A stretch of 64,000 nt of DNA from Ornithodoros turicata (taxonomy: Eukaryota; Arthropoda; Arachnida; Ixodida; Argasidae): the NCBI RefSeq assembly GCF_037126465.1, contig NC_088210.1:11182011-11246010 (forward strand). Reading direction: 5' to 3'. Within the stretch, counting starts at the first letter, position 1; every line of letters starts with the position of its first letter. A program made the translations under genes and the position numbers. The notes under the pieces were generated by a model. It saw only the letters and a program-made list of their open reading frames with translations, was not told the origin of the DNA and searched no databases. Positions 1 through 64,000 of this stretch are shown here, piece after piece.

Positions 1-605
1 GTAGCTAAATCTAGTTACAAAACAGCTAAATTGGCAACACTGTTCACGTGTCGTGCTCTCCGTTCCCAACATCTTTCTCTTTGCCGCTGTTGGGGCATGC
101 GCTTTGAAGCTTCTCGCCCGGCGTTAAGAAAGTGGCGCCCCCATCGCTCAACAGTGTTGCCGCAATAGCCCTCTCTCGCAATTACGGTAGGGTCGCCGCG
201 GGAGAGTTGACCCCCACGTATAGCTGTGCGTGGCTGGGGAAAGGGGGACCCTCGTGGTTGAGTGGACCCAGGGGTTGTTTTCGACCCTTCGGGACCCCTC
301 TGGGAAAGCAACACACCACTTTTGGCCCACTGATTCTCATAGACGGGTGGTCCTGGAAGGCCCGGCAAGGATTATTCAGCTAGTCGCCATCTCCTATTTT
401 CCTTACTTTGACCTTCATCTCCTCCCCCTTCCTCTCCTTTCCTTACTCACCTTATTTGGCGGGAAGGGTTAACCTTGGGCAGCACTTCCTCTAGTAAACT
501 GCGCTTGGGTATAGTGCAGAGGCAGTGTTAACGTGTGGGATACGTTCCCTCGTTGGGCTTCATGGAGGGTGACGCACCTCTGCACCGAATCACTTCCTCC
601 ACTTT

Positions 606-1438
606 ATGGATAACTCAAACCCTAAAAAACATGATCGGCGCCACAAAAGGTACCGCACCGAAGTGCAAACATTGCAGTTTTTTAGTTCCACTCTAGAACC
701 ATGGTTCCCGATGATTCTGATTCTTCATGCTGAAGATGAGACAAACCCACTAGCTAGTGCCTCTCCCTTTCTCGTTGCTCAAACTATCGAACAAGTAATA
801 AGTAAAACGTACAGTGCAAAAAAAAAAAAATTGAGAACTTGTGACATCCACATTGAGGTCCAGAGCAGGCAGCAGAGCTCAGCACAATTGTCAGTAAAAC
901 AGATTGGTAATATTCCAGTTTCAGTGACTGCGCACCGCACGCTCAACACAGTCCGAGGTGTTATATCTAGTGAAGAGCTACTGCAGTGCTCGGAAACAGA
1001 GATCGAGGAAGGTTTAAAAGACCAAGGGGTGATCAATGCCAAACGGATATCCATCCGCAGGGACAACAAAGAAATACCAACCAGGCACATCATCCTATCT
1101 TTCCAATTGCACACGCTCACCGCAGACCTTACATACCCAACCCGCGTCGATGTTTCAAGTTCAGGAGATTTTGCCACCGTTCCCAAGTGTGCCGTGGGCA
1201 CCTGACCTGCCCCAAGTGCGCGGGTGACGGCAATGACCATTCCCCAGAGTCGTCCAAAAACAGTTTCCGTTGTGTCAGCTGTGAAGGCAACCATGCTTCC
1301 TATTCAAGAAGCTGCCCACTGTTTACAGTGTTTAGTGATGAAAAAGAAATCTTGAGAATTAAGACTGTACAGCAGCTGACATACAAAGCAGCGAAAACAC
1401 AACTGGAGTTTCAGAAAAGAGGATCTTTCTCTGAAATC
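606..1438 (+). pseudogene. LINE ORF1 (gag-like, zinc-knuckle) relic
   Basis: The frame from ATG 606 runs about 200 codons and then shifts. It contains the stretch VTAHRTLNTVRGVI followed by GLKDQGVINAKRISIRRD, a signature of ORF1 proteins of I/Jockey-type elements that precedes the zinc knuckles. After the shift (about 1140 on, in two other frames) come CxxC/H-rich segments: CRGHLTCPKCAGDGNDH and FRCVSCEGNHASYSRSCP, which match paired CCHC knuckles. The product would bind the element RNA. The first knuckle has lost cysteines (reads CFKFRRFCHRSQ), and at least two frameshifts break the gene, so no functional protein is expected. Confidence 0.8.
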
Positions 1439-1843
1439 GGTGCGCCGGGAAGTGGTATCGCTTAGAGCATCTGTGGGGACCCAAACTTGTGGGCCTCCAC
1501 TCCACACTCTCCAAACACAAGAAAAGTCTGCGGAGAGTTCGCCTCCGCCGGTTCCTTCCACAATCTCTACGGAGGTTGATGGCGCGCTTTCAGTTTGGGA
1601 TGGGCTCACTGGGAGCTCATCCCAGACTGCCACAGACTCAATTGAGATTGACGATGATGACTGCATGTCGCAGAAATCATCGTCAAGCCTTCCAAGTACA
1701 GTGGACCAGAGAGCTCCTTCCCTTACGGAGGTCGCGGTAGAGGCAAGTCGAAGGAGAAACAGAGGCTTCCCCCGCCAAGGGTCACAGCCCCTTAACATAC
1801 AATGTGCAGAGTCCTTTTGCTCCTCCCTATTTCCATTTTAATT

Positions 1844-4600
1844 ATGGGACAAGTATTCCTTCAGTGGAACTGTCGAGGCCTCTAGAGTAACATTGATGAT
1901 GTACACGATCTTTTTGAAAAGTACAGAGCTGTCTGCTTCTGCCTGCAAGAAACATACCTACACGAAGAAAACTTAAACGCTTTCCGTCGCCATAATGTTT
2001 TCAGGAAGGATCGCACAGACAGCGCACGTGCATCTGGTGGTGTGGCTGTAGTCCTTCCGCAGTGCATACTTGCAAAACACTTTCCACTCGTTACAGACTT
2101 TGAGGCAGTAGCAGTCGAAGTGTGCCTCGACAGGACTTTCCCGATATGTTCAGACTACCTGCCCCCATGAGTGGTAATAGAGTAAAGAGATTTCGAAAAT
2201 CTATGCAATCAACTCCCCCAGCCGTTTATGATTTTAGGCGTCCCGAATGCCCACAATCCTTTGTGGGGAAGTGCAAAACTAGATGCACGGGGGAAAATGT
2301 TGGAGAGGGTCCTCCTTTTGGGATCAACGCTGTCTTTTGAATACTGGGTTACATACCTATGTGAACTCTGCAACACAAATTTTTCTTCCATAGACATTTC
2401 ACTATGCCGCCCATCCATTTTCCAGTTTCTTGACTGGACAGTGGAACAGAATCCCCGAGGTAGCGACCATTTTCCGCTCATTATTAAATTTCGCGGTTAC
2501 ACTAACAACATAACACGTCCACCACGGTGGAAATTACAAGAGGCAAATTGGGACATATTTGAAAGAGAAGCCAATGTTATATCTTATGCTTTCCAGGGTT
2601 TGAATGTTGAGGAGGCAAACAAGTTGATCACTCATACCATTATAAATGCCGCTCAACAGTCCATTCCGCAAACATCCGGCCGACTACCCAAGCGCTCCAA
2701 GCTGTGGACGAGCAACTGTGAAAGCACACGGAAATATCACAACCGAGCGTGGGGTGTCTTTCGAAGACACCCCACTACAACAAACTTAATTGCTTTGCAG
2801 TTTGTGCTGCAGTTTGTGTTCGTTTCTCAAAGGTTCGGGGAATGTTCCCAGAGCCCACTCTCTCCATGTGCAACCAAAGTATAAGCGTGAAATGTGAATA
2901 CAAATCCCTGGGTCTCATTTTCGATGAAAAAGTGTCATTCTCAGCTCACCTGAACACCCTCAAGAAAAAGTGCATAAAATCTTTTTAAACATTTAAGGTA
3001 CATTTAGGAACATTTTAAAGGTACTCTCACACCGATCCTGGGGCGCAGATCGCGATACATTACACCGGATCTACGTCTCCACTGTCCTTTCAAAACTTGA
3101 TTACGGTTGTGTGGCGTATGGGTCAGCACGACCTTCTACTCTGAAAATGCTAGACCCTATACATCACCTGGAACTGCGTCTGGTCCTTGGAGCATTCCGG
3201 ACCTCGCCAGTCGAGGGTCTTTACGTAGAAACCAATGAGTGGTCTCTCGAAACGCGTCGGTTCTACCTGACTACGTCGTACGCATTAAGAATTAGAGGCT
3301 ACCCACAAAACCTGGCAATCGCCGCTCTAAGAGAAACACAATTTAAACAACTCTTTTTGAACAGGCCTTCAGCGGTACTGCCTTTCAGTATGCGCATGTC
3401 ACAGGACATTGAACACTATGGCTTTTCAGAATATAACTCCATGATCCTTGAGTGCAGCAAAAAAATTCCACCAGGTCAGCCTCATCCAAAACGTGATAGA
3501 TCACTCACCAGGGGGCTTAATCGCTTCATCGTCGTTACGGTCATTACAAGCTAACGAGTGGCGGGAAATTCAAAAAGGTGGGCACGTGACACATTGCGCG
3601 TGACATGTACCACGGCCTTCACGTATCGCGCGAAGAGCGCCGTGCACGTGTTTTATCACGTGCCCACCTTTTTAAATTTCCCGTCCGCTTTTTTGAATTT
3701 CCCGCCACTCGTTAGCTTGTAACGACCGTAACGACGATGAAGCGATTAAGCCCCCAGATTCGACAAACGTGATACGCCAAGCACCGTACTGAAACAGGAA
3801 TTTGAGCACCTAAGGGAAACCCTTGGCAGCCATATTGAAGTCCACACTGATGGATCAAAAACAAATTACTAGGGTTTCATGTGCTATGGTTGCAGGAATA
3901 GTCACATGTACACACCGACTAAAGAGCACCATGCCTATTTTCACTGCTGAAGTGTATGGAATAATTTTAGCCCTTAACTGTACATCTTAGAAAACCATAT
4001 AAGATCCCCAGTAGTATGCACAGATTCCCTCAGTTCTCTGCAGGTTATCTGTAACATGCACACCACTAAAAACCTGGTAGTTGATCGTGCAAGGAGCCTG
4101 GCAAGCCTGGCAATGAACGAGCTGATCATGCTGCTACGGCTGCGTTAAGAAGTGATATAACGCCGTTTGAGATACCATATCAAGATCTCAAGCTATGTCT
4201 AAAAACATGCGTCAATATCGACTGGCAGACATCTTGGGACAGGCAAACCAATAATAAACTACATAGTATCAAACCCTACGTTGGCACCAGTTCACCAGGT
4301 ATAGCCAATCGACTACATGAAGTGCTATCCTCCCGCCTTCGTCTGGGACACACATACTTGACGCATGGGTATCTTCTACGAGGAGAAAACCCACCAAAAT
4401 GCAACCACTGTTGGGAACAGCTTTCGACCATTCACATCCTCATGTAGTGTCCAGCGCACCAACAACTCCGTCAACGTTATTTTGCTTCCTTTTATAGAAC
4501 CTCTTTACCACCCCACCCAATGCTTGTACTGGGTGATGACAGTTTTATATCTCTTGAGAACGTGTATAGGTTTTTTAGGGATAGTAACTTAACAGTTGCT
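1844..4600 (+). pseudogene. LINE pol relic: endonuclease, partial RT, RNase H
   Basis: Starts MGQVFLQWNCRGL, the usual first beta strand of an APE-type endonuclease, with an in-frame stop straight after. LQET (about 1948) and the downstream GSDHFPLI (about 2460-2490) are the endonuclease catalytic landmarks. At about 2800-2850 the frame jumps from the post-endonuclease region to FSKVRGMFPEP and YKSLGLIFDEKVSFSAHL, which belong after the YADD motif; so about 1 kb holding the RT active site is deleted. LDYGCVAYGSAR and LVLGAFRTSPVEGLYVE (3100-3230) are the RT/RNase H linker. EVHTDGSKT at about 3836 and GNERADHAATAA at about 4113 mark RNase H. A CNHC/HIL/CP motif and LGDDSFISLENVYRFFRD close the protein near 4580. 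Confidence 0.8.
3512..3754. mobile_element. Palindromic MITE, 243 bp, CAG target duplication (copy 1)
   Basis: A nearly perfect foldback. Termini GGGGCTTAATCGCTTCATCG and its complement; central arms carry GGTGGGCACGTGA. It is flanked by CAG on both sides (3509-3511 and 3755-3757). It lies in the linker between the RT and RNase H parts of the LINE and removing it rejoins the LINE. A second copy of the same length, differing at a handful of bases, is at 50719-50961 and is flanked by CTG. Confidence 0.85.
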
Positions 4601-4685
4601 CCAGTTTTAGTCCTGAACATGTACCTTTTACCTACCTACATGTACCTACATGTACATCATCATTTGGAGCTTCTCGCAATGCGTG

Positions 4686-4732
4686 CTCTCAGTTGTCTCG
4701 CGACGTAAAACACCCAATTATTATTATTATTG
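4686..4732 (+). other. LINE 3' tail shared with a SINE
   Basis: The last 47 bases of the LINE read CTCAGTTGTCTCGCGACG, then TAAAACACCCAATT and an (ATT)n run. The 3' end of the tRNA-derived SINE at 35258-35531 (read on the minus strand) has the same block with two or three changes. In known LINE/SINE pairs such a shared tail is the site the LINE reverse transcriptase recognises. Confidence 0.75.
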
Positions 4733-5781
4733 TCGCAATGCCTGTAAAGTGTTGCGTCGAACTGTACGAACGTTGCCATGATAGTTGGCATGAAAACATG
4801 GCGTCTTATGAATATGCCTCAACAAGTTTTCGTGTTTTTTGTTTTTTGTTTTTTGTGTATCACGTGCTGTGTGCTTCCACAGGAGCTGGCTATACCATCC
4901 AAAAAGAGATGTTATCCTGCTGTATCCTCAAAAAATGCCAGCTACGCCCACGTGGTGTTACTTTGTTATCATTGCTTCGTCGTCTTCTGTTCATGTCGTT
5001 TCTCGCCGCCAGAAGCGACGCGTACACAGAAATGGCCCATTGTGCGAAAGAAATCTGAGCGCTCACTGCGGCGGGTTAGGGCGAGAAGCACTATTGTATT
5101 GTCATCAAGTAGGAGAGCTACCCATACAGGTAGGCTTCTTTACACAAACACTAGAAGCGCACTATGCTGAAAGGCAGGACAACAATCCGTGCATTGTCAT
5201 CAAGCAGGAGAGCTACCTATGGATAACAATCAGTGTATTGTCATCAAGCAGGAGAGCTACCTATAGAGGTTGTCCCCTTTCGACAGACTAACTTAACGTT
5301 TGTATTCTTGGCTGGTTAGATGGGTCACAAATTAGTGAGCCCAACAATCCTGTGCACTAGGAATCCTAGCAATCCTTGTAATACCGTTTATTACATTGTA
5401 GATCACACACCACCATAGAAGTGATAAGCCGGTGTTACGATTTCGTCAGCATGCAGCTTCAACGGTGTGCAGGGCGTGCTCTGTTTCAGAGCGACTTCTG
5501 CGTCTAAATAAAGAGAAACGGTAGCTTGTCGGAAATGTGTCTCGAGGACCCAGGCTGCATTACCAGCATCGCTCACTAATAGTAGGCCACCAACCATTTT
5601 CAAGTCATGGAAGCTGGGCTATATGAGCGTCTTTCACACACAAAAAATTCACTTTCCCACACTTGGTTCGTTTGCCAACAGGTTATTGTCGTACTTTCGT
5701 GAGCTTATTGAGACAGGAAACACGACGACAACAAGAGGGCGGGCAGCGCTCTTTCCATTTGCACTCCAAGTCTATCTGCCG
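4733..5781. other. Non-genic stretch with a short tandem repeat
   Basis: Beyond a run of T/G at 4836-4855 the only structure is three imperfect copies of a roughly 35-45 base unit at 5093-5270, each with CATCAAGYAGGAGAGCTACC. Overlapping open frames here have no recognisable domain and no convincing splice sites. Confidence 0.5.
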
Positions 5782-6309
5782 CACTCTAAGAAAAAAAGGA
5801 GTACTTTTACTCCTTTTGAGGACTAAATGCATTGCCACAAAAACAGTCCCTTTCGGGAGTAAATGCATGGGAGTAAATGAATGTCACAGAGTGGAGACTG
5901 CATTTCGCGCGCTGTTGTAAGAGTCCCAAGTACATAATTCGTGTGCATGAAAATACTTTGAAGCAAACCGTCAACCGTGATATATCGGGTGATATAAAAT
6001 ATTGCGCCATACATAGGGCATAATTTGCGAACAAAGATGCGCTAACTGTTTCTTACTCTGTGTGGCTGGAAAATTGCTACGTTGGCTGGGTTATACAGCC
6101 TTATGCCGTTCAAATTGACCAAGGGCACATATGTACGTAGACTGTTACATTCAGGAGACCATTCGCGAAGTTCAGTGACAATTTGAAGTCCTGGGAAGCA
6201 AATGTCGGGACTCAGTGTCGGGTTAGGAGACTAAAATGGGGAGTAATTGCAGACTAGGGGAGTAGAAACTGCAATTGCTCCCCGTTTTACTCCTTTTTTT
6301 CTTACAGTG
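5782..6309. mobile_element. MITE with CACTCTAAG termini
   Basis: Left end CACTCTAAGAAAAAAAGGAG, right end the complement of CACTGTAAGAAAAAAAGGAG. Interior has repeated GGAGTAAA motifs near both ends. Flanking dinucleotides are CG and CA, so the expected TA duplication is not intact. It belongs to the CACTCTTA-terminus group seen throughout the window. Confidence 0.65.
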
Positions 6310-6868
6310 CACGCGCTCTCATTTGTTGCCTTCTGTAAAGGTCACAATAGCGTATGGATTGGTGATACGCTATAAAAGCGTAGCTGAAAGTCACGTTGGT
6401 TACAAACCGTGAAAACGTTTCTGCACAGGACGGACAGTTCAAATATACGGAAACAGGATAAACCACGCATTCAAGATATATTTTCGTTTGCACGTCGTCA
6501 GTGTAGCGTTTCAGGATTATTCGCAGATGCATGGCAGGTACAACAAGCAATCTCTTCTTGGGAGTGTTCTTTCCCGGCATGTGAAATGGAGTTTCCTTCG
6601 GTGTAAAGAGGACTGCCTCCACAGGTATAGTTCTGCTACTTGATCACAGTACGCACAATGTAACTACGAAGTATGAGCACTGTGCGCGCAGTATATACAT
6701 ATGCACACCGTTCGTTCAGAAGTGGAAGTGAGCCGATAAACTTTTCCTGCGTTATTACACTATGCTTCCCATGTCCCGGCAGCAGCTGGGACAGGCCCTC
6801 CAAGATCGCAGCACTCCGCGCAAGGGGGATTTTCTTCAACTCTCTGTTTTTAGTGAAATTCCGGAGTG
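6310..6868. other. Intergenic, nothing recognised
   Basis: A 66-codon plus-strand frame (6409-6606) and an 82-codon minus-strand frame (6636-6884) are present, but neither shows a domain, a convincing start context or splice sites. Confidence 0.4.
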
Positions 6869-8045
6869 ATATCAATTCTGACAAAAATAGCCTACAGTCT
6901 GATCTAGCACAAATATTTGCCTGGTGTACTCAATCGGGCATGGAGCTTAACCCCCATAAATGCAAACATATGCACGCGTCTACACTCTTAAAAAAAAGGT
7001 GTACTTTAACTCCTTTCCTTGCCACATATATATAACACCCTTTTGGAGAGTACAATTACGCTCAAAAAGGGAGTCTCCTCACTCCCTCAAGGGAGTAGAA
7101 TAACACCTTCTCTCTGCCGGGGAGTAATATTTCTCTCCAGTAGGGAGAAAGGTGTTATGCTACTCCCTTGAGGGAGTGAGGAGACACCCTTTTGAGTGTA
7201 ATTGTACTCTCCAAAAGGGTGTTATATATGTGGCAAAAAAGGAGTTAAAGTACACCCTTTTTTTAAGAGTGTAGGCGGCAGCAAGATGTCAGCCATTGCT
7301 ACGGCATTAACCATATCCAGCTCCAGTTCGTAACCACATACAAATATTTAGCAGTGTTACTAACGACTGACCTTCCTTGGAAATCCCACATTGAATATGT
7401 CACTAACAACGCCAACCGCACCCTCGGATATATTAGAAGAAATTTTTCCACGGCTCCTGTAGATATGAAGTTAACACTATATGAGACTCTAGTTCGTCCC
7501 AAACTTAAATATGCATCGTCTGTCTGGGACCCCAACTCACTCCACATTAATCCTTCAACTTGAGAGCACTCAAAACCGCGCGGCTCGTTTCATCTTATCT
7601 AACTTCAACAGAACAGCGAGTATTACATCTATGAATGCTTCATTATCACTAGAACCTCTATCACTACGTCAGAAACGGAGGCGCCTCACTCTTTCTCACG
7701 CCATTTATTTTCACAATCCAATACTAAAAGAACATTTCCCCACTGCACCCTCCTTTATCTCATCGCGTATTGATCATCAACATTAGGTGGGAATACCGCT
7801 CTACAAGGCCGATTTATTTATTTTTATTTATTTACATATATAAATATAATTAAATTTATTTATATTTATTTATTATTTGTACCCTTTATAACTCTTTTGT
7901 ACCCCGAACAAGTTTGGAGTGGAACCACCTTCCGCCTTCAGCGATATGTATTAATCCAACCCATTTTCAACTGTGTATTGCTAATCTCATATAACCACTC
8001 CCCTCTGCATGTATTGCTTGGCCCTGAGGGTATAAATAAATAAAT
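6869..8045 (+). pseudogene. CR1-type LINE reverse transcriptase 3' relic
   Basis: The frame opens with DINSDKNSLQSDLAQ and WCTQSGMELNPHKCKHM, which is the RT region after YADD. A MITE (6983-7271) interrupts it. On the far side the frame resumes with YKYLAVLLTTDLPWKSHI, NANRTLGYIRRNFS, LVRPKLKYASSVWDP and ESTQNRAARFI, the order found in CR1-clade thumb domains. A stop replaces a residue after HINPST (7561). From about 7800 the sequence is AT-rich 3' UTR and ends GGTATAAATAAATAAATAA near 8045, the usual CR1 microsatellite tail. It is 5' truncated and lacks the RT active site. Confidence 0.8.
6983..7271. mobile_element. Tc1/mariner-type MITE, 289 bp, TA duplication
   Basis: Full-length palindrome with CACTCTTAAAAAAAAGGTGT ends, flanked by TA at 6981-6982 and 7272-7273. 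Interior has CTCCCTCAAGGGAG-type motifs. It is inserted in the CR1 LINE between codons for CKHMHAS and the region leading to YKYLAVLL; without it and one TA the LINE frame is open. A second copy is at 63471-63773. Confidence 0.9.
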
Positions 8046-8138
8046 AACTAAGTAATTGTTCAGCGAAAATACGAGTATTTTGCATGGTCAGTCCTGGTAG
8101 ACACCCTAATCGGGCAATCCTCCTAGGTGTCATTTCTA

Positions 8139-9098
8139 AGTTGTCAACCCTCGATTTATGAACACCCTCGGTTCCCCGAAAAATCGTTCATAAATCGAAA
8201 ATTCCGTTAAGTGAGTACTATCGAGCAAATGGAACAGTATTTCCGAGTTGATATTGTGTTTATAATGCAATATATTGTGTAATTTTGCTTTGGACCATGC
8301 CTTCTGCTGTATCAGTCTCACAGGAGGAGGAGGAGGAGTGTCGTTGGGAGGAACCCGAGAGGTCTGCCTGCCTGATTAGGCGGCATGTTTCTCGGGAAGG
8401 GAAAGGTGGTGGAGAGGAGGAGAGGAAAGGGTGAAGTGGAAGACCGAGGGGAATCCGCTCGGGGGGAGGATAGCTGCGTCCATGGGCCGACTTCAGGGGA
8501 ACTGTGCCGGCATACGCCTATTACACATCTGAGGGAAACCCAGGAAAAACCCCAGACGGCACAGGCGGCCCGCGGATTCGAACCGCGGACCTCCCAGTCT
8601 CCAAGCGCACGCGTTACCGCTGCGTTACCGCTGCGCCACCGGAGCTGGTATCAGTCTCACAAAACACAGATGTTTGCGCATTCACACTCTGTTTATTATG
8701 CAATACTAAATAGTTTAATTTTACTTTGGACCATGACTTCCGCTGTGTCAATTGAGGTCAGGAACACTTCTGCAAAAACCCGTTTGTTGTTCGGATTTCG
8801 AGGGGTTAAGAACCGAGGGTGCGATACCTCGAAAAGGTTTTGTCTGTTCAGGCGTCATTCATAAGACCACGAATAATCCCTTTGAATGTTTTTGTTGGCC
8901 TCGGAACGATCCGTTCATAAATTGAGGGCAAAAACACAGGGCAACTCCTAGTTGGTTCCCAGAAATTCCATTCATTATTCGAATATCGAGGTTCATAAAA
9001 CGAGGGAAAAATGCATGTAAAAAGTTTGGTTCCTCGTGCTAGTGTTCATAAAACGAGGGAATTCATAAATCGAAGGTTCATAAATCCAGGGTTGACTG
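8139..9098. mobile_element. Pogo/Tigger-like non-autonomous DNA transposon
   Basis: Right end reads (minus strand) CAGTCAACCCTGGATTTATG, flanked by TA (9099-9100); left end is the slightly altered GTTGTCAACCCTCGATTTATG-like version, flanked by TA at 8137-8138. Both arms repeat TTCATAAA-TCGA motifs. The CAGT start and TA target are typical of pogo-group Tc1/mariner elements. No transposase is left. A SINE is nested at 8323-8648. Confidence 0.7.
8323..8648 (-). mobile_element. tRNA-derived SINE, type C (tail CCTCCTCC)
   Basis: On the minus strand: a tRNA-like head (GGTGGCGCAGCGGTAACGC as A box, GGTTCGAATCC as B box), the central block GGGTTTTTCCTGGGTTTCCC ... GCACAGTTCCCCTGAAGTCGG shared with types A and B, then a different 3' part ending in (TCC)n. 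It is flanked by a perfect 13-bp target duplication, TATCAGTCTCACA (8310-8322 and 8649-8661), proof of retrotransposition into the pogo-like element. Confidence 0.9.
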
Positions 9099-9387
9099 TA
9101 TTTACATACCGCATTGCGCAACGCACTACGCATGCGCAGGTGAGCAGTTGTGATCCACCCCGTGCACTTGAGGAAGATGTCTCTGAGAAGCGCAAAGGTT
9201 GCACCCGCGCCCACGGCCCGCCCATTGCCGGGGCACAGAATGGCGAAGAGCACTGAAACTACTACTTTCGAATGTCAGTGAAACATATATTTATTTCCTA
9301 AGCACAAATCGCCTTGCACACACCACGTACTACACACTGTGGGAAAAAAGCCTCTGAAACACAATGGAGGTGCAAGGTTCTACCAAT

Positions 9388-9693
9388 ATACCTCTACCCG
9401 AGAAACGTCTTAATGGCGTCGGTAGACAGAATGAAACTGAAAGAAATCTGAAGTGGAGCGCTGAGTTCCACGAATAGCCACTTGTTGGCTATGCCAACAA
9501 GTGGCCTCCTATTGAAAGAAAAGTAGGACCCAAGTTCGCATACCTTTCAGGGACCATCGTAATCCCTTCAAGACCGTGGCTTTCGGGCGTGACCTTAGTT
9601 CGTCCCTAGCTTCGAGCATAGCTCAACTCTACCAAACCCGTGGTGCTGTCGAACACTGTGACGTCATTTGTTTACAAACCGGGAGAGGTCTAT
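9388..9693. mobile_element. MITE with ACCTCTACC termini, copy 1
   Basis: Left end ACCTCTACCCGAGAAACGTC and right end complementary to GACCTCTCCCGGTTTGTAAA. Interior contains TTCAGGGACCATCGTAATCCC and CAAGACCGTGGCTTTCGGG, shared with the copy at 14268-14555 at roughly 75-80% identity. A small hairpin CACTTGTTGGC/GCCAACAAGTG sits at 9480-9505. No clear target duplication. Confidence 0.65.
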
Positions 9694-11290
9694 TCTCGTT
9701 TCACAAGCACATTCACAAACTTCTCTGGTCTCTTTCGGAAGAGGAAATAGCAAAAGGTTGGGCTGAACGGCAAACTGATAAATGTTCTTACGCAGGGTGT
9801 CCCATCTAAGCTGAAGCACGGTTTTAAAAAGGCGAAGGGGTTCACGCGAACAACAGCTGTTGAACCTTGTTAACAGCATCGGTTCACGCGAAAGAAAGAG
9901 AGAGAGAAATACATGATGACGATGATATGGGGATGACTTCCGCTCATTGAGCGCGAACAACAGCTGCTGAACCTTGTTAACAGCTGCTGAACGTCATATG
10001 CCTAACCGTTTTTCCCCCAATGCCGGTAATAAATAAGTATAAGTATAGTAAGTCGAAGTATACTTTTTTTTAATAAAAATTCACCGCAATCCGGAAATCC
10101 ACATAAAAGGTGGACATCTTTTCACACTACGCAGGAAAGCTATTCTATCCAAATGCACAACTGCAAATGCACACAAATCCGAATCCAACACCAAAACCAA
10201 AACACGCAAGAACAAAACAAAACAACAAATACCAACAAAAAACAAAAAATCAAACATCCAAATGCACAAAAAGACACACACAAATGCACACGTTATGCTA
10301 TATTTGTTTTTGTTGTGCTTTATATTTTTTTTACGAATAGCAAGCCGACCTTCGGTCACGCTGACCTTTCCGAAATAAACGTATATCCCCCCCGCCCCCC
10401 CAAATGCACAATAAAAGGGATAGGGCGCAGACTAACTGGTGCGTGATGAAGAAGGAACGAACTCTGATTACTCTTGTACTTGTCTTCGTGTCCCGTGTCT
10501 CTCGGTTTCGTTCCTTCTTCAAATGCACAAAGCACGCGTAAAACAGACTGTCACTTATGGTATTGTTTCGTATTGTGGTAATTTCGCGATGTTTTTGTTG
10601 CGAGCAACGCAAGGCATGTATTGCAGCAGACTCTTGGAATGGGTGTTTACTCAGCCTCCTATCTTCGAAATTACATTTAAAAAAATATTTATTGAAATAG
10701 TACAAATGACTCACAACTAATTAATTTCTCTCGAGGAAAAGATACATGTGAACAAAGCATACTACTCTTCGAAACTTTGAAGATTTGTTCTTGATATACA
10801 ACACTTATCGCCTTTTCTTGCTACTTTTCTCATTCCGTCATATGTAGCTGAGACATACCGTACACCACAAAAGATTTCGATTTTTCTCCCGCATAATAGA
10901 GTTTCAAGGAACTCCTCTGTACAGTACAATTGGATAAACTGTGCTCCAGGAAACATCACAGTATAACTGGAACTGGGTTTACGAAAACGGGTTTCCATAA
11001 ACCCACGGACTCTCAGCAGTACTTGTCATTGTGTGTGTGGGGGTGGGTGTGTTTATCGGTTCCAAACGTCGCCACACCAGCACTGGACAGCCGTCTCGAC
11101 TTTATTGAAAATGCTGTACGTCATCTAAACTTCCCTTACATTATATTATCACACAGACAGCTGTTTCGGCCTTATTGGGCCATCACCAGAAATGCGCAGG
11201 TGGGTGACGTTTGAGCGACTGGCGTCGGAAGGTCACGTGGAACGCCATGTCCTCCCGTCAGGGTGAGAGATTCACCTCTCACCGCTGCAC
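9694..11290. other. Non-genic stretch with small repeats
   Basis: Holds a direct repeat of about 33 bases (CGAACAACAGCTGYTGAACC...) at 9847-9879 and 9952-9985; many CAAATGCACA words at 10150-10290; a LINE 3' tail fragment (10338-10400); a 77-base hairpin with GAAGAAGGAACGAA arms (10447-10523); and a (GT)n/(GGGTG) run at 11029-11052. No supported gene. Confidence 0.5.
10338..10400 (+). repeat. LINE 3'-tail fragment (AATAGCAAGCCGACCT type), copy 1
   Basis: GAATAGCAAGCCGACCTTCG, then a GCTGACCTTTCC block and AATAAACGTATATCCCC. Similar fragments are at 50424-50490 and 60358-60436. The order (AGCAAGCC, CTGACCTTTCC, T-rich, AATAAACATA-CCCC) looks like the conserved 3' end of a LINE family whose body is not in this window. 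Confidence 0.55.
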
Positions 11291-11299
11291 GTTGAACAT

Positions 11300-11850
11300 C
11301 GCGGAGGTTGCGGGAATTCCTAAAACGGCGAATCGAATCTTTCGAATCCACCAACCGCGTTTCTTTGTTTCTTTTTTCAAATTGGCACCTTCGGAGTCCG
11401 CTTGAAAGCCTCACTGGCCGACGGGTGTTTTCTTGTTTGTTTGTTTACATTGCTCTGGAGTCTGGACTGAAAGAGTTCAGGTTGGAGCTGTTACACTATA
11501 CAAGTTTAAAAGTATTATGGTTTTGCTTTTGATTGTTGCTTCAGTTTTATGGAAATAATTCAGACTCGAGAATTTATGTATTTCTTGTAGTCGATGGACA
11601 CTATGTTAGATATTTTAAGTAAACTATATGAGTATGCTCGCTCCCGAAACTAAACTTTTTTTTTTTTTCATTAAACAAATGTACATGATATTAGACTTCA
11701 AAACATTCTCCAGTAGAAGTTTTTTTCTTTTTCTTGGCTTTCTAAACTCTTTTTAAAGAAATGATTCGAAAGATTCGAGATCCTTAAGATTCGTGGATTC
11801 GCAGATCCTTCCTTGGCTTCGGATTCGGATTCGGAAGATTCTGGATTCGT
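11300..11850 (+). mobile_element. Interspersed repeat with GGATTCG arrays, copy 1
   Basis: Begins GGCGAATCGAATCTTTCGAA, continues with GCCTCACTGGCCGACGGGTG and TTGTAGTCGATGGACA, and ends in tandem GATTCG/GGATTCG words (11762-11850). The same sequence is found inverted at 40018-40291 and again at 63780-64000. The inverted copy ends (read outward) TAGGGACGTACCAACCCGAA, so this is probably a non-autonomous DNA transposon with TAGGGACGTACC ends. Confidence 0.55.
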
Positions 11851-13132
11851 CTCATGTCTACTAAATATGTATCCGCATAATCAACACGATCTTCTAGCGT
11901 CTTATTCACATAGTGATCGCCATAAAGAAAGTATATCTCATGGAAGAGGGAATCATCACTCTCTGTCTTACATCGTCCGCCTACATCAACGACGTTGACG
12001 GTGATAAAAGACGGGAAGCGAAGGCTAACCGTGTTCCGCATTCTTTCTTGCCTTCTTTCATGTTTCCTTGTCTCGTCAACTGTTTAACTGGCGGATGCAA
12101 TCCCAGGGCATGTAGGACAGTCGCGTTACGAAAAATAATCGATTCGAAAATTCTCGGTGAGATTTGATCTAAGGCTCTTCAATCTGTAAACATTAGTTCT
12201 TCTTCCATAAGTATAATAAACTTTACAATCATAATAATAATACACTATAAAGTAAGAATAATAATAATAACCGAATAACCGAACTGAATACATTTACAGG
12301 AGAAGCGAAGTGAAAGGAACAGTTGCCGTATGCCACTTCGGGTTCCAAGGTGGGGGGGGGGGGGGGGGCGATCACCCCCAAAACGTCAGTTTATACATTG
12401 AATTTCCCTCTCCCGCTCCCCCACTATGCGCTCCGACAAAGAAACTGCCCCCCCCCAAAAAAGAAAAACAAAAAAAGAACAAGGGTCTGGATCCGCCCCT
12501 GGCGCGTGTACAGTGTTTTTCTAACGCCACACCCATTCGTCGAAAAACTTCCACACCGCGTACCTTTTCGCACCAAACAGTGCAGCACAAACACGGATGT
12601 ACGATGCCACATTTCATCAAGAAGCCACCGAAAATGAAAGAAGGAACGTTGTGAACACGCGCAAAATAAGGAGGAGAGAAGCGTAATGCAAGACACGGAC
12701 AACCCCAACCATTCACTAGCATTCCGAAACTATGCCTTGAATGGAATTACGGAGGGCTGTGCAACCTGACCGGTGGATAGCTGGCACATTACATGCGGTA
12801 GCGCAACCTCCCTTTTTTACAAACAAATGACGTCAGATGGTTCAACAGCGCCTCCAACTTGGTAGACTGGAACTACTATATAAAAAAATCAATAAGTCGA
12901 AAGAAAGACACGTTTAAATGTGAATCTTCATATTGTAAGATGTTTATGTAATTCCTTACGTATTACTAATTGTATCGCCTTGTTCTGCTGAATTCTACAG
13001 GTAGCCCTATCTTATCGGTAGCCCTTTCTGAAGACGGCTATCGGGCTCTTCCGTCTTCTTGAGCCTGAAGGGCACGAGTTTCTCTCGGAGTGTACGTTGT
13101 GTCTCTATACAAAGCAAGCGCTAACTAAGTTG
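11851..13132. other. Non-genic stretch; possible hAT end
   Basis: AAT microsatellite (12222-12270), a G homopolymer (about 12352-12369), and on the minus strand ending at 12500 the motif CAGGGGCGGATCCAG, a common hAT terminus; a matching left end is too eroded to call. At 12818-12868 there is an inverted fragment of the ACCTCTACC MITE family (GACGTCATTTGTTTG, GGCGCTGTTGAACC). No supported gene. Confidence 0.45.
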
Positions 13133-13969
13133 CACACTTGTGCCCGTTACCAAAAAATAGGAACTAAATACCGTTACCCGTTACTTCAGAAAAAAGTAAC
13201 TAAATACGTTACTCGTTACCAACATACAAAAGTAACGAGTTCTCGTTACTCACAGGTAACGAGTTACTTTTACGTTACCGCCGCATAGTTAAAGGAGCCA
13301 ACAAACATGCCGTCACTTGCCTTCAACTCATTATTAATGAGAAATTGAACTTCACAAGAAGCTGATACTCGAAATTTACATCAGTGATCTTCGTTGTCTT
13401 TCGTGTGAAGACATCTGCTGCCGAAGTGGGGGTGACCGGAGGTTATGAAAACACAAGAAAAGACACCGGTTTTCGTGCCACCGATCACCAACGGTTCCCA
13501 AAAACAGACGAGGGGCTGCGTCATAATTTAGGGCGCTCAGAAGCTTAGCAAAGACTAGAAAAGGCTAGAAGTCGAAACGCATTTTTTGTAGCCATAGCAC
13601 AATTGGTGCCCATTCTTGGGAAGGAGTGATGGTCGGAGATTACGGAAGCAAGAGAAAAGACAAGGGCCTTCGTTTAAGACGATTCAGCACGTCAACAACA
13701 CATCCAGGGAGAGGACTGCAATACTACTTTGAGTCACACGTGGTCGTGGGTCACGCAAGTCCACGCATTGCACCACACGGAGTGGCGAAATGTGCTCTCC
13801 AGCGCTGAAGAAAAGGAACGAGTAACGTCAGTAACGAGTTACCAATTTTTGTAACTGATTCCGTTACTATTACCATTTTTTAAAAAGTAACTGAATCGTT
13901 ACTTCGTTACCAAAAAAAGTAACCGTTACCAAGTAACGAGTTACTTGTAACGAGTTAGGCACAACTATG
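13133..13969. mobile_element. Non-autonomous hAT transposon, 837 bp, 8-bp duplication CTAAGTTG
   Basis: Ends CACACTTGTGCC and (complement) CATAGTTGTGCC, flanked by a perfect 8-bp duplication CTAAGTTG at 13125-13132 and 13970-13977. Both ends carry arrays of GTTACTCGTTAC/GTAACGAGTTAC words (13148-13285 and 13817-13955). The unique middle (13290-13810) has no transposase; the open frame at 13626-13808 is inside it and is not recognised. Confidence 0.9.
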
Positions 13970-14267
13970 CTAAGTTGTAATAACAAACCACATTCCGCGC
14001 AGGATTATGACAACGATTTTCCGATGATGCAACTCTTGGGGTGAAGCCTTCTATTCTTTCCGCGGTGGACCGCGAACCCCAATGAACAACAACAAGGTGA
14101 CTAAAAACGTGACCTCATTTGTTTGTGCCTCTAATGCGAAGACGCCACCCGTAGCCTTCATGAGGAGTACGGCTTGGTGAAACGGCGGTATCCTCCACCC
14201 ACGCTCTTTCGGTTTCGATATGTCAACAACGTCATCCATACGTCACGGTGACGTTTCTTCGGTAGTG

Positions 14268-14555
14268 GTCTATAAACCTCTACCCGACAAACGTCATCAT
14301 GACGTTGGTAGACAGACCGAAACCAAAACAGATCGGAAGGGGAAAGCTGGGTTCCACGAATGAGCAATTGTTCGCTGAAAGAAAGTAGGACCGAAGGTCA
14401 TGTCCCTTTCAGAGACCATCGTAATCCCCTCAAGACCGTGGCTTTCGGGCGCGACCTTGTTCGCCACTAGCTTTGAACGTAGTTCAACTCTACCAAACTC
14501 GTGGCGCTGTCGAACATTATGACGTCATTTGTTTACAAACAGGTAGAGGTCTATT
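14268..14555. mobile_element. MITE with ACCTCTACC termini, copy 2
   Basis: Left TATAAACCTCTACCCGACAA, right complementary to AATAGACCTCTACCTGTTTG. Interior matches copy 1 (9388-9693). Another fragment in reverse orientation is at 37055-37148 (CCCCTTCCGATTTGTTTC, ATGTCATGATGACG). Confidence 0.7.
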
Positions 14556-14692
14556 GAGCTACCAACGAACGATGAAGTAAGAATGGACAAGCGCGTCATT
14601 CTTGTCTTTCTCCTGCCCGCCGTCTGTGTCGCTGCCCTCGTCCCACTGAATTTCCCTGTCAGATCTTTCACCATGCTACCTCCACTCTTAGA

Positions 14693-14907
14693 AAAAAAAA
14701 AAGGTGGGCAGTTACACCTTTTAGGAGGTAATAGTTGTCGCACATATTGTGCCTAAAAGGTTGTAAAGTTCTATACCCGCTGCCTACGAATGATAGGGTT
14801 ACCGGTTCTCGTTTCGTGAGCGAGGGAGGCGTACGCCTTTTTCTTGCAATTTGTATATATGATAATTGCTTTTACCACCCTTTTACACCCCTTATTAGAC
14901 GCTATAG
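14693..14907. mobile_element. MITE, CACTCTTAG terminus, 3'-incomplete
   Basis: CACTCTTAGAAAAAA followed by GTTACACCTTTTAGGAGGTA, then ATGATAGGGTTACCGGTTCT and GGAGGCGTACGCC, ending near TTACACCCCTTATTAGACGC. The right terminus is missing. Closest relative: the complete copy at 46333-46658. Confidence 0.65.
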
Positions 14908-16107
14908 GAACAATGCCAACTGAACCCCTTATGAGGAGTTCAGTTGATCCATCTTGAATAGTAGTGAAGGTCTTGCACAGAAATCCCCCAGACCATTCGT
15001 CAAGTCTTCCAGATCATTCAGCAATCACCGGAAAACCTAGAACATCATCTTTTACGCCCCTCTTCGACTCTAAGCTAAATATGGTACAACTAAATATATT
15101 AAATACAATCTCCCCGTTCATCATCTCAGAACAAAGTGGCTATTGTTGTTAACCATACAGATCCTTTAGCGAGATGACTGGAACAAGCATCCAGAGTACT
15201 GCAGTAAGCGACTCTGTAAACGCGTTAACAGAATATATCCATCTATTGTCTTTTTAGGTCGCACTGAAAACGTATTAATGGGTTCCCTCATTGCGTCTAG
15301 TAAGAAGTGTCTACAAGACACTAGCGGAGCATTCGGAGCAGAAAGGTGTACTTGTGAAATGACGTATGGTAATATGCGTATGCAGCTATTCATGCTTCTA
15401 TCGAATTTCCCTATTCGTCAATATCATTATATTTGTTGTTGTTGTTGTTGTTTCTATATCGTGTCTACCACTTGCTTCGGCTCAGAAGGGGTGGCAGTAT
15501 TATCGAAATAACATGAAATACAAATAAATAAAAATATCAAAGTGCCCGTTAACTATGTCTGACTTCACATATACAAGCGGAGATCTGCTGGTCTTTGTTA
15601 GTACAGGCGGATGGTACTGTAGTGTTCGGCGCAGGGCGAATGACAAGGGTGTTCAGTTACTATTAAAGGCACTTTCATGATAATTCATGTCTCTTGTGGC
15701 AAGCGACGTCACGCAAGAAGTCTTCTTGGAGAAACCGAAAGCTATTTCTTTGATAACTATATAGGCATGTAACGCGAACGTTGACCACTGTTGTACTTCT
15801 ATGAAAAGGGCGGACCGACACAACTGTAAAAGGGCCATTACAAAAGCGTTCCTTCCGGAAAAGGATTCATGTAACAAGAGGGGTACATATATGGTTCCGC
15901 TATCCTATTGCGTCTAAGGTAACGACCCTCACCATCGCACTGACGTGCTTTTGTGTTCTCTGGGAGTCTGCGCCAACATGATCACCCGCTGGATGTTTCG
16001 AGGAGTCCTCACGTGGGGATCGTTTATGGGCGGTTTTCTGTTTATACTGAACGCTAGAAATCCCACTTATAGCATATTGGCAAGCATGTCTGATGGACTA
16101 CAACACC
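14908..16107. other. Intergenic, 3' flank of the rhomboid gene
   Basis: A (TTG)n run at 15436-15452. Minus-strand frames at 15166-15393 and 15653-15877 have no recognisable domain or splice context. I see nothing else. Confidence 0.4.
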
Positions 16108-16113
16108 TTTATT
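16108..16113 (-). terminator. Polyadenylation signal AATAAA of the rhomboid gene
   Basis: TTTATT on the plus strand, i.e. AATAAA on the minus strand, 71 bases past the stop codon of the rhomboid gene. No poly(A) run follows, so there is no direct mark of retroposition. Confidence 0.6.
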
Positions 16114-16183
16114 AGAGCACCCAGTTACAAGTACACGTCAAGGCCATTTGACAACTGTAGAACATGCAGTTAACTACACAGAA

Positions 16184-17179
16184 TCAATGAAGTTGATACG
16201 TTGCACAATAAACAAAGAGTACGAACATTGCCAGAGCCGACAGCGCCCCAATCACCAACTCCCATTTGCGCAGTTTCCTGTTGAAAAAGCAGTATTTTCC
16301 AACAGTTATTCCGACGAAAATCCCGGACGCGTGGCCCACCCAACTCATCCGACAGAAGATATGCCAGCAAATATCAGCTGCCGTGAGAAGCGGGATCGCG
16401 AGAAAGAAGACCACTCCATACTTGAACTCTCTGAAGCTAAATAAGACGTCTCCATAATGCGACCACAAGATGGCGTGGCAACCGCCAGCGGCGCCCGCTA
16501 GACGCAAGCTGGGCAAGAACGACGAAGCCAAGGCTCCGTAGAACACTCCCACGAAATACAACACTGGTACTTTCCATGCACTATGAACCATACCTATCGG
16601 CAGACAAACAACTAGTTCTACCAGAACATTAAAGGCAAGCGAAACCGCGTCCGTGTGAAGCAATGAATAGCTGAACTGTCGCCACATCTCGCGCATGCGC
16701 AGCGGATTGTACGAAATCGGAGATTCCAGAAAGCAATCCTGCGCGTAGGGTTCATCTTCTCGGCTGTTACACCACAGGTGGTGGTGTACGGATGATACAA
16801 TCTGAGCCGCTGCGACAATCAGGATGAAAGCCAGAGGGAAAACGACGGCGGGGTAGTCCGTTAGGGCCAGGCGAGTAATCCACAGCTGTTGACTCTCCTT
16901 GACGTAGATCTTTGCCGAAACGTGGAAGCATTTCTGAGCCGCCTTCTCCGCCTTGGTGGTGGGTCGACGGCACAAGATGATCGTGAGAAGCTGCTGCACA
17001 GTAATATCGGAGCGCGTATTCCGCTTCGCCAGTTCCAGGAGTTGGTTCCGACAGTGACTTGGTATGGCGGCAGAATGATCGATCAAGGTCCGTTGCAGCT
17101 CGGACGAAGAAATGCTGCCGTTTTCCTTGATGTCCAGTTGCTCAAGAACAGTAAACCAGTACTCGCGCAAATCTTCCAT
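16184..17179 (-). CDS. Rhomboid-family membrane protein, EF-hand type, catalytic serine lost
   Basis: Intact 331-codon intronless gene. The start is the ATG in GCCACCATGG, a full Kozak match; in-frame ATG 17194 would add five residues. Residues about 12-33 form one EF-hand-like loop (DIKENGSISSSE), as in RHBDL1/3-type rhomboids. Hydrophobic segments near 110-131, 172-194, 200-220, 227-247, 253-273, 280-297 and 309-326 give the seven-segment plan of metazoan RHBDL proteases. The loop motif WRQF, then LLH, AFN, GAAGG and GHASG align with GlpG landmarks: His145 kept (H175), His150 is Ser180, Asn154 kept (N184), the nucleophile Ser201 is Ala231, and His254 kept (H283). Known rhomboids cut membrane proteins within the bilayer with a Ser-His dyad; without Ser this one should be inactive and may act as an iRhom-like binder (inference). 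No introns suggests a retrocopy. AATAAA lies 71 bases downstream. Confidence 0.85.
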   Translation of the reverse strand: MEDLREYWFTVLEQLDIKENGSISSSELQRTLIDHSAAIPSHCRNQLLELAKRNTRSDITVQQLLTIILCRRPTTKAEKAAQKCFHVSAKIYVKESQQLWITRLALTDYPAVVFPLAFILIVAAAQIVSSVHHHLWCNSREDEPYAQDCFLESPISYNPLRMREMWRQFSYSLLHTDAVSLAFNVLVELVVCLPIGMVHSAWKVPVLYFVGVFYGALASSFLPSLRLAGAAGGCHAILWSHYGDVLFSFREFKYGVVFFLAIPLLTAADICWHIFCRMSWVGHASGIFVGITVGKYCFFNRKLRKWELVIGALSALAMFVLFVYCATYQLH

Positions 17180-17206
17180 GGTGGCTGACCCCATCTGAGA
17201 AGTCAC

Positions 17207-18080
17207 AGCCCTTTCGAGTTTCCGCAGAGAACGCAGCAGTTTGAAGCCTTTTTTTCTGCAGACTGCTCAGTCCCTAGGGCGTATTCCGAATGAGCGTTGG
17301 AAGCGAAGGCTAGCCTGTCCATGGTACCGACTTTTGTCGATGAAACGCCGCACTAAGAAATCGAAACACTACGTTGTTATACCATGATTTCCTGTGCGCA
17401 GCGCATTTGTATAATAGCCACTGTTTATGCAAATGTGCGAAAGCAGCAATTCAATTTCTTAGAGTGACTCTTCAGTTGCCAATGATTAAAATACAACGCT
17501 TAAGAGACAGGCTGTACCATTTTTCGGTTATCGTGGAACTATACACTTGAGGAAGGCGTTGCAAGTCGTTGTGACCTTGGCTACATTCGAGGATAGAAGG
17601 CAAGTGGCGACTGTGGTAGACATGTTTCCCAGTTGCAAGGTCGTCCAGTATATCACAAGGGGGCGTACGTACCCTGGACGGCAAGCGTTCCGCAGCAGAC
17701 GCAGTCGCAGGCAAACTTCTGCTGGCCAACACAAGCTTAAAGCTGCTCGCCAGGCAGGCGTGCTAACCTCACGCAGGGTGATCTGGCCGGCCCGATGGTT
17801 GCCTTCTCCGGGCGGTTTTTGTACATGTGCTTGCGCAGTGACAATACGCCAGACAGCGAAAATGTTGGGCGCGATGGGTTCTGATGTTTGCTAAATGAAA
17901 CAATCTCTCCAGACATGTTAATCCCGAACAACGCCGAAGCGCGTTGTATATCTGGACGTACGACGTCGTACGTACGTCTTGATGTCCTTGGTACGTCCAA
18001 TAGATATCCCAGATCGGATACAGCCCATCAGATATCCCAGATGGATATCTAAGGGATATGCATCTGGCGTATGACACGAC
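17207..18080. other. 5' flank of the rhomboid gene, with an interspersed repeat
   Basis: A GC-rich stretch with no supported ORF. 17760-17885 (minus) matches 62570-62700 (plus): both have CCATYGGGCCGGCC followed by TCACC-GCGTGA. 17950-18070 has GTACGTACGTC and repeated AGATATCCCAGAT words. Any promoter should be just above 17210 but no TATA box is obvious. Confidence 0.45.
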
Positions 18081-18084
18081 CTTA

Positions 18085-18192
18085 CCACTGGAGACCCTAA
18101 TGGCGCCAGATGATTACGTCATTTTGCAAGACGTCGTCGTTTAAGGCAGACCAAATGACGTAATCACCTGATGCCATTAGAGTCCCCAATGG
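18085..18192. mobile_element. Palindromic MITE, 108 bp, TA flanks
   Basis: Arms of about 42 bases: CCACTGGAGACCCTAATGGC and (complement) CCATTGGGGACTCTAATGGC, both leading to TGATTACGTCATTT. TA on each side (18083-18084, 18193-18194). Only a short spacer separates the arms. Confidence 0.75.
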
Positions 18193-18442
18193 TATTATTC
18201 ACGAAGGACCTGTCACACGCCAGTTTATAATGACATCAAACGTCACGATGTTGCTGTTCTCTTTGGTGCCGTCCTGCGTCATTTTTGTTTTTATGGGTGA
18301 AAATTTTAAACTCCATCTTTTCATATCCATCAATGAATACTGTGTAACCTTAAATAACAACATAATGTTGTCTCGCACTGTACAAAGTGGTTTCATGCAA
18401 GAATAAAAATGGTACTCTGGCGGACATTGGCACCGGCAGTAG

Positions 18443-18525
18443 GCATTTCACCGGCGAATAAGTTGTCGCGATCTCATTAAGCAGGAACTGCCATTCAGAC
18501 AGTCGTCATTAAAGGAGGTAAGATC
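18443..18525 (+). repeat. Interspersed repeat (GGCGAATRAGTTGT), copy 1
   Basis: GCATTTCACCGGCGAATAAG ... ATCTCATTAAGCAGGAACTG ... GTCATTAAA. The same block is at 23460-23536 on the same strand. Not classified. Confidence 0.55.
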
Positions 18526-18548
18526 TCCCATCTGCAGGCATGTAGCTA

Positions 18549-18737
18549 CACTCTTAAAAATGAACTTGACCGCATAGCACGCTCCTAGCAAACCATAATT
18601 TCGAATAACATCGTTCTTCCCCTTGATTTGCTGGAAACGGGAGGCATACGCCATTTTTGTGACAATTATGAACTGCATAAGTGTTACAAAGAAGGCGTAC
18701 GGCTCCCGTTTTCCACAAATCAGGGGAAAGACATGCT
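18549..18737. mobile_element. CACTCTTA MITE family T, right end missing
   Basis: TA then CACTCTTAAAAATGAACTTG, CGCATAGCACGCTCCTAGC, both inner arms (GAGGCATACGCC / GGCGTACGGCTCC), but the right terminal repeat is absent after AATCAGGGGAAAGAC. Confidence 0.75.
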
Positions 18738-18789
18738 TGACACCCAGCCTTTTAGTGTTGAGCAGGTACTGGTGAGCTGGCCAAAGCAG

Positions 18790-18960
18790 CACCAACGGCC
18801 TGCGCTTTGTGTCCTGCGACGAACTACCTCAAACCCATACGTGCTGAAGTAATCTTTTAAATCATTCAGTGCTTTCACTCACCAAGCGTCGTAGAACAGC
18901 TGGTCGCACCAGTGCAATCTACGTGTCCATACTTTTCTTTCTACTTCTATCCTGTTTTAC
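18790..18960 (+). repeat. Interspersed repeat shared with 47340-47510, copy 1
   Basis: Shared words in order: CCTGCGCT, ACTACCTCAA, ATACGTGCTGA, TAATCTTTTAA, CAGCTGGT-GCACCAGTGC, ATCTACGT, followed by a T/C-rich TTTCTA tail. About 75-80% alike. Possibly the 3' end of a retroelement; class unknown. Confidence 0.5.
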
Positions 18961-19483
18961 AACAACAACTTTATTTTCAGATTATGAATGAGGAGTTTCA
19001 TCGCAAAGGACGATACTCTGGCCCGTTGCTGGCGGTGATGCGCCGGGTTGTGCTTATACCTACGCGAGGGACACGGTCGGTGACCCATACTTCAGTGTAT
19101 TCCCACTGTATGCGGTCAAGAGTGCGTGTGTGGCATGTCCTGACAGACCGCAGTGAAAATAATTCGTCAGGAACACCTGGGGCAGCCTCTCCACCGTTGA
19201 CGTTTCGTCATCTTCCGTAACAATGCGCTATTATGTAGTCTTCAAATGTGGCCGTCAAGAGCATGTCACAGTTGGGAACAAAGTGTAGCAAGCAAGGTTA
19301 ACGACACGAATAGTGGGCAGTACGTATATGCTAGAACTTGTTTATGCTGTTTCAAATTTCCATTGCGTATCGACCATTTCGGACGAGCGCAGTTGTAATT
19401 TTTCGTCAAGTTGAATGCTTATGATTGCATTTCAATATAGTACAGCAGTTTCTGTTGCGGCGGTGTGCCTAGGAACCATTTAT
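18961..19483. other. Non-genic, nothing recognised
   Basis: No repeated unit, no domain-bearing frame. One 102-codon plus-strand frame (18912-19220) overlaps the preceding repeat and has no recognisable motif. Confidence 0.4.
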
Positions 19484-20006
19484 CAGTGATGGCCACTAAC
19501 TACTTGTACAGTAGTTTAACTATAACTACTAACTACTTCTATGGAGTAGTTTAACTATAAGTTCGACTACTTTTCAGGGGGGTAGTTAAAACTACTTCTT
19601 TAACTACTGCAATGTATTTTAACTGCATCTATAACTACTTAACGTTGTCCATCAACATCAATTCCTTGTATAGTGTTCCTGGACACCTAGATATGAATCA
19701 GAAGCAATGATAAACTTTGGCTCAAGCCTTTGCTACGATCGTCAAATACAAAGCTTGCGGCGGGATTCTTGCTATGGCTACTCGATAAACTCGGTTGCAG
19801 AATTATTTCGCAGCAAATGAGGCTTCACTAGACAAGTAAAGCTTGCGGCAAAATCGGAAGTAGTTGTCGCCTGCGGTAACCTAACTACTGTAGTAACCAG
19901 TAGTTGCCACTATATTTCTGCAAGTAGTTGATAACTACTTTTGAACTACAATCAGGTAGTTTAACTAGCAGTTTAACTACATGTAGTTAACTACTGGTCA
20001 TCACTG
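19484..20006. mobile_element. Non-autonomous hAT transposon, 523 bp, 8-bp duplication
   Basis: Ends CAGTGATGGCCACTAACTAC and (complement) CAGTGATGACCAGTAGTTAA. Flanks CCATTTAT (19476-19483) and CCATTCAT (20007-20014), 7 of 8 identical. Subterminal arrays of TAGTTTAACTAC words on both sides (19496-19640 and 19858-19995). No coding capacity. Confidence 0.88.
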
Positions 20007-20164
20007 CCATTCATAGTACGAGTTTGGCAATCCTTTGACCTTCTGCTGCCTAGTGCGTGGAGCTCGATTTTGACATCAAACCCGTTGTTGAGCCATCCAC
20101 CCAATAACAACCTGAATCCAAGCGGAATCGCCTTCTCAGCAAGCCGTTGGGCGCCATACGCTCT

Positions 20165-20315
20165 GCAACTAACCGACCGTTCTGCGCATATCTCCTCTCC
20201 CGGTTACTCCACTCGGGAAGCCCCATTGGCTAAGGCGGCGCCCTCCCTCTTCCCTCTCACTGCTTCCTCTCATGCGCAGAGACGCACTTGCACAGCGTAT
20301 TTTGACGTAATCGCC
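20165..20315 (+). repeat. Interspersed repeat shared with 34460-34590, copy 1
   Basis: GTTCTGCGCATATCTCCTCT, ACTCCACTCGG, GGCGCCCTCCCTCTTCCCTC, CTCTCATGCG-AGAGACGCAC, GCACAGCGT. The two copies are about 90% alike over about 130 bases, same strand. Flanking sequence differs. Class unknown. Confidence 0.6.
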
Positions 20316-20572
20316 CAGCTGATCGACGCGCGCTTTGCCGCCTTGAATGTAATCGACCGCAAGTGCCAATGTTTTTTTCGGCCCACAGTCACCTGTGGGA
20401 TTGGCCAATGGGTTTCAGCCCATATTCATAGAAAGTGACCTTCATATACAAATATATTATACAAATTTTGATAAGATACTTAAGTTTTGCCTTCAAAAAC
20501 ATAGTTAAGCACAGCGATAAAACTGTTGTAATTGAGGACACCTACTTGGGTGGATATTAATACCAGTATATA

Positions 20573-20809
20573 CACTCTTAAAAATGAACTTCACCGCATA
20601 GCATGCTCCTAGCCAACCATCACCCCGAATGACAACGTTCTCGCCCTAGATTTGTTGAAAACGGGAGGAGGAGCCTATTTTGTGTCATTATGCACGGCAC
20701 AAAATAGGCTCCTCCTCCCGTTTTCAACAAATCAGGGGCGAGAACGTTGTCATTCGCGATGGTGGTTGGCTAGGACCGTGCTACGTGGTGAAGTTCATTT
20801 TTAAGAGTG
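20573..20809. mobile_element. CACTCTTA MITE family T, complete, 237 bp, TA duplication
   Basis: CACTCTTAAAAATGAACTTC at each end, TA at 20571-20572 and 20810-20811. Arms continue CACCGCATAGCATGCTCC and TAGCCAACCAT almost to the middle, so the whole element is a hairpin. Confidence 0.92.
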
Positions 20810-20939
20810 TACCCATAATGTTCCACCATGGGTGGTGAAAGATTAGATTTAAATGAAATTATTCCAATACTTGTGACTGAAAGGAGCCTTCGCAACTCTG
20901 GAATAAAGTCTGTTAAGTAATCTGACAACTAACACTTAC

Positions 20940-21134
20940 GTGTTTCAAAAACCCATGAGTTCTATGAAGATGTACTGCCTGTCCTGTTCCTCTTCGAGTC
21001 TGTCCATGTTCAGCCAGTTTACTTCTGCTCTGCAACATCTCTTTTTGCATGCCATATTTAAAGTACACTCTGATAAATTTCAGTATTGGTGTGTCAGCAT
21101 CCATATTTATGATTTGTTTGAACTCGTTGCGAAG
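20940..21134 (-). CDS. Internal coding exon, 65 codons, gene unidentified
   Basis: Minus-strand reading: acceptor TCTTGTCTGTGCATTACAG with a good pyrimidine tract, then exactly 195 bases open in one frame, then donor CAC|GTAAGTG. Both boundaries are phase 0. The peptide starts LRNEFKQIINMDADTPILKF and ends RGTGQAVHLHRTHGFLKH; it looks like a soluble helical segment, with no repeat or transposon signature. Codon choice is unlike the surrounding TE debris. The neighbouring exons are not evident in the window; upstream exons would lie at higher coordinates (the small exons at 38.4-38.9 kb are in the same orientation and phase-compatible only if splicing skips their stop), downstream ones at lower coordinates. 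I do not recognise the family. Confidence 0.65.
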
Positions 21135-21478
21135 CTGTAATGCACAGACAAGACAGTGTTAATGTTTTGAAGGCCTTTCAGCATCAAACTAACTAAGTAG
21201 TATTCTAATCAGGTAGTAAATAAAAAAAAATAGCAATGCAGATCGCAGCCTATAATTCATTTCGAGAACAAAATTCATCACAAAGAAAAGTGCAGGTGTG
21301 TTCAAACTTTCTGAAGACACTTGAGCTCTGTCATCCACAAATCTTTCTCTGTTGACCTGTGATTTTTTTTTCTTTCTCTCTCTTGTTCTTTTCTTTTTTT
21401 CTTTCATGTGTGCCAAAGTTTGACAAACAGTGCTCAGTGTTCTCTTACCAACAGTGACTCTCAATATTACTCTTTACC

Positions 21479-21530
21479 GTCACACTCGCTTCGCGGTGCT
21501 AACACGAAATAATAAATAAAATAAAATAGT
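21479..21530 (+). repeat. SINE type A tail fragment
   Basis: CTCGCTTCGCGGTGCTAACACG followed by (AATAA)n is the last part of the type A SINE 3' tail (compare 22602-22882, 49352-49652, 61040-61333). Confidence 0.5.
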
Positions 21531-21621
21531 AATACTTGGCGGATACTGGTACACATTACTGTACAATGAAGTCTCCCTTCTAAGTTTTGCTGGAGAATTA
21601 TTCCTTGATCCCTGCCAATAT

Positions 21622-22126
21622 GTTTTTTTTTTTCAGGTTAGGTTAAAGACACTGTAAAGAAGACTTATTACATTGACCTCAGTCACATTGTGAAGTCAAT
21701 GAGGACAGTGTGTGTGTGAGTGAGTGACTGAGTGTCTTTATCACTCGTTCTCATTTTAGTTAGCCTTTTTTTTGTTTTCTAAGTGATCTGGTGTAGCCAG
21801 CTCTCGTAATTATTTTTTCTTATCTTTTTTTTCTTATCTTATTTTTTTCTTATCAGCTCAACTCAACTCATTACACTGACCTGATGAGTTGCGTTGAGCT
21901 GATAACGAAAAAGAAATTGAGAAATAGGCAGTAATTACGAGCGCTGACTGCACCAGATCACTTAGAAAGCCAAACATGGCTAACTACAATGAGAACAACG
22001 AGTGATGAAAACACACAGTCACTCACTCACACACACACTGTCCTCATTGACTTCACAGTGTGACTGAGGTCAATGTAATAAGTCTCCTTTACATAGTGTC
22101 TTTAACCTAACGTGAAGAAAAATCAT
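21622..22126. repeat. 505-bp imperfect palindrome (foldback)
   Basis: Left arm from about 21631 (TTTCAGGTTAGGTTAAAGAC) to 21876, right arm about 21886 to 22126, complementary along its length except for short indels. Centre AGCTCAACTCAACTCAT / ATGAGTTGCGTTGAGCT with spacer TACACTGACCTG. The spacer word ATTACACTGACCTGATG occurs again directly after the right arm (22124-22141). No terminal transposon motif or clear target duplication. Confidence 0.8.
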
Positions 22127-22601
22127 TACACTGACCTGATGGTATCTACTAATAAAAAGAAAAAAAAAGCAACACTATGACCATCAGAAACGAGAAGCTG
22201 CCGACGGAGTGGATGCGGAAGCAAGGCCTGTGTGTGTGTGTGTTTTCCTTTTCATTCGGGGGACCTCTTTCTAGGAGGAGGCCTGGCAGCCAAGAAGGCG
22301 AGCTCGAGCGCTGCGTTTGGCAAGATGGCATTGACCCAATCTTTCCGGGCTGTCGCATGCGAAGCCTTCGCTCCGGCGCATGTGCATACATTTCATTGAC
22401 GAGTGAGAGCGGCCTCTAATCTCCCGACCGGCGCCGGTGCCTTTCGTCCTCGAGGCCGGAAATTGCCTGTTACTCTCTAAACACTGAACCTTGCCTTCAA
22501 TGAATTTCATTTCTCTGAAGGCCTTTCTTCACGAATGTAGGACGATATATCTCGCTTCCTCGCCTTTTTTAGTTTTAATTCTTATGTGTTTGTCCCTTTC
22601 T
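22127..22601. other. Non-genic, nothing recognised
   Basis: Several overlapping frames around 22150-22510 on both strands with no domain. No repeat relationship seen elsewhere in the window. Confidence 0.4.
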
Positions 22602-22882
22602 CTTTTTTTAAGATTTCGTGTTAGCGCCGCGAAGCGACTGTGGCTATGAGCAGCGTACAGATGCGGGCAGATGGAGAGAGGTCAGCGGGAAGGAGTGGGT
22701 GACAGGGGTGTTAGTATGCGTCCTGGGCCGACTTCAGAGGGGAACTGTGCCGACATTCGTTTGGAAAGTCTTCGGAAAACCCAGGGAAAACCTCAGACAG
22801 CACAGGCTGTTGCAGGATTCGAACCCACCACCTCCCAGTCTTCAACACGACCTTGATTCATCACCAACGAGCTCGGCCATGT
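22602..22882 (-). mobile_element. tRNA-derived SINE, type A
   Basis: Minus strand: head GCCGAGCTCGTTGGTGATG, B box GGGTTCGAATCC, central GAGGTTTTCCCTGGGTTTTC, GTCGGCACAGTTCCCC, GTCGGCCCAGGACGCATAC, tail CATAGCCACAGTCGCTTCGC and GGCGCTAACACG, A-rich end. Same family as 49352-49652 and 61040-61333. Confidence 0.85.
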
Positions 22883-23687
22883 CGCTGATGTGCCCTTTCC
22901 TACAAAGTGGTCGCGGCAGAGGCAAAACTAGATTAGTGCTTTTTTTTATGTATACTAATTATTATTTGGACCTAGTGAGTTCCATTTTGGTGGAAATGGA
23001 AGGTTGATGTTTACGATACCCTTGCCACGCGGGGAGATAAAATGACATTAGCGTGTAATGTTAGTCAGGTCCCAAATGCCATTTCTTACGATACTCGTGC
23101 TACACTGCAGATTGGAATGGCATTAAATGCGACGATGTATACGACGCGGGTTTTCCACTTGCTGCGTAAGAGATGAGATACTCGGAGAGCGTAAACGTGT
23201 TCAAAGAGTTGAAAATATCCACAGTACCCCGCAAAATGAGAAAATTTGCTTTATTTCATAATCGATGGTATGTTAGAAACCTGTTGTCCTCTCGCTTGTC
23301 GGGTGGCAGTTTACGCCGAAAGCGATCCGTTAACCAGACATTTTGCCAAAAGTAATGCTTGTTTTGGTGTAAATTATGAAATAATTGCGCGGTGTGCAGG
23401 AGAGAGTGGCTTTGTGGTAGTTTTAAATTGCTTTTGTGCTCAGACAATGGGAGCGAGGCTATGCATTTCATGGGCGAATGAGTTGTGGCCACCTCATTAC
23501 GCAGGAACCGTCATGTAGACGAATGTCATTAAACATATCTGTATAGCGCTAATCCTTAGTCCATGATACAATTTTCGAGTTCTTCAGAAAGGACTGCAAT
23601 TTTAAGAGTAGTTTACGGTGGCATACAAGGTCAAACGCCTTGCTAAAATCAATGCATATAACATCTGTTTGTTTGTTCCTATTAATG

Positions 23688-23689
<2 letters not shown>
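22883..23689. other. Non-genic, one shared repeat
   Basis: 23460-23536 is copy 2 of the GGCGAATRAGTTGT repeat (see 18443-18525). The rest shows no repeat and no supported exon. Confidence 0.45.
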
Positions 23690-23728
<39 letters not shown>

Positions 23729-23966
23729 GTACTAACAAACTCTGAGGGAGACAACAAAGATGTAGCAAGTAGGAAAAGGGGGAGTTATTTATTTACTGGT
23801 GAAAAGTTAAGGGGGGAAGTCAACGTTGCGGCGGGAGCTCCGCCTTCGTCAGGGGCATCCGCCGCAACGTTGACTTCCCTCTTAACATTCCACTAGTAAA
23901 TAAATGACTCCCCTTTCCCTACTTCCTACATCTTCGTTGTCTGCCTCAGACTTTGTTCGTACCTAT
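23690..23966. repeat. (AT)n microsatellite plus 242-bp foldback
   Basis: An (AT)n run (23691-23726) is followed by a hairpin with arms 23725-23832 and about 23858-23966. Arms share AGGTAC-AACAAA-TCTGAGG, ACAAC-AAGATGTAG, ATTTATTTACT and GAAGTCAACGTTGCGGCGG. The loop is about 25 bases. The right arm ends near another short (TA)n run at 24009, suggesting integration in TA-rich DNA. Confidence 0.8.
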
Positions 23967-24157
23967 TTAATTTCGCGCTCGCCCGAACCCCTTTCTTCCA
24001 GCACACACATATATATATATAGTAGCGGTAGCGATACTCCGTTACTCTAAAGGAGCACTGAGGTGACCCCCCAAAAATGTTCCTTCTTCTATTTTTTCGT
24101 GCAGAGTGTTCTCCAATGAATAAAATGAGTTCCTGCGAAAGACCGATGAGCGTAGGT

Positions 24158-24503
24158 CAGTGTTTCGCAAAGTGTGGTCCACGGACCCCTGGGGGTCCGC
24201 GAGAGTGTCCGTGGGGGTCCGCGACCGTCTCTCACATTTCAGTGAGGATTTTCGTCCCCACAGACACGCGCTCGTACATGCTGCCCGATTTCCAAACACC
24301 CAGAACTTCCAAAATTGCTACAAGCATGCTTCAACAGCTAGCTTCTAATTTCTGATAGAAAAGTCCTGCAATGCACGTTTGTCCGCGTCATACACATACA
24401 AACAAGAAGAAGAAACCAGTCCGGAATCGTTTCTGAAGCTGTATCGAAAGCACGCAGCAGCTGACGAGGTTGCTGGTTATGCACTGGCTGTGACGGTGTG
24501 TGG

Positions 24504-24540
<37 letters not shown>

Positions 24541-24619
24541 CGGGAGGGGGGGGGGGGTCCGTGAATTGGTTCTCATAGCTTCCGGGGGTCTGTCACCGCC
24601 AAAAGTTTGGGAAACACTG
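24158..24619. mobile_element. hAT (Charlie-like) MITE, 462 bp, 8-bp duplication GCGTAGGT
   Basis: Left CAGTGTTTCGCAAAGTGTGG, right (complement) CAGTGTTTCCCAAACTTTTG, perfect 8-bp duplication GCGTAGGT at 24150-24157 and 24620-24627. Interior has GGGGGTCCGCG repeats near the left end and a (GT)n microsatellite at 24505-24540. No transposase. Confidence 0.92.
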
Positions 24620-26198
24620 GCGTAGGTGACCTACAGAGCGAGCGCGATGGCTCCGTTCCGCGCACCTTCGAAAAATCATTCTCCTTGTGAAAAGAGCGCG
24701 TCGCTGAACGAGAGGACGTCGTGACGTATGCTACTCCCCTCACGTGACCAGTGACGTACAGCGACACAGCTCATGCATGTAAAAGCGCCGCGTGAACCGC
24801 GAAGGAAAAAACAAACAAACAAAGAAACAAGGCACGGAGCCTCCAATACGTCACGCCAGCACCCTGTCGGTCGTCTGCGGCTGCTTTCTCAGTCAGTTTT
24901 TTTGTAAATTCGATTGTACGGCTATAACGCAGCACAGAGCAAAAATATTTTGCATGTGACTCCTCCTTGACGGCTTGACAGATGAGGCAGGATGTCGAGC
25001 GACGTTAAATGTCACCTCCCTGCTCCTTCAGAAAAAAAAAGAAAAGAAAAAAAATGTAGCGATATCGGTATGTCGGTACTTTTTACACAAGTAACGAGTA
25101 TCCCTATCGCGATAACGTATTTCGATAACACTGCACAGCAGCGAGGGAACACAAAGCGTCCTCGACGAGAAGAAGGCGAGAAGACCCGAAAGTTAGGGAA
25201 AGCGAGGTCGATGCCAAGAGACGTAAATTGCCCCGGAAGTATTATAATAATTGAGAGTATATTATGTAACCCCCCCGTTATATATTGACTGGATCCATCT
25301 GTGGGAACGGCATCAGCAGCAACAACGAAACAGATCACGAGAGAAATGATGTTCTGAGGCTGGTACAACGTAGAAGGGACAGTCACATACAAGGCCTCAA
25401 GTTACCTAAGAAATTAACGATGAAAGTCACTGAAAAGGTTACTTTCTCCTACAGCTGGCTAACCTTTCAGTGATTTTCATCTTTCAACGAAACAGATGTT
25501 TTTATTCAGCCACATTTCCCGTGACTAAAACGTTGATAATAAAAAAATTAGGGCATCACCCAGGTTGTTGCTAGTGTGGTAATAACGCATGGGACACTTT
25601 AACTAGAATATCAGGAAGTCTATTCGAAAACAGATTGCGCCTTTGCCTTTGCGGCTGAGGAAGCTCCAGCGGCAACAGCGTGGGCATGTTTGGGGAGCGG
25701 CTCTTCCCTCCAGACTAGCGTAGCCACCCTCTAGCGGTCGCTTGCGTCAAAATCGCCATTGCGTCCTGTCCACCACGTGATCCCCTCTAAGGTTTCGCTT
25801 TTGCAAGGCTTTGTTTCTCGCGCTGCTCTCCGTGTGATTTTGCTTTTCGAAAGCCATTTATTGTGAAAATGTGAGCGCCATCGTAGAAACGACGTATGGT
25901 AATGTGTTCCTGCCCCGGCTGCCGCTCTCGTTGAACGGAAAGGAACAAGGAACAAGAGCGCTGTCACGGGAACAAGTTTTACTCGTAAGTACACGATCGG
26001 TTATTTTTGTCGCCTGTGTGTGTTCGAGTGATCTTGAATCGTTCGGTTGGGGCCTGGCACTGTACCGCAGGTTCATTTCATATCCTCTGCTGTTGACAAA
26101 TCTGATTAATGGTGCATAATGCAAAAACACCGAGACTAGGGAACACGAATGGACAGACACACACACGAAGTCTCAAACACAGCTGAAAATTTTACTTC
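24620..26198. other. Mostly non-genic; weak 5'-exon candidate
   Basis: 25415-25490 is a short inverted repeat (AACGATGAAAGTCACTGAAA). 25740-25985 is GC-richer and ends with GTTTTACTC|GTAAGTAC, a good donor, preceded by an open frame TTYGNVFLPRLPLSLNG, but its ATG at 25868 is followed by TGA, so it could only be a leader exon or internal. Not called as a gene. Confidence 0.35.
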
Positions 26199-26373
26199 AC
26201 ATACAAGAAATATATACAGACAGAGGGAAGAGAAACAACCTGTTGAGGACAAAATAGGAGGTCATTTCGGGGGAACAAGCAGTCTGTTCAGGCTCGTTCC
26301 CCCGAAATGACTTCCTATTTTGTCCTCAACTGGTTGTTTCTCTTCCCTCTGTCTGTATATATTTCTTGTATGT
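26199..26373. repeat. 175-bp near-perfect palindrome
   Basis: Arms of about 85 bases, at most three or four mismatches, starting ACATACAAGAAATATATACA and meeting at GTCATTTCGGGGGAAC / GTTCCCCCGAAATGAC with a spacer of about 17 bases. No terminal TE signature. Confidence 0.85.
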
Positions 26374-27389
26374 ATTTCTCACTGATGCGTTTTGACAGAC
26401 AGGCATCCGTTCCGTTGGCCTGTATCCGTCAGTTACCATGACAACGAGCTAACTGAGAGCTCCCACGCACGGACGTACAAGAGTTCGCAACGGCTCAACT
26501 TTTTCGCACAGCAGCGCACTGGACGCAGCAAGGAGACCAATCAGAGCGGCGAACCTGACGCCTGCGCAGTTTGTACTTGATAGGTAAACAGCAATGGCGG
26601 CCAACGCAGCAGCGTTGTGTGGTTTCGTGCATCTGGTGCTGCCATGGGAGTTGCAGTGCAATGAATGCTTTGCAGCGAAATAGAGGTGACAAGACGGGCA
26701 TTCTTGTCTCCTTCAATTTGTGCTGCAAGAGTAGCGGCGCCGAGGAATACTGGGCCACAAGAAATTCAGCGAAACCATCGCTGAGCGTCACCGTTTCCGG
26801 ATCTTCCATATCAAGGCACCACAGCACGCAAACAAAACGCGTTTAAAACACGATGTTCAATGGTATGGGCATATCCTGTGCTGTATGGGCATGCACTGAA
26901 TCGACGCATGGGTCAACCACCGTCAACCGACGGACGTAGGTCCGTGCGTACGTAGGCGTAGCTCCGTGGCAGTGAGAACATGTCAACGCGTTGCGCTGCG
27001 TTGAGCACTGAGGGTGCGTCAAAACGCAGCAGTGAGGACCAACCTTAAGTGGATGTCTCTTGGTCAATTTGAGAGAGTTACTGACGTGACCATATCGCGC
27101 AGAGCCTGGTGGTACTTCCCTGGTCCTACAAAACATGTCTTCGCTAAACCAATAATGAAGTTTCACCAGTCAAGGGAAAGGGGCGACACAAAGTGCAAGC
27201 GGGAGGCAGCAATCGCCACACAACCAGTTCCGCAAAAAATTTCAAACTGCAACACGCTACGATAGTATGTCTCCGCGCATGAGAGAAAGAAAAGTCTGGA
27301 GAGAGCACGTGCTAAAGCGTCTATCCGCTCAGAAAGCAGCAATAAGGGTGTATTCGCAGACGCGCCACAACACTATGATGAAAAAAAAA
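26374..27389. other. GC-rich stretch with opposed short ORFs
   Basis: Minus ATG 26809 (codons MEDPETVTLSDGFAEFLVAQ...) and plus ATG 26594 (GCAATGGCGGCCAACG, short frame MAANAAALCGFVHLVLPWEL ending in TAG after 29 codons) overlap. Neither has a recognisable domain or donor site. Could be a promoter/first-exon area; not supported further. Confidence 0.3.
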
Positions 27390-27399
27390 TGAAGTAACG

Positions 27400-27654
27400 T
27401 GGTGGTGGTGTTGGTGGAAAGGCTCGCCGTTGTCGGCCTCGCAGAGATGGGCAACATCACGACTAAGGCCCTGTGGGAATGTGCGTCCTTGGCCGACTTT
27501 TAAGGCAACTGTACCGACATATGTCTGACGGTGTCTCAGGAAAACCTAGGAAAAACCCCAGCTAGCACAGCCAGCAACAGGCATTCGAACCCGGGTGCCT
27601 CCCAGTCTCGACGTGACGTGGTAAGCACGCTACCCAGTGAGCCACGCGGGCTAG
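27400..27654 (-). mobile_element. tRNA-derived SINE, type B (tail (CAC)n)
   Basis: Minus strand: head GCCCGCGTGGCTCACTGGGT, B box GGGTTCGAATGCC, the central block shared with types A and C, then CTTAGTCGTGATGTTGCCC, GGCCGACAACGGCGAGCC and (CAC)n. Flanks TGAAGTAACG (27390-27399) and TGAAGCAACG (27655-27664) form a target duplication with one change. Confidence 0.85.
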
Positions 27655-27664
27655 TGAAGCAACG

Positions 27665-28028
27665 CGGACCTCGCGTGCAGTTGTTGTGGTACCTTATTTG
27701 AGAGCGATCCAATGAGACCGTTCTACGTGCACGAGGGGAAAGGGAAAAGCTGAAGATCTGCGCAAAAGGATGACCTACTTTCATAGCGGATTGAAACATA
27801 TGCAACTCCACGGAAATTGCACGTTCCACGTGCCGGCTCCTCACGTTCCGCCGCCGACGCGTATCGGAGAGGACCGTTATATAAATCCGACTCGGTGTTT
27901 CGACATGTTAAAGCAGCCATGAACTGTACCAAGCGAGCCCATCGACTGTGTCAGCTCCAAACGGCGATTTCAAAGTGTTGTCTGTGACACCTTTTATATG
28001 GGTGAATTTGTTAGGTGCGTATCTTCAG
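27665..28028. other. Non-genic, nothing recognised
   Basis: GC-rich; overlapping minus-strand frames without domains. Confidence 0.35.
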
Positions 28029-28245
28029 CACATAGCACGCTCCTAGCCAACCATCTTCCCGAACGACAAAGTTCTCGCCCATGATTTGTTGATAACGAGA
28101 GGCGGACTCTATTATGTATCTATTATGCACGGCTACAAAATGGGGTACGCCTCCCGTTTTCAACAAATCAGAGACGAGAACGTTGTCATTCGGGAAGATG
28201 GTTGGCTAAGAGCGTGCCATGTAGTGAAGTTCATCTAGAAGAGGG
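28029..28245. mobile_element. CACTCTTA MITE family T, degenerate copy
   Basis: AGCACGCTCCTAGCCAACCA on the left and (complement) GAACTTCACTACATGGCACG on the right, with matching inner arms (AACGACAAAGTTCTCGCCC / GACGAGAACGTTGTCATTC). Terminal 12 bases eroded at both ends. Confidence 0.75.
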
Positions 28246-28511
28246 CAAAGCAGAACGTTATCTGTACCTCCGCGTTGGCGTCTGATTGGGTGCTACAATT
28301 CTTCAGATGACGTAACGATGGATAGAGGTATCTGGACGGTGGTGCGTCTACTCGCCCGAATACGAAAGAGAGTGCGTTTTTGTATTAACGGTGTACAAGT
28401 TATGAAGGAGAAGAATTGGACAATAAATTGTAAATAGCATTACGAAGCGTAGAAGAACAATATTACATCTATTAAACCCGTAACTAAACAAATGCAGATA
28501 GGAGTTCTTAC

Positions 28512-28623
28512 CTCCTTTAAAGCAAGCGCTAGAAGAAGACGCCCCGTGTCTACAGAATTTGCTGAACAAATCGGGCGACCCGACGTGCCATCTGCTGAGG
28601 TAAGCGTCAGCTTTCACGGTCAT
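28512..28623 (-). CDS. Candidate first coding exon, unidentified
   Basis: Minus strand ATG at 28623 opens 37 codons (MTVKADAYLSRWHVGSPDLF ... SSSSACFKG) and meets a good donor, AAAGGAG|GTAAGAA, in phase 1. No second exon can be tied to it, the ATG context (CGAGATGA) is weak and the frame is open upstream, so it may be chance. No domain recognised. Confidence 0.2.
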
Positions 28624-28629
28624 CTCGAA

Positions 28630-29499
28630 TGGGAACTGCCAAAAGAAAAAGGATCAGGGCGTAATGCCGTAAACGGACCTTTTCCGAGTATGCGCATGCG
28701 CTGCCACCTTCGGGCGACTGCCAGTTTCATTGGGGGGAGATAATGGGTTTCAAGGTCACGTGGACGTTTATGGTCGACATTTGACAACGCTTTGTACTGG
28801 TAATGAGCTTTCACTCTTTCCGCATTCATATTACAATCTTCTCTGGCTACTTTCCCACGCAACGTGCCAGTCCGAAAAGAGTCCCCATGTTTATTGGGGG
28901 GAAAGACACGAAGTTCGACATTCCGCCGCCAGGGGCGACGCGAATATGGAAATGGTCCATTGCGCCAGACATGCCACTCGCGATCCGATTCTCTCGGCAT
29001 TCGTTTCCCTTGCGCATCCATGCATATACGGTCGAACGAGTGTACCCTCTCTCAACTGTTGTCGATGGTTCCTGTTGGAGCCTCTATCTAAGCCACACAC
29101 TCGTCCTCCAATATGCCTCTCGTTTGAACAACCGCGGTGGCGGAAACATTTGCATAAAAGGGACATGGAAGGCATCACGAAAATATTTTTCTTTTTGTTG
29201 CTGCGTGATATGAACATATTACACTCAGGAACTTCCCTGCAAAATACTTCCTTTGAGAAGTACGGATTTCCTGAGAAAGTTAGTGGCAAAAAACCACTTG
29301 TTTTTTGCCATAGTTTCTCACACCATGTGTGAAATAAAATTCAATTCAAAATTCAATTCAGATTCAAGTTAGTTTACGAGAGAGAGCTCAAAGGCAGCTA
29401 TCTCCCCCATGCTACTCAACCCCATACCTATAGCGGGGCTATATCTAAGGCGCGTGGTGACATCAAAACTGTCCGCTCCTTTTTTTGCAACTGTTAAAG
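28630..29499. other. Non-genic, long overlapping frames without domains
   Basis: Frames of 130-200 codons lie on both strands at 28620-29332 but none has a recognisable motif, and they contradict one another. A (AATTC)n-like run at 29336-29372 may be a retroelement tail. No repeat partner seen in the window. Confidence 0.4.
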
Positions 29500-29702
29500 G
29501 AGAACTTAACCACATAGCGCGCTTCTACCCGACCACCATACCGAATGATATCAATCTGCGTCCTGATTTCTTGGAAATGGAAGGATATACGCCTATTTGG
29601 GAGATGCATAATGTGTCCCAGACAGGCACCTCCCCCTGTTTTGAACAAATCAGGACACAGAATGATATCATTCGGAATGGTGGTTGGCTAGGAATTGTAT
29701 AT
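29500..29702. mobile_element. CACTCTTA MITE family T, degenerate copy
   Basis: GAGAACTTAACCACATAGCG, CCGAATGATATCAATCTGCG and their complements on the right arm (ATTCGGAATGGTGGTTGGCT); terminal motif lost. Confidence 0.7.
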
Positions 29703-29924
29703 ACGCTGACGATGTTCTACATCCCAGAGGCTCTTTCACGGAAAGTCACTCAGAAACTGGCAGTCTCGTGTCCTTCCTCCAGGAGTCTGGACACGCCCAA
29801 AGACTATGAAACCATATATAAGTTTCCTTGCTCGGACTTCTCCCCATTTCTGGCAATGGCCGCCCTACATCTTAACTTTGGGCCGTCATCATACCTACCT
29901 CTGTTATCATCTCATCTCATGTCA

Positions 29925-30403
29925 CACTCTTCAGAATGAACTTCACCGCATAGGACACCTCCTAGCCAACCATAATCTCGAAGGATATCGTTATCTGCCC
30001 TGATTTGTTGAAAACAGGAGGCGTACGCCTTTTTGTGACACTTATGTTGTCCATAATTGAACCTCTGTACGTAATAAGGGGATAAGTCAATTCGTCCCCT
30101 TTTTGCTGTTTTTGCTGCAATGGCATCTACATACCAGTATGTACCTGCTAAAGAAAATTTAGGAGCCTATTGCAGTTTATTGGCCCACTATAGGAGGGTA
30201 AGAAATGAGAAATGCATGTATATGTCAATGGGACGCACAATCAGATCAGGCCCCTTTTCTCAGTTTGGGATTTTTCTACGTATCCCCTTATTGCATACAG
30301 GGGTTCAACTGTCACAAAGAAGGCGTACGCCTCCAGTTTTCAACAAATCAAGGCAGATAACGATATCATTCGAGATTATGGTTGGCTAGGAGGTGTCCTT
30401 TAG
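29925..30403. mobile_element. CACTCTTA MITE family T, interrupted by another element
   Basis: Left arm CACTCTTCAGAATGAACTTC to GTGACACTTATG (29925-30049), right arm GTCACAAAGAAGGCGTACGC to TTGGCTAGGAGGTG (30310-30403). The centre is split by a separate foldback (30056-30308). The right terminus is missing. Confidence 0.75.
30056..30308. mobile_element. Nested MITE, TTGAACCYCTGTA ends
   Basis: Left TTGAACCTCTGTACGTAATA AGGGGATA, right (complement) TTGAACCCCTGTATGCAATA AGGGGATA: terminal repeats of about 28 bases with four differences. It sits in the hinge of the family T MITE at 29925-30403. Class not determined. Confidence 0.7.
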
Positions 30404-31971
30404 TGCTCCATCAATGTTTCGAGCGGATCATGTGGTAATCAGGCTTTAATATTGCAATTGCAACGTGCTCCTTAAAGTCACTAATTAAAAAGTTGATTGA
30501 AATATATCTGTTAATTGGTTTTGTTGGTAAAGTTTTCGTGAAGAGCATGGTACGACACGTAACACGCGGTGTTCGTTAATGCGATAATTCGCATTATGAC
30601 CAAATCTGCGGGAACGGCCGTGGCCATATTAGCGAGTTTCGACTGTGTTGCATGCCTCCAGAATTAAACTATCATAGGCACATCCTAATACTCGGATTCT
30701 AATATTATAACGCGGATTTCCCAGAAGTATTACGCAATTGTATCGCAATGCAAAATAAGGGTACTACTGCCCACTCTTGGGTACGATATACCGTAGCATG
30801 AAACCTTCCAGGGTGGTTCAATAATATTACTGAAACTTCGGGCCACATCTCGGATGGCAGACGCACTATGCGAATTGCCAATACCGTGTACGCGTTTTTA
30901 GATTCGGCTTCTGCGTTACCACCTGCATGAAACGACACCCACCCTTCAAGTCAAGTCACGCGACTCCACAGCTGTTTCTGCTGAACCTTCACACGTTATT
31001 TGTACAGCCCGCCACTTCATAACGCTGGCATTTTGTTGTCGCCCGTCCGTTCTCTGTGTGCGGCTCTGTTGCCCTTATCATTATCATCATCAGTGTATTT
31101 GTTGTTGCTGTCTCCTATATCCTTCCTATATATTACTTCGAGCCTCTTCGGCAACAAGGAACCACAAGGAACAGTAAAGGAACGCTCTACAGGTAGATTT
31201 TCCCCTCCCGTTACTGTGTACTCACGCGGGCGACATACTTGCGGAAGATTCTAGTAGGAGAAAAAAAATGTATATATATATATGTTCCGCCCCGTGTTAT
31301 GTTGAGCATTCACACTGTACCAGAATATCGAGAAGTGACATATTAGGTACTTAGCAGACGACACCGTCAACGCCTTTCCTGTCTTTCCAGCTGTCGTCTG
31401 CTGCGGAATATCTTGTGGTCGCCAGAAAGCTATGACGTTTTTCACGTCTTCCGCTGGAGTATTCTGCGGGAATGTCGCTCGTGTGAATACACGGTTACTG
31501 TAATTCCTTTTTCTACGTACGTGATACTTCTTGGTGTTCACCGTTTCGATTTCGACGTCGCACTAGTTAAAAGTCCTACCGAAGGACGGCGGTTGAGGTC
31601 GGCGAGTGCTGGTGGCGGGAGCCGACCCCGCACCTCTATGATACTACACTACACTGATAAAGCTCTGATTTACTTTGATTACACCACACCGACATTCTCT
31701 TTTCACATCTTTTTATAGTGGCTTATGTGGAACACGTCGGACGCGGCCGTCTAGTAAGGTCGTTCGGAACATGAGGAGGGAGTTGGCGTTGCGGTCGTCG
31801 GGCGAAATTCTGTTGCAACAGGCCCACGGCGTTTAGGGACACATGCGCTGTTTCGACACGCGTCGTAACCACTAGAAGGTGCGCTAAAGCAAACACCATA
31901 GGCCGAAGTAGGGTTCGCCGAACGTCCACTCATTGGCATCATATATGCATCGAGTGACCCATAGTGCCTCC
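30404..31971. other. Non-genic, nothing recognised
   Basis: Short (TA)n at 31269-31282. Several frames of 70-100 codons, none with a motif or splice support. No repeat partner seen. Confidence 0.4.
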
Positions 31972-32519
31972 TAGAGCCCTGCACCATCCGCGGATGGAAG
32001 CGGATATCCGCGGATATCCGCAATATACTTGCGGATTCGAATGAAAATTTAGCACTATCTGCGGTGTGCGGATCGGATGCGGATGGCTCGAGGTCGGATG
32101 CGGATCGGATGCGGATACGAAGGCAGCGGATCGGTAGCGGATCGGGACGGGATCCAAGACGGGAGAGGTGGCATTCAGGCGTCTCGAACCGCGCGAGCGC
32201 CGACGAGGTAGCGTTCCACGCGTTCCAGAAGTCTCTCCCTATCGCGTTTGTTGAAAGGTCTACCTTTGCTTGTCGTCATGACTGAGTCCTTCCGTGACAG
32301 CATGGAGGCATCCGAAATTATACCAACATGCTTCCGGCGGTCTTTACGCGTCTTTCGAAACGTGCGGATTTTTGCGGATCGGATGCGGATGGTGCGTTTT
32401 GCTCAGCGGATCGGATGCGGATGGAAACTGTTGTGTATGGTGCGGATGCGGATCGGATAACGTGTGCGCGGATGCAGGTCGGATGCGGATGCCAAAAACC
32501 TCATCCGCGCAGGGCTCTA
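31972..32519. mobile_element. hAT-like MITE, 548 bp, 5-bp duplication, GCGGAT arrays
   Basis: Ends TAGAGCCCTGCACCATCCGC and (complement) TAGAGCCCTGCGCGGATGAG. Directly flanked by CCTCC on both sides (31967-31971 and 32520-32524). Both halves are filled with GCGGATCGGATGCGGAT-type arrays (31985-32145 and 32360-32505); the middle is unique and non-coding. The 5-bp target size is unusual for hAT (normally 8), so class is tentative. Confidence 0.78.
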
Positions 32520-33365
32520 CCTCCAACCTCAACAGTATTGGAATATCCAGAGGCAAGTCGCTTCCACTTCCGAGGGTAAAGGAAGTTTACGGCAGGACGA
32601 CTTAAGAGGGCGTACCAGCTCTCCGCCCCAGTGTATTTCAATTGGAACACATTTTATGCTTTTTCTCGGTAACCACCGTGCAGATTTTAACGCGGGTGGT
32701 TTCACTATAAAGAGGAAGACGAGATGAATCGGATAACGTTTATACATTTCTGATATATGTCGTATTTATTTTACGGCGACGTCACGAATGTGAAAAAATT
32801 GGACAATTTTTCTCCTCCCTCTTTGAACAGGTTTTTATTAAACTTCTATAGCCATTTCGAAAAAAAAAAAAAAACTTCCCATTTACTTTCTCTCGAAATA
32901 TTCCAGGAATCGATGGACACCAAACTTATATGTCTACCGCTTTTCGTTTTTATAAAAAAGCGTGATATATGAGTACACATACACACCGACTGAAAGCATG
33001 TCACTCTGTGGCGCCATCTGGTGACGCAAAGGAGAAACCGCGCGTACCGTATCCATCCGCCGAGCAAGCGGTGCGCATGCGCAGCATGTGGATGGTGTGC
33101 TGGTTCCTGCATCCTCTTTCTCTCTCTCTCTCTCCTCATGATTACTTTCATGGCCCAATGACTTAAAGCGTGGCCTTGGAGACCAGTACAAGAGGTTGCT
33201 TAGCTGCTCGTAAAGGGATTATCCCCTGAGCCTGCATAGTCGTGCCTGTATACAAAGACGGAGTTCAAGGAGTTTTAGGAACTTCCTTCTTCTCTCTCTC
33301 TTTTTTTTTTTTTTTTGAGTAGCTGTTGCTAAATGCAATGCATTTATTTAGGCTGATTGAGTGTA
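32520..33365. other. Non-genic with simple repeats
   Basis: A14 run at 32861-32873, (TC)n at 33117-33134, T18 run at 33301-33316. No supported gene. Confidence 0.4.
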
Positions 33366-33680
33366 AGTATTGAGCCTATCAAAAGGCCGAAAATCATAAC
33401 GCCGAACTATCAGAAGGCAGAAAGCCAAAAGCCCGAAAAATCATAACGCCGAACTATCAAAAGGTCGAAAGCCAAAAGGCCGCAAACTCATAACGCCGAA
33501 CTACGTATCAGAAGGCCGAAAGCCAAAAGATCGAAAAGCATTACGCCGAATTGTCGGAAGGCCGAAAGTCAAAAGACCGAAAAAGCATTACGCCGAACTG
33601 TCAGAAGGCCGAAAATCAGAAGGCTGAAAATGGAAAGGCCAAAGAGACACAGGGGTGAACACCCCAGTGAATGACCACTC
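33366..33680 (+). mobile_element. Solo MULE terminus (AAGGCCGAAA array)
   Basis: Starts GAGCCTATCAAAAGGCCGAA, the same outer end as the right termini of the MULEs at 52378-53225 and 56490-57541 (read inward), then about 20 imperfect units of AAGGCCGAAA-tca / AACGCCGAACTATCA. It ends with GTGAATGACCACTCA, which also adjoins the array inside the 52.4-kb copy. The other end is absent. Confidence 0.8.
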
Positions 33681-33856
33681 ATAATGGGATAATGTAGATT
33701 TTGAAAACGTTTTGTGGAATTAAGTAACTGGAATGCATAGCATTTTGGTGCTCGGAAATAGACTACCCAGATAAGATAAAAAATAAAACCATGATATGAA
33801 AAGAAAGTGTATGGCGGGTGAATGGAATGAACTGTAGAGGAGATGGTATTTCTCTA

Positions 33857-34105
33857 CACTCTTAAAAATGAACTTCACCGCATAGCACGCTCCTAGCCAA
33901 CCATTATCTCGAATGATATGGTTATCTGCCCTGATTTGTTGAAAACAGGGGGCGTACGCCTTTTCTGTGACAATTATGAACAGCATAAGTGTCACAGAAA
34001 TGGCGTACGCCCCCTGTTTTCAACAAATCAGGGCAGATAACGATACCATTCGAGATAATGGTTGGCTAGGAGCGTGCTATGCGGTGAAGTTCATTTTTAA
34101 GAGTG
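33857..34105. mobile_element. CACTCTTA MITE family T, complete, 249 bp, TA duplication
   Basis: CACTCTTAAAAATGAACTTC at both ends, TA at 33855-33856 and 34106-34107. Arms agree nearly perfectly (GGCGTACGCC, TCAGGGCAGATAAC), indicating a young insertion. Confidence 0.93.
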
Positions 34106-35242
34106 TACGTTTGTGAGTCCCCGAAAGTGATTTGGACAAATAACAGTCTGAATCGTTTGCTCTATGCAGAAATAAACTTGCATAAGATCTCTATGACAAG
34201 ATCTGTAGGTTTCTTGTTGGTTGTGTTTTTTTTTTTTTTTTTTTTCACTTCGCCTGCAACTTTCTCTACCGTATAGGGATTATTTTGGAGTCGGAGGCGA
34301 ACGGCGTGATATGGCACGGCGAGCGTGGCGCCATCTACGATCGAGAAAATCGTGAATCAGAGTTGCTCCCCAACTGGTATGGCCTCTTAAGTAAATGCCC
34401 TTTTTTGGAGGCGCCCTAAAAGACTCCACGGAGGAAAATAGAGTCCCTATAAATCCAGATAAGCGTTCTGCGCATATCTCCTCTCTCGGCTACTCCACTC
34501 GGAAAGCCGCATTGGCTACTGCGGCGCCCTCCCTCTTCCCTCTCACTGCCTCCTCTCATGCGTAGAGACGCACTTGCACAGCGTGTTGAAGGCCATGTCA
34601 TGATGCGCGCGATAAGTGTGGCCGTGATGTTCGAGCATTCGCAAAAGTGTTTTGTTATTCTCTACGAACTCCGTTCTTCTCGGAAATGCGAGTTGCATTT
34701 TGCGCACGTATCTATAGAACGAGAAGTTGAAAAACGTTCCGGAAAGGGTAGCAGGGCATGACATCTTGCGCACATGCAATTCTCCCCCTCTGCGTCCCGA
34801 GAAAGCCCGCCGATCACGCGCTATTTAGAGAGCGCGTGCTGTACCTCGAGTGCTATAGCGTTCCATTGACAAGGGAAATACCCGTGCTACCCCGCCGGGA
34901 GCATGCACGTAACTCCACTCAGCGCTGGGCAAAAATTGCTCTCTCAATCGAATTCGCCAACAGATACGCCTATGTTCAGTGTCAAGGGAAATTTGACATG
35001 AAGATTGCTGATCTTGTTATTCTCAGCCATGGAACAGTATATACCGCGTTGCGAGCTTACGATCTTCAGCGGGGGTCGGTGAAAGTCACTATGTTTTTTT
35101 TTTTTACGTTTCATTTTTTTCCTCAAAAGGAAACGAGGACCGGGTGCAGAACGGATTAAGACCCCTGACGATGAACCTGGTCCTCCAGTGGCAGTCACAG
35201 CGATTTTAGCAACACAACAACAGTTTACAGAGCAACATACAT
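34106..35242. other. Non-genic, one shared repeat
   Basis: T21 run at 34225-34246. 34460-34590 is copy 2 of the repeat at 20165-20315. The rest shows nothing; the frames at 34758-35159 are not recognised. Confidence 0.45.
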
Positions 35243-35257
35243 TTTGGACAGTTTTAA

Positions 35258-35531
35258 TAATAATAATTGGGGGTTTACGTCGCGAGACAACTGAGATCAT
35301 GGGCGACTCCACAGCGGTCGGTCTGTGGATTGCTTTTGCCCACCTGAGGGTTCTTTAACGTGCGATGAAAGCTCATCACACGGCACCCCGTATTTAACGT
35401 CTCTCGCGGAAGACGGCGCGTCTAAGCAACTTGTACCCTGCCACCAAGTTGCTGGCGTCCTCGGCCGGGTTCGAACCCGCGATCTCGAGATCAGAAGGCT
35501 AACACGCTACAGACTGAGCCACCGAGGCCGG
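35258..35531 (-). mobile_element. tRNA-derived SINE with LINE-like 3' tail
   Basis: Minus strand: CCTCGGTGGCTCAGTCTG (A box region), GGGTTCGAACCC (B box), a body unlike types A-C (GAGACGTTAAATACGGGGTG, CACGTTAAAGAACCCTCAGG), and a 3' end CTCAGTTGTCTCGCGACG TAAACCCCCAATT with (ATT)n. Perfect 15-bp target duplication TTTGGACAGTTTTAA (35243-35257, 35532-35546). The 3' end matches that of the LINE at 150-4732. It may belong to the Ruka-type tick SINEs, but I cannot confirm the name. Confidence 0.92.
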
Positions 35532-35599
35532 TTTGGACAGTTTTAACAACAGTAGTGATTAACACCAGCAACATTTAACATCAACAGGACAATTGCACT

Positions 35600-36781
35600 A
35601 GTAATAGCTCCAGTCATTCTTTTAATGAATTAGTAACCTAAAGAGATCAATATACCTGCATTCAGCAACGCTTCCATCAGTGCTCTTTTGTATACCCGAA
35701 ATGTTGAAAAAGACGTAAATAAGTGGCTAATATGTACTGCAAAAGTTTGGTAGCAAATAGTCCGTCGCCTGCATGCCATAGTTCGTACGACTATAAACGT
35801 AGGCAGATAAATTAAGCTTTCGTAGTGGGTAGCGTTCTGTTGTGGTTTAACCTAATCGCACCTGAGTATAGAGGCTGTTGTACGCGGATAACCCAAGCTT
35901 CAAAGTGTGTCAATATATATCTTTTGCAGAGCATAAATTGTAGTCTAATTTATCCTGCTAGTTAATCTCCATAAAAACAAACAGTAATAAAGTGTAGGAT
36001 AAATTAGCGCATAATAAAGTGTCCTTCTTAACCATAGGGGAAGCAGATGTTTAATACGACAGGGGGCGCCAATTCTCCTTGCGATTTCTGCTGATACGTT
36101 GTTAATGTGTGTGTTCCCTGGCAAATTTTCCTGAAGCCATACTCCTATAAAAACTTCATTTGTCCTACTCGTTGAAGTTCATCATTACCGATGCGTAAAT
36201 CGATAGTGCTCTTCCTGATTGGCTTATTTTTCGCCGCAAATATTATATATTCAGTTATCTTGACGTTTAGCTTTAACCTATATTCATATTCAACCATGTA
36301 GATAATTCACTAAGGTAATTATTTACCACAATATTTAGGTGATCTAAGGATTTATGACCAAAAAATTCGTTTGTGTCATCCGCGTACATGACAATGTCAC
36401 TTTCGTGCGGAGTATTGATGACAACGAAACGGGGCCGAGAATCGAGCCTTGAGGAACGCCGTATCTTATCACCTCTTTTTTTTTTCTTTGCCTTTGCCTT
36501 TGCCTTCAGCATCTGTAAGGAGTTGTTTGTCTCTTGCAACCAGCTCAGGAGGAAACGCTTGTCACATAGCCTGTAGCATAGTGAAGCTTCTTTAAGGCCA
36601 TGTATACAGAGCGCTTCACCTAAAGTGATAAAAAATTCTAACTGGGGACGTACTCGCCGGAGGATATTGGGAGTTTCGGCAATTACCTTCTGGAAACATG
36701 TGCCACCATTTAAGAGACTTCGGATAATTTTTAATTGAGGGAAATTCATTTTTTGCAATTGAACTAACTTTGCAAATTGCA
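35600..36781 (-). pseudogene. LINE reverse transcriptase relic (YADD present)
   Basis: Minus strand, broken by frameshifts. YGVPQGSILGP (about 36465) is RT motif 4, and VMYADDT (about 36390) is the catalytic YADD box, followed by SLDHLNIVVNNYLSELSTWL and, in shifted frames, LNVKITEYIIF and RIGNDELQRVGQMKFL. This arrangement is that of CR1/L2/Jockey-type LINEs. Below 36000 traces (KHLLPLWLRRTLYYAL) continue to about 35650. At 36475-36500 a T-rich insertion replaces part of the fingers region. No endonuclease and no 3' tail are visible. Confidence 0.75.
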
Positions 36782-37015
36782 AAGCGAACCTCACTTTTCT
36801 TTTTCTTCTTTTTTTCAGAAATATGAAGTCCTTCACGGACACTTTCGCACGCGCTTCTTTGGGAAAATCAAGCAGGCAGGGCTAAATCGTAATTTTTACG
36901 AAGTTTTTTTTTTGATTATTTTTGTTGCGATACTGTGCATAGTTTTTGTTGTGCTTACGGTTATCCGCGGAGGACTTCATATTTCTGTAAACAAAAAAAA
37001 AAAGTGAGGTTCACT
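36782..37015. mobile_element. Foldback MITE, AAGYGAACCTCACTTTT ends
   Basis: Left AAGCGAACCTCACTTTTC, right (complement) AAGTGAACCTCACTTTTT; second matching block CAGAAATATGAAGTCCT in both arms. 234 bp; target duplication not clear. It abuts the end of the RT relic. Confidence 0.65.
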
Positions 37016-37054
37016 TGGCTTGGTTCCTTTGGTCTTACTTTTATTTCAGTAGGA

Positions 37055-37148
37055 GGCAGCGAACAAGTGTCCATTCGTGGAACCCAGCCCTCCCCTTCCG
37101 ATTTGTTTCAGTTTCAGTTTGCCTACCAATGTCATGATGACGTTTCTC
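37055..37148 (-). repeat. ACCTCTACC MITE fragment
   Basis: Complement contains AACGTCATCATGACATTGGT and CGGAAGGGGAGGGCTGGGTT, matching 14283-14360 of copy 2. Confidence 0.6.
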
Positions 37149-37189
37149 ATATACACAGGACTATTCGCCCCATGAGGGTCACTAACTGT

Positions 37190-38075
37190 AAGGTTCCCTC
37201 ACTGCAGCACGTGAAACATTGCCTTAGCAACATAATCGTAATGTTTCTACAACGCATCGTCTCAAAATGCTGCACCAACGTTAAACTAGAGGCATTGTGG
37301 TAACATTCCACAATGCGGTGTGGTTGTGGGAACACACGTTGACGCAACATTTGAACACGTCGTAAAAAAGAAACTGATAAATGACGAGTTAACGTCACGG
37401 GACGTTCCGAAGATTTCATTCATTGTTTATTGATGGGAATTACAGATAAGGCAAGATCGTGCAAACGTTGTGCTTCTGGGAGAACTCGGAGCAAGCGCTT
37501 CGGCAACGCTGCATGCAAGACGTGCAACGTCGCAGCAATACGTTTGTTTTGATGTTGCTGATATGCCTCAGACTTTGCCTAGAGGTAACATTTCTATTAC
37601 ACGTTGCAACTGCGACGTTTCCTCAATGTACCAGTGCAGCATTGCTCTCGCAAGAGAATCACAGCTCTACGGATCCTTTGAAATACAGCAGACACATTAA
37701 TGATATAACGATAGTGCTGCAACGCTAAGCACTGATTTGTGGTGTGCTGTTTGTTATGCACTGCTTTGTGAGCAATGCTATTTCAACATTGCATTAAAAC
37801 TCATTGCCAAACACCACATCAGCTGTGTAACCGCGACATTTAATTCTTCAGTGTAGCACATGCACATTGCTTCGGAAACACAATCACACTGTTAGCTCTA
37901 CGCATCTTTTGAAATACGGCAAAAGCATTGAAATATAGATATTGCACAAACGTTGAATTTACGTTGTTGATTAAGCGTTTTGAATGAAATGCAGTTGCAA
38001 CATCGCATTTATATTGCTTGCAAAACATTGCATCAACAATCAACAATGTAAACGGCATTATACCTGAGTGTAACA
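37190..38075. repeat. Degenerate tandem repeat rich in AACATTGC
   Basis: Repeated words AACATTGC/GCAACGTT and a longer recurring block with TAGCTCTACGCATCTTTTGA (37885-37925), its relative at 37655-37690 and another at 39828-39870. The second block, 39800-39978, ends CCCAGACAGCACAACATG (complement), resembling the CCCRGGCAGCAC ends of the MITE at 58752-58905. Class unknown; possibly a transposon with internal repeats split by later DNA. Confidence 0.5.
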
Positions 38076-38199
38076 TACTGTATAAGTCCCTGGTTGGTTG
38101 TTGTTGGCATGTTTATGGGCTATACCATTATAGCACATCACTATAGATGATGGGCAAACACAGAAGACAGCGTGATGGCTGCAAGCTCTCAATTGAAGA

Positions 38200-38205
38200 T
38201 TTATT
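38200..38205 (-). terminator. Possible polyadenylation signal (AATAAA)
   Basis: TTTATT on the plus strand, AATAAA on the minus strand, 147 bases beyond the stop codon of the candidate three-exon gene. Confidence 0.35.
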
Positions 38206-38351
38206 CAACAGAACAGGAAACTGAAAACATGAGTAGAAAAAGCCAGTGGTCATGCAATGCATGGAGAACCACATTAATCACTTAGAAGGTAGGAGGATAA
38301 GGATAAGGCAGCAATAAGGATAAATGACCGCTGTGTCCGAGATAGGGAAAA

Positions 38352-38926
38352 TCAGCTAATATAGGACCAATATGATGTGGTAACCTTGCATGGCTCGCTG
38401 TAGCTGCGACGCACATTGAAGAATTCCAGAAGTGGGGCTTCAAGGGCAATGAACTTTCGCTGTTTCACTGGGCATTCAAGTGTAGAGGATGCATCTCTAG
38501 AAAATTAATTACCGTTCCTTAGTCATAACTATACCACAACAGGAAGTATTCCTCTACCCTTCAAAGAAGCTAGTAGTTCTCATCGGTTTCTTCTCCTATA
38601 CTGTTCACATCATACTAATGTACTGCACCTGTCCAAATACTCCAAAAATGTCACAAAGTCTGCAGCACGTAACAAATCTAGTGCTCCCATCTGTGGACTT
38701 TGCATACCTGCTTTCAGCTATTTCTGTCATGTCAGCTTGAGTGCCTGGATCACACACACAGACGAAGCAGTCCGGCGGCACTTCAGCACTGGAAGGCCCC
38801 TAAAATTAAATTTGTTGATGTTGAGAAAATCAGTACGGGACAAGTGGGATGACATAAGTTAAATGGAATACGTCATCGCTATATTATAATTTATACATCA
38901 GTGACACCTGCACATACCTGAGACAT
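38352..38926 (-). CDS. Candidate small three-exon gene, 81 codons, unidentified
   Basis: Three minus-strand segments join in frame: exon 1 38926-38918 (MSQ, donor CTCAG|GTATGT), exon 2 38799-38708 (30 codons plus two bases; acceptor ATTTTAG|GGG, donor AGCAG|GTATGC), exon 3 38496-38352 (acceptor TTTTCTAG|AGA, stop TGA at 38354-38352). Junction phases 0 and 2 fit exactly. The product has a cysteine pair DCFVCVCDP and a C-terminal half KFIALEAPLLEFFNVRRSYS; no known domain, signal peptide or membrane span. Upstream of ATG the frame stays open for 13 codons after a possible acceptor AACCAG, so exon 1 may be internal. Exon 3 could alternatively splice at CATGCAAG|GTTACC. AATAAA lies 147 bases downstream. 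Confidence 0.45.
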
Positions 38927-39351
38927 TGTGTTGAACTCGTCACCTCGGTGAAGCAAAATCACTGGTTACTCAACGATACTTCTTGCTTCTGCTTCTTGCT
39001 TCGGACGTCTTCGCAATTCGCCTTCTACGGCATCTTCGTAGTCATCGGCAGCAAAATGAGCTCAGCACACACGGCACGACTGCTGTATCTAATAGCCGAG
39101 CGCTTCGAACCACATTCGCCTTCGCGCACTCTCCTATGGAATCTTGTGGTAGAAAACGCCCGTCGTCGAAGACGAACGAAGATGATTTTTGCATCCCCGA
39201 ACACCAAAACTACACCAGGCACATGTAGGTCTCTCGAATACGTGACACAGCAGCCACAGACATGTCATTCACTTCCATTTTCAACTTCGCGCGACCAACA
39301 TGACCACCCACGACGTAAACAATAAACGCGATAACACAGACGGTCTTGCAG

Positions 39352-39420
39352 ATGGCGCGGCGGATCGTAGCTCGTAGCGGCGAAGTAGCTGAATGCTTTA
39401 TTAATGTAGAAACTATGAAA
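39352..39420 (+). CDS. Candidate divergent first exon, 23 codons, unidentified
   Basis: ATG in CAGATGGC followed by MARRIVARSGEVAECFINVE and TMK, ending at a good donor GAAA|GTGAGC in phase 0. It would be transcribed away from the three-exon gene, sharing a promoter between about 38.93 and 39.35 kb. No later exon has been found, so it may be chance. Confidence 0.22.
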
Positions 39421-39799
39421 GTGAGCGTCACTTATAAAATGGCGTTTAGCTGTAAGATAATGTGCGTCAACTTTGTTCTCTACAAAATTAGCTCTCGCGT
39501 GGTAAGGGTTGACCAATCCCTGGGAGCCCTGGACCCGAAACCCAAGTTGCTCTTTTTCGCCGTTCGTGTGCAGCACCGTCCATATTCCGGCAGTCTTCAA
39601 AATATTTATGCCTAAAAAAATATGCCGAATTGAGAAGTAATTCTTTCCGTGTGTTATCAAGCAATTATGTTGTGCACGATAGGGGGCCAAAATATGGGGG
39701 TTATTTTTCCCTTTAAGGTTCCGCGAATAATTGCCTGATCCTGGCTCCTCGCAAATTCACGAATTACTGAGCCCGCGAATTTAACCACTTATACTGTAT
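39421..39799. other. Intergenic with a pogo-like end
   Basis: 39725-39790: complement begins TACAGTATAAGTGGTTAAAT and continues with repeated TTCGCG/TTCGTGAATT words, like one end of a pogo-type element. Other end not found. Confidence 0.4.
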
Positions 39800-40017
39800 T
39801 CAACATTGGTACATCATCGCAATGTTAACTTTACGCATACTTTGAGACATAGCGTTAACATTGAAACAAGTATATTGCTACAACGACGAATGAGGGCGTG
39901 AAACATCGCTGCAACACTTCAACGTTGAGGTAACATTGATGCGACACATTTGCAACATGTTGTGCTGTCTGGGCATACTTCTTCCTAAGTGTAACTTAAT
40001 AAACATCTTGTTCATCG

Positions 40018-40291
40018 ACTACAGGAAATAAATAAATTCGGAAGTCTGAATTCCCACCCATAAGACTAAGAAACAATCAAGGCAAAACCATGTTACTTTT
40101 AAACTTCTAAATATCGGAGCTTTTTTGTTGTGGTTTTGGCGCGCCTTGGGGCCGCCGACCAAGCAGGCTTGGAGGCGCCCATTTTGAAAAGAAACAAACA
40201 AACGTGGTTGATGGATTTGAAAGATTCGATTCGCTGTTTTGGCCAATGGGATGATTCGAGGATTCGCGGATTCGGGTTGGTACGTCCCTAG
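40018..40291 (-). mobile_element. Interspersed repeat with GGATTCG arrays, copy 2 (inverted)
   Basis: Minus strand: TAGGGACGTACCAACCCGAA, GGATTCG words, GCGAATCGAATCTTTCAAAT, then TTGTAGTCGATGAACA-like end. Matches 11300-11850 and 63780-64000. Confidence 0.6.
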
Positions 40292-41934
40292 TTTATAGCA
40301 TTCTATTCGCACGCGGCACCTGAGATAGCCCTTTGGCGCCCCACCTCCATGGGAATTTTGTGCCCCTTTCAGAAATTCAAGGGCTCTACCAACCCTTGTA
40401 ACCAGCCTCCCGCCGCCCCTGCTGCTGAGAGAGCTCCTCCTCCCTCCTCCACCTCCTCCCTTCCCTTCTTCCTCCTCCCTCCTCGTCCTCCTTCCATTCC
40501 TCTTGTACTGTCCATCCCCTGGTCCTGACCATGTTTATTCCCTAAATTCAGTGATGCGTTGCTTAGGTCACATGCTGTGCTGTATTCAGCAAAGAGGCGA
40601 CCGCTTGCCTACAAAAGCAAGCTCTGGGCGATGACGTGCCACATAGGCTAGGCGCGGTGGATGCCCAAGACACATTATATTCCTACCAGACAGGCACAAA
40701 GGAATGAAACAGGATGCAATACTTCCTGGTGCCACGTGTGTGTTTTGTCTCCGGGATTGCGGAACTGGAAGGCGCTTTTTATGTCCATCTGTGTTTCTTC
40801 GCAGTACTTCCTCCTTATCCAGTGGCTCACTGCGCTCCCGATGTGTCATTCAGTTCACAGTACACGTTGTGAACACTGACACACCACGGGCTTCTTCTTC
40901 TTTTTTTTTTTTTTTGTGCTTCATTATATTGGAAAACCGGAACCGATTGCTGTGGAACTATTGACGTGATAACGTATTTCAGAACTCGAGTGATTTGGAG
41001 CTTTTTTTTTCTAGTTCTGCCCGCCTCCATGAATTTATAGCAGCTCTAGGGTGTTTAGTATAGCTTTTTTTTTTATTCATACTGCATGCGCTGCCAGTCG
41101 GCATGCGTAGCAGGAAGGGCAGTTACAACACATAAATTTCAAATGTGACAAATAAACGGAGTATATACATGCCTGTGTACATTCATTTACATGCATCTTG
41201 ACACTCATAACATCTAAATGCGCGACCCAATGAGCTGACCCAATTTTAGCGCACCCGAAGAACGTGGTTTATGGTGGGCGCAAACGCAGGCAAGCAGGGA
41301 CAGTTAATGGCTGGCAAGTACTTGCAGCATCATCGAGTGGCAGCTGTATGGCACTTGATTTCCGCGTGAAGCTAATTAATAATATAATGACTTTATAATG
41401 ATTGGCCTAGACGCCCAGTTTATTTATTTTACCCCAGGGGCCCTTACGGACCCTACAACTGTAGGTCGTATAGATGGCATTATTAAATGTGTGACGCTGC
41501 ATGTTTGTTTTTTTCTTTCTTTCTCAGCGGTGAGGGTGTTTCACCGGTGGTATGAAATTAACTTGCTCTGGTCTTTCTCCCTTCCGCGTCCTCCTCATTC
41601 CCATTCCTCATACTTCTCTCATCCCCCTCTCTCAAGTGCTCCTTCTTTACCTGCCGACAAAGCTGAAACGGGCAAGACGAGGAACTTTAGCGAATCACTG
41701 TCTTCGGTTCCGGATCTTGCCATGCCTATATAGCAACAACGAGCGTATGGAAGACTCACTGAATTCGCTGGACGTGGAAGATGATTTCCGCCATCTTCTG
41801 CTCGGATCTGTGCTTGCTCTCGTTGGTGGATCCGGATTCGCACCCTCCGTTCCAGATTTTCTTGCTCCGTAGCAGATCCGGATGCTTGGTCCAGATTGAC
41901 CTGCAGTTCGCGCGTTCGCCATTAAAGGGATACG
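40292..41934. other. Non-genic; simple repeats only
   Basis: CTCC-rich tract 40430-40510; T14 at 40902-40915; TTTC repeats at 41508-41524. Overlapping frames at 41398-41872 and 41619-42183 carry no motif. Confidence 0.4.
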
Positions 41935-42118
41935 GACATGAATCTGTACGTTCTTTCCAGACGAATGTTGGCACAGTTCTCCCCGAAGTACTAACCCCCC
42001 TCCCCCCTGTCCTCCACTCCTTCCTCCTCTCCTCTCTCCATCTGTCCACGTCTGTACGCCGCTCATAGCCACAGTTGCTTCGCGGCGGTATAACACTGCA
42101 TTAAAAAAAAACTCTACA
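41935..42118 (+). mobile_element. SINE type A, 5'-truncated
   Basis: TTTCCAGACGAATGTTGGCA onward, GCCGCTCATAGCCACAGTTG, CTTCGCGGCG, A8 end. The tRNA head and first part of the body are absent. Confidence 0.75.
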
Positions 42119-42403
42119 TTTTTGGTTCCACGAGTAGTGCATTCCGAGGTTCGCTGAATGCCTGCTTCACCCTTCGCCGACACGAGCGGTTAATTCATTA
42201 TCGGCATCTTAATTCATTGGGGTTTGAAATTCCCGCGGAGAGTGACGTATGAGCGACGTCAGTGTGACGGTATTGTGACGAAACAAGGCCGTCCTTTGAC
42301 TTCGGTCGCTCTTTCAGCTGAATTCTTTGTGCCCGCCTGCAGGGGATACGTGAGGAAGAGGTGTGGTCATCCCGTCGGAACGTCACGGAACAGTGCGAAT
42401 ATA

Positions 42404-42625
42404 TAATGACACTTGTGGAAAATTCGACGCCATATGTCCTGCCTCTACTACTGCAGAACTCTCATCGCCAGAAGTGAAGATGTCGAGAAAGAACTCGAAA
42501 ACACGGAAAAGCAAGGCATCGTTAAACCAGTTCAACGCCCAATGCCCTGGTGTGCCGTCATTGTACTTGTCGTCAATCCGTCCGGAGATATGCCCAAATA
42601 TGCGTCCAGCTTACAATATTGAATC
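42404..42625 (+). pseudogene. Ty3/gypsy LTR retrotransposon RT fragment
   Basis: VEKELENTEKQGIVKPVQRP, then MPWCAVIVLVVNPSGDM, is the N-terminal part of gypsy reverse transcriptase (family pattern: E.L..ME..G.I..V..PT.W..P...V.KP.G). A shifted-frame VENSTPYVLPLLLQN precedes it. No protease, YVDD box, integrase or LTR is recognised nearby. Confidence 0.7.
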
Positions 42626-43190
42626 TCATCGGTGATTCTTGTGCAGAAACGCTAACACTACATTAACTGCGCACATTATCCTGGTCGTTTCAGTGCAAAG
42701 TGCGCCGCGTTTCGCTGGCCGTTTAAGAACTGCCTACACTGGCCAGTGTAACACCAGTGTTGCTCCCACTACACCGAAAATATCGGCTGTGTGCACCGGA
42801 ACGACGTTAAAATTTCGGCAAGTTGGGTCATTACATGTGCTATGTCGCCTGTTGATTGTCCTTTTGTCGTTTCTTTTACCAATTTTAGGGAATAATATAG
42901 ACCGTGAACACGGCGCTCACCTCATGTCGCCTCTCCCCATACTACAGTCTTTCCCTGGCATTCCCGGTTGTAAACTCTCCGTCGTTACGAGTTTTCTACA
43001 TACATTTTTCTACATAGGACCCCCTCCGGCTTCATGACTTGCGACGCTCGTCTGCCAGATAGAGACAAGACTGAGCATGCACCAGCCTGAGGTCCAACAA
43101 GCTACGGAACGACCTGTGACTTTTGGGTTGCCAACCGGCCAGTGTCTAAGCGACACCGCCCGTTATTCGTTGCTCGTCCCGACTGACCGT
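42626..43190. other. Non-genic, nothing recognised
   Basis: A 132-codon frame (42639-43037) has hydrophobic stretches but no recognisable domain; it may be more gypsy debris. Confidence 0.35.
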
Positions 43191-43194
43191 TGAA

Positions 43195-43275
43195 AAGGAA
43201 TATACCGTCCTTTAGGGATATACCGTCCAGGGATATATACGTTAGGGATAGGGATATACCGTCCAGGAATATACC
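43195..43275 (+). repeat. Tandem GGGATATACCGTCC array
   Basis: Five or so imperfect units of GGGATATACCGTCCA. One more AATATACCGTC unit follows the SINE fragment at 43388. The SINE appears to have inserted in the array. Confidence 0.65.
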
Positions 43276-43280
43276 ACCCT

Positions 43281-43390
43281 TAGAAGTCGGCCCAGGACGC
43301 ACATTCCCCTAGGGCGTCAGTCGTGACGTTGCCCACATACGTGAGGCCGACAACGGCAAGCCCTATCACCACCACCACCACCACCACCAA
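43281..43390 (+). mobile_element. SINE type B, 5'-truncated
   Basis: AGAAGTCGGCCCAGGACGCA, GGCGTCAGTCGTGACGTTGC, GAGGCCGACAACGGCAAGCC, then (CAC)n at 43366-43388. Tail identical in plan to 27400-27654. Confidence 0.8.
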
Positions 43391-44814
43391 TATACCGTCA
43401 ACCTTTTTGACGGTGTTCTAACTCCGAAGGTATTCCTCCGAAAAATATTCAAGGTAGTAACCCCAAGTCCTTTATGGGGGGTAACAGCCCTTACGATTCA
43501 AAGCGGAGTACTCTCGACAACAGCGTGCTTTCTGTGCGCCACGGAAACCGACAGGACGATTGGCGAAGTTACACCATGCCAGGACTCACGCGGAGCACAA
43601 TGCTGGTGTATATGGATACTACCTTATTGCCTCGTGTGTGGGCAGGTACCATTGTCACGTTTAGTATAATGATGCTTTACTGTCTTCCATGTGCGGAAAC
43701 AAACTGCCCGTGTGTTATTCCGTGACCTCATTTGTATGCTGGTTTTCCTACCACCGGATGCGCCAACTGAGGTCTTTCCAGACGAGCGTTGGCACGCGGT
43801 ACCCCTTAAAGTCGACCCAGGACGCATCTACTAACCACTCCATCCCCAACTCCTTCCTGCTGTCCTCTCTAACACGGAATCCATCACTGTCCCCCACGAA
43901 GACTCCTGTGTAAACAAATGTAGCGACGACCTCGCTCTGACGAGCCCCCCCCCCCCCAACGTTCTGCGGCGCAAAAGTAGCAGACGACGCCCGCATAAAA
44001 CGCGTGTGTTTCTGCACGGGGAAAGCTTCGCCTACTGTGCACCAGGGCCGTTGGTGTCTTTGCATATTCGGCATGAGGAGGTGTAAAAATGTTTCCAGCG
44101 CAACTTAAGCGCTCAATTATTCGTTTTTTTTCGTTAAAAACAAGCAATTAGCCTGAAACTGAGGTGGGAACCTTTCCGCAAATTTCACACGCCTTATCCG
44201 CTGCTGACGTCGTACTTTCTCGAAAACGAGAACGGCGGCATTCTTTTCGGCGAAACGTGAGGTGAATGCATCGCGTCGAGGGGGATTCGTCAGTAATTAA
44301 CCACCTGTAGCGGCGATTTGTGCGTGTTTATGAGTTTCTTGAATGTTTACGAGTTTCTTGAGTTTCTTGAGACTGACACGTTCGTTTTAACAAGTGTCAG
44401 CGCCTTAGATTTTTGTAGCGGCAGGTTGCATTCTTCTGGGCATCATCAAGAGTGACGAGGTGATTACATGGCGGATACATATCTCGCGGAAGTCTCTGTC
44501 AGAAACATACATTAAAAAGACACACACAATTGAAATGTGTGTCTTGAAACCTTTAGCCACTACTGAACGCAACTAATTAGCCTTCCATGTCTGAACGAAA
44601 AGTTTGTTCCCTCTTATAATTGCCTCTTGCCATACAAAAGTGTTAGGAAGAAAGAATATACTAATTGAGAGAAAGCCTCGTATTAACTTATGAAAATACC
44701 TAAATAACGTATAGACATAGACATATCGCACCCTTTTATTTATCTAATTGTACTAATGGCTGCGTGCATGCCCCCCCCCCCCCAATGCTACGACTACCAC
44801 ACTTCTGATTGCTC
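43391..44814. other. Non-genic; SINE A fragment
   Basis: 43765-43890 is a type A SINE body fragment (TTTCCAGACGAGCGTTGGCA, GTCGACCCAGGACGCAT, CTTCCTGCTGTCCTCTC). C14 runs at 43947-43960 and 44771-44783. GAGTTTCTTGA words at 44332-44370. Nothing else. Confidence 0.5.
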
Positions 44815-45392
44815 TTAAAGGGATACTTCGGAACGAAGAATAGAATTAAAAAATTGTTGGACATCGTAGTTGGTGCGTAACATCCACAGTATAGCTACCA
44901 TCAACTTTGTTTCCTTCCCATGTGACGAATTGTACCACAAATAATTTCTAAGCAATCATAATGAAAAAAAAAATGTTTTTTTTTTCTCATGTGACGAATT
45001 ATGTCTCAAATAAGCGAGCAACCAAACCGAAATAGGAACTTGGAGAGGAGTCGCAAAAACTTTCCCCTGCGAAGTCCAACGCGTTACGTCACCCTGCATG
45101 GAGCGGACAAGTAGTATACCACGCCAGTCATAGCCGCTGTGTTACATTCCCGAAACAGAACAATGGACGAAGATTCGAGATCAGATTACACTGGCACAGA
45201 TGGAAAGAAACAGCTCGGTCACCTTCTTTCCTGGGAGCCAGGAAACAGCGCAGGATTGATATGACTAATGCACGGTGACGCTGGCCGACCAGAAAAAAAA
45301 AAAAAACGTCCTTCAATCGACGCTTGGTGGGAGCGAGGCTTTTTCAAATTTTAAACGTCGTTTTTATGATTCCACCTCCGTTTTCAAGTGAG
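44815..45392 (+). mobile_element. TTAA-flanked DNA element, copy X (left part)
   Basis: TTAA (44815-44818) then AGGGATACTTCGGAACGAAG. The sequence matches, inverted, 56140-56489 plus 57542-57634. It contains ATGGAGCGGACAAGTAGTAT and ATGGACGAAGATTCGAGATC, whose counterpart in the other copy opens MDEDSVSDYSDTYGKK, possibly the start of a lost transposon protein. It continues after an inserted LINE at 45934. Target TTAA suggests a piggyBac- or Kolobok-type element. At 44909-44917 it keeps the empty site of the MULE that interrupts the other copy. Confidence 0.6.
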
Positions 45393-45920
45393 GGTTGAGT
45401 TGGGTTGGTGGTTGGTGAAATAACAAGGGGAGGTTGAATTCGCGCAAGCGAATTCTGCTACCCCCCCCCCCCAAAAAAAAAGGAAGTTGTACGATTGCAC
45501 CACAGAAGGTGCGAGCGCACCGCAAAAGTTCACCGGGGCGAGTGCCTCGACCGCGACCACGCAGGACCGAGCGCGCCGTTCATATCAAGGATCATAGTAA
45601 TGTCCACGCACAGTCTAGTAGGGGGTATCTAGTCCAGATTTCACAATGAAATTGACAAGAGCATTGAAGGCCGCGTCCCTGTGCTTAGGGTCGCATACGC
45701 CTAAAACTTTCTCTATGCTGAAGTCCCTGCTGTCGAGATGGCCAAGGGTCTGCCTCAAGATGCCTCTTTGTGCAGCATGTTTTGGACAATGCATGGATAT
45801 GTTCAGTGTTTTCCACTGTCCCGCACAGTAAACAGTTGGGCGAGTCCACCTTGCCCACTTTATGAAAAAAAAAAAAAAAACTGGCGACCACATATAGGGC
45901 ACATTCAAGGGCACATTAGG
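45393..45920 (-). mobile_element. 5'-truncated LINE, 13-bp target duplication
   Basis: Minus strand: in shifted frames KVGKVDSPNCLLCGTVENTE, HCPKHAAQRGILRQTLGHLD, FSIEKVLGVCDPKHRDAAFN and ALVNFIVKSGLDTPY, the C-terminal cysteine-histidine motif of I/R1-type LINE pol. Then a 3' UTR to 45393. Perfect target duplication GTTTTCAAGTGAG (45380-45392 and 45921-45933). The A16 run inside (45865-45880) breaks the frame. Confidence 0.88.
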
Positions 45921-45933
45921 GTTTTCAAGTGAG

Positions 45934-46025
45934 ATATTTCACAACTGCGTTCAGTTCGTGTAATTGATTGTGGGAATACCGCAAGCTTCAACTACATTTG
46001 GTTGCGGAGTCTCGCTTTAACACTC
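45934..46025 (+). mobile_element. TTAA-flanked DNA element, copy X (continued)
   Basis: ATATTTCACAACTGCGTTCA, then CATTTGGTTGCGGAGTCTC, pairs with 56070-56170 of copy Y in reverse. Beyond about 46025 similarity is lost. Confidence 0.55.
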
Positions 46026-46332
46026 TGTGTGAGAACAAAATTATTTTTCGACACAAGTATATGAAGTATTGTCCTTAGGAATGTGGCGAGGACCACGTCA
46101 CTCACTTTGTGGCACTTAGGAAAACAGTCTCGGAACTGCATAGCATCAGATATTGTCCTTTTGTAGTGAAGAAATTGACACCCTATAAGCAAGAAGGTTC
46201 TTCTGGTTGTTCCTCACATGCCCCCGATCGCATAAATTCGTTATAACCAAACCTTCCTGCGGCTCTCGTTTCCTTTGCCGAATGGAATGCAAAATAGCTT
46301 CTTGCCGTTTTCGCTTTGGTCGTTGCAGCTCA

Positions 46333-46658
46333 CACTCTTAGAAAAAAAGGGTGGAGCAGTTACACTTTTTAGGAGGTAATAGTTGTCGCATATGTTGTGC
46401 TAAAAGGTTGCAAAGTTCTACCTGCTACCTCACTCTCAAAAGAGAACTTCACCGCATAGCACGTTGTCCGCCAAAGATTGCCACGAATGATAGGGTTACC
46501 GCTTCTGATTCGGTGAGCGAGGGGGCGTACGCCTTTTTGTAGCAGTTTGGATATATAATTTTGTTTACCACCCTTTTACACCCTTTATCAGACGCTATGT
46601 TGACCTAGGTGGTAACTATAGAAGTTACTACCTTTTCACGCCCTCTTTTCTTAGAGTG
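46333..46658. mobile_element. MITE with CACTCTTAG ends, chimeric, 326 bp
   Basis: Both ends CACTCTTAGAAAA, flanked by CA/CA. The outer parts (GTTACACTTTTTAGGAGGTA ... TTACACCCTTTATCAGACGC) match 14693-14907, while 46433-46480 is the left end of a family T MITE (ACTCTCAAAAGAGAACTTCA, CCGCATAGCACG). So family T sequence has become part of, or inserted into, a second CACTCTTA family. Confidence 0.8.
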
Positions 46659-47339
46659 CACTGCACAGCAGCAAGACATCTAGTAACACGCTGAACTTCA
46701 CTGAACATCACATAATTTACCAATAAGTCGAATAAATGCTTAAAGGTCTAGTAAAATCAGACTAACACGTCCCTGGCACAGCCGGCGCGTAAGAGCGTTG
46801 GGAGAGGGAGAATGTCACGTGTTCAAGGTCGACGTATCGCAGAGCGCGTCGGAAGGCGCTAAGAGCGTCGCTACTTTTGCCAAGATAGAGGGGCTTTATC
46901 CCCTACTCTTTCCTGTTTCCATCTGTGAAAGCTGTGGATCGGTGGTGGTGATCCGATGATAATTCGGTGGTGAACGTGGTCAACGAAGAGTCAGCCGATG
47001 ATCGATGAAGACATCAGTTTCTTTACAGTATCTACATGGCGTCTCGTAGAGACCAGACTTCAGGTTGAAATCCAGAATAAATAACACAAAGAAAACTTCG
47101 GCTTTTAAAGGTTTGTCGCCGGACTGTCACGTGCTGCCCACGATGTGCCATCATATTTTCTGACCAATCAATACATAATTAATCAGGACAAACTCCCTTT
47201 CTCAAGTTTTCGTTCAATTACATCGTCAGGAACTGATGTGTAATGAGCCATCCAATCAGGTAAACACAGAATTCCACGTACTGAGAGCGAAAGTGTTATA
47301 GTTCCCAGGAAAAGAGAGCAGGATTAACAAATGCAAAGG
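46659..47339. other. Non-genic, nothing recognised
   Basis: No repeat partner, no motif-bearing frame. Confidence 0.35.
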
Positions 47340-47555
47340 TGGCCAGCAACCTGCGCTGTGTGCACTCACGACCTACCTCAAGGACATACGTGCTGATATA
47401 ATCTTTTAATTCATTTAGTGCTTCCACACGTCAAGCCTCCCGCAACAGCTGGTTGCACCAGTGCGATCTACGTTTCCATTTGTTTCCTTTCTATTTCTAT
47501 TTCTATTCTATTTCTATTCTATTCTATTCTATTCTATTCTATTCTATTCTACAAA
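47340..47555 (+). repeat. Interspersed repeat copy 2 plus TTCTA microsatellite
   Basis: 47340-47490 matches 18790-18960. It runs into (TTTCTA)n and (TTCTA)n at 47488-47552, which may be the expanded tail of the same repeat. Confidence 0.55.
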
Positions 47556-48427
47556 GGTGGCCGTGCAGGGGCTGAGCCTTTCTTTCGTTAGGAAGTGGGT
47601 CGCTCGTTTCCTGTTTTGGGAGACCAGTCCCTATATAATCTGCCTCCTCCGTAGGCATTCAGTAAAAGTGACCTGCCCTATTGAAGCTCATACATCAATG
47701 GTGTTGCGGTTGTTCTCATTGTCACAGCTCTTCACGGAATTCGGCCTCGTCTTCCGTCAAGTGGATTATTACTGTAACAGGTGCAGGGCATTTCGTGGGA
47801 ACGGCAATTACGCAACACGTTCAAAATGACTTATGAAAACAAAGCAATTAAATGCACATCAAGACGTATGGATGTTTCGAATATCAAAATAAAATACAAT
47901 ACATCACAACATGACACCATCTGTCCGTGACTGTATACGCCGCTTATAGACACAGTTTCTTCGGAGCGCTAACACGGAACTAAAAAAACAAAACTAACAC
48001 GGAAGAAAACAACATTCCGGATAGCTGTGCAACCTTTGGTACTCGCAATACAGGACTCTGAAATACAGGAACAGCTGTGTCGCTACGCATTGTGTGCAGA
48101 CTCTCACACAATTCTTTCTCTGTGTTTGAAAGTTATGAGCATATAATATGTTAGTATTTCGAAATTATCCCCATTGCAACGCGAACCCTCTTGAGATGTT
48201 TAGGAATATTTACAATCTGAACGAGTTCGTATGCTCGAGAACGAGATCCTCCACTATAAGAACCTTCATTGGTGGAGGCACCGTGGCGAAAGGTCAGACG
48301 TCTTGTGCCAGCGCCATGTATTAAATGGTAGTGTGGCCATTAGAAGGAGCCTAAAAAAGAGTCTCGACCTGTCATTCAAACTTGGAGACATTTCATTGGT
48401 TGCCGTTTTCCATGGGGACCGCCGTAT
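47556..48427. other. Non-genic; SINE A tail; MULE target
   Basis: 47925-48000 is a type A SINE tail fragment (TACGCCGCTTATAGACACAG, GCGCTAACACGG). A frame from 48231 (HWWRHRGERSDVLCQRH...) runs into the MULE at 48428 and, on the other side of it, would remain open for about ten codons to 51800; no domain recognised. Confidence 0.4.
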
Positions 48428-49351
48428 GGCTCTAGGACATTTCGGTACAGGACGTTTCGGTACGATCATTTCGGTACTCGGACATTTCGGTGCACGGACA
48501 TTTCGGTACACGGACATTTCGGTACACGGACATTACGCTGCACGGACATTTCGGTACGAGGTCGTTTCGCTAGGGCTACCCACACCGTGTCTTCCCATTT
48601 CGCCTATTCCCATTTTGCCTAATGCTTCTTAGCAGATTATCTCGCCATTCCTTAGCAGGTTCACCGACCTCGAACTGCACGGGGTCCCATTTGGCCTAAA
48701 GTATGCTGCAGACAGTCCCACTTCGCCTACTAATCCGTGTTACGTAAGAAAGAAGGCGGTCCTCTGGCATGCTGCCAAAAGTCAATTTCGGATCTTCATA
48801 TAACTTTACATGCAACCTTGTTGGTTTCACTGAAGCATGAGGTCTGTATTTATAATTCATATTACACTAGGGTTTCTTCCCTCATCTGTTGGTTCACAAA
48901 TATAGACTGTGCAAGAGTGAAAACATAGTTTTTATTTACATTTTTTTAAATTAAAAGGGCAGCTTTGTTTTCTGCGCTTCAAAATTCTTCCAAATTTGCA
49001 GCTCTACTCAATATGCATTAGATGTCCCACGGCATCGATGTACGACATCATGTCCCGTTCGCCATTCTGAATTATTGACTGCTCAATGACATTCTTAAGT
49101 AGCATCACAACTTTTTATTAATTCCAACGCCCTACGCCGGCTTTTTCAACTGACCCTAAGTGATTTGGGAGAAATTCACAGCACACTCTGGAGGAGACTA
49201 GAATTTGTACGACACCGACCAGAAAAGGAATTCCTGTCCGAAAATATTTCCGTGTATAACTCCCACCGTTAGATAATGCGCAGGCCCTCTTCAGAGCACC
49301 TTTTTACCGAATAACGCGCGCGTTATACACCGGAAAATACGGTAGTTAGGT

Positions 49352-49652
49352 TGAACGTGGGTTAAGGCGTCTCGCTCGGTGGTGTCGTGCTAACTGGGAG
49401 GCGGTGGGTTCGAATCCTACCACCGGTTGTGCTGTCTGAGGTTTTCCCTGGGTTTTCCGAAGACTTTCGAGACGAATACCGGCACAGTTCCCCCTGAAGT
49501 CTGCCCAAGACGCATATTAACCCCCTATCCCCCTACTCCTTCCTGCTGTCCTCTCTCCATCTGTTCTCATCTGTACGTCGCTCATAGCCACCTCTCATCT
49601 CCACAAAGCCACATCTCGCTCATAGCTTCGCGGCGCTAACACGAAAGAAAAA
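49352..49652 (+). mobile_element. tRNA-derived SINE, type A (nested in MULE)
   Basis: GGCGTCTCGCTCGGTGGTGT head, B box GGGTTCGAATCC, GAGGTTTTCCCTGGGTTTTC, GGCACAGTTCCCCC, GTCTGCCCAAGACGCATA, tail TCGCTCATAGCCACC...CTTCGCGGCGCTAACACG, A10. A short internal duplication of TCTC-ATAGC separates the tail in two. Confidence 0.88.
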
Positions 49653-50423
49653 AAAAAGAGTTAAATTAAACACGACTATAGTGACACCAGTTGCCATATT
49701 TAACATCGCTCAGGTGACACTGAACATGGCAACAAGCCTTGTTTCATACGTCATGCTGTCCATCAGGAGTCACTATGTAAAATGTTTGTAAAATGTTTTT
49801 GTTATATTTGTACATTATGTTTACACCTTATATTTGCAAATGTAAAGGGTCTTTGTTTCGAACGACGTAAGGTAGTTGTCCGACGAGCACATTCATTTCT
49901 TGCACACGTCATCATCAGGTTGGAGCCTGTAAGTAACGCCCACTTGCCGACAGTCCCGTTTTGCCTAATGAGATTGCACGGCAGTCCCATTTCGCCTAAC
50001 GGCAGTTACCCCTCCCGCCTCTTTAATCCGATAATCCGGGTTAGGCAAAATCAACAATATTGCCAGTTAGTGGGTTACTGATGAATAATGCATTGGTATA
50101 TCATCGTGAACAGCATCTGTGTGGTGACACCACTATAACAGGGTGTTTTTTCAAGCGGTACAGAATTAATGATAAAGCTACGCGAGCCCTACTTGGATGC
50201 GGTTTTCGCATGCGCTGGCGGAAATCCCACGCCTTGTGATTGCGTGACCGTGTGTGTGATTTTTCAGTTTTAGTTTTGTGTTCTTTCTTTCCTTTTCTTT
50301 TCTACTCTTCTTAGTCTTCCCCTTTCCTTTTCTTCTTTTCCTTTTGGTTTTTCTTCTTCTTTGTCCTCCCCTTTTCATTTCTTCTTTTTCTTTCCTTTTC
50401 TTCCCCCATTTTCCATTTTTTGG

Positions 50424-50490
50424 AATAGCAAGCCGACCTCCGCTGGCTTACCTTTCCTTTCTTTTTTCTTAATAAACATATTCCCCTCAC
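50424..50490 (+). repeat. LINE 3'-tail fragment, copy 2
   Basis: GGAATAGCAAGCCGACCTCC, GCTGGCTTACCTTTCC, TTCTTAATAAACATATTCCCC. See 10338-10400. Preceded by a T/C-rich tract (50275-50420). Confidence 0.6.
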
Positions 50491-50718
50491 GAGATTTTTT
50501 CTTTTTTTTGTTCTAATTCGAGTACTAATTGATTATAATTTATCAGTCGACTTCTTCATCAAAGCTTTTGATGACAAAAAAATAAAATTTCAGAAAGCAG
50601 GCGATCCTTTTTTTATGTCCACACCCTGCCCTCGAAATCTTCAACGCCGGCGTGAGGTTTAAATTATTCATCTCCCAAATTTTTGACCGTGGCCCCGCTC
50701 ACGTTGTTTTCGAATCTG

Positions 50719-50961
50719 GGGGCTTAATCGCTTCATCGTCGTGACGGTCGCTACAAGCTAACGAGTGGCGGGAAATTCAAAAAGGTGGGCACGTGACACA
50801 TTGCGCGTGACGTGTACCACGGCCTTCACGTATCGCGCGAAGAGCGCCTTGCACGTGTTTTATCACGTGCCCACCTTTTTAAATTTCCCTCCCGCCTTTT
50901 TGAATTTCCCGCCACTCGTTAGCTTGTAACGACCGTAACGACGATGAAGCGATTAAGCCCC
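50719..50961. mobile_element. Palindromic MITE, 243 bp, CTG target duplication (copy 2)
   Basis: GGGGCTTAATCGCTTCATCG at both ends, CTG at 50716-50718 and 50962-50964. Same length as the copy at 3512-3754, about 97% identical by eye. Nested in the MULE at 48428-51763. Confidence 0.88.
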
Positions 50962-51595
50962 CTGATTTGTTAAAACCATGTGATATATAGCGCGGAAGAT
51001 AAATAATGAGATTGTCCACTTGAATGTCCATTGTTCATGAATTGTCCGCTCTACGTTGGGTAGACGGGCTGTCTGCCTGGGTAGAACGGCGGCACATTAC
51101 ACGAATATTTACCTGCTGATTTTTCTTTGTCTCAGAGTTCTCACACTAAAACATTTTGCGGATGAATATTCTCGCAAAGTAAATTTGCTATGTAATGACA
51201 GAAAAAGTGTGGTGTATTGATTGAATAAACTCGTCTGTCTTGCTGCATTTCTTTCTGCTTATTTGTATTTTTTCTCTTTTGCTACATTTTCCTCTCGTTT
51301 CTTTCCTTTTCTTGGGAACAGCAAGCCGTTTGTAGTGGCTGATATTTCCACCTTCTCTTTTTCTTTTCTTTATGCCATTGAACTTATCTGCTCTCATGAA
51401 CCAGCACACTTTCGCCAGTCCGTGACCACAGCATGCAGCGATTCCTCCAAGAAAACGCGAACTGTAATAGTGGTACAAAAACATCGACAAGCGTAGTAGG
51501 TCTATATGTTGCCGGCAACTTGTACCGAAGCGTCCGAAGAGGCGATAGCATCTCATCAATTTATCACTACCACGGAAGCGACGTGACAACATGTA

Positions 51596-51763
51596 GAGAG
51601 CCCTAGCGAAACGTCCTTGTACCGAAATGTCCGTGCACCGAAATGTCCGTGTACCGAAATGTCCGTGTACCGAAATGTCAGTGCACCGAAATGTCCGTGA
51701 ACCAAAATGTCCGTACCGAAACGTCCTGTACCGAAAGGTCCTGTACCGTAACGTCCGCATACC
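51596..51763 (-). repeat. Right terminal array of the 3.3-kb MULE
   Basis: Nine imperfect units of TACCGAAATGTCCGTG (complement of the left-end unit), some changed to TACCGAAACGTCCT. Serves as terminal inverted repeat with 48428-48565. Confidence 0.85.
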
Positions 51764-51964
51764 CCGCCGTATGACAGCAAAATTTCTCCGAAATGTATGA
51801 TGGTGCTTGGAACGGCGAAGCGGAGATTCCGCGACAGAAATTTATCACAAACTACTTTAATTTCATGCTGTGAATATATCCTCATGGGCACATTTGCAAG
51901 AGCACCTTCAACTTTCGCTCCGCCATCATTATTTACGCGAAAACGAGATGCTTCGTCGCTACCG

Positions 51965-54440
51965 CCCTTACAAAAATAAGTTTAGCCAATAATAAATAAG
52001 TTTTGTCAATCTATTGACATCCACTGGACGTCCTATTGCCTGAATAGATTTCCTTTGGACTATTGAATATAGAGCCTGTCTGTTTCAAGTCTATAGACAT
52101 CTTTTGGACTATCGTACTATCGTGTATCCTTTCTTTGGCCTGTAAATGGGAGATTGGCACGAACAGTCTATAGACAACCTGCTATAAAAAGGAAACAGAT
52201 ATCTGCCATTGCCTGTCTATTGACTTTCTATAAACTGGCGATAGACTGGCCACTGGCCGACATTCCCCTTCTACCATCATCATATGCCCCTTATTCGGGT
52301 TCATGAACTGTGATCAGTTGAAGCCGAACCTGGAATTCTGCTGCGATCCTGTTGTGTGAATGTGATGTTTTTTTACCGGGTGGCAATCATAAGGCCGAAA
52401 CTGACAAGGCCGAATTATCAAAAGACCGAAACTCGAAAGGCCGAAAAATCAACACACCGAAAAATCGCAAGGCCGAAAACTCACAAAACCGAATTATCGA
52501 AACGCCGACAAATGAGGAACCCAGGATACGAGAACTGGTATTCCAACTGCGATAAAAAAAATTAGCTCTACAGACTAAATAGAATCAACTTGTTGGGAAT
52601 TAACACAGCAAATAACTCGTTTCACCGAACATCGCATTAATAAAGTACTTTCGATAACTTAGGGGAAAACAAAAAGGAAAAGTAGAGATATGAACCACTG
52701 TGTCATTGTGTGTTTATTGTAGACGGTGGCAATCAGGTTGGGGTTACCAAATGTAGAGAAACACCATGTCCTCCACAATTCATTCAGTGGGTGATACAAT
52801 TCATTCACTGGCATTCACCTACCGCACACTTTCTTTTTGTAGTAAACATGTTATAGATTATTGCTAGATTAGGTTGGCAATATGAGGTTATAGTTTATTG
52901 CTTTTTTTTAAATGAAAAGAGCAATTCCCTTTCAGTGGTCATTCACAGGGATGCTTACACTAGGTCTTCTGTTTCTTTCGCCATTTTATTTCGATGTTCG
53001 GTTCGGTGTTCTGATCTTCGGTCTTTTGACTTTCGGCCTTCTCATTGCTCGGCCTTATTATTTTTCGGCCTTTTGGCTTTCGGCCTTCTGACACTTTGGC
53101 GTTCTGATTTTTCGTCCTTTTGGATTTCTGCCTTATGATAGTTCGGCGTTCTGATTTTTCGGACTTTTAACTTTCGGCCTTATGATAGTTCGGCGTTATG
53201 ATTTTCGGCCTTTTGATATGCTTCCTTTTTTTACCTGTGTTGAGAAGCAATGCGTGGCCATCATTGGCACACGTCTAGGATCATTGAGGATAATCCTTAG
53301 TGCCATCTGCAATAGCTTAACCAGTGCAAGGGCGTAACAAGAACGTAGCACGTGCAGTTAGAAAGGCATATGCAGCATCGTCATCGCCTTCCTAGCAGAG
53401 AAGAGATAACATATATTGCTTGACTTTCGAGCTTCCGCAAATTCGAGTGCCCTGCTTGCCTCTGACGAGTCAGCATGAAGAATGAGGTGTTCCAGCTTAA
53501 TTCGGTTATGCATACGTCTAACCCCGAAGTGAGGAATTGTTTGGAGTAGTAACTCAACACCAAGATAACGCTTGTGTTTGTAACTGCTTTCGGTCTGAGA
53601 CATTCAGTAGGTAGATTGAAAGTCAAACTTGTGCAGTGCGAAATTTGCCATGCAGGTTCATATTGATGCAGGTAGCCATCTCACTGCACAAGTTTGACTT
53701 TCGATGGACCTACTGAATGTCTCAAACCGGAGGCAGTTATAAACACTGGCGTTATCTTGGTGGTGAGTTAATACTCCAAGCTATTCTTTACTTCGGTCTT
53801 GAATGGATGCTTGAATGGATCGAATTAAGCAGGATACCTCACCCTTTATTCTGACTCAGAGGCAAGCATGACACTCGAATTTGCACAAGCTTGCAAGCCA
53901 AGCAATATATGGTATCTGTTTTCTCTTAGGAAGGAGATGCCAATGCTACGTGCTCAGAGGTGGATGTCCTGAAAGCACTAGAATCAAGCAATTGCGAATG
54001 GCACTAATGATTATCCACAATGACCCTAGACGTGTGCCAAGGATGACCACGTATTGCTTCTGGCATAGGTTTAAAAGCATCGATACATATTTACACAACA
54101 GGAACTCAACAGAATTCCAGATTCAGATTCAACATATTACAGTTCATGAATTCGAATTGGGTGAATATAATGATGACAGAAAGCAATCGTGGATCAGTGG
54201 CCAGTCTATTGTCAGTCTATGGAAAGTCAATAGACGGCAATGGCAGTTGATCATTTCCTTTCTATAGCAGGTTGTCTATAGACAGTTACTGCCAAGCTCC
54301 CATTGATTGCCTATGGGAAGGAAAAAAGAGGTGTCCAAAGGTGGTCTATTCCCATAGACCACCTTTGGACCGTCTATAGCTTCAATGGACGTTTTGTCCA
54401 ATGCTTGTCTATTGGTTGACCAAACAATTTTTCACAAGGG
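51965..54440. mobile_element. Large palindromic element (about 1.6 kb) split by a MULE
   Basis: Ends CCCTTACAAAAATAAG and (complement) CCCTTGTGAAAAATTG. Left arm 51965-52377 plus 53236-53638, right arm 53684-54440; centre spacer 45 bases. The arms match in order: GTCTATAGAC words, AGTTCATGAA, ACACAACAG, CCTAGACGTGTGCCAA, CAAGCAATATATG, GTTATCTTGGTG, CACAAGTTTGAC. Each arm carries a diverged open region (left, minus strand: MSQTESSYKHKRYLGVELLL ... SSNICYLFSARKA), not recognised. A small relative with CCCTTAC ends is at 61479-61711. Confidence 0.8.
52378..53225. mobile_element. MULE with AAGGCCGAAA-array TIRs, 848 bp
   Basis: Left end GGGTGGCAATCATAAGGCCG, right end (complement) GGAAGCATATCAAAAGGCCG. 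Target duplication TTTTTTTACC (52368-52377, 53226-53235; 9 bp in the other copies, the tenth base lies in a T run). Arrays of AAGGCCGAAA/AACGCCGAAC units at 52388-52510 (plus) and 53000-53215 (complement). Middle (52515-52990) matches 56755-56965 of the next copy (TTCCAACTGCGATAAAAAA, CATCACTTAGGGG-like). No coding capacity. The unoccupied target is kept in the other palindrome arm (GGTTTAAAA, 54068-54076). Confidence 0.92.
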
Positions 54441-54943
54441 CGTTAGGCATAGTGAGGACCGCTACCCCCAGAAAATAGCAAGAAAGACGCTCCTGAAGCG
54501 CAAGATTTTACTTTATATAATTGAATTTTATTCATACATACATCTTGTGCATTTTCGATTCAATCTACTACATTACGTGATTTACAAGTTCATACCGGCA
54601 GCCGTCTGCTACGAAGAAGCGGTTCTGCCGCTGTCCTGGCCTATCACTTCTGCCAGCAACCATTCCTGCAATTCTGAGCCTTACCAACATGCCTCTCTCC
54701 ATGCAGATGGCGTTGATAAAAGTGGTCGGAAAATCCGTCGTTTGGTCTGTCACCAGCGATCTCCGTTTCAATCCAAATCAATCGAGTTTCTCCAAATTGG
54801 TGGCACAAGGGTGAGGTATAAGTACTGGATGGCCTGCAATAATAGGGACCTGTATTTCGACCTATGATTGGCTAGATACCTCAAAAAGGGGCTGGAGCCT
54901 CAGGTATATGCAGGTCCCATTAATGGCCAGACTGCCTTTTAAT
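54441..54943. other. Non-genic, nothing recognised
   Basis: A 160-codon plus-strand frame (54385-54867) starts within the palindrome end and has no recognisable domain. Confidence 0.35.
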
Positions 54944-55762
54944 CAGAGTTGTACGTAACGCATTGCTAGTAATCAATTACTTTTTCAGTAATTTTTTAAT
55001 GTAATCAATTAATTTTGTGAGCAAGTAATTTTCCAAGTAATCCGATTACAATTTTTGGTAATCAATTATTGAGTAATTGATTATTTGCTATGTAATGTGT
55101 TATGTAATTACTGAGTAATTGATTACTTCTTTAACCTTCTGTCAACAATGGCAACCATTTTCAGCAAGTTCTCAAGCAGCAGCTGTTCTTCTGTTCCACC
55201 ACCAGTTTGACTGAAGCAATGACGCAGAGGTCACTGACGGCCGCCTCTAGTCCACACGTGTTAGACACACGCGTTATTTCCACAGTAATACGATACAACC
55301 ACGATAATATGATGGTATGATAATATTACAACCGCGACCTACTAGAGGAACAATAAAGTAGATGACTGTATTGATAATTGTGGGAGCTGAACATAACAAC
55401 AGTAACAAAACGAAGCCGAAGTTTCGATGTTGTTTTAAATGTATGTATAAATCTGTAATAAACGCACGTATTTGTGCGCACAAATACATTTTCAAATATA
55501 TTTGTGAATTTCACTTATCATGTATGTTGGTGTCTGATAGTAGAATTTGCAACAAGAGTTGCATGGTTGCATTCATGCAGGCTTGTTGGCTTTGCTATGG
55601 CCCACAATTTAAAAGTAACAGGAAAAGTAACTTGTTACATTTTCAATCGGTAACGTATTACATTTTTGATGAAGTAATTTGTAACGGTAAAGAATTACTT
55701 TTCGTGCAGCAGTAACAGTAACCGTAATCAAGTACTTTTTTCGAGTAACGTGTACAACTCTG
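54944..55762. mobile_element. Non-autonomous hAT transposon, 819 bp, 8-bp duplication CTTTTAAT
   Basis: Ends CAGAGTTGTACGTAACGC and (complement) CAGAGTTGTACACGTTAC; perfect 8-bp duplication CTTTTAAT at 54936-54943 and 55763-55770. Subterminal arrays of AGTAATTGATTAC (54969-55125) and AAGTAACTTGTTAC-type words (55610-55745). Middle non-coding. Confidence 0.93.
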
Positions 55763-56139
55763 CTTTTAATACACGGCACTGTCTTCGGCTTTCCGCTCCC
55801 GCCACCTGCATCACCACACATCACGTGATACCTAACGTTGTACCACGACACCTTCGTAGCTCGCTGTTCCTCCGTGACTCCCCGCACCGCGATATTCGGG
55901 ACACACGGCGCATGAAATGAAATTCTACTCGTGTTGCCGTGAATAAACACCGTTCGAGCAGAAAGGCTGAAGTGCTATTTGTTTGCGTAGCTCGGTCTCG
56001 GAGGGTGTACTCTTATCTGTACACGTGCGTCTCTCTGAGTGATACGCCTCTGCCATACACCGCCTCCCCGACGGATATGTTACCGAAGAGGCCAGAGGGA
56101 GACTTCGCAGCCAAATGAATTGCAAGCGTGCGGTATTAC
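55763..56139. other. Non-genic, partly element Y
   Basis: From about 55930 a minus-strand frame (81 codons, ...RRCMAEAYHSERRTCTDKST) may continue the TTAA-flanked element; below that nothing is recognised. Confidence 0.35.
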
Positions 56140-56489
56140 GCGAACTGAACACAGTTGCGAAATATCTCACTTGAAACCGAAGATGGAATCATAAAAACGA
56201 CCTTCGAAATTTGAAAAAGTCTGGCTCCCACCGAGCAGGTGAGCAGGTGACGGCAGTTTCTTTCCATATGTGTCTGAGTAATCTGATACCGAGTCTTCGT
56301 CCATTGTTTTGTTTCGGGAATGTAACACAGCTGGTACGACCGGCGTGCTATATTACTTGTCCGCTCCATGCAGGGTGACGTAACGCGTTGGCCTTCGGAG
56401 GTGAAAGTTTCTGCGACGCCTCTCCACGTTCCTGTTTCAGTTTGATTGCTCGCTTATTTGAGACATAATTCGTCACATGAGAAAGAAAC
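56140..56489 (-). mobile_element. TTAA-flanked DNA element, copy Y (interrupted by MULE)
   Basis: Minus strand, pairs with 44850-45392 and 45934-46025. It contains ATGGACGAAGACTCGGTATC (MDEDSVSDYSDTYGKK ...), a short frame ending before 56170. It resumes on the other side of the MULE at 57542-57634, ending CGAAGTATCCCT with TTAA at 57635-57638. Confidence 0.6.
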
Positions 56490-57541
56490 GGGTGGCAATC
56501 ATAAGGCCGAAACTCATAAGGCCGAACTATCATAAGGCCGAAACTCATAAGGCCGAAAAGTCAAAACACCGAACAATCATAAGGCCGAAAACCAGAAGAC
56601 CGAAAAGTCATAACGCCGAAAAATCAGAAGGCCGAAAATTCAGAAGACCGAAAAGTCAGAAAACCGAATTATCAAAATCGAAATTAAATTTAAATTATTT
56701 AAATTTATTTATTTATTTATTTATTATGAATTATTTAAATTTAAATTAATATATTATCGAAAAATAAGGAAGCAAAGATACGAAAACTGTTTTTCCAACT
56801 GCGATAAAAAATTAGCTCCACAATTTCGGTAGAGTAGACTTGTTGTGAATTAACATCACAAATACTTTCACCGAACTTCGCGTTAATAACGCACTTTCCA
56901 TCACTTAGGGGCGCAAAAAAAGGAAAAGTAGACATAGAACCATTGTGTTATTGATGCGTTTATTGTACACAATGTGGTCTCCTGCTCCTCTTGCATAGCA
57001 GTTATGAGCCTGAAAACGCTGACGTGATCGCAGCCAATTAATGTGTTCCACCGGCGATGCCAGGCCTCAACCCCGTTTGTGATCCAGCACTGACTCAGAA
57101 CTGCATCTAATTGTTCGGCCTCGGGATAAATAGGGTGAGTAGCCGAGTGAATGACCAGGGACAAGTGAATCCTCATTCTGGACGAGATAATATGTGTGCT
57201 GCTGTACAGGGGACAAGCGCGTGGTCATTACACAGTTCTTGAAATAGAACGGTACAGAAAGTTGCAGGCTAACCGAAAAAAATAAATAAAATAAAATAAA
57301 AAATATAGAGATATTGTCTCGGCCTTCTGATCGTTCGGTATTTGGCTTTCGGTCTTATGATACTTCGGCGTTCTGATTTTTCGGCTTTAGGGCTTTCGGC
57401 CTTCTGATAGTTCGGCCTTATGATTTTACGGCCTTTTGACTTTCGGCCTTCTGATAGTTCGGCCATATGATTTTTCGGCCTTTTGACTTTCGGCCTTCTG
57501 ATAGTTCGGCCTTATGATTTTCGGCCTTTTGATAGGCTTCC
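56490..57541. mobile_element. MULE with AAGGCCGAAA-array TIRs and transposase relic, 1052 bp
   Basis: Ends GGGTGGCAATCATAAGGCCG and (complement) GGAAGCCTATCAAAAGGCCG. Perfect 9-bp target duplication GAAAGAAAC (56481-56489 and 57542-57550). Arrays at 56500-56680 (plus) and 57315-57535 (complement). An AT-rich tract (56685-56760) follows the left array. The middle holds a transposase remnant (56901-57176). The paralogous unoccupied site is GTTTCCTTC at 44909-44917 (inverted copy). Confidence 0.94.
56901..57176 (-). pseudogene. MULE transposase C-terminal relic
   Basis: Minus strand: IYPEAEQLDAVLSQCWITNG followed by VEAWHRRWNTLIGCDHVSVF and RLITAMQEEQETT. The N-x-VE-x-WH ... H(P/V)S(I/V)(W/F)x(L/F)(I/L) ... 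xxEQ pattern is the conserved segment just after the catalytic core of animal MULE (FLYWCH-associated) transposases. The DDE core and zinc finger are absent and a stop follows, so it is not functional. It identifies the array-ended family as Mutator-like. Confidence 0.7.
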
Positions 57542-57634
57542 GAAAGAAACAAAGTTGATTTCAGTATACCGTGGATGTTACACACCAACTACGATGTGCA
57601 GCAATTTTTCCACCGGTCGTTCCGAAGTATCCCT
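57542..57634 (-). mobile_element. TTAA-flanked DNA element, copy Y (terminal part)
   Basis: Complement: AGGGATACTTCGGAACGACC, CACATCGTAGTTGGTGTGTA, CATCCACGGTATAC, pairing with 44819-44908 of copy X. TTAA follows at 57635-57638. Confidence 0.65.
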
Positions 57635-57900
57635 TTAAGGCCGGCCCGCATGGTGCGTGTTTCTGCGAATATCGTGCTGCGTAAAACTCACCGTGTGGCC
57701 ACGCACCGTGAAGAAATACACCTGTCAAACCGCATGGGAACGCAAGTCCCTCTCCTGCGTGCACAGCGGGTTTATGTGCTTTACGAAGTGTTGACAACAT
57801 TCTCCTCTCCTTCTTGTTTCGTCCTGAAAAGGTTGTTTTTGTGTGCGTTCCTTTGTAATGCATTTGGTAAAATGGACCCTCACGAGCGAAAGTTGTTGTA

Positions 57901-59186
57901 CAGCTTCGTCCAAACTTAACTTGAACACGGCGCCAGCTTGCGGAGCAAGAGGGATGACATCCTAGCGGCTCTAACTGGAATTATCGAGAGAGAGCGTTGA
58001 GGGCTGTCCTACTTGCATCACGGGGGTGCCTGTCTGAAAACTGGTGCTCCGCTTCGAATGGGCAATGATTGGAGACGCAAAGCAGCTTCAGCTTGTTTGT
58101 AGTGATTACGTGACCTTGTGCCACCTGATATTGTTGATCGCTCTGATGCAACATCAGTTGCCTCAAAACTGCCGTTTCCTTGCTATTAACTGCGCGGAAG
58201 AAGCTTTGTGCGTTCAAGCGCTACAAGATAATTTCACTCGCATAACGAACCCGAGTTATTCTTGAAGCAGCGTAGAAGTGGTAATGGACAGTGAATACGT
58301 GAATAATACGAGCGAGTAACCGCATTGTGATGTCACATGGAAAATTCCATTCTTACGACCTTCTACAAGGCTTCCTTTACCATAAATTATTTCGACGTAT
58401 AGCAAGCTGCTCATCCTCGTTGTTGTTGTTTGAAGAAATAAAGGGTAGAAGGGGGGAAGAAAAATGAAGGGTAGCATTCATAAGAGCGCCGGCTACTCCA
58501 CATTATTTAGTTTAACTTCTTCGCTAGCACACTGCGACACAAGGGGAATCACTGGGAGAATGGAACAAGCTTGTCAACTGGCTGGCCATCGCGAACATAT
58601 GATACAACGTGGCGCGGAATGCAGTGTTTTAAGCAACAATCTTTTCCAGCATAATGCATTTACGTGTATTATTATCCAATTGATTTCATTCTATTGCTTA
58701 ATTCCAATCAATGTGACGCCGCTACAGCAATATGACGCATACCAATGACATCCCGAGCAGCACAATGTACTGAAAGTCGAGTGCAATAAGGGTGCTTCAG
58801 TATGTGTCTTATCAATGTACTTTAGTTTGAGGAGTCTGTTCAAGGCCTTCCACCTACACGTCCACCCCTATTGCACTCGACTTTCAGTACATCGTGCTGC
58901 CTGGGATGGTTGCTAACGGCGCGGACAATCACTATCAGATGACGAAGATTTCAATCGCCCGCAGCAATCTCCAGAACAGTCTGGAACGATGTGCAGATAA
59001 CAAATATCCACGTAAAAGTCAGCGCCCATTCGAAGCGGAGCACCAGTTCTCAGACAGGCACCCCTGTGATGCGAGTAGGACAGCCCTCAGCGCTCTCTCC
59101 CGATAATTCCAGTTAGAGCCGCTAGGGTGTCGTCCCTCGTGCTCCGCAGGCCGGCGCCGTGTTCAAGTTAAGTTTGGACGAAGCTG
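57901..59186. mobile_element. Pogo/mariner-like foldback element, 1286 bp, TA duplication
   Basis: CAGCTTCGTCCAAACTTAAC at both ends, TA at 57899-57900 and 59187-59188. Terminal repeats about 170 bases (57901-58070 and 59021-59186), sharing AACACGGCGCC, TAGCGGCTCTAACTGGAATT, GCTCCGCTTCGAATGGGC. The middle has no transposase. A second MITE is nested at 58752-58905. On the minus strand the insertion falls after codon 14 of a short ORF (ATG 59230, MAALTKKLQKDISK) with a good start context. Confidence 0.88.
58752..58905. mobile_element. Nested MITE, CCCRGGCAGCAC ends, 154 bp
   Basis: CCCGAGCAGCACAATGTACT and (complement) CCCAGGCAGCACGATGTACT, arms of about 40 bases including TGAAAGTCGAGTGCAATA; AT on both sides (58750-58751, 58906-58907). 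Confidence 0.82.
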
Positions 59187-59188
59187 TA

Positions 59189-60357
59189 CTTCGAGATGTC
59201 TTTCTGCAGCTTTTTCGTGAGAGCGGCCATTGCTAAAAACGAAGTAGGATGCTGGACCGCAACCAGAAGTGACTTGCTGCGCCGTGATTGGTTGCTATGG
59301 ACGCCCGTGAACTGGCTGTTGCGTGAAATATCAAAGGTGCTCTGATGCAGTGAATCACGTGCTATACGAGCAGCTACGACGTACACACACACCCACATAA
59401 AAAAAGGCGGGCCGGCCTTTACGAAAGAATGGAATGCGGCTCTTGCTCAGTCGATGGCTGTTGTTGTTGTGCTGCACGCAACAGGACCATGTCATTATAA
59501 ACGTCATTAAGCACGGTGATCAAGCTACTGATTCCTGATACTACATAGCTGCGCGTAATGGAGGTGAGACTGTGCTGTTACAATTTACCTTTCTCATGAC
59601 TTCCCATCAGCGCTGTTTCTACTCCTAGTCGCATGAAAAATAAAACGGAGGCTAGAGCTCACACAAGAGAGCAGGCTAGTGGACTTAATTTTTCGAACGG
59701 TCCTCGCGATGTGCACTTCGTAATGGATGCTCAATTTTGTGGCGGACGATCGCACAGTCGCACGGGTTGTTATAAAGACGTTAGGACACACAGGCGTCGA
59801 ACTCTCACGTAGGTATTGTCATCAGCATCAATTACCACTCTTCAGCCGAACTTGCGACTGAGAAAGATGGCGGCCGCCTCGAGTGTGTGCGTCTGCGTGA
59901 ACATGCATAGTTACGAGCGGGCTAAATGGTTAGGGAAAGTTTAGGAACATGAATACACAATCTCCTGTGGCTCATATCACAGAGTCAACAATTCAAGAAG
60001 AATTGAGCCTGCAATTGTGGAACGACACAAGCAACAGAACAACGCGACATGGATCGTGCACTCTGCAAACGATAAACGGAAACCCGTGCACGTCCTACGA
60101 GCAGCCAACCATTTCAGTGACCATGAAGGCCTCTTCCTATCCCATTTTAATGCCAGAACCACCAATAAGGGTATTCTACAGAGTGTAAAATATCTATGAG
60201 TACTTTCTACAAAATGTTAAGCAAGTGCTCATACCCTGGAATGTTCTCTGATACGTCCTACGCGCAACGATTACTCAAGAAGCTGCTTCTCCTGTACTTT
60301 TTCATAATTATCTGTATCCCAGATGTTTGTATCTTCTTTTGTTTGCTTGAAACCTTT
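59189..60357. other. Possible promoter regions, no supported gene
   Basis: Two ATGs in good context: minus 59230 (AGCAATGGCC, see the element above) and plus 59869 (AAGATGGCGGCCGCCTCGAG, 25 codons to a stop). Neither has a recognised domain or confirmed splice site. Nothing else is seen. Confidence 0.3.
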
Positions 60358-60436
60358 AGAGAATAGCAAGCCCACATCGTGGCTAACCTCTCCCTTCTCT
60401 CTTTTTTTTTTACTTTGCATTAAACATACCCCCCCC
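60358..60436 (+). repeat. LINE 3'-tail fragment, copy 3
   Basis: AGAATAGCAAGCCCACATCG, GGCTAACCTCTCCC, T9, TTAAACATACCCCC. See 10338-10400. Confidence 0.55.
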
Positions 60437-61039
60437 CCCCTGGAATGTAGCCATATAAGCTGGAATTAGGGGAGTGTATAGTTAAAGCTGTTTTGTGTGC
60501 GAGGAAGCAAAATCTCTTACTGCACCATCGCTTCATGCATAATCGCATACGTACCACAGCTCTCGCTGCATTCGCTCAATCACCGAGTACGAGAGCGCTT
60601 CCTTAATTTTTAATCTGGTGTTCAGACTCGGGGTGTGGCAGCGTAGGCCGAAGACGACGCAGCGAGGGAAGATAGAGACGTAGCAGAATTATTCACATGA
60701 TGTACAGAGTATAGGAATGAGAGACATGCATGGGCCGTAGTGCCCAACGTGGCCTTTGGCACGCAAAGTCGACGTATAGTTCTCACGCACATCAGAGTTC
60801 GGTTCCTTTCATCTTCAGCTGGCGGCAGACAATTGATCTTCGACGGCGAATGTCAAGAGTGGATCTTTGGGTTCGTTACAGCATGTTCTCTGTGTATGCG
60901 GCCGATGTGGTGTTGTCCGGTACGGCGACAGTCGCCAAGTCGTAACACTATACAAAAGCAATACGCACAATAGCTGTATATTTCGTTTTCAAAAAAATTG
61001 TTCGCCCTATACTTCGTAATCTGCGGCATATTTATTTAT
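60437..61039. other. Non-genic, nothing recognised
   Basis: Two overlapping 70-77 codon plus-strand frames near 60740-60970 have no recognisable motif. Confidence 0.35.
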
Positions 61040-61333
61040 TTTTTTAATTCCGTGTCAGCGCCGCGAAGCAACTGTGGCTATGAGCGGCGTACAGACGTGG
61101 ATAGATGGAAAGAGGACAGTAGGAAGGAGTGGGGGACCGGGGGGGGTTAGTATGCGTCCTGGGCCGCCTTCACGGGGAACTGTGCCGACATTCGCCTGGA
61201 AAGTCTTCGGAAAACCCAGGGAAAACCTCAGACAGCACAGCCGCGGTGACAGGATTCGAACCCGAGTCACCTCCCAGTCTCTGCGTGGAAAGTGATCATC
61301 ATCCTAACCACTATGCCACGGGAGCTGGTGGGG
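61040..61333 (-). mobile_element. tRNA-derived SINE, type A, complete
   Basis: Minus strand: CTCCCGTGGCATAGTGGTTA (A box region), GGGTTCGAATCC (B box), GAGGTTTTCCCTGGGTTTTC, GAATGTCGGCACAGTTCCCC, GGCGGCCCAGGACGCATAC, GCCGCTCATAGCCACAGTTG, CTTCGCGGCGCTGACACGG, A/T tail. Flanks GGCATATTTA and GGCGTATTTA look like a target duplication with one change. Confidence 0.9.
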
Positions 61334-61478
61334 CGTATTTAACGTAAGCCAGCTATACAAATGCGAGGTGGCATTGGAAGTGCTGCGTCAGTATAAATCC
61401 AATCATCCGCCCTTTCTAACGTTGTAAGAAAGTTAAGCCACAAGGCCTACGGCAATACATCATGAGTATAGTCACATA

Positions 61479-61711
61479 CCCTTACAAGTAGTAACTTAAC
61501 TAAGCGACGGAACGCACGACCTTTGCATTTCAATTGGAAGTCAATAGAGAATCTTTTGATATTCCTCATTAGAAATACAATTAGGAAAATCGTAAGAAAT
61601 TCTTTTGACTTTCTATGGAGGAAACTCATTAGGAGCTGATTTTCTATTGAGTTTCTATAGACTCAATAAAAATACATTTGGCTCTCTATTCATTTGGCAT
61701 TTTTGTAAGGG
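61479..61711. mobile_element. MITE with CCCTTACAA ends, 233 bp, ATA duplication
   Basis: CCCTTACAAGTAGTAACTTA and (complement) CCCTTACAAAAATGCCAAAT, ATA on both sides (61476-61478, 61712-61714). Interior has TCTATAGACT/TTTCTATTGAGTTTC words like those in the 51965-54440 element. Confidence 0.75.
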
Positions 61712-61714
61712 ATA

Positions 61715-63470
61715 CTATCTTGGAAGATTCCAGAAGTGTTAAACAACTGTACCACTGTTTTGGAACTCTCACAGTGGCGCACCCACCAAGAGGTGATTAA
61801 AATAAAGAAGTTTTACTGGAAGAGTGTACTAATCGTACGCTCCTAGTAGGAATTTAAATCATAGCCGTTTCCGCAGCGAATTCTGCCACTGCGCGCTGTA
61901 CTTTGAGCGTTTACAGTAAACGCTAGCAGAAGCGTGTGCTGAATATTACATGTTAATTATGACAACGTCTGTAACGTAATATTACAGTAATAATGGTCAT
62001 TCATCCTCTGGTTCTCTATTCGATCATGAACTACTTCATTGTGCTTCATGTAGTTGTGATACTTGGGTAGCTGTCGCTTCTGAGTTGATCAGTAATTACG
62101 TTTTCCATTTGTGTTCTGAGATTATAATACCTCGTGAGTTTTACTATTACATTATCTACGTACATGTAATTACCACGTTCACTGTAAGGTGGTACAGCGT
62201 TGTCACGCGCTTGTGTGCCTCTATTCCTGCCAGCGAAGACAATCACTCTCTGATACATTTGATATCAATAATTTTAGAACGTGTTCCGTGAATAGTCGTC
62301 ACTACTTCTCAAATGGCGCCAACTTGAAATGGGTTATTTACTTGATAAGTTATGGCGACTGATACTCTTAAGAGAATCGTTAATTGAATTAAATCAAGCA
62401 ATCAATGAAGATCCACATGACTACAGTCAATCGTACTCTTTGTATCAGCGGTCAAGGCTCCCGATCTTTGTTTCTTCGGCGTAACTTTGAAGGAGCAAGC
62501 TAGTGAGAATTAATGTGGCTCGAAAGCCTGTTTAATTCACCAAGCAGCCTATCAGAAGCCACGATGCGCAGCATTTTCCGTGTGCGCTATACTGCCACAG
62601 CGCAATCAAAATCCACAAAAGCGCTCAGAGACAGCCGCCATTGGGCCGGCCCGTTCACCTCGCGTGACGTCAGCGGACCCCGCGCGGCATCACTGCCTGC
62701 CATCCTTATGCGGAGCAGTCGTAAGCTGTCATTGGCCGCCGAAAATTCGTCTCCTACTAGCTATGGCGCTTCGGTTTCGCACGGCTACGTCACAAGTCAC
62801 GTGATCGGTCCTCTCATCGTGACGTCGAATTGCAAGAGCCAGTATCTTAGCCCAATATCGGCTGTATATCGGTCCAGTATTGCCGATATCCAGCGAATAT
62901 TGGGCCAATTTGGCTGATTGGGGTAGCGTTCCACTCCTAGAGTGGAAGACCTCCCCACTTCATCGTCAAAATATACTTGTTGTTGTTGTTGAGCCAAGCT
63001 ACTGAGCTGTTTGGACTGTTATTTGTTACGCAGCACGCCGCAGCCAACGAGGAATAAGACAAAAAAATATGAAGCAGTATTTCACTTCCCCGTTAAGGAG
63101 GAACACCCTAACATAAAGGAAACGCTTTACAAGTCATATGTTTTCCCAAACGCACTAGCAGGATGTAGATCAGAGCCCTATCGCGATCGCCCCTGCCAGT
63201 ACGTTTCACGAACGGCAAACAGATGTCCGCTTTGTTGGATGTGTGTTATTAAAGTGACACGCAAGTTGTCCGCATGCGAAAGGAGTCACGACCGCAACCT
63301 AATCACGATTGCGTGCGGTCGAGATCAGTGCGATTACGGTATAAGAGAGCATGATTCAGCAGGGGGCGATCCAGAGCGGGAATACTAAACGACAACAAGT
63401 GTAGAAACAGTACGAAATCATGGAGGAAGGTTTGTGTCAGGAACTCTTGTGCCAACGGAATCCGCGAATA
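61715..63470. other. Non-genic with one shared repeat
   Basis: 62570-62700 (plus) matches 17760-17885 (minus). 62845-62915 has short CCAATATCGGC / GCCGATAT words in both orientations. Frames up to 134 codons (62513-62917, 63011-63388) have no recognised domain. Confidence 0.4.
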
Positions 63471-63773
63471 CTCCTGAAAAAAAAAAAAAAGGTGTACTTG
63501 AACTCCTTTTCCTTGCCACATCTATAACTCCCTTTTGGAGAGTACAATTACTCTAAAAAAAAAGGAGTCTCCTCACTTCCTCAAGGGAGTATAGAGTAAC
63601 ACCTTTCTCCCTACCGGGGAGTAATATTACTCTCCAGTAGGGGGTTAGAGCGTAACACCACTCCCTAAAGGGAGTCAGGAGACTCCTTTTTTGGTAGTAA
63701 CTGTACTCTCCAAAAGTGAGTTTTATATGTGGCAAAAAAAAAGGAGTTAAAGTACTCCCTTTTTTTAAGAGTG
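63471..63773. mobile_element. Tc1/mariner-type MITE, copy of 6983-7271
   Basis: Right end CACTCTTAAAAAAAGGGAGT (complement) with TA at 63774-63775; left end eroded to CTCCTGAAAAAAA after TA at 63469-63470. Interior GGAGAGTACAATTACTCT, CTCAAGGGAGTA and their complements match the copy in the CR1 LINE. Confidence 0.85.
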
Positions 63774-63779
63774 TAGTCG

Positions 63780-64000
63780 GGCATTAGAGATTCGGGAATA
63801 CGAATCTCAGTGCCCCAAAATGGCGAATCGAATCTTCGGAATCCACCAACCACGTTTGTTTGTTTCTGTTTCAAATGGCCGCCTCCGGGGTCCGCCGAAA
63901 GCCTCATTGGCCGACGGGTGTTTTCTTGTCTGTTTGTTTACATTGCTCTATAGACTGAACGAGCTCAGGCAGGAACCGTTACATTACAAGTTGAAAAGTA
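63780..64000 (+). mobile_element. Interspersed repeat with GATTCG words, copy 3 (runs off the window)
   Basis: GGCGAATCGAATCTTCGGAA, CCACCAACCACGTTTGTTTG, GCCTCATTGGCCGACGGGTG, TGTTTACATTGCTCTA, ACATTACAAGTTGAAAAGTA. Matches 11320-11510. Continues beyond 64000. Confidence 0.6.

What the first reader, a model, noticed from the sequence alone, without database searches (positions are those of the whole stretch)
48428..57541. MULE family whose terminal inverted repeats are minisatellite arrays
Three elements (48428-51763, 52378-53225, 56490-57541) and one solo end (33366-33680) share one design: a short outer end, then an array of a 10-17 base unit, then a unique middle, then the inverted array. 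All three complete copies have 9-bp target duplications (CCGCCGTAT; TTTTTTACC within a 10-base match; GAAAGAAAC). The units differ (CGGACATTTCGGTACA versus AAGGCCGAAA) but both centre on an (A/G)(C)CGAAA core. Array TIRs may be the transposase binding sites and can expand or shrink freely.
Basis: partly seen in the sequence, partly recalled or inferred. Interest (0 to 1): 0.8.

Follow-up and report, generated by a model that had tools for sequence, protein, structure and literature searches.

The report
Jumping genes with repeat-array ends
Two families of dead "cut-and-paste" jumping genes, probably in a tick genome, have ends made of short repeats in tandem; one family still carries a scrap of its old enzyme gene, which places it in a known group of such elements, so this is a new example rather than a new kind.

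Summary
Three elements lie at the stated coordinates, each bounded by inverted arrays of a ~15.6-bp unit and by exact flush duplications (9, 10 and 9 bp). For the middle element the window holds an empty paralogous site, the other arm of a palindromic host repeat, which aligns across the junction with one copy of the duplicated target. These are real transposon insertions.

They form two families. E2, E3 and the "solo end" (a broken right half) are one. E1 is another, with a different tip and unit, and its shared CCGAAA core points the opposite way. E3's middle holds a fossil C-terminus of a FLYWCH/MULE transposase (E=1.2e-8; best other segment 0.4), so E2/E3 are MULEs, most likely of the Phantom type. 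E1's membership is inferred from anatomy only.

The design is already described: Tm1 "Mutator/Foldback" elements of root-knot nematodes have asymmetric tips, ~14-bp tandem units, mostly 9-bp duplications and a Phantom transposase. Arrays as transposase-binding sites are plausible but untested; Galileo is a partial precedent. Verdict: new members of a known kind. Genome-wide tests could not be run.

The parts
48419..48427 (.). E1 target duplication, left copy CCGCCGTAT
48428..51763 (.). E1: non-autonomous element, family A (unit CGGACATTTCGGTACA); carries nested repeats
48435..48577 (+). E1 left array, 9 units
51599..51757 (-). E1 right array, 10 units; inverted relative to the left (89% over 158 bp)
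51764..51772 (.). E1 target duplication, right copy CCGCCGTAT
52368..52377 (.). E2 target duplication, left copy TTTTTTTACC (10 bp)
52378..53225 (.). E2: non-autonomous element, family B (unit TCAnAAGGCCGAAA), inserted in the left arm of a palindromic host repeat
52387..52510 (+). E2 left array, 8 units
53001..53216 (-). E2 right array, 14 units
53226..53235 (.). E2 target duplication, right copy TTTTTTTACC (10 bp)
53660..54520 (-). Stretch holding the opposite arm of the palindromic host repeat: empty paralogous site for E2 (CTTTTAAACC in place of TTTTTTTACC, no insert)
56481..56489 (.). E3 target duplication, left copy GAAAGAAAC
56490..57541 (.). E3: deletion derivative of family B that keeps a transposase fossil
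56499..56669 (+). E3 left array, 11 units
56904..57224 (-). Stop-to-stop segment with a fossil of the C-terminus of a FLYWCH/MULE transposase (segment residues 50-91 match profile 380-421)
57317..57532 (-). E3 right array, 14 units
57542..57550 (.). E3 target duplication, right copy GAAAGAAAC
33373..33854 (+).

Best explanation
E2, E3 and the broken copy at 33.4 kb are non-autonomous relics of a cut-and-paste DNA transposon of the Mutator (MULE) superfamily, most likely Phantom type. Its ends are asymmetric tips of about 8 bp (GGGTGGCA at one end; GGAAGCAT or GGAAGCCT at the other), each followed by ATCA and an array of a ~15.6-bp unit. E1 is a relic of a second family built the same way. A transposase encoded by an autonomous copy elsewhere recognised each end, cut at the tip and joined the element to a staggered target, leaving a 9-10 bp duplication. 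Shown here: the duplications, one empty paralogous site, the arrays, the fixed distance from tip to first unit, and the transposase fossil. Inferred: that the units are repeated transposase-binding sites (about 0.55); that a regular spacing near 1.5 helical turns reflects that binding (about 0.2); and that E1 belongs to the same superfamily (about 0.75). The confidence below is for identity, not for the binding step.
For: Flush duplications at 3 of 3 complete copies against 22 of 3,000,000 by chance. Empty paralogous site for E2 aligned across the junction. MULE fossil in E3: E=1.2e-8 and 31.0 bits among 2172 segments, best other segment 0.4, best of the reversed set 0.21; 2000 residue shuffles reach at most 10.5 bits; still the best segment with three reduced profiles: 12 proteins 3.1e-5, 9 proteins 4.6e-5 (next 0.25), the 4 proteins given an organism name 8e-8 (next 0.64). 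The profile comes from 38 database proteins; 31 of the 38 carry a precomputed PF10551 (MULE) or PF04500 (FLYWCH) domain and 17 carry both. First unit at offset 10 in 4 of 4 complete family-B arms and offset 8 in 2 of 2 E1 arms; spacing 14-16 bp in 58 of 59 family-B and 17 of 17 E1 steps. The outermost unit scores 23.4-23.5 (highest 23.6) in 5 of 5 family-B arms, a level reached by 17 of the 64 units in all.
Against: No intact transposase in the window and no catalytic DDE part recovered; Pfam finds nothing in six frames of E1's middle, three minus frames of E3's middle, or the fossil. The fossil covers only 42 aligned residues, and direct searches with it found no homologue. E1's outermost right unit is not a top-scoring one (21.0 against 24.7), and E1 has no coding trace. 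Only three complete copies were seen; the genome could not be searched.
Confidence: 0.78

Rival explanations
1. The arrays are passive minisatellites that grew by slippage and unequal exchange inside ordinary short inverted ends; the transposase reads only the tip and the first unit. (This concerns the binding step only, not identity.)
For: The outermost unit is near-perfect in 5 of 5 family-B arms while inner units fall as low as 6.7. Unit number differs between arms and copies. [quoted passage not shown]
Against: Spacing stays at 14-16 bp in 58 of 59 family-B steps, and most of the 64 parsed units still score well (the matrix was trained on the same units). In Galileo the first two of four long repeats do hold transposase-binding sites.
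Confidence: 0.35
2. E1 belongs to a different transposon superfamily from E2/E3 and only converged on array ends.
For: Different tip, unit and core orientation; the shared 6-mer is at chance level (8.6% of permutations); no coding trace in E1.
Against: 9-bp duplication, GG-starting asymmetric tips outside the inverted array, and the same unit spacing (15.59 versus 15.57) fit MULE/Phantom anatomy. E1's 7-bp tips are followed by GGA in both arms, as in Tm1's order of 7-bp motif A, GGA motif B, array, although GGA is also part of E1's unit.
Confidence: 0.2
3. The structures are not transposons but inverted duplications of minisatellites.
For: Arrays alone could arise by slippage plus inversion.
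Against: Exact flush duplications, an empty paralogous site and a transposase fossil.
Confidence: 0.01
4. A Galileo-like (P superfamily) foldback element rather than a MULE.
For: Galileo has long, internally repeated ends (PMC3688188, passages).
Against: The E3 fossil matches MULE/FLYWCH proteins. P-superfamily duplications are usually 7-8 bp (recalled), not 9-10.
Confidence: 0.02

Closest known systems
Tm1 Mutator/Foldback elements of Meloidogyne (PMC3169594; abstract and passages seen)
   Same: Asymmetric 7-bp tips outside the inverted part; inverted arrays of a ~14-bp tandem unit whose number differs between the two ends; 8-10 bp duplications in 45 of 53 complete elements, mostly 9; a single transposase-encoding element found in M. 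incognita; that transposase is Phantom-type FLYWCH/MULE.
   Different: Unit sequence (CGATTCAGTATCCGC) and length (most often 14 against mean 15.6); Tm1's inner motif D was not looked for here; different host phylum (nematode).
Phantom group of MULEs (PMC6446971, table and taxonomy passages; Marquez and Pritham 2010 not held)
   Same: Invertebrate hosts, 8-10 bp duplications, ends of 18-613 bp, FLYWCH in some; the table notes a mini-satellite after the transposase ORF in aphids.
   Different: No intact transposase here, so placement inside the group by tree was not possible.
Rehavkus (PMC6446971, table passage)
   Same: 9-bp duplications, ends of 26-400 bp, a minisatellite noted ('in Cterm').
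   Different: PHD finger instead of FLYWCH; the fossil here matches FLYWCH/MULE proteins, but no Rehavkus protein was compared.
Drosophila FB and Tetris foldback elements (Tetris PMC4079207, passages; FB recalled)
   Same: Long inverted ends with internal tandem repeats and 8-10 bp duplications; Tetris is assigned to Mutator partly by duplication length.
   Different: Tetris units are ~220 bp and its transposase has not been found.
Galileo (PMC3688188, abstract and passages)
   Same: Long, internally repeated ends; transposase-binding sites found inside the first two of four repeats.
   Different: P superfamily, THAP domain; long repeats rather than ~16-bp units.
MULEs in Ixodida (PMC13359780, passages and table)
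   Same: 3 of 222 MULE-bearing arthropod species are Ixodida, with TIRs of 87-144 bp; the paper already suggests that longer TIRs may give several cooperative transposase-binding sites.
   Different: The word 'tandem' has 0 occurrences in its main text; those are transposase-bearing copies.

Membership tests
Mutator/MULE superfamily (E2/E3 family) | 8-11 bp target duplication | tested here: met
   10 bp (E2) and 9 bp (E3), flush
Mutator/MULE superfamily (E2/E3 family) | MULE-type transposase | tested here: met
   C-terminal fossil in E3 only, E=1.2e-8; the catalytic core was not recovered
Mutator/MULE superfamily (E1 family) | 8-11 bp target duplication | tested here: met
   9 bp CCGCCGTAT
Mutator/MULE superfamily (E1 family) | MULE-type transposase | tested here: inconclusive
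   none found in six-frame Pfam and profile scans of the window copy; no autonomous copy could be sought
Phantom subclass | FLYWCH finger plus MULE domain, placed by tree | tested here: inconclusive
   the fossil matches the C-terminus of proteins of which 17 of 38 bear both PF04500 and PF10551; the fossil itself includes neither domain
Foldback (structural class) | inverted ends with internal tandem repeats | tested here: met
Tm1 family | Tm1 unit and tip sequences | tested here: not met
   unit and tips quoted in PMC3169594 differ from those here by inspection; same architecture, not a member
Mutator/MULE superfamily | transposase binds the array units | not testable with these tools
   needs a bench assay

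The most novel reading that the evidence does not exclude
The array is a phased docking lattice. Transposase subunits sit on units spaced ~1.5 helical turns apart (mean 15.57 and 15.59 bp in two unrelated unit sequences), so that alternate units face the same side of the DNA, and tip plus first unit forms the cleavage site while inner units load extra transposase. Two independent families in one genome keeping the spacing but not the sequence would then be convergence on geometry.
Probability: 0.2. Interest if true: 0.55.

Novelty: new member of a known kind. Interest (0 to 1): 0.3.

Why it matters
It adds two array-ended transposon families, one tied by coding evidence to MULE/FLYWCH transposases, probably from a tick; the passages I saw of a 2026 survey of arthropod MULEs mention no arrays. 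It makes a stated open question concrete: PMC3688188 (2013; passage) says it is untested whether the tandem repeats of Foldback and Phantom elements are transposase-binding sites. Two families with different units but the same spacing give a direct contrast for such a test. Otherwise it is ordinary repeat biology.

Tried and rejected
Rejected: (1) one family for all three elements (tips, units and core orientation differ). (2) A shared CCGAAA core as evidence of kinship (8.6% of permutations). (3) A solo end. (4) Chance duplications.

Led nowhere: searching the protein collection with the fossil itself (no candidate; 3 candidates, none passing); Pfam on the fossil, on six frames of E1's middle and on three minus frames of E3's middle (no family for these); viral-contig scans for the arrays (0 matches each) and for relatives of the fossil or transposase (12, 25 and 43 pattern matches, none confirmed); genome-contig scan for the transposase (133 pattern matches, none confirmed) and for the family-B array pattern (8 stretches, all with bacterial titles, one of them with 6 matches; not examined, taken as unrelated). 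Whether the broken copy resumes beyond the palindromic insert at 33855-34107 stayed unclear (about 20 bp of similarity, then a gapped alignment).
Full report
What is there. The window carries three complete elements: E1 48428-51763, E2 52378-53225 and E3 56490-57541. Each begins and ends with an array of short units in inverted orientation. The flush target duplications are CCGCCGTAT (E1, 9 bp), TTTTTTTACC (E2, 10 bp; the poly-T run makes 9 or 10 hard to decide) and GAAAGAAAC (E3, 9 bp). Random pairs of points 0.8-3.4 kb apart in the window give a flush 9-bp match in 22 of 3,000,000 draws.

Empty site. E2 lies inside one arm of a palindromic repeat of about 2.4 kb. Removing E2 and one duplication copy, and aligning that arm with the reverse complement of the other arm, gives an alignment that runs across the junction: GATG-TTTTTTTACC-TGTG against GATG-CTTTTAAACC-TATG, with no gap at the junction and small gaps of 1-3 bases nearby. 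This is a paralogous empty site and is strong evidence for insertion with target duplication.

Two families. E2 and E3 share left arms (84% identity), right arms (83%) and about 220 bp of left subterminal sequence (79%). Its last three bases do not match the GGA tip. E1 shares no tip or unit with them: E1 left against E2 left scores 14, E1 left against the reverse complement of E2 left scores 37 (58% over 90 columns), and E1 left against E1 right scores 248. The CCGAAA core reads inward in E2/E3 and outward in E1, and a shared word of 6 or more in either orientation arises in 8.6% of 20,000 permuted unit pairs.

Anatomy of the ends. In E2/E3 the two tips differ over about 8 bp (GGGTGGCA against GGAAGCAT or GGAAGCCT), while the array starts at the same distance from both tips: first unit at offset 10 in 4 of 4 complete arms. 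In E1 it is offset 8 in 2 of 2 arms. For the broken copy the offset was fixed by my choice of start and is not counted. Parsed unit numbers: E2 8 and 14, E3 11 and 14, broken copy 17, E1 9 and 10. Spacings: family B 14 bp once, 15 bp 23 times, 16 bp 34 times and 20 bp once (59 in all; mean of the 58 below 20 is 15.57); E1 14 bp twice, 15 bp three times, 16 bp 12 times (17 in all; mean 15.59). The weight matrices were trained on these same arrays, and at the threshold used they also score 25 and 18 sites in a shuffled window, so isolated matches elsewhere mean nothing. The outermost unit scores 23.4-23.5 of a highest 23.6 in 5 of 5 family-B arms, a level reached by 17 of 64 units; in E1 the outermost left unit has the top score (24.7) but the outermost right does not (21.0).

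The transposase fossil. The middle of E3, minus strand 56904-57224, is a stop-free segment that contains NGVEAWHRRWNTLIGCDHVSVFRLITAMQEEQ. A profile of 38 database proteins finds this segment at E=1.2e-8 among 2172 stop-to-stop segments of 20 or more residues; the next is 0.4, and the best of the reversed set is 0.21. Residue shuffles of the segment reach at most 10.5 bits in 2000 tries, against 31.0. Reduced profiles still rank it first: the 12 weakest hits (3.1e-5), 9 from among the 13 weakest (4.6e-5; next segment 0.25), and the 4 given an organism name, from Photinus, Aphis and Riccia (8e-8; next 0.64). That 31 of the 38 carry a precomputed PF10551 (MULE) or PF04500 (FLYWCH) domain, 17 of them both, does not depend on the motif's letters alone. 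Searching with the fossil itself found no homologue, and Pfam gave nothing, probably because the match lies C-terminal to the Pfam domains (inference). The fossil runs towards the left (GGGTGG) arm, so the lost gene was read from the GGAAGC end.

How it most likely worked. An autonomous copy made a FLYWCH/MULE transposase that bound the ends, cut at the tips and pasted the element into a staggered target, giving 9-10 bp duplications. E2 and E3 are relics that depended on it, E1 on a relative. That the units are binding sites is inference. The closest tested precedent is Galileo, where transposase sites lie in the first two of four long repeats but not in the other two; the same 2013 paper states that for Foldback and Phantom elements this is untested (PMC3688188, passages). 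The 2026 survey of arthropod MULEs also suggests cooperative binding sites in long ends (PMC13359780, passage). The near-constant 15.6-bp spacing in two unrelated unit sequences suggests a geometric rule (1.5 turns at a recalled 10.4-10.5 bp per turn), but two families are too few to show it, and Tm1 units are most often 14 bp.

Comparison with the known. Tm1 of Meloidogyne has the same architecture: asymmetric 7-bp tips, inverted arrays of ~14-bp units in variable number, mostly 9-bp duplications, and a Phantom transposase (PMC3169594, abstract and passages). E1's 7-bp tips (GGCTCTA, GGTATGC) are each followed by GGA, as Tm1's are by its motif B, though GGA is also part of E1's unit. A table in a 2019 paper lists a mini-satellite for aphid Phantom elements and for Rehavkus (PMC6446971, passages). 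The 2026 survey lists MULEs in 3 Ixodida species, with TIRs of 87-144 bp, and 'tandem' does not occur in its main text (PMC13359780, passages). Seven literature searches (only the top rows of the longer lists were shown) listed no paper that I recognised, from title or start of abstract, as describing array-ended MULEs of ticks. The library lacks most subscription journals.

Host. The repeat family at 49393-49591 and its copies remind me of tick SINEs such as Ruka; this is recall, not a test. A rhomboid-family frame lies at 16184-17266.

Verdict. A correct observation with a partly correct interpretation: two new families of a known kind, useful as a test case for array function, of modest interest.

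Noticed in passing
54936-55770: A separate element (54944-55762) starting CAGAGTTGTACGTAACG and ending TAACGTGTACAACTCTG, with exact 8-bp duplications CTTTTAAT and several GTAATTGATTAC-like inner repeats; looks hAT-like (name recalled).
   Followed up: partly
48593-48729 and 49954-49998: Six copies (up to 2 mismatches) of a third unit, TCCCATTTCGCCTA, inside E1, all in the same direction, so not an inverted end; possibly a piece of another array-ended family. At up to 3 mismatches the window has 11 matches against 4.65 expected; 1 of 100 shuffles reached 11.
   Followed up: partly
52725-52735: The left-tip word GGTGGCAATCA recurs inside E2 exactly where its homology with E3 ends; the window has three copies, the other two being the E2 and E3 tips. 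Hints at a rearrangement or failed repair.
   Followed up: no
about 51990-54450: Palindromic host repeat of about 2.4 kb that carries E2 in its left arm.
   Followed up: partly
33855-34107: Palindromic element (95% self-complementary) with TA at its borders inside the broken family-B copy; a related palindrome lies at 20571-20811.
   Followed up: partly
50718-50967 and 3511-3760: Two copies, 96% identical over 250 bp, of a palindromic short element, one of them nested in E1.
   Followed up: no
49393-49591; 22640-22839; 61074-61278: Repeated element nested in E1, 84-88% identical to the two other copies listed, with weaker copies elsewhere; resembles tick SINEs by recall.
   Followed up: no
57249-57295 and 34226-34272: Shared 47-bp stretch ending in an A-rich tail (85% identical), possibly a retroelement tail inserted in E3 between the transposase fossil and the right array.
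   Followed up: no
16184-17266: Open frame with a rhomboid protease domain (E=1.8e-13).
   Followed up: no
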